Notes under the pieces: generated by a model | Databases searched by the model: none | The model's input: only the letters and a program-made list of their open reading frames with translations | Told to the model about the DNA's origin: nothing | In this document: piece by piece, positions 1-35,271 of the stretch | Numbering within the stretch: position 1 is the first letter of the stretch | Layout of the letters: every line of letters starts with the position of its first letter | Made by a program: the position numbers and the translations under genes | Origin: Pseudomonadota bacterium | GTDB lineage: Bacteria > Pseudomonadota > Gammaproteobacteria > Steroidobacterales > Woeseiaceae | Assembly (NCBI GenBank): GCA_022573655.1 | Contig: JACZTO010000009.1 | Coordinates: 30,561 to 65,831, forward strand | DNA length: 35,271 nucleotides | Direction: 5' to 3'

Positions 1-422
1 TGCAAAAGCGCGAGACTGCGATCAAGCGTCCAGAAGGCGACCTGCAATGTCTCGCGTGGAATTTTCTGGTCGGATTGATCGGGTTTGATTAATTCCACGT
101 ACCATGAACAGTAATCATTCCAGAGAAATTCATATAGTTTCTTTAGCGCCGCAGACAAACGATAATCATCCATAGCTTCATTTACATTCTTAACCGCACG
201 CTCGAGTTTGGAGAGTATCCACTTATCCGGCAAACTCATCTTCGATCTGTCCGGCAACTCAGAAAAGTCAATTGAATCATCCTCAGGAACGCGCAGCTTT
301 AGAAAGCGGGCGACCTGATAGATTTTATTGATGAAATTCCGTCCGATTTCAAATGAATTCCGTGAAAGCCAGGGGTCCTGCCCATCGGGAGTCGCCAGAA
401 TCATGGACACACGCAAAGCGTC
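1..422 (-). pseudogene. valS: Valyl-tRNA synthetase internal fragment (cut at both ends)
   Basis: Read on the minus strand, positions 422 down to 1 are open and encode the end of the ValS catalytic core followed by the start of the anticodon-binding helical domain. The recognisable stretches are DALRVSMILATPDGQDPWLS, FEIGRNFINKIYQVARF, then LPDKWILSKLERAV and YEFLWNDYCSWYVELIKP, all class I ValS hallmarks. The 3' end runs off the left edge. At the 5' side similarity stops at the Asp codon (420-422); the next codon upstream does not fit ValS, and the DNA is instead ftsK on the other strand. The fragment looks more AT-rich by eye than the genes to its right. Family identity is secure. Whether it is a true gene broken in the genome or a misjoined sequence from elsewhere cannot be decided here; I favour a misjoin. 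Confidence 0.85.
403..422. other. Junction of valS (minus) and ftsK (plus) with short shared sequence
   Basis: The bases from about 409 to 422 are meaningful on both strands: the plus strand gives T-R-K-A-S of the FtsK gamma domain and the minus strand gives D-A-L-R-V of ValS. Left of it only ValS continues and right of it only FtsK continues. A 10-20 base microhomology joining inverted sequences is what multiple-displacement-amplification chimeras or short-overlap assembly misjoins look like. A real inversion would have destroyed two essential genes. Confidence 0.7.
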
Positions 423-570
423 AATTTCGGGGGTGCAAAGGCGCCTCAAAATTGGTTACAACCGTGCTGCGAGAATGGTGGAGTCGATGGAAGCGGCCGG
501 TTTGGTCGGTCCGTTGCAGTCGAATGGCACACGTGAAATTCTGGTGTCGATTCCGGCCAAAGATGATTAG
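409..570 (+). pseudogene. ftsK: DNA translocase FtsK, C-terminal gamma domain fragment
   Basis: About 53 residues ending at the TAG at 568-570 match the winged-helix gamma domain at the extreme C-terminus of FtsK: TRKASISGVQRRLKIGYNRA, then ARMVESMEAAGLVGP and NGTREILV. In the family this domain reads KOPS sequences and contacts XerD during chromosome dimer resolution at division. Nothing upstream of about 406 resembles FtsK (no linker, motor or membrane domain), so only the tail of a normally 750-1300 residue protein is present. It lies 9 bp before lolA, the usual gammaproteobacterial order, so this fragment belongs to the genome on its right. In-frame ATGs at 328 and 403 are accidental, lying in or at the edge of the antisense valS segment. 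Confidence 0.88.
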
Positions 571-579
571 CTGCCACTG

Positions 580-1239
580 ATGATCCGAAAATTCATTTTG
601 CTGTTCGTCATTGCCTGCTCAGCTGCGAATGTAGCGGCGCAATCGAGCGTCGACGAAATGGGCGAGATGCTCGTCCATCATTTCCTCACTGATGTCACAA
701 CCATGCAAGGCAGTTTTGAGCAGTCGTTGATAGATGCCGACGGTACAGTGGTCGAAGTGACCAGCGGAACGCTGGAAATCGAACGTCCCGTCCGTTTTCG
801 CTGGTCTTATAGTGAACCCTACGAACAGTGGCTGATCGCCGACGGTCTCAATGTCTGGAGTTACGATCTGGATTTGCAGCAGGTCACGGTGAAACCACAG
901 CGCGATGCGCTGGCCAATACGCCTGCGTTGTTGCTGGGCGGAGCAAAGGATGCCCTGGCGCAGTTCAATTTTGGTGGTACGACGGTTGACGAGGTGACGA
1001 CCTGGGTACGCCTGGAACCGAAAGACGAAAACAGTGGCTTCAATCGTATCGAACTCGGCTTTATCGATGGCAAACTGATGCGCATGATGTTTTTCGATAA
1101 TTTGCAGCAGACAACCTTGATCGCGTTGCACGATGTCACCATTAACGAGCCGATCGATGCCGAGCGATTCGAGTTTTCGGCGCCCGATGGTGTCGACGTA
1201 GTTGGTGTGCCCATCACGACTGAAGCCGCGGACTTCTGA
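580..1239 (+). CDS. lolA: Outer-membrane lipoprotein carrier protein LolA
   Basis: 219 residues, normal for the family. LolA is the periplasmic chaperone that takes lipoproteins from LolCDE at the inner membrane and hands them to LolB at the outer membrane. Residues 1-20 form a Sec signal peptide ending in an A-A-Q-S type cleavage region. The mature part has the LolA pattern: M-Q-G-S-F-E-Q at 42-48, E-I-E-R-P-V-R-F-R-W near 66-75, then W-S-Y-D-L-D-L-Q-Q-V-T-V near 93-104, the half-barrel strands that shield the acyl chains. The ATG at 580 is 9 bp after the ftsK stop with no strong Shine-Dalgarno, suggesting translational coupling to ftsK. Its stop overlaps the next start by one base (TGATG). 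Confidence 0.95.
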   Translation: MIRKFILLFVIACSAANVAAQSSVDEMGEMLVHHFLTDVTTMQGSFEQSLIDADGTVVEVTSGTLEIERPVRFRWSYSEPYEQWLIADGLNVWSYDLDLQQVTVKPQRDALANTPALLLGGAKDALAQFNFGGTTVDEVTTWVRLEPKDENSGFNRIELGFIDGKLMRMMFFDNLQQTTLIALHDVTINEPIDAERFEFSAPDGVDVVGVPITTEAADF

Positions 1240-1656
1240 TGTTGCCTTTGCAGTATGCACGGCGCTGGCAATCGGCCAGCATCTTTCTCCTGCTTGCAGT
1301 GCTCGCCGCGACGCTGTTGCCGGCTGTCTGGTTTTGGCATGACAAGATCGAGATACTTAATTGGATTGCAAGCATCGACAAATGGTTGCACGGGGCTACA
1401 TTCCTGGTGCTATCGATCTGGTTTGCAGGACAATATCGTCCGCTCTCGTATTGGCGAATTGCGGTTGGTTTGCTGGCATTCGGGCTGGTTATTGAGAGTT
1501 GCCAGCGCATGGTCAGCTACCGTACCGCTGACTGGCTCGACGTTGCGGCGGATGCTGCCGGTATAATCATCGGTATTGCGGTCGCAACGGCAGGTGCAGG
1601 TGGATGGTGTCTGCGTGTTGAGGGCTGGATTCTGAGGCGAAGTACTGGCGCCAATA

Positions 1657-1664
<8 letters not shown>
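1239..1664 (+). CDS. VanZ-like small membrane protein
   Basis: 141 residues with four hydrophobic segments (about 13-33, 52-65, 71-88 and 103-120). The VanZ-like pattern is visible: D-K-W-L-H-G at 47-52 between the first two segments, a Glu in the third (I-E-S-C-Q, near 86) and D-W-L-D-V-A-A-D-A-A-G before the last. The biochemical role of VanZ-like proteins is poorly known; the founding member gives low-level teicoplanin resistance. It overlaps lolA by 1 base and rarA by 8, so it is cotranscribed. In E. coli rarA directly follows lolA, so this gene is an insertion into that conserved order. The start is the ATG at 1239; a short cytoplasmic N-terminus precedes the first membrane segment. Confidence 0.8.
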
Positions 1665-4270
<2,606 letters not shown>

Positions 4271-4272
4271 AC

Positions 4273-7071
4273 CTACTTGCGCAGCACGTCAGATTTGAGT
4301 TCCGTGAGTGCAGCCTGCCAACGATCGACGGAGAGTCGATAGTATTCTTCCCAATCTTCGCTACCGGGAATTCCGGCTACGGTGATGGTGAGTTGTGTAT
4401 TGTCGCCAATCTCACGCACCTGGAAATCGATGGTAATCGGACCTGTCGGCAGCGGTTCCTCTTCATCCAGCGGTGACAAGACTGCACGCAGGCGCCGCGT
4501 GGGTATGTAAATGTCAATTCGGCCGCTCATGGCAAAGCCGTCGCGCAGGGACAAGTCAAAAAGACCGCCAATTTGTGCCGTAAACGAACCGTCCCTGGCC
4601 AGCCAGCGTTTCAAGATATCGATCTCGGTTATCGCTGCCCAGACTTCGTCTTTGTCTCTGGCCGTTTCGATGCTGGCCTCATGGCTACGCGTAATGTCTT
4701 CTGTTGGTGGCGCTGTCTTTGTATCGCGTTTTGCTTTTGGCATTGCCGTTTTTTGCGGCGGCTCCGGGTACGACACGATGTGCAAATCGCGCTGTGGGAA
4801 CGGGATTGAAATACCGGCCTCGCGAAACGCCCTGTCGATCTCGAAATTCAGATCACTCGTGACCGAAAACCTGCGCTCGATGCGTTGAATTCGCACGCGT
4901 AATTCGAAGTCCAGCGAACTGTCACCGAATCCCATAAACAGCGCACGTGGAGCCGGTGCACGTCCGTCGGTGATGATCTCAGCATGCGCGCGCGCGACGG
5001 TTTCCAGAATATCCCGTACTTTTTCGACGTCGCTGCCATACGCTACGCCGATTTGCACCTTCAGGCGACCGTGTGTATCGTGCAAAACCCAGTTGGTGAC
5101 CCGCCCGGAGACGAGCTCGGCATTCGGAACCAGGACATTCTGGTTATCGAGTGTTTCAATCTCGGTCGCACGAATTCGAATGCTGCGTACGAAGCCCTCA
5201 ATATCTCCGATTGTTACAAAATCGCCGGCCCGGATGGGACGCTCAAACAGTAATATCAATCCTGATACAAAATTATTGGCAATGCCTTGCATCCCGAAAC
5301 CCAAGCCAAGAGCCAGTGCCGCACCGATCCACGCCAGACCCGTCAGGTCGACATTGGCTATTCTCAGGGCGATGACGATCGCCAGAATAAACGCGACGTA
5401 GCCAAATAGCGTCAGGATCGCGTCGCGTGCGCCACGTTCGATCATCACTCGCTGCAACCAGCGGCGATCCACCCAGCGTTTGATCCAGCCAATCAAAACG
5501 ATGAGCAGCAAGAAGACCAGGATGCCGCCGATGACATCTTTGGGAACTATCGATACACCGCCAAGTTCCCAACCTTCGACGACAGACAGGCGTAACTTGT
5601 CGAGTGTGGAACCAGTAGTGTCCCAGACATAGATCAGGTAGACGATTGTGCTGATCCACAGAACCATGTCGGCGATGAGCTGCATAAAGCCAATGCCGGT
5701 ACCACTACCCTTGCCGCTAATGCCGAGCGTCGTCCGCACCTGGGACGCTGTTGACGATTCCTGCTCGATCAGGTAGTTGAATGCTGCGTAAAACAGCCAC
5801 AGGAATATCCACAGCAGGAACAGCGCGAGTACGGTTCTTACGATTCCTTGTACGAGGTACCCGGACAGGTTCTGGTAGCGCGACAGGAGCGCGATAATGG
5901 CCACGACGGCGGTCAATACGGCGAGATAGCGCAGCGCTTTGTAACGATTCCGCAGCCCCGGAATACGACCCAGGTAGGTCAAGAGAAAAAGCAGGGCAGT
6001 CGCCATCAGGAAAATCATCGAAGCCCGGCCGACTATATAGGGCTGTGATTCACGGACTGACGACCACTCACTACCGAGCACGACGTAGCTGACGCAGACG
6101 GTCAATACGACAAAGTACATCCGCAAGCGCATTGGTGCAACGTGGTCAGGAATCAGTCCCTTGATATCGGCAGACGGTGAGAGCGGTCCCGTCACCCAGT
6201 TGACGACGACGCAGCTGAGGCCGAATGCAAATATCGCGAGCGCACCTCGGATGACGAGCATGTCGCTCGAAGCGCCCGGAATCGTAATCGTCAAGACCAG
6301 CACTAGTGCAGCACCTTCTAGCCACAACGGTGCGAATTCTGCGAGCGGTTTCGTGAACAGATATTTCATTTGTGGCGGTGCGTCGTCACCACCAGCCGCC
6401 TCGTACCAAAGCGCAAACTTGCGTCTGGCGACAACTCCGGCGACAGCGGCTATCGCGCCGACGAAGATCAGGAGCCAGAACAGAACGACCGGCGTGATCC
6501 CCATCACCAGGTCCAGCGTCAGCGACTCGCGAACCCGCGACGGCCATTCGACCACTTGCGACGGGAAAGACTTAATCAAAGAAAATACAGAAAGCGATTT
6601 TCGCGACAGGAATTGCTGCGACAGTTCATTCTGCCTGTCCGATATCGTTGTCAGCAATGCCTTAGTCGCGTCAAGCATCCCTTCGCAGCGGGCTTGTTGC
6701 GCGATAGCCTCGTGCAGCGCCGCTCTGACTTCCCGACGTTGGTCCATCATTTCCTGGCTGGCCTCGGGATCGAGGTCCGTCAGCGGCACGAATCGTTCTT
6801 CGAGCCGAGTACGCGCGGCACTACTTTCCTCGGCGCAGGCACTTGCGGCGATCTCGATTTCGTTGACGCGTGAGCGGACGTTGTTCAGGCCATCGACGTC
6901 AATGTCTTCTGTCGCGACGAGCAGGGAGAAATCCTGCAATTCGACCGCAGCTTCGATGTCATTAAACGCCTGCTCATCTTGCGCGTGTGCAGAAAACGAG
7001 AGAAGAAGCGTCAGAAGGGCGCCCGTTGCACCCGGTGGAAGAAATCTCGAATATCGTACGGCGTCGCTCAT
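4273..7071 (-). CDS. MscS-family mechanosensitive channel with C-terminal SRPBCC domain
   Basis: 932 residues from the ATG at 7071 (a GTG at 7080 would add three). Order: signal peptide (1-31, ending S-A-H-A-Q); a charged, coiled-coil-prone periplasmic region to about 180 with two cysteines; around eight to ten hydrophobic segments; the MscS pore helix and beta domain at about 578-767, with the glycine/alanine-rich pore sequence G-A-A-L-A-L-G-L-G-F-G-M-Q-G-I and the following F-E-R-P-I-R-A-G-D-F-V. This is the large MscK/MscM-like layout. After a polar linker, residues about 799-927 (E-V-W-A-A-I-T-E through the end) resemble an AHSA1/START-like SRPBCC domain, an unusual cytoplasmic addition that could bind a small hydrophobic ligand. 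No convincing Shine-Dalgarno is seen; a strong hairpin lies just upstream. It converges on serS with a 2-bp gap. The channel call is firm; the SRPBCC call is by pattern. Confidence 0.9.
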   Translation of the reverse strand: MSDAVRYSRFLPPGATGALLTLLLSFSAHAQDEQAFNDIEAAVELQDFSLLVATEDIDVDGLNNVRSRVNEIEIAASACAEESSAARTRLEERFVPLTDLDPEASQEMMDQRREVRAALHEAIAQQARCEGMLDATKALLTTISDRQNELSQQFLSRKSLSVFSLIKSFPSQVVEWPSRVRESLTLDLVMGITPVVLFWLLIFVGAIAAVAGVVARRKFALWYEAAGGDDAPPQMKYLFTKPLAEFAPLWLEGAALVLVLTITIPGASSDMLVIRGALAIFAFGLSCVVVNWVTGPLSPSADIKGLIPDHVAPMRLRMYFVVLTVCVSYVVLGSEWSSVRESQPYIVGRASMIFLMATALLFLLTYLGRIPGLRNRYKALRYLAVLTAVVAIIALLSRYQNLSGYLVQGIVRTVLALFLLWIFLWLFYAAFNYLIEQESSTASQVRTTLGISGKGSGTGIGFMQLIADMVLWISTIVYLIYVWDTTGSTLDKLRLSVVEGWELGGVSIVPKDVIGGILVFLLLIVLIGWIKRWVDRRWLQRVMIERGARDAILTLFGYVAFILAIVIALRIANVDLTGLAWIGAALALGLGFGMQGIANNFVSGLILLFERPIRAGDFVTIGDIEGFVRSIRIRATEIETLDNQNVLVPNAELVSGRVTNWVLHDTHGRLKVQIGVAYGSDVEKVRDILETVARAHAEIITDGRAPAPRALFMGFGDSSLDFELRVRIQRIERRFSVTSDLNFEIDRAFREAGISIPFPQRDLHIVSYPEPPQKTAMPKAKRDTKTAPPTEDITRSHEASIETARDKDEVWAAITEIDILKRWLARDGSFTAQIGGLFDLSLRDGFAMSGRIDIYIPTRRLRAVLSPLDEEEPLPTGPITIDFQVREIGDNTQLTITVAGIPGSEDWEEYYRLSVDRWQAALTELKSDVLRK

Positions 7072-7084
7072 AGATACCACTAGA

Positions 7085-7109
7085 GAAGGGGCCCATGCCG
7101 GGCCCCTTC
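7085..7109 (-). terminator. Perfect 10-bp hairpin between the Bax-inhibitor gene and the channel gene
   Basis: GAAGGGGCCC (7085-7094) and GGGCCCCTTC (7100-7109) pair perfectly around a 5-base loop. On the minus strand the hairpin begins 12 bp after the stop of the BI-1 gene and is followed by TCT rather than a long U tract, so it may be a weak intrinsic terminator. It also sits 13 bp before the ATG of the channel gene, whose leader it would structure if transcription reads through. Confidence 0.6.
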
Positions 7110-7121
7110 GAGTTCAGATGC

Positions 7122-7817
7122 TTAGTGACGGCTCATAATGAGTCTCAGTATGTACCAGAACATCATTGCGATCGATGCGAACAAGGCCATCGACGCAGCG
7201 ACATATTTGTCCTGCGGGTAGTGGTGCATGATATTCGATGTGTCGTAAAGAACAGCCACGCCAGCGAAACCGATCATGCCGACAGAAAACCAGGTGCCGA
7301 GATTCCAGCCAAACAGAAAAGACGCGCCGATCAGGCCAATGGCGATAAAGAAACCCCAGACCATGACGCTGCGCAAGAAGGAAAAGTCCTTACGCGTAAT
7401 CATCACGGTCGCGATGAGGGCGACGCAGCCAAACACCGTGACACCGGCGGCGCTTTCGATCATGCTGCCACTGGCATCCATTTTCAGCGCCATTGCCAGC
7501 ATCGGTACAAACATCAGCGACCAGGCCACCACGAACACTGCGAAAGCGACGTATTGCGAGGTGATCGACTTAAGCCGGTGCGCGTAATGACTCGCGCCCC
7601 AACTCAAGGCCATAAACGCCATCAGGACGAGCATCGGGCTGCCCAACATGGGTTCGGCAATCGCCCAGGCCACACCGGACTGAAACAGATACGTTTCGAT
7701 TGCGACCAGCGCCAGCAGTGCGCCGACGACGTGCGCGTAGCACTTCCAGATAAACTCGGCGCGATCATCGACCGCGAGGCTCGAGACTGGCGCCATTGAA
7801 TTCATATTGTCCTGCAT
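7122..7817 (-). CDS. Bax inhibitor-1/YccA family membrane protein
   Basis: 231 residues and seven hydrophobic segments, starting at about residue 24 (Y-A-H-V-V-G-A-L-L-A-L) and ending in F-A-S-I-A-M-M-F-W-Y-I-L-R-L-I-M, the usual BI-1/YccA architecture. The A-V-L-Y-D-T-S-N-I-M loop carries the conserved Asp near the end of the sixth segment. Eukaryotic and Bacillus (BsYetJ) members are pH-sensitive calcium leak channels, and E. coli YccA modulates FtsH; which applies here is unknown. The ATG at 7817 has AAGGAG about 7 bases upstream, so the longer reading from 7889 is rejected. It lies downstream of the dehydrogenase on the same strand, 55 bp away. Confidence 0.9.
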   Translation of the reverse strand: MQDNMNSMAPVSSLAVDDRAEFIWKCYAHVVGALLALVAIETYLFQSGVAWAIAEPMLGSPMLVLMAFMALSWGASHYAHRLKSITSQYVAFAVFVVAWSLMFVPMLAMALKMDASGSMIESAAGVTVFGCVALIATVMITRKDFSFLRSVMVWGFFIAIGLIGASFLFGWNLGTWFSVGMIGFAGVAVLYDTSNIMHHYPQDKYVAASMALFASIAMMFWYILRLIMSRH

Positions 7818-7872
7818 TCGTGTAACTCCTTTGTATACGAATGGGGCGATTCTACACCAATCATGTGCTGTG

Positions 7873-8532
7873 CTACCACGGTAACTCATAGCCTTCGGCG
7901 TGCCAGAATCCGCCGGTATTTTCCATGCTGAGATTGTCGATGCGCTGAATCAGCCCGCTCACCGATTCTGCCGGCGATATCCCCTTACCGCTGGTCATGT
8001 CGGTCGCGACGTATCCTGGGTGCAGTAGTGCGACAGCAATCCCCAATGGTTTGAGATCGTGCATGAGGTTAACGCCGACCTGATTGACCGCCGTTTTGGA
8101 TGCCCGATAGCCGTAATAGCCGCCGGAGCTGTTATCTGCAATCGAGCCAACCCGGCTTGTGATAATGACGACCTTCGAACCTTGGGCAAGATTGTCGCGC
8201 AATGCCTCCGTAATTCGCAATGGACCCAGCGTGTTGACTCGGTATTGCTGCAGCATTTCATCGTAATCGAGACTGCCAAATTTGTCGCCGTGCACTATTC
8301 CGGCATTGTTGATGAGAACGTCAATCGTCTGTTCGCCGACCTCGCCTTTGAGCCGGTGCAGAGAATCGCCATCAGCAACGTCAATACCCGTGATGACGCG
8401 AACGCCGAGGTGGGATAACGCATCGCTCGCAGTCCTGCAAACCGCGATGACGTCATCGCCACGAGCGTCAAGTTGCGTTGCGAGCTGCAGACCTATGCCA
8501 CGGTTGCAGCCTGTGATGAGAATGGTGGCCAA
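7873..8532 (-). CDS. Short-chain dehydrogenase/reductase (SDR, csgA-like)
   Basis: 219 residues from a TTG at 8532 that has CAGGAG six bases upstream. Upstream ATGs are rejected because the ribosome site lies between them and the conserved start, and the open frame further up runs through tRNA-Ser. It is a classical NAD(P)-dependent Rossmann oxidoreductase. Visible are the glycine motif T-G-C-N-R-G-I-G near residues 7-14, N-N-A-G near 77, the catalytic Ser in I-I-T-S-R-V, and Y-x-x-x-K as Y-R-A-S-K, followed by H-P-G-Y-V-A-T-D-M. The length and the L-H-P-G-Y-V-A-T-D-M-T ending resemble the csgA/YKL071W-like group of small SDRs. The substrate cannot be told. It is the first gene after tRNA-Ser on this strand. 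Confidence 0.9.
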   Translation of the reverse strand: MATILITGCNRGIGLQLATQLDARGDDVIAVCRTASDALSHLGVRVITGIDVADGDSLHRLKGEVGEQTIDVLINNAGIVHGDKFGSLDYDEMLQQYRVNTLGPLRITEALRDNLAQGSKVVIITSRVGSIADNSSGGYYGYRASKTAVNQVGVNLMHDLKPLGIAVALLHPGYVATDMTSGKGISPAESVSGLIQRIDNLSMENTGGFWHAEGYELPW

Positions 8533-8596
8533 ATCGAGCTCCTGTATCGGATGGGGCAATACAAGCATAATCCCAGGCCCTCGCACCCAACCATTA

Positions 8597-8615
8597 TGCC
8601 CCTTGATGAGGGGCA
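8597..8615 (-). terminator. Possible terminator hairpin after tRNA-Ser
   Basis: TGCCCCT (8597-8603) and AGGGGCA (8609-8615) form a 7-bp stem with a 5-base loop, 9 bp beyond the CCA end of tRNA-Ser in its direction of transcription. There is no U tract after it, so termination or processing is only suggested. Confidence 0.4.
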
Positions 8616-8623
8616 CAGTTGTT

Positions 8624-8714
8624 TGGCGGAGAGGGTGGGATTTGAACCCACGAAGGGCTATTAACCCTTGCTGGTTTTCAAGACCAGTGCATTCAACCGC
8701 TCTGCCACCTCTCC
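8624..8714 (-). tRNA. tRNA-Ser (anticodon UGA)
   Basis: A full 91-nt cloverleaf including an encoded CCA. The acceptor stem is GGAGAGG/CCTCTCC with discriminator G; the anticodon stem is CTGGT/ACCAG around loop CTTGAAA, giving anticodon UGA; the T arm is GTGGG/CCCAC around TTCAAAT. The long variable arm (AAGGG paired with CCCTT) marks it as a serine tRNA. It reads UCA and other UCN codons. Confidence 0.97.
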
Positions 8715-8855
8715 GGTGTAGGGGCCAGCGGCTGCGAATTGTGCTTGCAGTATCCGCAGGATTCAAGCCGTTAAGCAGGTATCTATTGAAATTCATTGGA
8801 ATGACTTCCATATCCTGTTGTCTTACACCTCTGAAACGCCATGGAGTAAGTAATC

Positions 8856-9755
8856 TTGATTTTAAGAAAGCTTTGTAAGATATTGATAATACTTGGTGTA
8901 TTGACGATATCTTCGGCATGGGCAGAAACTGATGCGAACGACCTGTATCAGGCGGAGAGATGGGCGGAGGCCCTGGAGGCATACACGGCTATCGTTGCCG
9001 GGAATCCTGATGACGGATTGTCCTGGTTGCGACTTGCGGTCAGTGCACGCAGGGCTGAGCGTTACGATGTCGCGCTGAATGCGCTCTCCGAGGCCGATGA
9101 TCTTGAATTCGCATCGTTGCAGGTCAAGATGGAACGTGCGCGCCTGAAAGTACTGAGCGGCGATACCGAAGGTGCCGTCGCGGATCTTCAGGCAGTTGCA
9201 GCGAGCGGATTTACAGCCGTAGGAATAATTACCAGCGATCCTGTCCTCGGGACATTGGCGGGCAACGCCGCTTTTGACAGCATGGTCGCTGAAATGTCAG
9301 TTGCGGCGTATCCCTGCGAACACGACGAGGCGTTTTCAGCATTCGATTTCTGGGTAGGCGAATGGGAGGTTCACGGCGCCGGCGGAACCTATGCCGGCAG
9401 CAATGTAATCGAGCGTGCCGAACGCGGCTGTGTCCTGATCGAGATCTGGAGCAGCGCCAGTGGTGGCAGCGGAATGAGCATCAATTATCTCGACAAGGTC
9501 AGCGGGGAGTGGGTGCAAGTATGGAATGATGCGAGTGGCAGCCAGATTAATATTCGCGGTGGCATGACCGAAGAGGGTATGCTGTTGGTCGGCACCATTC
9601 ACTATGTATCCAGCGGTTCGACGCAGCCGTTTCGTGGCTTGTGGACGCTTCTGCCGGACGGCAGGGTGCGACAGTTTTTTGAGACCTCGGCAGATGACGG
9701 CGAAACATGGACATCGTGGTTTGAAGGATTTTACACACGGAAATCGGTCGAATAA
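8856..9755 (+). CDS. Exported protein: TPR-like region plus DUF1579-like domain
   Basis: 299 residues. The start is a TTG at 8856 with GGAG nine bases upstream. Residues 1-24 are a signal peptide (ending S-S-A-W-A-E), so the protein is periplasmic. Residues about 27-115 hold two to three TPR-like helix pairs (Y-Q-A-E-R-W-A-E-A-L-E-A-Y and L-R-L-A-V-S-A-R-R-A-E-R-Y-D-V-A). Residues about 163-296 begin F-D-F-W-V-G-E-W-E-V, the signature opening of DUF1579-type lipocalin-like barrels, and continue with repeated W-containing strands. The function is unknown; the barrel suggests binding of a small hydrophobic molecule. It starts about 140 bp from tRNA-Ser, divergently. Confidence 0.75.
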   Translation: MILRKLCKILIILGVLTISSAWAETDANDLYQAERWAEALEAYTAIVAGNPDDGLSWLRLAVSARRAERYDVALNALSEADDLEFASLQVKMERARLKVLSGDTEGAVADLQAVAASGFTAVGIITSDPVLGTLAGNAAFDSMVAEMSVAAYPCEHDEAFSAFDFWVGEWEVHGAGGTYAGSNVIERAERGCVLIEIWSSASGGSGMSINYLDKVSGEWVQVWNDASGSQINIRGGMTEEGMLLVGTIHYVSSGSTQPFRGLWTLLPDGRVRQFFETSADDGETWTSWFEGFYTRKSVE

Positions 9756-9790
9756 TCGATGGTTATGCAACGATTGTTAAGGAACAAAGC

Positions 9791-10087
9791 TTGAAATACA
9801 CTGCTATGAATCGTGGAGTTTCGATTGGCAACCCGATCGCCAATATTTTTGTAATTGTCGTCGGTGCACTGGCTATCGGTGCCTCTATCGTCCTGGGATT
9901 CTTTGCGTTGGTCGTCCTCGGTAGCATCATCACAGTGCTTGCCGCCATTATTGGTTTGCGTGTGTGGTGGTTCAACCGCACGTTGCGAAGCCAGATGAAA
10001 TCGAAACCCGCGCGACGTGAGCAGTCGCCCGGTGAGTTTATTGAAGGTGATTACAGAATCGTTGCTGACGATCGCGACGACGAGTAG
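9791..10087 (+). CDS. Small two-helix membrane protein
   Basis: 98 residues from the TTG at 9791 (AAGGA lies eight or nine bases upstream), or 93 from the ATG at 9806. Two hydrophobic segments at about 17-38 and 40-57 run almost together, followed by W-W-F-N-R-T-L-R and a charged cytoplasmic tail ending G-E-F-I-E-G-D-Y-R-I-V-A-D-D-R-D-D-E. I recall similar short proteins with this acidic D-Y-R-V-V tail in gammaproteobacteria but know no function. It lies 35 bp after the previous gene and 11 bp before the phosphatase gene, so it probably belongs to the same transcript. Confidence 0.65.
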   Translation: MKYTAMNRGVSIGNPIANIFVIVVGALAIGASIVLGFFALVVLGSIITVLAAIIGLRVWWFNRTLRSQMKSKPARREQSPGEFIEGDYRIVADDRDDE

Positions 10088-10098
10088 AGTCGCGCTCC

Positions 10099-10695
10099 AT
10101 GGGGAAGTCGAAGTCTGATACTGAGCGCCGTCGTCGCCGGCGCCAACGCCGCATCCAGGTCATTATTATTTACACGGCCATTGCGGTCGGTCTTGCATGG
10201 TTTTTCGAATCGCAGGCGACGACTACTGTGATTTTCGTTCGGCACGCCGAAAAAACAGCAGAACCGGCCGATGATCCACTGCTGTCCCTGGCCGGGCAAC
10301 AACGGGCTGTCGAACTCGCACGCCAGCTGGTCGATGCAGATGTTGTAGCCGGCATCGACGCGGTTTATGCGACGCCGCACCGGCGCACTGTTGATACGGC
10401 GCAACCGCTTGCTGACGCGTTAGGTTTGCCAATTACCTCCTACGATGCTGCTGATACTGAAACGATCATGGAGCAAATCGTCAGAAAGCATAAAGGCAAG
10501 ATCGTTTTGGTGGTCGGCCATAGCAACACCTTGCCCGCTCTTATCGGCAACATGGGTGCGAGCAAGAAAGTGCCGTTGATTGACGAGTATGAATACGACA
10601 ATATCTATATCGTCTCCATACCCTGGTTTGGCAAGACCAAGACGATTCGATTGCGTTACGGGGAGCCCTACGTTCGGACCGCACCTGAGTCGTGA
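10099..10695 (+). CDS. Membrane-anchored histidine phosphatase family protein
   Basis: 198 residues. A very basic N-terminus (R-R-R-R-R-R-Q-R-R near 10-18) is followed by one hydrophobic helix at about 19-36, which should anchor the enzyme with its catalytic domain outside the cytoplasm. The branch-1 histidine phosphatase motif is F-V-R-H-A-E-K with R48 and H49 (the phosphorylated His), T-P-H-R-R-T near 92-97 gives the catalytic Arg, and the second catalytic His is H141 in V-V-G-H-S-N-T. The small size and R-H-A-E-K form resemble SixA/TTE-type phosphatases. The substrate is unknown. Its stop overlaps the GTG start of yjbQ by four bases. Confidence 0.88.
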   Translation: MGKSKSDTERRRRRRQRRIQVIIIYTAIAVGLAWFFESQATTTVIFVRHAEKTAEPADDPLLSLAGQQRAVELARQLVDADVVAGIDAVYATPHRRTVDTAQPLADALGLPITSYDAADTETIMEQIVRKHKGKIVLVVGHSNTLPALIGNMGASKKVPLIDEYEYDNIYIVSIPWFGKTKTIRLRYGEPYVRTAPES

Positions 10696-11108
10696 TATCC
10701 CAGGAGGAACTTGTCGTCGCCACTCAAGGTCGCGGCACGTATGATCTGAGTGCTCGTGTGCAAGACGTCGTGGCAGCTTCCGGCATCAAGATGGGTATGT
10801 GTCATGTGTTCATCCGCCATACCAGCGCGTCGCTGATGCTGTGCGAGAACGCAGATCCAAGCGTTCGTCTCGATCTTGAAACGTTCATGTCAAAGCAGGT
10901 TCCGGACGGCGATCCGATGTTTACTCACACAGCGGAGGGCCCCGACGACATGCCAGCGCATGTGCGTAGCATTCTCACGCAGTCCGATCTCAATCTTCCC
11001 GTCAGCGCAGGACAATGCGCGCTGGGCACGTGGCAGGGTATTTATCTTTGGGAACACCGGCATGCGCCGCACACACGGCACGTTGTCGTCACTGTACAGG
11101 GCGAGTGA
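10692..11108 (+). CDS. yjbQ: YjbQ/UPF0047 family protein (secondary thiamine-phosphate synthase type)
   Basis: 138 residues, the normal length. The start is GTG at 10692, in GTGA overlap with the phosphatase stop. Family motifs are H-T-S-A-S-L at 43-48, H-T-A-E-G-P-D-D-M-P-A-H-V near 79-91, and G-T-W-Q-G-I-Y-L-W-E-H-R near 113-124. The E. coli member can make thiamine phosphate in vivo at a low level, but its normal role is unresolved. The last 20 bases overlap the 3' end of the convergent bcp gene. Confidence 0.93.
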   Translation: MISQEELVVATQGRGTYDLSARVQDVVAASGIKMGMCHVFIRHTSASLMLCENADPSVRLDLETFMSKQVPDGDPMFTHTAEGPDDMPAHVRSILTQSDLNLPVSAGQCALGTWQGIYLWEHRHAPHTRHVVVTVQGE

Positions 11109-11568
11109 GTCCTGCCGTTTCCCGCAAGATTACCGCCTTCTCGATGAATTCCGTGTGTCGTCCGATACGGACGTCGGCGAGTACGGCGTCACGAATTGTA
11201 CGATCCTGGTTGATTAGAAATGTCGCGCGCCTGACACCAACGCCGAACGGTCCATCGACGTCGTACATCTTAATCGCAACTTTTTCCGGATCGCTGAGCA
11301 GGATAAACGGCAAGTTGTGCTCGTCGCGAAAACGCCTGTGACTGTCACCATCCTGCGGGCTGATTCCCACGATCTGCAATCCGACCGATTGAATATCATT
11401 GTGGAGGTCGCGAATCGAACACGCTTCTTTGGTGCATCCGGGCGTGAAGTCTGCTGGATAAAAATACAATAACAGGGTGCCGTTCTGCAGCAGATCCGAC
11501 AAAGCCGTATCCACGCCGTTGGCGTCTGGAAGTATGAATTCGGGAGCTCGTGATCCAGCTTTCAACAC
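11089..11568 (-). CDS. bcp: Thioredoxin-dependent peroxiredoxin, BCP/PrxQ type
   Basis: 159 residues. The motif Y-F-Y-P-A-D-F-T-P-G-C-T-K-E-A-C places the peroxidatic Cys at 45 and the resolving Cys at 50, exactly the spacing of atypical 2-Cys BCP enzymes that reduce hydrogen peroxide and alkyl peroxides using thioredoxin. The later I-V-G-I-S and G-V-R-R-A-T-F-L-I segments are normal thioredoxin-fold features. The start is GTG at 11568 with AAGGAG eight bases upstream. It lies 52 bp downstream of the SHOCT protein gene on the same strand, and its 3' end overlaps yjbQ by 20 bases. Confidence 0.95.
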   Translation of the reverse strand: MLKAGSRAPEFILPDANGVDTALSDLLQNGTLLLYFYPADFTPGCTKEACSIRDLHNDIQSVGLQIVGISPQDGDSHRRFRDEHNLPFILLSDPEKVAIKMYDVDGPFGVGVRRATFLINQDRTIRDAVLADVRIGRHTEFIEKAVILRETAGLTRPVQ

Positions 11569-11620
11569 GGGTTATTCTCCTTGCCGCGAATCTACCTGGG
11601 GCTGCCGACCGACTTCCTTG

Positions 11621-12157
11621 TTAGTTCAGAACCCTTTTCTTCAATCTTTGAAATTCTTTTTCGGTCAGGATTCCATTATCTTTCAATTGGCCCAGTGCCC
11701 GCAACTGCTCATAAATGTCTGTGCCATTATTGTATTCGACTCGCTCTGCCTGCCTCAAAAGCGCAGCGGTTTGAGCGAGTTCCCGTTGCCTGACCTCATT
11801 CGCAAGTACCAACCGTTCAAACTCGTGGCGCTCGTTCTCCTGCCGCAAGCGCTCATTCTCGAGTCGTAGTTTTTCCTGTTCGCGGCGCTCAGTCTCTTGC
11901 CGCAAGCGCTCACTCTCAATGCGCATCCTTTCATGTTGGCGGCGCTGATTCTCCAGCTGTACCTGTTCCTGTCGACGGCGTTCTGCCTCAAACCGTTGAT
12001 AGAGGTCATCGGCTGCGGCCCTGTCCTGGGCAGCAGTATCCTCATAGACCTGTGACAGTGCGGGTGTTGAAGCGCCGATGCAGAGCAGGACACTGGCAGC
12101 GACCGCAGTCATCCACCTGATTGCCTGGTTCACAAGATGGTGCCGTTTGCCCGACAT
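11621..12157 (-). CDS. Exported E/R-rich coiled-coil protein with C-terminal SHOCT domain
   Basis: 178 residues from the ATG at 12157 (a TTG at 12163 is also possible). A signal peptide occupies about 1-36 (ending P-A-L-S-Q). Residues about 45-135 are almost pure charged coiled coil (E, R, Q, L), built of a 19-residue repeat around E-R-L-R-Q-E-N/T-E-R. The last 30 residues, from Y-E-Q-L-R-A-L-G-Q-L-K-D-N-G-I-L through E-F-Q-R-L-K-K, are a SHOCT module, a short oligomerisation or interaction helix pair common at C-termini. The function is unknown. It may share a transcript with bcp. No cysteines occur in the mature protein. Confidence 0.8.
   Translation of the reverse strand: MSGKRHHLVNQAIRWMTAVAASVLLCIGASTPALSQVYEDTAAQDRAAADDLYQRFEAERRRQEQVQLENQRRQHERMRIESERLRQETERREQEKLRLENERLRQENERHEFERLVLANEVRQRELAQTAALLRQAERVEYNNGTDIYEQLRALGQLKDNGILTEKEFQRLKKRVLN
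11827..11957 (-). repeat. 57-bp in-frame tandem repeat encoding coiled coil
   Basis: The sequence GGCGCT recurs at 11827, 11884 and 11941, exactly 57 bp apart, with the following bases well conserved (CTGCCGCAAGCGCTCA-like in the first two units). It equals 19 residues, so the heptads shift in phase between copies. This is coding repetition, not CRISPR. Confidence 0.75.
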
Positions 12158-12262
12158 ATTCAATACTCACACGCTAATTAGCTCGTATACGCCTACAATA
12201 CCTCGGCTTTGCAGCGATAATTGCGACTCGTGTCTCATTAAGACAATGCATTATGTCGAAAA

Positions 12263-12339
12263 TGGCGTCCCGAAGAGGATTTGAACCTCTGACCCCCAGA
12301 TTAGGAATCTGGTGCTCTATCCGACTGAGCTACCGGGAC
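12263..12339 (-). tRNA. tRNA-Arg (anticodon CCU)
   Basis: A 77-nt cloverleaf with encoded CCA. The acceptor stem is GTCCCGG with TCGGGAC (one G-U pair) and discriminator G; the anticodon stem CCAGA/TCTGG holds loop TTCCTAA, giving anticodon CCU for AGG codons; the T arm is AGAGG/CCTCT around TTCAAAT. A possible -10 box TAGAAT lies at 12350-12355 on the minus strand. Confidence 0.97.
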
Positions 12340-12378
12340 GGCGTTGGCGATTCTAGCAAACTACTTCATAATGCGCCC

Positions 12379-12756
12379 ATGCACGGAATCTTCTTACGTA
12401 CGCTCATTACGATGCTTGGCCTGTTCCTGGCGACACGTATCGTTCCCGGAGTCTGGATTGAAGGCACTATCAATTTCATCCTCGCTGCATTCCTGCTTGG
12501 GCTGGTCAATGCGATCGTCAGACCGATTGCTTTCCTGATGACATTGCCATTGACGATAGTGACATTAGGTCTGTTTCTCTTCGTCCTGAATGCTGCAATG
12601 TTCGGGCTGGTCGCGGCACTGCTCGATGACTTCGCTGTTGCAGGATTCTGGTCCGCACTTTTCGGCGCAATCATTGTCAGTATCACCAGTACTTTGGCCT
12701 GCTGGTATATCGGGCCAGAGGGTCGCTACGAAATTCTTATCGAACGCCGCCGCTAG
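12379..12756 (+). CDS. PF04020-type (YvlD/phage holin 4 family) membrane protein
   Basis: 125 residues with four hydrophobic segments. The family pattern is clear: an N-terminal helix ending A-T-R-I-V-P-G-V-W-I-E-G, then A-A-F-L-L-G-L-V-N-A-I-V-R-P-I, then T-L-P-L-T-I-V-T-L-G-L-F-L-F-V-L-N-A, and a final W-S-A-L-F-G-A-I-I-V-S helix. Although the domain is named after phage holins, chromosomal copies are common and usually have nothing to do with lysis; their role is unknown. The ATG at 12379 is chosen because the longer open frame from 12253 runs through tRNA-Arg. Confidence 0.85.
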   Translation: MHGIFLRTLITMLGLFLATRIVPGVWIEGTINFILAAFLLGLVNAIVRPIAFLMTLPLTIVTLGLFLFVLNAAMFGLVAALLDDFAVAGFWSALFGAIIVSITSTLACWYIGPEGRYEILIERRR

Positions 12757-12788
12757 CAGCGGCCTCAATTATTCTCGGAGTCACTCAC

Positions 12789-14492
12789 TTGAATTACAAA
12801 TACACACTAGTACTTATCTCCATGTGCGGCCTGTTGGTTGCCTGTGGCAAACAAGAATCATCAACCAACGCGCTAGACGCAGACGTCGCAACCAATGGCG
12901 GCAATCCCGCTGCAGAGGAAGCAGCGCTGCAGATTCAGGGCGCATACATGCGCGGCATCGTCGCGGAAATTTCGGATGATCGATATGAGGGTCGTGGTCC
13001 GGGGAGTCGTGGCGATGAGTTGGCGCGGCAATACCTCGCCGCGCAAATGGAGGCTCTTGGCTTGCTGCCGGGAGCCAGTGACGGAAGTTGGGAGCAACCC
13101 TTTGACCTGGTTGGCCTGAATACAGCGCAGCCCGGCACGTGGACATTCGAAGGGCATGGCAAATCTGTGGAGCTCAAGCAGTGGGATCAGTACATCGTCG
13201 GAAGCGGCGTACAAGAGGATCGTGCTGAATTTGCAGACGCCGAACTCGTGTTCGTTGGCTATGGCATTCAGGCGCCGGAATTTGATTGGGATGACTACAA
13301 GGATGTTGATGTCACGGGCAAAGTGTTGCTCATAATGAATAACGACCCGGACTGGGACCCGGACTTGTTCGCTGGAGAGACGCGACTTTGGTACGGGCGG
13401 TGGGACTATAAGTACCTGACTGCCGCGCGGCACGGTGCAGTTGGTGCCCTGATTATTCATACCACTCCTTCGGCGGGTTATCCGTTCCAGGTCGTGCAGA
13501 CGTCGGGTACGGGTGTGCAGTTCGAATTACCCGCCGGAGATGAGCCTCGCAGCCAGTTGACCGGATGGATTGCAGAAGATGCGACCCGCGATCTTGTTGC
13601 CATGGCTGGCATGGATCTGGATGAACTTCGTGAGGCCGCGTTCAATCGTGACTTCGAGCCGGTGCCTCTAGGCGTGACGTCGTCGCTCGCCATGGATGTC
13701 GAAGTGACGCGTGTCCAATCTGCCAATGTGCTTGGCCTGATTCCGGGTAGTGATCCGCGGCTGCAAGATGAAGTGGTTATTTATACCGCGCATCATGATC
13801 ATCTCGGAATCGGTAAGCCCAATGACGACGGTGATGCGATTTACAACGGTGCCATGGACAACTCGACCGGTGTTGCACAGGTGATGGCGATTGCCAAAGC
13901 GTTCAAGGCATTGCCTGAGGCGCCGCGTCGTTCCGTACTGGTGGCCCTGGTAGGAGCTGAAGAACAAGGCTTGCTTGGTTCCGAATACTATGCGGCGAAC
14001 CCGACGTTTGCCCCCGGAAAAATAGCGGCAAATATTAATTACGACGGCGGCAATATTTGGGGTCATACCCACGATGTGACGTTCGTGGGTCTCGGCAAGT
14101 CTTCCATCGATCAAATCATCACGATGATCGCGCATGAGCAAGGGCGCACGGTCAAAGCAGATCAGTTCGCTGATAGAGGTTACTTTTATCGTTCCGATCA
14201 ATTCAGCTTTGCGAAAATCGGAGTGCCGGCGATGTATCTCGATTCGGGCACGGATTTCATCGATCGCCCACCCGAGTGGGGTCGTGAGCAGCAGGACCAC
14301 TTCACGGAAGTCAATTACCATCAGCCGTCCGATGAATACGATCCGAGTTGGAATTTCACTGGCATGGAAGACGATGCCTTGCTGGGTTTCTGGACCGGAC
14401 TGGCAATCGCTAACGCCGATGAGATGCCGTCGTGGAATTCCGGCGATGAGTTCGAAGCGGTGCGGCTGACTGCGCTCGAAGCCGCAAAATAG
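12789..14492 (+). CDS. M28-family zinc aminopeptidase, lipoprotein
   Basis: 567 residues from a TTG at 12789 with GGAG eight bases upstream. The N-terminus is a lipoprotein signal with lipobox L-V-A-C and acylated Cys19. Residues about 145-290 form a PA-type insert; the M28 core follows, with the two-zinc ligand set visible: H335 and D337 region (A-H-H-D-H-L-G), D357 (G-A-M-D-N-S-T-G), the catalytic/ligand pair E391-E392 (G-A-E-E-Q-G), D419 (N-Y-D-G-G) and H511 (N-Y-H-Q-P-S-D-E). All are present, so it should be active. It likely trims N-terminal residues from peptides at the envelope. It starts 32 bp after the PF04020 gene and abuts the DUF885 gene with no gap. Confidence 0.94.
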   Translation: MNYKYTLVLISMCGLLVACGKQESSTNALDADVATNGGNPAAEEAALQIQGAYMRGIVAEISDDRYEGRGPGSRGDELARQYLAAQMEALGLLPGASDGSWEQPFDLVGLNTAQPGTWTFEGHGKSVELKQWDQYIVGSGVQEDRAEFADAELVFVGYGIQAPEFDWDDYKDVDVTGKVLLIMNNDPDWDPDLFAGETRLWYGRWDYKYLTAARHGAVGALIIHTTPSAGYPFQVVQTSGTGVQFELPAGDEPRSQLTGWIAEDATRDLVAMAGMDLDELREAAFNRDFEPVPLGVTSSLAMDVEVTRVQSANVLGLIPGSDPRLQDEVVIYTAHHDHLGIGKPNDDGDAIYNGAMDNSTGVAQVMAIAKAFKALPEAPRRSVLVALVGAEEQGLLGSEYYAANPTFAPGKIAANINYDGGNIWGHTHDVTFVGLGKSSIDQIITMIAHEQGRTVKADQFADRGYFYRSDQFSFAKIGVPAMYLDSGTDFIDRPPEWGREQQDHFTEVNYHQPSDEYDPSWNFTGMEDDALLGFWTGLAIANADEMPSWNSGDEFEAVRLTALEAAK

Positions 14493-16265
14493 GTGGCGCT
14501 CCTGTCAATCGGTGTTCGAGCGGTCACAGTAGCCGGATTTCTTGCGCTCATTTTTCTTGCCGGGAATGCGCACGCGGAATTATCGGCTGCGGAGAAAGAG
14601 CTCGATGCCATTATGGCCGAGCACTGGGAATTCTCGCTGCGCGAGGATCCGACGATGGCCACTGCGGTCGGCGTCAACGACTACAACGATCGTATGCCCA
14701 GCGTTATTCGTGGCGATCAGCTACGGCGCATGGAGGCGGAGAAGAGTTTTCTGCGGCGTGCGCGCGATATTGACAGTGGTTCGTTAAGCGTCGCCGGGCA
14801 AATAAATTCAGACTTGTTTCAGTGGGTGCTTGCGGACTCCATCGGTGCCTACGAGCTGAATCTCGCGAGGATTCCGTTCAATACCTTCTCGGGCTTTTTC
14901 ATGAATGCCCTGACGGTCAGTAACGGTGTCACGATGGACAGTGTGGGGGACTATGAAGACTACATCGCCCGCCTGTCGGATATCCCGCGTTACTTCGATG
15001 AGAATCTCGACAACATGCGTGAGGGTTCAGCAAACGGATTCGTGTTGGCGCAAATTGTTATTGACGGCGTACTGCCAACGATAGAAGCACAAATTAAAGA
15101 GAATCCGGAGGACAGCAGTTTCTACGAACCGTTCGTGACTATGAGCGCACGTGTTGCAGATGTCGATCAGATGCGACTGCGCGAAAGGGGTCGGGCGGTG
15201 ATTCGTGACGCGGTGATTCCAGCATTTGCGGCGGTAGCAACATTCCTGCACGAAGACTACGCGGCCAGCGAGACGATCGCCGCAGAGGATCTTCAACAAG
15301 GCAAGGACTACTACGCCTTTAATATCAAACGCTATACGACTCTAACCACGATTACGGCGAACGAAATTCATGCGACCGGGCTCCAGGAAGTCAAACGCAT
15401 TCGGGTGGACATGCAGAAGGTCATCGACGACCTGGAGTTTGACGGCGATTTCGCCGCGTTCAGTGATTTTCTTCGCACCGACCCGCAGTTCTATGCCACC
15501 AGCAAGGAACAACTATTGAAGGAAGTGGCATACATCGCGAAACGAATCGACTATGTCATGCCGGGTTTCTTTGGCAAGTTGCCACGCCAATCCTATGGCG
15601 TGATCCCCGTACCCGATGAGATCGCGCCGAACTACACGACGGGTGCATACTACGGCGCACCACCAGGTGGGAGTCACGGTGGTGCATACTGGGTTAACAC
15701 TTACGCACTTGACCAACGTCCACTCTACGAAATTCCGTCCCTGACTTTGCATGAGGCTGTGCCGGGCCATCATCACCAGAACGCTCTGGCGCTTGAAATG
15801 CGGTCTGTCCCGGAGTTCCGTCGCAACCTGTATTTCAGTGCATTCGGCGAAGGATGGGCACTGTACAGTGAAAAGCTCGGCGTTGAGATGGGTATCTACC
15901 GGACTCCCTATGAAGAGTTTGGGCGTCTTAGCTACGAGATGTGGCGCGCCTGTCGTCTGGTCATTGACACAGGGCTGCATTCACAAGGGTGGACCCGGCA
16001 ACAAGCGATGGATTTCTTTCATGACAACACGTCATTGTCGGAAGGAAACATTCGCTCCGAAGTTGATCGTTACATCTCGTGGCCCGGCCAGGCGCTTGCC
16101 TATAAATTGGGAGAGTTGAAAATTTGGGAGCTGAGACGTATTGCCGAACAGGAACTCGGTGAGCGATTCGACCTACGTGAGTTTCATGACGTTGTGCTGG
16201 GCGATGGAGCGGTTCCACTTGCGATGCTGGAGAACATCGTGTTGCGCTACGTAGCGACTCAATAG
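14493..16265 (+). CDS. DUF885-family exported metallopeptidase
   Basis: 590 residues. The start is a GTG immediately after the M28 stop codon, giving a signal peptide at 1-28 (ending G-N-A-H-A-E). The family motif H-E-A-V-P-G-H-H-H-Q lies at 420-429, a modified zinc motif in which H-E and the later H-H supply ligands, and E-G-W-A-L-Y-S-E at 453-460 supplies the distal Glu. The mostly helical 590-residue body is normal for DUF885. Members are presumed peptidases; characterised relatives cleave peptides with unusual residues. Direct abutment on the M28 gene implies coexpression, plausibly for stepwise breakdown of extracellular peptides. It ends 4 bp from the convergent ATPase gene. Confidence 0.92.
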   Translation: MALLSIGVRAVTVAGFLALIFLAGNAHAELSAAEKELDAIMAEHWEFSLREDPTMATAVGVNDYNDRMPSVIRGDQLRRMEAEKSFLRRARDIDSGSLSVAGQINSDLFQWVLADSIGAYELNLARIPFNTFSGFFMNALTVSNGVTMDSVGDYEDYIARLSDIPRYFDENLDNMREGSANGFVLAQIVIDGVLPTIEAQIKENPEDSSFYEPFVTMSARVADVDQMRLRERGRAVIRDAVIPAFAAVATFLHEDYAASETIAAEDLQQGKDYYAFNIKRYTTLTTITANEIHATGLQEVKRIRVDMQKVIDDLEFDGDFAAFSDFLRTDPQFYATSKEQLLKEVAYIAKRIDYVMPGFFGKLPRQSYGVIPVPDEIAPNYTTGAYYGAPPGGSHGGAYWVNTYALDQRPLYEIPSLTLHEAVPGHHHQNALALEMRSVPEFRRNLYFSAFGEGWALYSEKLGVEMGIYRTPYEEFGRLSYEMWRACRLVIDTGLHSQGWTRQQAMDFFHDNTSLSEGNIRSEVDRYISWPGQALAYKLGELKIWELRRIAEQELGERFDLREFHDVVLGDGAVPLAMLENIVLRYVATQ

Positions 16266-16269
16266 TTTG

Positions 16270-18144
16270 CTAGGAGTGCTTAAAGCGGCTCAGGAAACCA
16301 CCTTTGTTTTCTTCTTCTTCGTCGTCGTTGGACACGTCTTCGGTTACGGGTGGCACAATGTCGAGGGCCTTGAGAGTTTGAGTCAATGACGTGTTGATCT
16401 GATCCTCGATCGACTTCGGGGTCTCAGGCGGCGCGGGTTGTACTGGAGCCGGGTTCGCTGCAGGTTGCTTGTTGGAGTCGCGCATAGATGGATGTGTATC
16501 AGAATTCAGTGCCCGGACTGTTTTCAGGCGCTCGGATGCCGATGGATCGAGCCCGCTGGGGCCAGCCGAAGGCGTTGCCGCAACGTTCACCTCGGCAGGT
16601 GCAACCATACTGGCTTCCGCGGCTACTTGCGGTTCTATGCTTGGAACATCGTCATCATTATTGGCGGATTCGGCTAGCTGTATAGTGGCGCGAACTTCAG
16701 CCGCAGCCATATTCAACTCTTCACCAAACAGCGTCTCGGCCATTTTGTCGTCGACGTCGTCAATGGTTTTTGCTTTTGCAAGTTCGGCGGCGACACGCGC
16801 AAGCTCAGGGTCGGCGTTTACCGAATCGGGTGGACTGACTTCTCCGGGCTCGTCGATCAGGTTATCAGCGATTTTCTGGCTAATCGCATGGTCGAGCGTA
16901 ATTTCCGGGACTTTTTCGATGACCGCTTCCTCTTTAGCCGGTGCGTCACTGTCTGTTTGGCTTTTTGCGGAGTCAGGGTCACCACCTTGCGCCAATGCCA
17001 TGGCCTGTTCCAGAGCGGCAAGATCAGGTTTCAATTCGGCGAAAGTCGGATCGCGATCCCAGTCAGGCACTTGTTCAGGTGCTTCCGCTGCCACAGTCTC
17101 AGGTTTCGGAACGGGCTCGGGGTCCGGCGCGACTTCAGCTTGTGTTGCAGCCTCGGCCATTTTCGCCGGCAACACCGGCAGTTCGGGCTGGGTGTCTTGA
17201 ATCAGTTCGGGTATCTCGATTTCGTCCGCTTGGGGTAGTGGCTCATTGGCGGCGGGTGCAGATTTGGGCACCGCCACGGGTTCAGGTTGTGCAACAGGCT
17301 GGCTGGTGGCAGGAGATACGGCCGTGACTCGGTCGGCGCTGAGTCCGTATTCATCCCTGGCTACCTGCAGCAGCATTTCTGACGACACTGTTTTAGCCCC
17401 AGCCTCCGCGGCCGCAGTTAACGTCGATTCAATCAGGTTGTTTACAACCCGCGGAATGCCATTGCTGAGTTGATGTATCAGGTCGGCGGCATCTGATTCG
17501 AACAAACTTTCGAAATTTCCACCCGCCATGCGGAAACAATGCATCAGGTAGCCGCGAAGTTCTGCAGCGCTGAGAGGCTCGACGGAGTGGTGCTGGCGCG
17601 CGCGCTGCCGCAAACGGGCAAGCTGCGGATCTTGCAGAAACTTATCCAGCCGTTCATCGCCCATCACCACAATGCTCGCGCCTTCGGAATCGCCTGCGTC
17701 AGCGGCGGTCAGAGCCTCGAGTTCACCGAGTGCGTCCGCGCCGATGCGCATGCCATCCTCGACTGCAATGAGTACACGAGTCTTAGCCTCTTCGAGTTCC
17801 TTGAGCCGGCGCCGGAATGCGGCGAACTTCTGAATCGTCCCGTTGGGCAGCTTGTTTAGTCCCAGTTCGCCCAGCAATAACTCAAGAACGTCTTGGCTGT
17901 TGAGTTGTATTCGACCGACGTGAATGATTTTGCGATTGCTGCCAATTCCTTCCATGGCCTTGGCGACCAAAGTGGATTTGCCTGCCCCTACGGGCCCCGA
18001 AACGGTAACGATCGCGTCGCGCGTTGATAGCGCCTTGGTCAGGCCAGCCATCATTTTTGCTGTCTGTGGCCCAACAAATACCTCAGTGCCAGTCGCACTG
18101 GCGCAAAACGGGCGTTTTTTCAGGCCAAAGTGTTGTTCGTACAT
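16270..18144 (-). CDS. ExeA/MshM-like AAA ATPase with long acidic, proline-rich tail
   Basis: 624 residues from the ATG at 18144, where family similarity begins (M-Y-E-Q-H-F-G-L-K-K-R-P-F, the typical start of ExeA/GspA-like ATPases); a TTG at 18195 is less likely. Walker A is G-P-V-G-A-G-K-S-T at 50-58. The Walker B region reads V-L-I-A-V-E-D at 124-130 instead of the usual D-E, which may weaken hydrolysis. The AAA_22 domain ends near 295 (I-P-R-V-V-N-N-L-I-E is the sensor 2 region). Residues about 300-624 are low-complexity, rich in A, P, E and D, with no transmembrane helix and no peptidoglycan-binding domain; the end is D-D-E-E-E-E-N-K-G-G-F-L-S-R-F-K-H-S. Relatives serve type II secretion, MSHA pili or exopolysaccharide export, but no such genes are nearby. 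Confidence 0.8.
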   Translation of the reverse strand: MYEQHFGLKKRPFCASATGTEVFVGPQTAKMMAGLTKALSTRDAIVTVSGPVGAGKSTLVAKAMEGIGSNRKIIHVGRIQLNSQDVLELLLGELGLNKLPNGTIQKFAAFRRRLKELEEAKTRVLIAVEDGMRIGADALGELEALTAADAGDSEGASIVVMGDERLDKFLQDPQLARLRQRARQHHSVEPLSAAELRGYLMHCFRMAGGNFESLFESDAADLIHQLSNGIPRVVNNLIESTLTAAAEAGAKTVSSEMLLQVARDEYGLSADRVTAVSPATSQPVAQPEPVAVPKSAPAANEPLPQADEIEIPELIQDTQPELPVLPAKMAEAATQAEVAPDPEPVPKPETVAAEAPEQVPDWDRDPTFAELKPDLAALEQAMALAQGGDPDSAKSQTDSDAPAKEEAVIEKVPEITLDHAISQKIADNLIDEPGEVSPPDSVNADPELARVAAELAKAKTIDDVDDKMAETLFGEELNMAAAEVRATIQLAESANNDDDVPSIEPQVAAEASMVAPAEVNVAATPSAGPSGLDPSASERLKTVRALNSDTHPSMRDSNKQPAANPAPVQPAPPETPKSIEDQINTSLTQTLKALDIVPPVTEDVSNDDEEEENKGGFLSRFKHS

Positions 18145-18384
18145 AGCGATCCGATCTGCTGTATTTAGGCCGAAACGCTGTCTCGGCCTGACCAATGGGT
18201 GAGTTTGGGTCCAAATAAGACGAATTTCACGGAGTTATGTCACAGAAATGGCTCAAAAACGCCGAATGTCTTTTCTGCACTGGCCGGATGTGAGCCGAAT
18301 AAAGGCCTGAATTTGCGGTCGAAAACCATCAGAATACGCGCTCTCGCGCCGCCGAGCTTTAATAGTCACTGAGGATATCGATCA

Positions 18385-19488
18385 ATGCGCATCCTTCTTG
18401 TCTTGGGGATTCCAGGTCTCGCAATCGTTTTAGTGATCGCGATGCTGGGAATGCGCCATGAACCGCCCAAAAAGGAACGGGATACTCTCGACCCGCTTGT
18501 CGCTGTCACCGAGCTGGTGCCTATGACAACCAACTTTGAGGTTCGCAGCCAGGGCACGGTTCGCCCTTTGACCGAAACGGTATTGGGGGCCGAAGTATCC
18601 GGAACGATTATCGATATCTCACCGAAGTTCGTCTCCGGCGGTGTCTTTCGGGCCAACGAAGAGCTTTTGCGGATTGATCCGAGCAACTATTCGGTTGCGG
18701 TCGACCAGGCTGTAGCACTGGTCAGGCAACGCCAGATCGAATTCGACGGCGCCAGGAAACTCAAGAGTCAGGGCTATCGCGCCGAGTCAGAATACGCATC
18801 AGCAGCTGCTGTGCTTGCCTCTGCAAAGGCTGAATTGGTGCGTGCCAATCGAAATCTGGAGCGGACACACATTCGCCTGCCTTACGAGGGTATCGTGCGC
18901 AGCAAAGAAGTGGATCTGGGGCAATTCGTAGGTCTCGGAACTCGGTTAGGAGTGGTTTTCGCCACCGATTACGCGGAAGTCCGGCTGCCTTTAACGGATC
19001 TCGACCTGGCGTTCGTCGATCTGCCCGGCGCGGCTGACTTAATGGCCTCGGGACGCGTCGACGGACCAGCTGTGACTCTGACCGCTATTCAGAAAGGTCG
19101 TCCCGAGTCCTGGGCGGCAAGAATTGTACGCACGGAGGGTGTTGTTGATGAGAATAGTCGCGTGACCTATGCCGTCGCGCGCATCAAAGACCCATACGCG
19201 CTGCGCACTGATGGCAAGGTACTTCCGGTTGGCACATTTGTCGCCGCCATCATTCAAGGTATGGTTGCCGAAGACGTGATGCGGGTTCCGCGGAGCGCCG
19301 TTCGTGGGTCCGACGAGCTTGTTTTTGTGACTGAAGACAACAAAATTCAAATTCGAAGCGTTGAGATCATTCGTTCGGATTCGGAATACTCCTATTTCCG
19401 CGTTGGGGCGAGCGCGGGCGAGCGTATTGTCGTCTCTGCGTTTGAATCTCCCATCAATGGAATGACGGTACGCACGGAAGAGAGATGA
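18385..19488 (+). CDS. RND efflux membrane-fusion (adaptor) protein
   Basis: 367 residues. The ATG at 18385 has GAGGAT about nine bases upstream. A hydrophobic N-terminus (3-23) serves as uncleaved anchor or signal. The adaptor layout follows: first half of the lipoyl domain (V-R-S-Q-G-T-V-R-P and A-E-V-S-G-T-I), a short helical hairpin (A-V-A-L-V-R-Q-R-Q to A-K-A-E-L-V-R-A-N-R-N-L-E), second lipoyl half (T-H-I-R-L-P-Y-E-G-I-V-R), then beta-barrel and membrane-proximal domains. The hairpin is short, as in adaptors that bridge to TolC with little extension. The ATGA overlap with the pump gene makes the pair one operon. No outer-membrane TolC gene is present here. Confidence 0.93.
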   Translation: MRILLVLGIPGLAIVLVIAMLGMRHEPPKKERDTLDPLVAVTELVPMTTNFEVRSQGTVRPLTETVLGAEVSGTIIDISPKFVSGGVFRANEELLRIDPSNYSVAVDQAVALVRQRQIEFDGARKLKSQGYRAESEYASAAAVLASAKAELVRANRNLERTHIRLPYEGIVRSKEVDLGQFVGLGTRLGVVFATDYAEVRLPLTDLDLAFVDLPGAADLMASGRVDGPAVTLTAIQKGRPESWAARIVRTEGVVDENSRVTYAVARIKDPYALRTDGKVLPVGTFVAAIIQGMVAEDVMRVPRSAVRGSDELVFVTEDNKIQIRSVEIIRSDSEYSYFRVGASAGERIVVSAFESPINGMTVRTEER

Positions 19489-22400
19489 ACCGACCGGGCA
19501 AAACAGACGAGAAAGGCATCATCGCGTGGTTTGCAGCAAATCATGTTGCAGCGAATCTGTTGATGTTGTTTATCGTCGTCGCCGGAATAATTTCGATATT
19601 TACGATTCGTAAACAGACCACGCCGGATTTCGAACTCAACACTATCCAGGTGCGGGTTGCATACCTGGGTGCGGCGCCGCAAGAGGTCGAAGAGGGTGTC
19701 GTTGTCAAAGTCGAAGAGGCGATCCAGGACGTCAAGGGAATCGTCAAGCTGACGGGTCGCGCCACTGAAGGAAGCGGTACCGTTACAGTAGAAGTTGCGT
19801 CGAGCGCCGATATTAATGAAGTCTTGAACGAGATCAAGACCCGGGTCGATGCGATTTCAACGTTTCCCGGGCTCACAGAAAAACCTGTTATCTACAAGCA
19901 AGAAATTCCGATCCACGTTGTTTTCCTTGCGATTCACGGGGCTCTGGACGAATTCTCACGCAAGTCGATCGCGCATGAAGTGCGCGACGAACTGATGCAG
20001 TTGCCAGCCGTATCCACGGTGGAGTTTCTGGGCGACCGGCCTTATGAAATCAGTATTCAGGTATCCGAACATGTACTGCGACAGTACAACTTGACGATGA
20101 GCGAGATTTCACAAGCTATCAAGAACTCGTCAGTCGACATGCCAGGCGGCACGATCAAATCTGACAGCGGCGACATTCTGTTGCGGACCGAGGGACAAGT
20201 TTATACCGGTCAGGATTTTGGCTCACTTGTATTGCGGACCTTTCCTGACGGCACACGGCTTATCTTAAGTGACATTGCCAATATTACTGATGGTTTCGTC
20301 GAAACGGATGGCTACGGGCGTTTCGACGGCGAACGTACTGCGACTCTGCGTGTGCTCGCGAGCGGAGAGCAAAACGAACTGACGACTGCGGCGGCCGTTA
20401 GAAAATATGTTGCAGAGAAATCGTTGACGCTACCCGACGGCGTAAAAATGGATATCTGGATCGACCGCTCACATTATCTCAAAGGGCGGCTGCAGATGAT
20501 GGGCGGCAACATGTGGCAGGGTGCGCTACTGGTTTTCATCATATTGTCGATGTTCTTGCGCATGAAAGTGGCCATGTGGGTCGTAGTCGGTATTCCAATA
20601 ACGTTCATGGGCGCGATGGCGTTGATGCCCTACGGTCCCTGGCCTGTGACTATCAATATGATGAGCCTGTTCGGCTTCATCATTGTTCTCGGCATCGTTG
20701 TCGATGATGCAATTATTATTGGCGAGAGTGTTTATACGAAAATACGGGCTGACGGTCATACGCTCGACAATGTTATTCGTGGCGCGCACGAAGTTGCGAT
20801 ACCGGCGACATTCGGGGTACTCACGACGATTGCAGCGTTCGCGCCGTTACTGTTTATTGGTGGTATCGCGGGGCCGTTCTTCGAGGCTATATCAATGGTT
20901 GTTGTGCTCTGCCTGTTTTTTTCACTGGTTGAGTCCAAACTAATATTGCCTGCGCATCTGGTCCACGCAAACATCAAACCGATCGATGAAGAGGATCTTT
21001 TTAACCCACAGCGGCATATCGGGATTTGGGAGAGAATTCCGCGTGTTTTTCTACGCTTTCAGCGTCGTGTCCAACACGGATTGGCTGCGCTGATCGAGAA
21101 TTGGTACCGGCCATGGCTGGAGCGTGTCGTGGACAATCGCGGACTGACGACTTCGATCTTTGTAGCCATGTTGATATTGACTTTCGGTGCATTGGCGAGC
21201 GGATTCGTGAAGTTCGAGATTTTTCCGGATCAACCCAGCGATTTTCTCCGCGTAGATCTTGAAATGCAGGCCGGGTCTCCGCCAAGCGAGCGTAGCAGGG
21301 TGCTTGGCATACTCGAAGATACCGTTCTCCAAATGAACGCCGAATACGTTGCGGAGCATCCGGATACGTTACCCATGCTGCAGCATGTTGGCGCATTTAC
21401 GCGTGGCGAAAACAGTGCCGTAATCTTTGTTGAAATGCCGCAGTCTGAGGACCGACCCTTTAACGGTGACGATATCACCAGGATCTGGCGCGAGCGTGTC
21501 GGTGAGATTGCAGGCGTCAAGGAAATGGATTTCAATGATGCCGACCACTTTGGTGGAGGGCCACCCTTGAGTTTTCGCCTGAGCGGTGAGAATTACACCG
21601 TTCTGGAAGCTGCGGCTGCCGATCTCGAGGATGAACTTGCAGAATACGCCGGCATTTATGACATTCGAAATTCAGCCGATACTGGCGGCGAAGAGATACG
21701 CCTGAAAATCAAGCCGGAGGCGGAGGCGCTCGGGTTAACCATGTCGTCATTAGGGCGCCAGGTGAGACAGGCGTTTTATGGCGAAGAAGCGCAGCGAATT
21801 CAACGTGGCAAAGACGAATTAAAGGTCATGGTGCGTTACCCGCGTTCGGAGCGTCGCTCGATTGCGGATCTGGAAAACATGCGGATACGGACGCCGAATG
21901 GTGATGAAGTCCCGTTCAGTGCGGTGGCCGACATGTCGTTTGGTATAGGGTATTCGAGCATTTCACGACTCAATCGCAGCCGGACAGTTACCGTCTCCGC
22001 TGACATAGACACTGAAATTGTCGAATCGGCGGAGATCGTAAAGACGATTTCCGAGGAGTTCATTCCCGAGCTTCTGGCCCGACATCCAGGTGTCAGTTAT
22101 GGATTGGAGGGTGCGAGTCAGGAGCAGGTCAACCTGATTAGAAATTTGAGCATTGCGTCATTGGCCGCGCTGTTCCTGATTTATGCGCTGATTGCAATTC
22201 CCCTTCATTCTTATAGTCAGCCCTTGATTATCATGTCCGTGATTCCCTTTGGGATGATCGGCGCGGTCATTGGCCATGTCATCATGGGCAGGTCCGTCAG
22301 TATGTTTTCGCTTTTCGGCCTGGTTGCGCTTGCGGGTGTTGTTGTCAATGACAGTCTTATCATGATCGATTTCATCAACAAAGCCCGTGAGAAGGGCATG

Positions 22401-22679
22401 GAACTCAAACAAGCGGTGATCGAATCTGGAACGAAACGCTTTCGGGCGATCATCCTGACGTCGATAACCACCGCGGCCGGACTAATGCCGATCATGCTGG
22501 AGGGCAGCCTGCAAGCTCAGTCAGTAATCCCGATGGCGATCTCGCTGAGCTTCGGTATCATATTTGCAACCGTTATTACGCTGTTCCTGATTCCGTCGCT
22601 TTATATGCTGCAGGTCGACTTCTTCGCACGCATGCGACAATTCAAGGGGTGGTTGCTGAGTCCTTTACACAGTGCATGA
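19485..22679 (+). CDS. RND efflux pump permease (AcrB/HAE1-like)
   Basis: 1064 residues, full length. The protein has TM1 near 24-44, a large periplasmic loop, TM2-6, TM7, a second loop and TM8-12. The proton-relay acidic pair is present in TM4 as D407 and D408 (G-I-V-V-D-D-A-I-I-I-G-E), the same numbers as in AcrB, so it should be a proton-driven antiporter. The second-half counterpart is V-A-L-A-G-V-V-V-N-D-S-L-I-M-I-D-F. The sequence is closest in style to the many environmental HAE1-like RND pumps rather than AcrB itself; the substrate is unknown. It begins inside the adaptor stop (ATGA) and overlaps rarD by eight bases. Confidence 0.95.
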   Translation: MNRPGKTDEKGIIAWFAANHVAANLLMLFIVVAGIISIFTIRKQTTPDFELNTIQVRVAYLGAAPQEVEEGVVVKVEEAIQDVKGIVKLTGRATEGSGTVTVEVASSADINEVLNEIKTRVDAISTFPGLTEKPVIYKQEIPIHVVFLAIHGALDEFSRKSIAHEVRDELMQLPAVSTVEFLGDRPYEISIQVSEHVLRQYNLTMSEISQAIKNSSVDMPGGTIKSDSGDILLRTEGQVYTGQDFGSLVLRTFPDGTRLILSDIANITDGFVETDGYGRFDGERTATLRVLASGEQNELTTAAAVRKYVAEKSLTLPDGVKMDIWIDRSHYLKGRLQMMGGNMWQGALLVFIILSMFLRMKVAMWVVVGIPITFMGAMALMPYGPWPVTINMMSLFGFIIVLGIVVDDAIIIGESVYTKIRADGHTLDNVIRGAHEVAIPATFGVLTTIAAFAPLLFIGGIAGPFFEAISMVVVLCLFFSLVESKLILPAHLVHANIKPIDEEDLFNPQRHIGIWERIPRVFLRFQRRVQHGLAALIENWYRPWLERVVDNRGLTTSIFVAMLILTFGALASGFVKFEIFPDQPSDFLRVDLEMQAGSPPSERSRVLGILEDTVLQMNAEYVAEHPDTLPMLQHVGAFTRGENSAVIFVEMPQSEDRPFNGDDITRIWRERVGEIAGVKEMDFNDADHFGGGPPLSFRLSGENYTVLEAAAADLEDELAEYAGIYDIRNSADTGGEEIRLKIKPEAEALGLTMSSLGRQVRQAFYGEEAQRIQRGKDELKVMVRYPRSERRSIADLENMRIRTPNGDEVPFSAVADMSFGIGYSSISRLNRSRTVTVSADIDTEIVESAEIVKTISEEFIPELLARHPGVSYGLEGASQEQVNLIRNLSIASLAALFLIYALIAIPLHSYSQPLIIMSVIPFGMIGAVIGHVIMGRSVSMFSLFGLVALAGVVVNDSLIMIDFINKAREKGMELKQAVIESGTKRFRAIILTSITTAAGLMPIMLEGSLQAQSVIPMAISLSFGIIFATVITLFLIPSLYMLQVDFFARMRQFKGWLLSPLHSA

Positions 22680-23580
22680 TCGGAGCGCACGCGAAGGCGT
22701 GATCATCGGTTTACTGGCCTACACCATGTGGGGCCTGTTTCCGGTCTATTTCAAAATTCTTGATTCGGTAAATCCAATCGAGATGCTGGCACACAGGGTC
22801 CTCTGGGCAGTGCCCTTTGGTGCTCTGATAATCTCTTGGCGCAGGCAATGGCCCGAAATTCGGCAGGTATTGACAGACAAGACGACGCTGGGCTGGCTGT
22901 GTCTTGCGGCATTGGCGATTTCGGTTAACTGGCTGATTTATATCTGGGCCGTACAAAACGAACAAATTTTCGAAACAAGTCTTGGTTATTACATCAACCC
23001 GCTGATGTATGTGCTGGCGGGCGTTGTTCTTCTTGGAGAACGGCTGCGGCGATTACAATTATTTGCGGTCGTGCTGGCCTTTGTCGGAGTGATGATTCTA
23101 ACGATAAGCGGTGGCGAATTGCCCTGGGTATCAATATCGCTGGCCCTGTTGTTCACGCTGTACGGAACCATACGCAAGCAGATTGCGGTCGGCGCAATGC
23201 CGGGACTGTTCATCGAGATAATGATGCTATTGCCATTTGCACTGATCTGGATGCTTTGGCTGCTCGCGAATAGTCAGGCATCTTTCGCCAGTGGCGACCT
23301 GACAATTTCGTCGCTGTTAATACTCGCAGGGCCGATAACGGTCCTGCCATTGCTGTGCTTTGCTGTTGCTGCGAGACGCCTGCCATTGACGACGATCGGC
23401 TTCATTCAGTTCCTGGCGCCAACACTTCAGCTTGGTATTGGCATCTACTATGGTGAGCACCTCACCACAGCCCACCTGTTTTGTTTCGGGTTTATTTGGG
23501 CGGCGGTTGCATTCTTCAGCGTTGATGCAATTATCGCGGGAAAGAAAAAGCCCCTGCAGGAAGAACCTGCAGAGGCTTGA
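22672..23580 (+). CDS. rarD: RarD-type EamA permease
   Basis: 302 residues, ten hydrophobic segments in two EamA repeats. The RarD hallmark start is present (G-L-L-A-Y-T-M-W-G-L-F-P-V-Y-F-K near 13-28), with H-R-V-L-W-A near 42 and E-T-S-L-G-Y-Y-I-N-P-L near 98. RarD proteins are named for a chloramphenicol-sensitivity phenotype; the true substrate is unknown. The start is GTG at 22672, inside the end of the pump gene (8-base overlap), so it is the third gene of the RND operon. The final codons (about 23552-23578) contain an imperfect inverted repeat around CTGCAGG that could help end transcription. Confidence 0.92.
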   Translation: MHDRSAREGVIIGLLAYTMWGLFPVYFKILDSVNPIEMLAHRVLWAVPFGALIISWRRQWPEIRQVLTDKTTLGWLCLAALAISVNWLIYIWAVQNEQIFETSLGYYINPLMYVLAGVVLLGERLRRLQLFAVVLAFVGVMILTISGGELPWVSISLALLFTLYGTIRKQIAVGAMPGLFIEIMMLLPFALIWMLWLLANSQASFASGDLTISSLLILAGPITVLPLLCFAVAARRLPLTTIGFIQFLAPTLQLGIGIYYGEHLTTAHLFCFGFIWAAVAFFSVDAIIAGKKKPLQEEPAEA

Positions 23581-23603
23581 TCATGTTTGAGCGGTGGGGA
23601 TAT

Positions 23604-23713
23604 TAGGGGGACAGTGACCCTAACTCCCTTAATTATTCGTGGGCATAGTGGCCCAAGTTTAGAGGAGTTAGGGTCACTGTCCCCTAGTTAGGGTCACTGT
23701 CCCCCCTAACTCC
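23604..23713. repeat. Nested inverted-repeat element with three copies of a ~20-bp unit
   Basis: GGGGACAGTGACCCTAACTC is found at 23607-23626 and its reverse complement at 23665-23684 (the perfect match runs to 21 bp). A third copy, in the second orientation, covers about 23686-23704, and a short fourth piece CCTAACTCC lies at 23705-23713. Between the first two arms a small stem TGGGC/GCCCA (23640-23655) sits at the centre. This looks like a non-coding mobile palindrome (REP/BIME or MITE-like) mobilised in trans; no transposase gene is present. Confidence 0.75.
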
Positions 23714-23717
23714 ATAC

Positions 23718-23744
23718 ATTCGCGCGCAAGGCGCGCTCCTACGA
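23718..23744. repeat. REP-like hairpin just after the fusA stop codon
   Basis: ATTCGCGCGCAAGGCGCGCT continues into CCTACGA. GCGCGC at 23722-23727 pairs with GCGCGC at 23731-23736 around AAG, with a GTAGGAG-type head on the minus strand. This head plus GC hairpin is the layout of REP sequences of Pseudomonas and Xanthomonadales. It begins at the base next to the EF-G stop codon, where it could stabilise or terminate that mRNA. Confidence 0.7.
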
Positions 23745-25835
23745 CTATTTTTTGGCTTTTCTTTCCTGGGCTTCCTTGATGACCTCGTCGGCGACGTTCT
23801 GCGGACAAGGCGAGTAATGCGAGAATTCCATCGAGAACTGCCCGCGACCAGACGTCAACGTACGTAGCTGACCGATGTAACCGAACATGTCGGCCAACGG
23901 TGCATCCGCCTTGACGCGCACACCGGTAGGACCGGCGTCTTGCGACTTGATCATGCCGCGGCGACGATTGAGGTCACCGATAACATCACCGACATTGTCT
24001 TCGGGGGTGAAGACATCGACCTTCATGATTGGCTCCAAGAGCTGCGGTCCAGCTTTCGGCACCGACTGTCGGTAGGCAGCCTTAGTTGCGATCTCAAATG
24101 CAAGCGCCGAGGAGTCAACTGCGTGGTAGGCGCCATCCAGCAGCGTGAATTTGACATCCAGTAGCGGATAACCCGCCAATGTGCCTTCTACCATGCAACT
24201 GCGGAATGCTTTCTCGATCGCGCTCCAGTACTCACGCGGCACGTTGCCGCCCGTTACCTTGGACTCGAACTCGTAGCCGGCGTTTTTCTCAGCCGGCTCG
24301 ATCTGGTAGACGATCTTGCCGTACTGACCGGAACCACCTGATTGCTTCTTGTGCGTATAGACGTCTTCGATCTTTTTTGTGATCGTCTCACGGTAGGCAA
24401 CCTGCGGCTTACCCATCTCAACGTCAACATTGTGCGTGCGACGCAGTATGTCGACCTTGATGTCCAGGTGCAGTTCGCCCATGCCTTTGATCAGCGTTTC
24501 GCCAGAATCCTCATCCGTGGCAACATGGAATGAGGGGTCTTCCTGCACCATCTTGTTCAGGGCAACGCCCATTTTCTCGGTGCCAGCCTTGTCTTTCGGC
24601 GTAATTGCGATAGAAATTACAGGTTCCGGGAATACCATCGGCTCAAGTGTCGCCGGGTGATCGGGGTCCGCCAGAGTATGGCCCGTGCGCGTGTTCTTCA
24701 TGCCGAGGAGGGCGACGATGTCACCCGCCTGGGCCGAATCGAGCTCAATGCGAGTATCAGCGTGCATTTCGACAATACGCCCGATACGTTCGTTCTTGCC
24801 GGTGAACGTATTCAGAACGCTGTCGCCTTTCTTCAATGTGCCAGAATAAACGCGCGTAAAGGTCAGGGCGCCGAAACGGTCATCCATTATCTTGAACGCC
24901 AGCGCCCGCAATGGTTTACGCGGATCGACCTCCGCGAAGCCTCCCGTCTCATTGCCTTCGAGATCGATTTCCGGCTGAGGTTTCACTTCTGTCGGATCCG
25001 GCAGATAGTCAACAATTGCATTAAGAATGTTCTGTATACCTTTGTTTTTAAAGGCAGCACCACAGTAAGTCGGAAAGAAATCGAGCGCGATAGTGCCCTT
25101 GCGGATACAACGCTTGAGATCTTCGATTGACGGCTCTTCGCCTTCCAGATACTGCTCCAGCAGATCGTCATCCTGTTCCACAGCTGTCTCGACCAGCTTT
25201 TCACGCCATTCTTCAACCAGGTCCGTCATGTCATCCGGAACGTCACCGATTTCATACGATTCGGGATCACTGGCATCCTTCCAGATCCATGACTTGCGGG
25301 TCAGGAGATCAACGACCCCGACGAAGTCATCCTCGATACCAATTGGCAATACCATGACAACCGGATTCGCGGCCAGGACTTTCTTGATTTGCTCAACGAC
25401 GCGAAAGAATTCCGCGCCAATGCGGTCCATTTTGTTGACGAAAATAATGCGTGCAACTTCTGAGTCGTTGGCGTAACGCCAGTTCGTCTCAGATTGCGGT
25501 TCTACGCCGCCTGAGCCACAGAAAACACCTACACCGCCATCCAGAACCTTCAGCGAACGGTAGACCTCGATGGTGAAATCGACGTGTCCGGGCGTGTCAA
25601 TAATATTCAGGCGATGTTTATCCCATTCGCAGCTGGTAGCAGCGGCTTGAATCGTGATACCGCGCTCCTGCTCCTGGTCCATGAAGTCCGTTGTGGCTTC
25701 GCCATCGTGGACTTCACCGGTCTTATGAATCTTGCCGGTCAGCTTGAGGATGCGTTCCGTCGTCGTCGTCTTGCCCGCGTCTACGTGGGCAAAAATGCCG
25801 ATATTTCGGTAAAGGCTAAGGTCTTTGTATTCCAT
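23745..25835 (-). CDS. fusA: Elongation factor G (second-type EF-G, outside a str operon)
   Basis: 696 residues from the ATG at 25835; a TTG at 25868 would extend it without similarity. EF-G is the GTPase that translocates the ribosome and helps recycle it. The G domain is complete: [12 protein letters not shown] (G1), R-G-I-T-I-Q (switch I end), D-T-P-G-H-V-D-F (G3) and N-K-M-D (G4). Domains II-V follow, ending [15 protein letters not shown]. No rpsL, rpsG or tuf is adjacent, and the sequence style recalls the second EF-G of Pseudomonas and Vibrio (FusB/EF-G2), so a canonical fusA probably exists elsewhere. The Shine-Dalgarno is weak (GAG eight bases upstream). A REP-like hairpin follows the stop. 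Confidence 0.95.
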
Positions 25836-26127
25836 GTTGCAACTCTGTTGTTCTGTTCCTGGCACCAACCCCTGGTTTCGCCATACCGCTTGCTGCTCTC
25901 ACAGCCTTGCTAAAGCGAGAACCCGGCAATACAAACAGGGTGGGTGCACGTAAATCCTTGCCGATCCTTGAGGCTCTCCCGGCAGCTGGTGCAGCGCTGC
26001 AAATTGGGCAGGATGGGCGTTCGGGCGCGGATAATAGCAGTGACTAGCGCCCTAGACCAGCGAAATTACCGGCGCCACCCTGGTGCACTCTCCTGTGTCC
26101 AGGTTTAGTTAATAATTCAATGCCTTA
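25836..26127. other. Intergenic region upstream of EF-G
   Basis: This 292-bp region between EF-G and the zinc protease gene, both on the minus strand, should hold the EF-G promoter and leader. I see a perfect 12-bp palindrome TGCAGCGCTGCA at 25990-26001 but no clear -35/-10 pair and no convincing open frame. Confidence 0.4.
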
Positions 26128-26811
26128 TCAGCGGCGCAGGATGGCGAGCCATCTTGCAATATTGAGCAAGCTCATCAGCGACGCTGACACGTAAGTGAGG
26201 GCGGCTGCGGTCAACAGTCGGTGCGCGTGCGGCTTGTCGGCGGCTTTCAAGATGCCGTGTTCTTCGAGCATGGGCAACGCCCGCTTGAAACTCGCGTCAA
26301 ATTCGGTCGGTAAAGTGATGAAATGGATGAGCGCCGATGTTCCAAGCGTTAACATGCCGGCTGCAAACATGAGTAGTCCCAGGGCAGGGACACGAGTAAA
26401 AAAGCCGAGAAAAGGCGATATCATCAGTATGCCCGCGCCTATTTTCTCCATGCCGCTTGTTGCCCTCACCAGTCGCGTACGCCAACGCAGAGGCGCAAAG
26501 TGACTTTGGTCCTGCAATGCATGGCCAACTTCATGAGCGGCAACTGTGATGGCGGTTAGCGAGTGCCCGTCGAACTTGTCCGGCGTCAGGCGCACGGCTT
26601 TTTCGACAGGGTCGTAATGATCACCGAGCTCGCTAGCTTCAACGGCGACCGACTCAAGGCTGTGTTTATCCAACAGATGTCGGGCCAGTTCTGCGCCTGT
26701 CCCGGAATAGCGATCCGCAGGTTGGCTGTATTTTTTGAGCACTCGCTGCACCCAAATGCTGGGCCCGAAAATGATCAGCAAGACGACGATGACGATGATG
26801 ATGTAGGCCAT
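26128..26811 (-). CDS. Membrane zinc metallopeptidase, YugP/PF04298 family
   Basis: 227 residues from the ATG at 26811 (M-A-Y-I-I-I-V-I-V-V); a GTG at 26844 would add 11. A first hydrophobic helix (3-22) is followed by a soluble part with the zinc-binding motif A-A-H-E-V-G-H-A-L-Q (H93, E94, H97), then membrane segments at about 120-145, 147-170 and 205-222. The E-F-D-A-S segment near 180 fits the third zinc ligand. This is the normal YugP size and layout. Its substrate is unknown. It is probably a single-gene unit, divergent from the tandem-paralogue operon. Confidence 0.92.
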   Translation of the reverse strand: MAYIIIVIVVLLIIFGPSIWVQRVLKKYSQPADRYSGTGAELARHLLDKHSLESVAVEASELGDHYDPVEKAVRLTPDKFDGHSLTAITVAAHEVGHALQDQSHFAPLRWRTRLVRATSGMEKIGAGILMISPFLGFFTRVPALGLLMFAAGMLTLGTSALIHFITLPTEFDASFKRALPMLEEHGILKAADKPHAHRLLTAAALTYVSASLMSLLNIARWLAILRR

Positions 26812-26952
26812 CGGGATATCGTAGCGCGGTTTGCGCAGCAACACCCCGCTGAACGCCAGTTCAGGTTTCGTTCAGTACCAAGTCCGTAGAGTTGGTGTAT
26901 AAAGTACTTGAGAGCTTGGCAAAAAAACACAAACTGCTCAAGTCTAGGGATG

Positions 26953-26984
26953 GACCGGACATCGTCCGGCGATAAAGGGAGAAG
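26953..26984 (+). promoter_or_regulatory. Leader hairpin and ribosome site before the paralogue operon
   Basis: CCGGAC (26954-26959) pairs with GTCCGG around ATC, just upstream of the GGGAGAAG ribosome site of the first paralogue. Further up, ACTTGAG (26906-26912) and CTCAAGT (26937-26943) form a 7-bp inverted repeat that could be an operator. I do not see a good sigma-70 promoter; TATAAA at 26898-26903 is a possible -10 without a matching -35. Confidence 0.35.
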
Positions 26985-26987
26985 AAA

Positions 26988-27602
26988 ATGAAGCGGACCG
27001 TACTCGCACTTTTCATTAGCGTGACCTTATTTGGCAGTGATATTGTGCTGGCGGCCAAATCCGAATGTAAGATCGCACAAGATTCCGTTGACGATTTTAC
27101 TCATGAACACGTGGTGGTTACCGAATGGGAGGGACTTAGTCATCCCGTTCGTCCGGGCGGGAGAGAAATGACTGGCTTCGTGTCGGCCGTATCTAACGGG
27201 GACGGCCATTTTCTTCGCGTGAATATAGAACACTTTTGGTCCAAGAGGACTCTTCCGACTGAAGACGACATGCAGAACTCGATTTCTGTTGCGGAGGGAG
27301 CTGAACTTCTGGTCGCGATGGTCGATGGATCGGTGGTCACGCTGCAAGCATCCAAGGCAACGGTTGGCAAGACGACGATTGAAGATAGACCAAAGCCACA
27401 CTCTGGCGATAGCTTTTGGCTTATGACGAAAGCAACTGCTCACTACGCGTTGAACGATGCCAACGAGCAGGTGTTAACAGCTCAAGGTTCAAAAGCCTTG
27501 CGAATGACAACCGAATCCGGAAACCGCGATTTGCGCTTTTATAGCAAGAGCTTTGACGAGATTTCGAGAGTCATTAAGTGCGTCACGGGAGCAATGAAAT
27601 GA
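26988..27602 (+). CDS. Exported two-cysteine protein, tandem paralogue 1 of 4
   Basis: 204 residues; no known family recognised. A Sec signal peptide covers 1-22 (M-K-R-T-V-L-A-L-F, ending V-L-A-A). The mature protein has exactly two cysteines: one in S-E-C-K directly after cleavage and one in I-K-C-V seven residues from the end, suited to a terminal disulfide. The shared core motif is L-P-T-E-D-D-M, then V-A-E-G-A-E-L-L-V-A-M-V-D-G-S-V-V-T-L (about 89-118), followed by A-H-Y-A-L near 153 and F-D-E-I-S-R-V-I-K-C at the end. The ATG has GGGAGAAG upstream. The stop overlaps the next start (ATGA). A periplasmic or outer-membrane-associated role is inferred from the signal peptide only. Confidence 0.85.
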   Translation: MKRTVLALFISVTLFGSDIVLAAKSECKIAQDSVDDFTHEHVVVTEWEGLSHPVRPGGREMTGFVSAVSNGDGHFLRVNIEHFWSKRTLPTEDDMQNSISVAEGAELLVAMVDGSVVTLQASKATVGKTTIEDRPKPHSGDSFWLMTKATAHYALNDANEQVLTAQGSKALRMTTESGNRDLRFYSKSFDEISRVIKCVTGAMK

Positions 27603-28174
27603 AACGGAATCTAATTGTTATTTTCGCAATTACGACGCTGTTGAGTGGTGAAGCCGTGTTGGCCGCCAAGTGCAAATTTCGGGAAGACATGGACGACATG
27701 TTTAGCGGCGCTCCCACGCTGCGAACGGCATGGAATAAGAATGATGGCGTCATATCGGCAGTAAAAGAACCTGGTGAGCAGTGGTTGGAGGTCAAGGTTT
27801 CGTACACTAGAAAATCCAAATTCTTACCAACGCAAGCAGAACTGAATACTGCAATGGTCGTGGCAAAAGGCGCGAACCTCGAAGTCACGCTTAAGGACGG
27901 GTCGATCGTCGAACTGCCGGCGCTTGAAATGGTGAAGGGTTCGACAAGAATCGGGTATCCGTATCAGGGTGGAAATAATGACTACGCGACCTTCGTTAGA
28001 TTGACGCCTCGCTACGTGCTAAGCGAAAGTGCGATCAGCGCTCTGGGTGCGCAAAACGCCACAAGAGTTCGGGTTCACGGCCAGAATCAGCACCAGGATA
28101 TTACGATTCCAAAAAGGGGATTCAAGCAGATCAAGGAGGCGGTTACTTGCCTACGACAGGGAGAATCAAAATGA
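27599..28174 (+). CDS. Exported two-cysteine protein, tandem paralogue 2 of 4
   Basis: 191 residues; unknown function. The signal peptide (1-22, M-K-R-N-L-I-V-I-F, ending V-L-A-A) is similar to that of paralogue 1. The two mature cysteines lie in A-A-K-C-K-F and near the end in E-A-V-T-C-L. The common motif is L-P-T-Q-A-E-L-N, then V-A-K-G-A-N-L-E-V-T-L-K-D-G-S-I-V-E-L, followed by P-R-Y-V-L and R-V-R-V. The ATG at 27599 sits in ATGA overlap with the previous stop and has GGGAG seven bases upstream; an earlier in-frame ATG at 27578 lies inside gene 1 and is rejected. It is shorter than paralogue 1 between the motif and the C-terminal block. Confidence 0.85.
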   Translation: MKRNLIVIFAITTLLSGEAVLAAKCKFREDMDDMFSGAPTLRTAWNKNDGVISAVKEPGEQWLEVKVSYTRKSKFLPTQAELNTAMVVAKGANLEVTLKDGSIVELPALEMVKGSTRIGYPYQGGNNDYATFVRLTPRYVLSESAISALGAQNATRVRVHGQNQHQDITIPKRGFKQIKEAVTCLRQGESK

Positions 28175-28989
28175 ATAGCTTCATAAGGATAGGTCTGGCC
28201 GTCGCGATGCTTTGCGGAACCCAATATGCCGACGCGAAAGGTTGCAAGGTGATCACAGGTTCCGTTGATGAAAGAACGGGCGCGAAATTGATTTACACGA
28301 AATATGACAAGTTGGTCACCATGTTCAACATGGGCGTCGACAACAATGGTGCGAGGTCGCTCGGGTCTGTATCCGTTCTAGCCAGGGACAATGAAAAGTT
28401 TCTGGTTTTCCAGTTGAAAACAGGCGATTACCATGCGATGCCAGAGCAGTTCGCCGCCCTGAAAGATCCGACATGGGATCCGGATCATCGCGATTTCCTG
28501 GATATGTTGCTGGGTGATTCAGTCATTTTCCCTGCCGGGTCGTCATTGCGGCTGACGCTGGACGACCGGTCGACAGTCGTCCTGCATACGGCCAATCATC
28601 GTAGAGTCAGGGCTGACTTCACAGTGCCTGGCGCCGTTCCGCGTGCACAAGGGACCGAGAAAAAAGCGGTGAAAAAGCTGGGCGGATTTCTGGCCAAAGT
28701 GCTCGAAAAGGCGGCGGCAAAAGACGGTTGGGAAACGGTGGAGGAAGAAGCCAGCCCTCACTACCTTGTCCGGGCGACTGCGAGACTCGAGTATCCACTG
28801 GACGCCGAGACCGAAGCATTGTTGAAGAGAGCCGGGGTAATCAGCGCACGAATAGAGGCCAGGGATCGCTACTACACCTTGGGTTGGCGCAACACGCAAA
28901 ACGTCACGGCCTGGAGTAACAAGTCTAACTACAAGATTCGCGACGCGTTGAATTGCGTCGATAACGCCGTGGCCAGGAGCAAAGGATGA
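28171..28989 (+). CDS. Exported two-cysteine protein, tandem paralogue 3 of 4 (with insert)
   Basis: 272 residues, the longest of the four. The signal peptide is 1-22 (ending Y-A-D-A-K). Mature cysteines are in K-G-C-K-V and near the end in L-N-C-V. The shared motif appears as F-P-A-G-S-S-L-R-L-T-L-D-D-R-S-T-V-V-L. After it comes an extra segment of about 50 residues, rich in Lys, Ala and Glu (E-K-K-A-V-K-K-L-G-G-F-L-A-K-V), absent from the other copies and likely an amphipathic helix. The C-terminal block returns with L-E-Y-P-L-D-A-E-T-E-A-L-L and Y-K-I-R-D-A-L-N-C-V. The start at 28171 is in ATGA overlap with gene 2 and has GGGAG seven bases upstream. Confidence 0.84.
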   Translation: MNSFIRIGLAVAMLCGTQYADAKGCKVITGSVDERTGAKLIYTKYDKLVTMFNMGVDNNGARSLGSVSVLARDNEKFLVFQLKTGDYHAMPEQFAALKDPTWDPDHRDFLDMLLGDSVIFPAGSSLRLTLDDRSTVVLHTANHRRVRADFTVPGAVPRAQGTEKKAVKKLGGFLAKVLEKAAAKDGWETVEEEASPHYLVRATARLEYPLDAETEALLKRAGVISARIEARDRYYTLGWRNTQNVTAWSNKSNYKIRDALNCVDNAVARSKG

Positions 28990-29561
28990 AGACTTTCAGT
29001 GCATTATTGATCGCCGTATTCATTGCTTTTTCTGCCACTACTTCATACGCAGCCAGTTGTAAGTATCAGGTTGATACCGTGAGTTACGCGAGCGGAGAAA
29101 AGATTCGCTGGACTCGCTGGAAGATGAATCGAATGTTTCACACCGGATCTTACAGTTTGATATCCGGGATCGCGGAAGGCGATAGAAAGTATCTCGGTGT
29201 ACAACTGGTGGATTCGAGCAAGAAAGCGAGCAGCCGGCCGACCAAGGCGGAACTCGATGTCATGATGGTCATTCCTGCAGGCGCCAAGCTATCGCTCCTG
29301 ATGGCAGACGAATCGATTGTCGATTTGTTCACGGAACAGGACGTCGTCGCTGACTCGGACTTTACGACCAATGCAGTGGACAGCTATACCATTGAATCAG
29401 CGGTGGTCATCAAGTTTCCGCTGAGCGCAGAGGCTTTCGCGGCGTTGTCGACACAAAAAGTCATGGACGTGAGGTTGCACACCGATCAAAGACAATACGA
29501 CTATTCGTTCGGCAAGAAGGGGTCTGACAAGATTCAAGACGCATTAGGCTGTATTCTGTAG
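28986..29561 (+). CDS. Exported two-cysteine protein, tandem paralogue 4 of 4
   Basis: 191 residues; unknown function. The signal peptide is 1-22 (ending S-Y-A-A-S). Mature cysteines are in A-S-C-K-Y and in the last residues, L-G-C-I-L. The common motif is R-P-T-K-A-E-L-D, then I-P-A-G-A-K-L-S-L-L-M-A-D-E-S-I-V-D-L, and the C-terminal block is I-K-F-P-L-S-A-E-A-F-A-A-L and D-K-I-Q-D-A-L-G-C. The ATG at 28986 overlaps the stop of gene 3 (ATGA), with GGAGCAAAGG upstream. The last of the run, it is followed after 26 bp by the SLC13 permease gene on the same strand. Confidence 0.85.
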   Translation: MKTFSALLIAVFIAFSATTSYAASCKYQVDTVSYASGEKIRWTRWKMNRMFHTGSYSLISGIAEGDRKYLGVQLVDSSKKASSRPTKAELDVMMVIPAGAKLSLLMADESIVDLFTEQDVVADSDFTTNAVDSYTIESAVVIKFPLSAEAFAALSTQKVMDVRLHTDQRQYDYSFGKKGSDKIQDALGCIL

Positions 29562-29587
29562 GGACCTGATAACCTCTTGAGGCGCTC

Positions 29588-31363
29588 ATGACGCCCGACC
29601 AATTAACGCTGTTTGGGCTGCTGTTCTTCGTTTTTGTCTTTCTGATATGGGGCCGCTGGCGCTACGACCTGGTCGCGTTCGTCGCCTTGCTCATCGCGTT
29701 GCTGACGGGCGTCGTTCCCAAAGAGCAGGCCTTTTCGGGTTTTGGCCATCCGGCTACGGTCATCATTGCATTGGTCTTGATCATCAGCCGGGGATTGTCC
29801 AATTCCGGCGCGATAGAACTTGTCGCGCGACATGTCGTCGACGCATCGCGCAAACTTGCCAGTCACATTGCGATCATGTCGGGGTTGGCAGCCGCTTTGT
29901 CCGCGCTCATGAACAATGTTGCGGCATTGGCATTATTGATGCCGGTCGATTTGCAAGCGGCGAAGAAAGCAGGGCGGAGTCCTTCTCTGTCACTCATGCC
30001 GTTGTCATTCGCCTCGATACTCGGCGGCATGATTACGCTGATCGGTACGCCGCCGAACATTGTGATTGCAGAGTTCCGTGGTGCGGAACTGGGTGAGCCG
30101 TATCGCATGTTTGATTTCGCGCCGGTGGGACTCGTCTGTGCGGTCGTGGGTGTGGCTTACGTGGCATTAATTGGCTGGCGCTTGTTGCCGGCCGAGCGCA
30201 AAGCGTCGGACGCGGGCAAAGAGCTGTTCGATCTTGCCGACTACATCGCCGAAGTTCGCGTGCCTGAAGGCTCTGCGATTATCGGCAAGCGAGTACGCGA
30301 GCTGGACGCGCTCGCCGCAAAAAGTGACATCGAGATCGTAGGGCTGAGCCGCAAAGGTCGTCGCTTGCCGGGCCTCGCACGTATTGCCGAAATCAAGGCA
30401 GGGGACGTCCTCGTTATCGAAGCGAGTCCCGACAGTCTGGAAGAAGCGCTTGGCGCCTTGGGTCTTGAGTACGTCGGCAGCGGGGAAGGGCAGCTTGGTG
30501 CCGATGACCTGCTGCTGACCGAGGTGGTCGTCCAGGAAACATCGCGCCTCGCTGCGCGGTCGGCAATGTCTTTGCGTCTCTTGTATCGCTATCGAGTGGC
30601 GCTGGTTGGGGTCTCGCGTCAGGGTCAGCGTTTCCGCGAAAACGTGCGCAAACTCAACCTGCATCCGGGTGATGTCCTGCTGTTGCTCGGTAGCGAAGAA
30701 CGGTTGGGAGACGTGACGGGGCGTCTCGGTCTGCTGCCGCTTGCGGATCGCGGACAACGCGTCATTCAGCGTGATAAAGCCTGGTGGGCCGTCGGCATCT
30801 TTGCGACGGCGATTATTGTCGCCAGCTTTGGACTCGTCTATTTGCCCATCGCGCTGGGCTGCGCAACGGCCCTCTACGTGTTGCTGAACATCGTGCCAAT
30901 TCGCGATGTTTACACATCGATCGAGTGGCCGGTCATCGTCCTGCTGGGTGCCATGATTCCGATAGGCAGTGCTTTGCAATCCACCGGTGGAACGGCATTG
31001 ATTGCAGGTGGCATCGTCGATTTGTCAGCTGGTTATTCGCCGGTCGTTGTTCTGACGCTGTTAATAATCGTGACCATGACCTTGTCCGATGTCATGAACA
31101 ATACGGCAACGGCAGTCATTGCTGCACCAATCGCTCTGGAGATTGCCACACGACTGGAGGTGAACCCGGATCCGTTCCTGATGGGAGTGGCAGTCGCGGC
31201 GTCGTGTGCATTCCTGACACCCATCGGACACAAGAACAACACATTGATCATGGGGCCCGGCGGCTACCGCTTTGGTGATTACTGGCGCATGGGGCTACCA
31301 CTGGAGATCCTGATCATCGCTGTTTCCGTTCCTGCGATCGTTACATTCTGGCCGATGAATTGA
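29588..31363 (+). CDS. SLC13/DASS-family permease with two TrkA-C domains
   Basis: 591 residues, similar in length and layout to E. coli YfbS. The N-terminal membrane half (about 5-205) contains S-A-L-M-N-N-V-A-A-L-A-L-L-M-P-V and I-G-T-P-P-N-I-V-I-A. Two cytoplasmic TrkA-C (RCK_C) domains sit in the middle (about 220-295 and 310-385; V-R-E-L-D and A-G-D-V-L-V-I-E, then N-L-H-P-G-D-V-L-L-L-L). The second membrane half (about 395-590) carries the matching D-V-M-N-N-T-A-T-A-V and T-P-I-G-H-K-N-N. The family imports anions such as dicarboxylates or sulfate with sodium; the RCK_C domains suggest ligand gating. The anion cannot be named. It lies 26 bp after paralogue 4, so it may be cotranscribed. 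Confidence 0.92.
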   Translation: MTPDQLTLFGLLFFVFVFLIWGRWRYDLVAFVALLIALLTGVVPKEQAFSGFGHPATVIIALVLIISRGLSNSGAIELVARHVVDASRKLASHIAIMSGLAAALSALMNNVAALALLMPVDLQAAKKAGRSPSLSLMPLSFASILGGMITLIGTPPNIVIAEFRGAELGEPYRMFDFAPVGLVCAVVGVAYVALIGWRLLPAERKASDAGKELFDLADYIAEVRVPEGSAIIGKRVRELDALAAKSDIEIVGLSRKGRRLPGLARIAEIKAGDVLVIEASPDSLEEALGALGLEYVGSGEGQLGADDLLLTEVVVQETSRLAARSAMSLRLLYRYRVALVGVSRQGQRFRENVRKLNLHPGDVLLLLGSEERLGDVTGRLGLLPLADRGQRVIQRDKAWWAVGIFATAIIVASFGLVYLPIALGCATALYVLLNIVPIRDVYTSIEWPVIVLLGAMIPIGSALQSTGGTALIAGGIVDLSAGYSPVVVLTLLIIVTMTLSDVMNNTATAVIAAPIALEIATRLEVNPDPFLMGVAVAASCAFLTPIGHKNNTLIMGPGGYRFGDYWRMGLPLEILIIAVSVPAIVTFWPMN

Positions 31364-31517
31364 GCCGGATTTATGTCAATCGCTTGTCGCAATTTTGCTG
31401 AAACCTGCGTCCATAACTGACAATCGAGGTTCACACTGAGCGTACCGGGATCTCTTTTCATGCAGCTAAATTGTTGAAAAGTAAAGGCTCTCTCCCGTTC
31501 GCTGCCACCAACGCCGG

Positions 31518-31534
31518 TTGGCACACGGTTTGCA
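31518..31534 (+). promoter_or_regulatory. Probable sigma-54 (-24/-12) promoter
   Basis: TTGGCACACGGTTTGCA matches the RpoN consensus (TGGCACG-N4-TTGCW) at all conserved positions except A for the G after TGGCAC, and the GG-to-GC spacing is exact. The expected transcript start is near 31545, about 27 bases before the ATG of the small gene at 31572. An IHF-like sequence TGTCAATCGCTTG at 31374-31386 (one mismatch) lies upstream, but no enhancer-binding site could be named. Confidence 0.6.
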
Positions 31535-31571
31535 CTCTCGTTGGTACAGGAAAACTAATTTGGAGATGGTT

Positions 31572-31805
31572 ATGTCCGGAACGATAATTCAGGAATGGAC
31601 CGACGCACAAGTGTGTTTGAGCGCAGAGCAAATCATCGATGTGAAATACAGGGTATATCGCAAGGCTAAAATACACTTTCTCGAAATACACGATGCGGGA
31701 GACGTGCCCATCCACACATTGAAATTGCCTGACGGCATGAGACTGGACCGGAGCAGTTACGAGGTCCTTCTGCGCTATATATTGCTCGATGTGGTTGTGG
31801 CGTAG
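31572..31805 (+). CDS. Small orphan protein (77 aa) behind a sigma-54 promoter
   Basis: 77 residues, no signal peptide, no membrane helix and no family I recognise. The ATG at 31572 has GGAG six bases upstream. Residues 1-50 look like short beta strands (T-I-I-Q-E-W-T-D, I-I-D-V-K-Y-R-V-Y and I-H-F-L-E-I), and the end is a hydrophobic helix (Y-E-V-L-L-R-Y-I-L-L-D-V-V-V-A). One cysteine is present. The last 31 bases overlap, on the opposite strand, the end of the dipeptidase gene. The well-placed promoter and ribosome site are the main reasons to believe it is real. Confidence 0.6.
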   Translation: MSGTIIQEWTDAQVCLSAEQIIDVKYRVYRKAKIHFLEIHDAGDVPIHTLKLPDGMRLDRSSYEVLLRYILLDVVVA

Positions 31806-33013
31806 TCTGCCACTACCTGCCAGACACGCAACAAATTTTCGCCGAGAATCTTGCGAATCTCCCCCTCGCTGTAGCCCCGTTCCAACAAACCTTTGATCAG
31901 ATTCGGGTAGGTCGCTACGTCCTTCAGGCCGACCGGTAATGAATCGCCGACACCATCGAAGTCGGAACCGATGCCGACGTTATCAACGCTGGTTAGCGAC
32001 ACGACGTGGTCAAAGTGATCAAGCACATCGCCGACTGTCGCATAGGGAAGTGGTCCGTGTTCGGCAGCATAGATGGCAGGGTAAACGCGATACAATTCGG
32101 TTTCCGGCAGGTCAGGATGTTCTGCTGCATATTTTTTTTGCGCCGTTGACCGCACATCGCTGTATTCGCGAGCAATTTTCGTAACGAATGTCGAGCCGAA
32201 ATTAATTTGCACGACTCCGCCGTTTTCCGCGAGAGCGATAATCATGTCATCACTCATGTTGCGTTCGAATCCGGGCGTGAAGTGTCGCGCCGATGAGTGC
32301 GATGCGATGACCGGCACTTCGCTCAATTTGATAATCTGCCAGAAAGCCTCATCTGATACGTGACTGACATCGACCATGATGCCGAGACGGTTCATCTCGC
32401 GGATGACCTCAATGCCAAATTCACTGACACCGTTCCACTGATGATGGGTGTCGTAGGACGAGTCAGAAATGTGGTTGGAAAGGGAATGTGTGAGTGTGAT
32501 GTAGCGAATGCCACGATCGAAGAAATACTGCAGGTTGCTGAGGTCGCCTTCTATCGGCGAGCCATTTTCCATTCCCATCGGCAAGGAAATGAGTCCTGCT
32601 GCGAATTGATTGCGAACGTCGGCGGGCGACAATGCCAGCGCAAATTTGTCCGGCGACTGCTCGACGAAACCCTCAACCATGTCGATAAATCCATCCGCGG
32701 CTTCCTTCGAGCCGCCCGAGGCTTCTAGCGCGGCAGGTGTATATATCGACATGAACGCTACGTTAAGACCACCGCTGACGGCGCGTGGATAGTCAAAGTC
32801 GCCGCTACTCGTTCGTTGTGAAATATCGTCCGGGTTTTTCCCCAGCCGGTACGGCACATCGATATGTGTATCGACGATAATGCTGGAAAGCGCGATGCCG
32901 AGTGCTTTTGCATCATTGTCGACATCGATCGTTGGCGCTGATACGTCGCCGGACTGCCCACAAGCGGCCAGCAGCAATGCCGCGGCGGCGGCCGTTAAGA
33001 TTTTGTAAGACAT
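31775..33013 (-). CDS. M19 membrane dipeptidase (renal dipeptidase family), lipoprotein
   Basis: 412 residues from the ATG at 33013; the longer open frame to 33160 lacks family similarity. The signal ends in lipobox L-A-A-C with Cys18. The M19 zinc site begins with D-T-H-I-D-V-P (H50, D52), with G-V-V-Q-I-N-F, a Glu-containing I-E-G-D-L segment, D-V-S-H-V-S and A-S-H-S-S-A-R following, and G-I-G-S-D-F-D-G-V near the end, a strong M19 signature. Members hydrolyse dipeptides, including those with a C-terminal D-residue. With the M28 and DUF885 enzymes it is the third envelope peptidase in this window. The 3' end overlaps the small orphan gene by 31 bp. Confidence 0.94.
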   Translation of the reverse strand: MSYKILTAAAAALLLAACGQSGDVSAPTIDVDNDAKALGIALSSIIVDTHIDVPYRLGKNPDDISQRTSSGDFDYPRAVSGGLNVAFMSIYTPAALEASGGSKEAADGFIDMVEGFVEQSPDKFALALSPADVRNQFAAGLISLPMGMENGSPIEGDLSNLQYFFDRGIRYITLTHSLSNHISDSSYDTHHQWNGVSEFGIEVIREMNRLGIMVDVSHVSDEAFWQIIKLSEVPVIASHSSARHFTPGFERNMSDDMIIALAENGGVVQINFGSTFVTKIAREYSDVRSTAQKKYAAEHPDLPETELYRVYPAIYAAEHGPLPYATVGDVLDHFDHVVSLTSVDNVGIGSDFDGVGDSLPVGLKDVATYPNLIKGLLERGYSEGEIRKILGENLLRVWQVVADYATTTSSNI

Positions 33014-33088
33014 TTGTGAATTTTTTTCTGGTTGAATGGGTCGAAGATTGTAACAATATGCATTAGTGGATCGTACAGGAGGCAGATG

Positions 33089-33433
33089 ATGAGTAACGAC
33101 AATCCTACGGCTGACGACGTTCTTGAACGTGGCAACCCTACTGGCAATGCGATTGAGCAAAACCTGAAATCGCGGGCAACCTGGCTGCGATTGGCATTCA
33201 TGCTGGTCAGTGCTGTGCTTCTTTGTGTAACCACCCTCGTTGGTTCATTGGTTGTGGTTATGGGCTTTGTCTGGCTGTTGTTTACGGGTGAGGTCAATCG
33301 CCAGCTGCAACAAGTGGGGCAGAGCATCGCGGCGTATGTCTACGAAATTATCCGCTACTTGACGTTTAACACGGACCAAAAACCGTTTCCCATGGGCGGT
33401 GACTGGCCGGCAGGCGATTCCGATTCCCAGTAG
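33089..33433 (+). CDS. DUF4389-family membrane protein
   Basis: 114 residues. The ATG at 33089 is chosen because AGGAGG (33077-33082) sits six bases before it; an adjacent ATG at 33086 is too close. Two hydrophobic segments at about 28-48 and 50-64 overlap into a hairpin, followed by the DUF4389 signature L-F-T-G-E-V-N-R-Q-L-Q-Q-V-G and Y-E-I-I-R-Y-L-T-F-N-T-D-Q-K-P-F-P, then a short acidic end. The function is unknown. It is divergent from the dipeptidase with a 75-bp gap that must hold both promoters. Confidence 0.88.
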   Translation: MSNDNPTADDVLERGNPTGNAIEQNLKSRATWLRLAFMLVSAVLLCVTTLVGSLVVVMGFVWLLFTGEVNRQLQQVGQSIAAYVYEIIRYLTFNTDQKPFPMGGDWPAGDSDSQ

Positions 33434-33455
33434 ACGCCAGGGTCGCTATCTGACC

Positions 33456-33710
33456 TCAGATTGACAATTCGCGCTGGCCGGGCTGCCAGTGCGTCAGATT
33501 GACGTGTGCGCCACCGATGCCGAGTCCGCGTACCCAACGGGCTGCGGCGTCCAGGGTGACCCATGTACGCACTTTTCCTTTACGGGTTTCCGCGGTGATC
33601 GGTCCATTCGGCGTCTTTGCCTCGATATGGAATCGTGCACCGTTGGCGATAATGTTTATTCTTTTGATGGCGCCCGCGGCGACCATAGCTTTCAACATGC
33701 GTTCATCCAT
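33456..33710 (-). CDS. 84-aa partner of the ribbon-helix-helix protein (TA- or partition-like)
   Basis: 84 residues, small and basic, with W-V-T-L-D-A-A-A-R-W-V-R-G-L-G-I-G near 51-67 and A-E-T-R-K-G-K-V-R-T-W before it. I recall similar short proteins annotated as ParC-type partition-associated, but cannot confirm that. The fold looks like N-terminal helix, beta strands (I-K-R-I-N-I-I-A and A-R-F-H-I-E-A) and a final helix and strand. The ATG at 33710 has GGAG six bases upstream. It overlaps the ribbon-helix-helix gene by eight bases, so the two are translated as a pair. Toxicity is not shown; it could equally be a DNA-binding partner. Confidence 0.75.
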   Translation of the reverse strand: MDERMLKAMVAAGAIKRINIIANGARFHIEAKTPNGPITAETRKGKVRTWVTLDAAARWVRGLGIGGAHVNLTHWQPGQRELSI

Positions 33711-33897
33711 CTGTAGCTCCCTGAAATAGCTCAGATTGTTCTGGAATGACGATACCGCGTTGGTCGCAGTGTCGGCGAATCAGCATTTCGACCATATTCG
33801 CCACACTGCGGTGTTCCCGGGCGGCTGCCTCGCGGACAGCATCCTTTACGCCGGGCGCAATGCGTAGATTGAGTGTGGAGACTTTGGTCTTGGCCAT
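33703..33897 (-). CDS. Ribbon-helix-helix (Arc/MetJ-type) DNA-binding protein
   Basis: 64 residues from the ATG at 33897 (another at 33906 is possible). The pattern is classical RHH: strand T-L-N-L-R-I-A, helix A V-K-D-A-V-R-E-A-A-A-R-E, turn and helix B S-V-A-N-M-V-E-M-L-I-R-R-H. Such proteins bind DNA as dimers and often repress their own operon as antitoxins. The first gene of a two-gene unit with the 84-aa protein; the upstream palindrome at 33928-33950 is a candidate operator. Confidence 0.82.
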   Translation of the reverse strand: MAKTKVSTLNLRIAPGVKDAVREAAAREHRSVANMVEMLIRRHCDQRGIVIPEQSELFQGATDG

Positions 33898-33906
33898 GCG
33901 GGACAT

Positions 33907-33950
33907 TGTATACTGAAAGTAATGGAAATGTAACGCATTTAGCATTACAT
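33907..33950 (-). promoter_or_regulatory. Candidate promoter and operator of the RHH pair
   Basis: ATGTAA (33928-33933) and TTACAT (33945-33950) form an inverted repeat with an 11-base centre, a size suited to an RHH dimer pair. On the minus strand TATACA (RC of 33907-33912) could be a -10 box and TTACAT 15 bases upstream a -35 box, so the palindrome would overlap the promoter. The transcript would start almost at the ATG. Confidence 0.35.
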
Positions 33951-33981
33951 CCTGAATCCCCGCGACGCTAATGAACGCGAT

Positions 33982-35271
33982 TCAGACTGCTTCGGCTTTT
34001 GCCAGCAGTGTGCTCCAGTCACCGCTGCTCTCAGCGTCTTCGACATTGCGGTGCATTCTTTCGATACTGTCGTGCATCCGTCGCCGCAGGACTTCGAATC
34101 GTGGGTCGCTACGCAATGGTGCGATTATTGGATCGTCATCGAATGTCCAGATGTCAAATTTCTGCGAACTGACGAACCCTTCTTCGACTGCCTCGGCCAA
34201 TGCTTCAATCGCTGCGTTCGGTCGACCTTGCAGCGTCAGAATTTGCACGTCCTTGATGCCGTGTCCTGCCATACCGAGCCGCGGCAATGCCCGTATGACA
34301 AGCTCCGCTTGCTCGAGCAAGCGCGTTGCCTGCCGCGGGTGATTGCGTTGTTGTTCGATGTACGCGAGCAGTACTGCGGCACCGACATTGTTTCTGTCAA
34401 CTGTTACCTGGGCATCTTCTGCGAACGTTGGGTTGCCCGCCATAATGAAGTCGTATGCGCGATCGAAATCTCCGGTCATGATAGCGGCGCCGACCATTAA
34501 CGAGAACACGAATTTGGTCGGGTAAAGAGCCAGGATTTCAATGTTGTCCAATAGTGCCAATGTACCCGCGTAATCTTTGTTCATGTAATGCGAGTAGCCT
34601 TCGCCAATTGGATAGAGCGGATGTTCCTTTGGAAATACGCTCATGAATCGGGAGATGGCTTCAGCGTCACCGAAATCCTGATAAATTCCAAGCAGATTGC
34701 CCCCGGTCATTGGGTCTTCGCTAAGCGTTGCTTCGACCAGACCCCAGGCGATGGCTTCGTCAAGACGCCCGAGTCCTTGCAGGTGATTGCTAAGGTAATT
34801 GTAAGGGGTGGCCCAATCCGGGAAAATGCCTACCGCCTGCAGCAGCAGGGCAGTGGTTCGCTCATTCTGGCCCTCCATTGCCAGAGAACTTGGCAAGTTG
34901 ACGTACGGTATGCGACTGAGCGGATCGATTGTCAGCGCTTTGGTGAGCAGATCAATGGATTCTTGTACTGCCCCCTCGTCACGGCGTAGCGACGCAAACC
35001 AGATATACGCGTCTGCCAGGCTGGGATTGAGCCGAATTGCCGTTTCGAAGGAATTTGCGGCATTCAGATTGCCAGTGCCCAGGCGCGTTATTTCCCACTG
35101 CATCGTTTCCATTAGTCCGCGCGCCGCATAGGCCTGCGGCATCTGCGGGTCAATGCGTAGCGCCTCCTCAATGTGCTTCGATGCGATGGAAAAAGCCTCG
35201 CTTGGCACGATGGACCTGTGGTTCGAGAGCGTAACCAGAATGGTTTCGGCGAGCGCAGCATGGGCCTGGCC
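33982..35271 (-). CDS. TPR-repeat protein, N-terminus beyond window (partial)
   Basis: At least 429 residues, open to the right edge (the window begins G-Q-A-H-A-A-L-A-E-T). The whole visible part is TPR helices: A-S-K-H-I-E-E-A-L-R-I-D-P-Q, then A-N-S-F-E-T-A-I-R-L-N-P-S-L-A-D-A-Y, then S-I-D-L-L-T-K-A-L-T-I-D-P-L, and others. The ending D-D-D-P-I-I-A-P-L-R-S-D-P-R-F-E-V-L is typical of large proteins with an N-terminal winged-helix or cyclase/kinase domain and C-terminal TPRs (CadC- or TolB-like regulators). The internal GTG at 35208 is not a real start because similarity continues upstream. The N-terminal domain is not visible, so its role is unknown. Confidence 0.85.
   Translation of the reverse strand, partial: GQAHAALAETILVTLSNHRSIVPSEAFSIASKHIEEALRIDPQMPQAYAARGLMETMQWEITRLGTGNLNAANSFETAIRLNPSLADAYIWFASLRRDEGAVQESIDLLTKALTIDPLSRIPYVNLPSSLAMEGQNERTTALLLQAVGIFPDWATPYNYLSNHLQGLGRLDEAIAWGLVEATLSEDPMTGGNLLGIYQDFGDAEAISRFMSVFPKEHPLYPIGEGYSHYMNKDYAGTLALLDNIEILALYPTKFVFSLMVGAAIMTGDFDRAYDFIMAGNPTFAEDAQVTVDRNNVGAAVLLAYIEQQRNHPRQATRLLEQAELVIRALPRLGMAGHGIKDVQILTLQGRPNAAIEALAEAVEEGFVSSQKFDIWTFDDDPIIAPLRSDPRFEVLRRRMHDSIERMHRNVEDAESSGDWSTLLAKAEAV

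What the first reader, a model, noticed from the sequence alone, without database searches (positions are those of the whole stretch)
26988..29561. Operon of four tandem, translationally coupled paralogues of an unrecognised exported two-cysteine family
Four genes in a row are joined by ATGA overlaps at 27599, 28171 and 28986. Each encodes a signal peptide, then a mature protein with exactly two cysteines, one right after the cleavage site (C-K) and one within the last few residues before the end (A/I-x-x-C). All share G-A/S-x-L-x-[LV]-x-x-x-D-x-S-x-V-x-L in the middle and a final block with I-x-x-A/V-x-x-C. Sequence between motifs is strongly diverged, so this is an old, retained expansion; copy 3 has a Lys/Ala-rich insert. 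Fixed order and tight coupling suggest a hetero-oligomer or defined stoichiometry. I know no described family like this. The common fold and the terminal disulfide are inference.
Basis: partly seen in the sequence, partly recalled or inferred. Interest (0 to 1): 0.78.

Follow-up and report, generated by a model that had tools for sequence, protein, structure and literature searches.

The report
Ordered cassette of exported paralogous proteins
Four neighbouring genes make four distant cousins of one small exported protein that no protein-family catalogue searched here describes; the same set, in the same order, turns up in a few related bacteria, so the four probably do one job together, but that job is not yet known.

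Summary
Four ATGA-coupled genes encode exported paralogues whose mature parts carry exactly two cysteines, one near each end. Homology is solid: profiles built without each gene's own clade still find W_A, W_B, W_C and W_D at 2e-43, 1e-37, 6e-20 and 1e-44. Pfam, NCBIfam, PHROGs, PADLOC and PDB sequences gave no convincing match. AlphaFold models of W_D (pLDDT 91.5) and mature W_C (85.1) share one order of main strands and helices; Foldseek found no PDB chain at E<=0.001. New here: six genomes of the order carry 3-7 copies each, 30 in all, always clustered. A-B-C-D occur in that order at four of four loci that hold all four, each as its own clade; recent duplication in the window is rejected (p 9e-55). 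The cluster is accessory (5 of 73 genus genomes), lower in GC than its surroundings at six loci, and sits between two core genes that are neighbours without it at 21 of 29 relatives' loci. Relatives occur in Bacteroidota. Function is unproven. Best guess: non-interchangeable subunits of one exported assembly; main rival: separate binding, inhibitor or immunity proteins.

The parts
26988..27602 (+). W_A, position A: exported paralogue, 204 aa, Cys 27 and 198
27599..28174 (+). W_B, position B: exported paralogue, 191 aa, Cys 25 and 184; ATGA overlap with W_A
28171..28989 (+). W_C, position C: exported paralogue, 272 aa, with a Lys/Ala-rich insert; mature Cys 25 and 262; ATGA overlap with W_B
28986..29561 (+). 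W_D, position D: exported paralogue, 191 aa, Cys 25 and 189; ATGA overlap with W_C
26128..26844 (-). Left flank: putative neutral zinc metallopeptidase (Zn_peptidase_2, PF04298), divergent from the cassette; not part of it
   Evidence: Pfam E 1.2e-66; next to the permease at 21 of 29 other genus permease loci held
29588..31363 (+). Right flank: CitMHS/TrkA_C permease starting 26 bases after W_D; not part of the cassette, read-through possible
   Evidence: Pfam; found in 60 of 73 genus genomes, own included, at E<=1e-100

Best explanation
The four genes are an accessory gene cassette that encodes an ordered set of paralogous exported proteins. Shown by computation: one homologous family; the same A-B-C-D order with orthologous positions in other genomes; a place between two genes that are neighbours in most relatives examined; Bacteroidota relatives; no catalogued family found. 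Supported by two models only: a shared fold of mostly beta strands closed by a C-terminal helix that carries the second Cys. Inferred: the proteins leave by Sec and signal peptidase I, are oxidised in the periplasm so that the N-terminal Cys pairs with the Cys in the C-terminal helix, and are made together from coupled genes because they act together. The mechanism I commit to is that A, B, C, D (and the further positions where present) are non-interchangeable subunits of one periplasmic or extracellular assembly, built by duplication of a protein that stands mostly alone in Bacteroidota. I put the descriptive part at about 0.9 and the hetero-assembly at about 0.4; the confidence below is for the latter.
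For: Leave-clade-out homology. 30 copies in 6 genomes, 3-7 per genome, no genome of the order with a lone full-length member. A, B, C and D each form a supported clade (100/99, 94/87, 97/93, 98/94) and occur in the same order at four of four loci that have all four; C is followed directly by D at six of six loci. Recent duplication in the window rejected, p 8.6e-55. 17 of 23 junctions overlap. Two models with matching order of main strands and helices. Only the two Cys columns are invariant over 43 sequences, a set collected with profiles and a DNA pattern that contain the first Cys. Neighbouring flank genes without cassette at 21 of 29 relatives' loci. Bacteroidota members occur alone, as dispersed copies or in tandem pairs.
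Against: Nothing shows physical contact between the products; no complex prediction was possible. The set varies (A-D in the window and G044; A-D plus three divergent genes in G014; A-D plus E, F and a G-like gene in G288; C-D-E-F plus one in G012; a G-like gene with C and D in G262), so not every position is needed everywhere, although G012 and G262 run into contig ends. Orthologues are very diverged (W against OFTM88: 34-51 % identity; the permease of the same two genomes: 89 %), which would also fit a binding or conflict role. The terminal disulfide is not measured, and 6 of 59 relatives lack one or both Cys.
Confidence: 0.4

Rival explanations
1. The paralogues are a repertoire of separately acting periplasmic binders, inhibitors or immunity proteins, each with its own partner, kept side by side in an accessory island.
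For: Accessory and patchy (5 of 73 genus genomes); variable set size of 3-7; large divergence of orthologues; lower GC than surroundings at 6 of 6 loci; no gene family shared by the flanks of several loci other than one beta-lactamase-like family in two of them; in G044 it lies in a tRNA cluster with an integrase-like gene on the far side of tRNA-Arg.
Against: Order and one-to-one orthology of A-D at four of four loci, and C-D at six of six, are stricter than I would expect of an immunity array (judgement). No toxin or effector neighbour was recognised among the window genes scanned or by eye in the other loci. No convincing PADLOC match.
Confidence: 0.35
2. The products are secreted factors, for instance a multi-component antagonistic or surface-active protein, acting outside the cell.
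For: Signal peptides, disulfide-ready ends, accessory distribution.
Against: No convincing match to any named family or solved fold; a Bacteroidota relative is fused to a TonB C-terminal domain (L173), which points to the periplasm.
Confidence: 0.12
3. Redundant gene amplification with no division of labour.
For: Tandem paralogues often arise this way (general knowledge).
Against: Orthologue clades by position shared across genomes, open frames, paralogue split older than the genomes compared.
Confidence: 0.04

Closest known systems
Unnamed exported proteins of Bacteroidota (e.g. L076, L063, L069, L064)
   Same: Signal peptide, C-[KR]-[YF] start, D-x-[FI]-T-G motif, C-terminal Cys; significant with a profile made only from the order's members, and 11 of 16 relative ORFs outside the order still match at E<=1e-3 with a profile that lacks the N-terminal motif
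   Different: One gene, dispersed copies or a tandem pair; most of those compared are shorter (about 155-200 aa); no A-D positions; some lack terminal Cys
FecR-like / putative anti-sigma proteins (PDB 4m0h, 4m0n; locus L101)
   Same: A short local similarity around the L-x-x-x-D-x-S-x-V-x-L hairpin: PDB 4m0n E 0.043 with profile A5; an ORF that looks FecR-like by eye, L101, matches positions 77-130 at E 2.8e-4 and 1.7e-5
   Different: Local only; 4m0n is E 1.1 with the order-only profile and absent; no Pfam FecR match for members; not among the listed Foldseek matches
BFVD model A0A1B0WMU9 (unnamed viral protein, 149 aa)
   Same: Only structural match at E<=0.001 in the viral library for W_D: E 1e-4, probability 1.00
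   Different: TM 0.42/0.53, 7 % identity, no name or function at hand
PDB 3fjv (protein of unknown function, Burkholderia pseudomallei)
   Same: Foldseek probability 0.91 for W_D
   Different: E 0.057, TM 0.33; not among the 50 listed matches of W_C

Membership tests
The un-named terminal-Cys exported family defined here | Significant profile match over the mature protein | tested here: met
   W_A-W_D 5.6e-20 to 1.2e-44 with own clade left out
The un-named terminal-Cys exported family defined here | Cys near both ends of the mature protein | tested here: met
   4 of 4 in the window, 30 of 30 in the order. In a wider set of 59 rows that I chose: 53 both, 3 neither, 3 one only, within 3 columns of the aligned place
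The un-named terminal-Cys exported family defined here | Common fold | tested here: met
   same order of main strands and helices in the W_D and W_C models, judged from the DSSP lists; no superposition possible, W_A and W_B not modelled
FecR-like / anti-sigma factors | Significant match over the family's domain | tested here: not met
   no Pfam FecR match; only short local similarity
PepSY_like (PF11396) | Score above Pfam's gathering threshold | tested here: not met
   one of 14 Bacteroidota-set members at E 0.003, 18.3 bits against 28.3 needed
DUF3157 (PF11355) | Match by the members | tested here: not met
   1 of 14 members, E 3.6e-4, the best Pfam value; none of 4 window proteins at E<=10 nor of 20 members at E<=1. 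Which member it was is not printed
Lipoproteins (signal peptidase II) | Lipobox before the first Cys | tested here: inconclusive
   by eye, no predictor run: residue before Cys is often K, E, D, Q or R, which argues against it (W_A SEC, W_B AKC, W_C KGC); W_D (AASC) and a few others cannot be excluded. LPAM_1 matched 1 of 20, E 0.36
Known anti-phage defence proteins | PADLOC model match | tested here: not met
   two models, one member each of 43, best E 0.018
Hetero-oligomeric assembly | Physical interaction of the products | not testable with these tools
   single-chain prediction only
N-to-C-terminal disulfide protein | The two Cys within bonding distance | not testable with these tools
   no coordinates returned; co-occurrence test underpowered

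The most novel reading that the evidence does not exclude
A horizontally spread gene cassette builds an exported hetero-oligomeric structure from four to seven paralogous subunits of a protein family with no described fold or function, the subunit order being conserved in the genome, evolved from a protein that stands mostly alone in Bacteroidota.
Probability: 0.3. Interest if true: 0.75.

Novelty: new variant of a known kind. Interest (0 to 1): 0.5.

Why it matters
It defines a protein family, found in Bacteroidota and in one gammaproteobacterial order, that the family libraries searched here do not contain, and it supplies a natural test case: the same domain mostly as a lone gene in one phylum and as an ordered set of 3-7 diverged copies in another. 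If the set forms one assembly, it is a clean example of a lone protein turned heteromeric and carried as a unit. If not, it is an unusual accessory array of binding or immunity proteins in a group that I recall as common in marine sediments.

Tried and rejected
Named families: Pfam on the 4 window proteins, 20 members, 14 of the Bacteroidota set and 10 distant ones; NCBIfam on 4 and 43; PHROGs and PADLOC on 43; PDB sequences. Weak matches were single members of single families: best Pfam 3.6e-4 (DUF3157), best PHROGs 3.7e-4 and 4.8e-4 (families without function), best NCBIfam 0.0056; ExtJ matched two members at 0.06, over the signal peptide. The one strong Pfam hit (TonB_C in L173, 4e-9) is a fused second domain. 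A FecR-like ORF (L101, by eye) matched the profile locally and I treat it as a chance or local likeness. Foldseek against PDB for W_D and W_C gave nothing at E<=0.001. Phage or plasmid origin: tblastn of two members in plasmids and three in phages gave nothing better than E 0.3; W_D found no relative in viral contigs; 2 of 3 viral contigs with the DNA pattern hold a relative.

Transfer of the cassette between families: in C and D the G044 copies group with the window's inside the genus, but holding the genus rows together is not rejected (p 0.21 for C, 0.096 for D), so it stays a suggestion. Disulfide by co-loss: 53 both, 3 neither, 3 one only, too few independent changes to test. An island boundary in G044: no copy of the tRNA-Arg end was found on the far side of the cassette beyond the likeness of other tRNA genes. 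Shared neighbours: of 246 flank ORFs of at least 100 aa, five matches between loci, three of them antisense frames of the cassette (by eye) and two to one beta-lactamase-like gene of L050. Promoters and terminators: no more than in shuffles. Papers: three searches, listings with abstract openings only, no paper opened; none listed describes such a family. That is weak evidence of absence.
Full report
WHAT IS THERE. The window holds four + strand genes, W_A 26988-27602, W_B 27599-28174, W_C 28171-28989 and W_D 28986-29561, each overlapping the next by ATGA. Each product begins with a signal peptide followed closely by Cys-Lys, and ends with I-x-x-[AV]-x-x-C near the C-terminus; the mature parts have two cysteines and no more. 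W_C carries a Lys/Ala-rich insert.

ONE FAMILY. Inside the genome W_D finds W_B at 4e-14 and W_A at 7e-7, but W_C only at 0.6-1.1. The strict test was to build a profile from the 30 known members of the order minus the tested protein's whole orthologue clade: W_A 1.6e-43, W_B 1.2e-37, W_C 5.6e-20, W_D 1.2e-44, with none of 476 background ORFs reported at E<=10.

OTHER GENOMES. Counts include the window's own genome: 4 of 60 relatives; 6 of 296 genomes drawn from the order (one, G084, is only a 31-residue match over the signal peptide at 3.9e-4 and I do not count it); 5 of 73 genomes of the genus; 1 of 369 of the class and 1 of 398 of the phylum, that one being the window's own. Six genomes carry true members: the window's, G014, G012, G262 and G288 in one genus, and G044 in another family of the order. 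Copy numbers are 4, 7, 5, 3, 7 and 4, 30 in all, clustered in each. G012 and G262 run into contig ends, so their sets may be larger.

ORDER AND ORTHOLOGY. The tree of the 30 members plus 7 outside rows (five from records titled Bacteroidota, one uncultured bacterium, one viral contig) gives clades A (4 rows, 100/99), B (4, 94/87), C (6, 97/93), D (6, 98/94), F (3, 98/98) and further pairs. The rows of a clade sit at the same place in each cluster: A-B-C-D in the window, G014, G044 and G288; C-D also in G012 and G262. G288 has seven genes in a row; G014 has A-B-C-D and, divergent from it, three more, the middle one F. Holding the four window proteins together as one clade is rejected (p 8.6e-55), so the duplications are older than the split of the copies compared. 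Neighbouring genes overlap at 17 of 23 junctions, with start codons chosen by me.

ACCESSORY CASSETTE. The flanking genes are a Zn_peptidase_2 protein and a CitMHS/TrkA_C permease. The permease is found in 60 of 73 genus genomes, of which 30 loci were handed out. Of the 29 that are not the window's, 21 have the peptidase gene on the other strand just upstream of the permease, too near for a cassette between them: in 20 the gap is under about 0.3 kb, in L136 about 0.75 kb. The other 8 show no peptidase match within the 1.5 kb or less that was held. In the ten intergenic stretches printed, no duplicated target site was evident to the eye. GC of the cassette is lower than its surroundings at six of six loci, by 1.5 to 5.6 points (for the window the comparison is with the whole window, for the others with flanks on one or both sides). 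No gene family is shared by the flanks of more than two loci. In G044 the cluster lies between tRNA-Arg and tRNA-His, with an integrase-like gene (by eye) on the other side of tRNA-Arg. W and OFTM88 orthologues are 34-51 % identical, the permease of the same two genomes 89 %: fast evolution or separate acquisition.

RELATIVES IN BACTEROIDOTA. A DNA pattern of the N-terminal motif hit 28 stretches in genome contigs and 3 in viral contigs. With a profile made only from 20 members of the order, 15 of 28 and 2 of 3 hold a relative at E<1e-5; 13 of 28 do not (one, L055, reaches 0.0014 and looks like a dehydrogenase). Of the 15, two are the known clusters of G012 and G014, 12 bear Bacteroidota titles and one is an uncultured bacterium. 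Because the pattern selects for the N-terminus, I repeated the search with a profile lacking it: 11 of the 16 relative ORFs outside the order still match at E<=1e-3, best 4e-11. Samples of the phylum to which the Ancylomarina genome (L074, G710) belongs gave 6 of 247 (narrower profile) and 27 of 395 (wider profile, 2 of the 27 genomes having given rows to it); the samples overlap. Members there are single, dispersed or in tandem pairs (L076, L082), and some are fused to other parts, one to a TonB C-terminal domain. The 30 proteins of the order form one clade against 29 outside rows (99/87).

CYSTEINES AND FOLD. Over 43 sequences only two columns are invariant, the two terminal Cys; three further pattern-found relatives were left out of that set (L052, L058, L074). 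In a wider set of 59 rows that I chose (fusion proteins left out, the 21 near-alike Bacteroidota loci represented by four), 53 have both, 3 neither, 2 only the C-terminal and 1 only the N-terminal one; the independent-pairs test has too few changes to decide. AlphaFold2 with 29-row alignments gave W_D pLDDT 91.5, pTM 0.83 and mature W_C pLDDT 85.1, pTM 0.81, lower in parts of its inserts. Both lists contain, in order, strands, a long strand, helix, three strands, a long strand, helix, two strands and a final helix; W_C adds a short strand and several helices, mostly in its inserts. The first Cys precedes strand 1 and the second lies in the last helix. Foldseek found no PDB chain at E<=0.001 for either and, for W_D, one unnamed viral model at 1e-4. 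W_A and W_B were not modelled, and the models could not be superposed.

INTERPRETATION. The orthologous positions, the fixed order, the coupling and the clustered presence say that the members are not interchangeable and tend to be kept together. The simplest reading is joint action as subunits of one exported assembly. The accessory, strongly diverged nature fits a repertoire of binders or immunity proteins almost as well, and nothing here measures contact. I therefore leave the mechanism at 0.4 against 0.35 while regarding the anatomy as settled.

NOVELTY. No library searched names the family, and three literature searches (listings only) brought nothing on it. Tandem paralogue operons of exported proteins are a familiar kind of arrangement (general knowledge), hence 'new variant of a known kind', built from an un-catalogued family.

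Noticed in passing
   Followed up: partly
L173/L106 and L105/L169/L175: The family domain is fused to a TonB C-terminal domain in L173 and follows a long, coiled-coil-like N-terminal part in L105/L169/L175 (by eye).
   Followed up: no
L027 2672-3916 and 4249-7474 (G044): The cassette lies inside a tRNA cluster (Arg, cassette, His) with an integrase-like gene beyond tRNA-Arg.
   Followed up: partly
L102, L103: Two relatives without the N-terminal Cys have an inner C-x-G-C-G motif, perhaps a different disulfide or a metal site.
   Followed up: no
L026 10013-10621 (OFTM_B): One orthologue has an extra Cys pair four residues apart (Cys 53 and 57).
   Followed up: no
L101 943-2190 (G710): An ORF that looks FecR-like by eye matches the family profile locally at 2.8e-4 and 1.7e-5; shared hairpin or chance.
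   Followed up: no
window 18385-22679: HlyD-type adaptor and AcrB-type efflux pump pair.
   Followed up: no
window 29562-29587: Only 26 bases and no terminator-like match separate W_D from the permease, so the cassette may now drive the permease.
   Followed up: no
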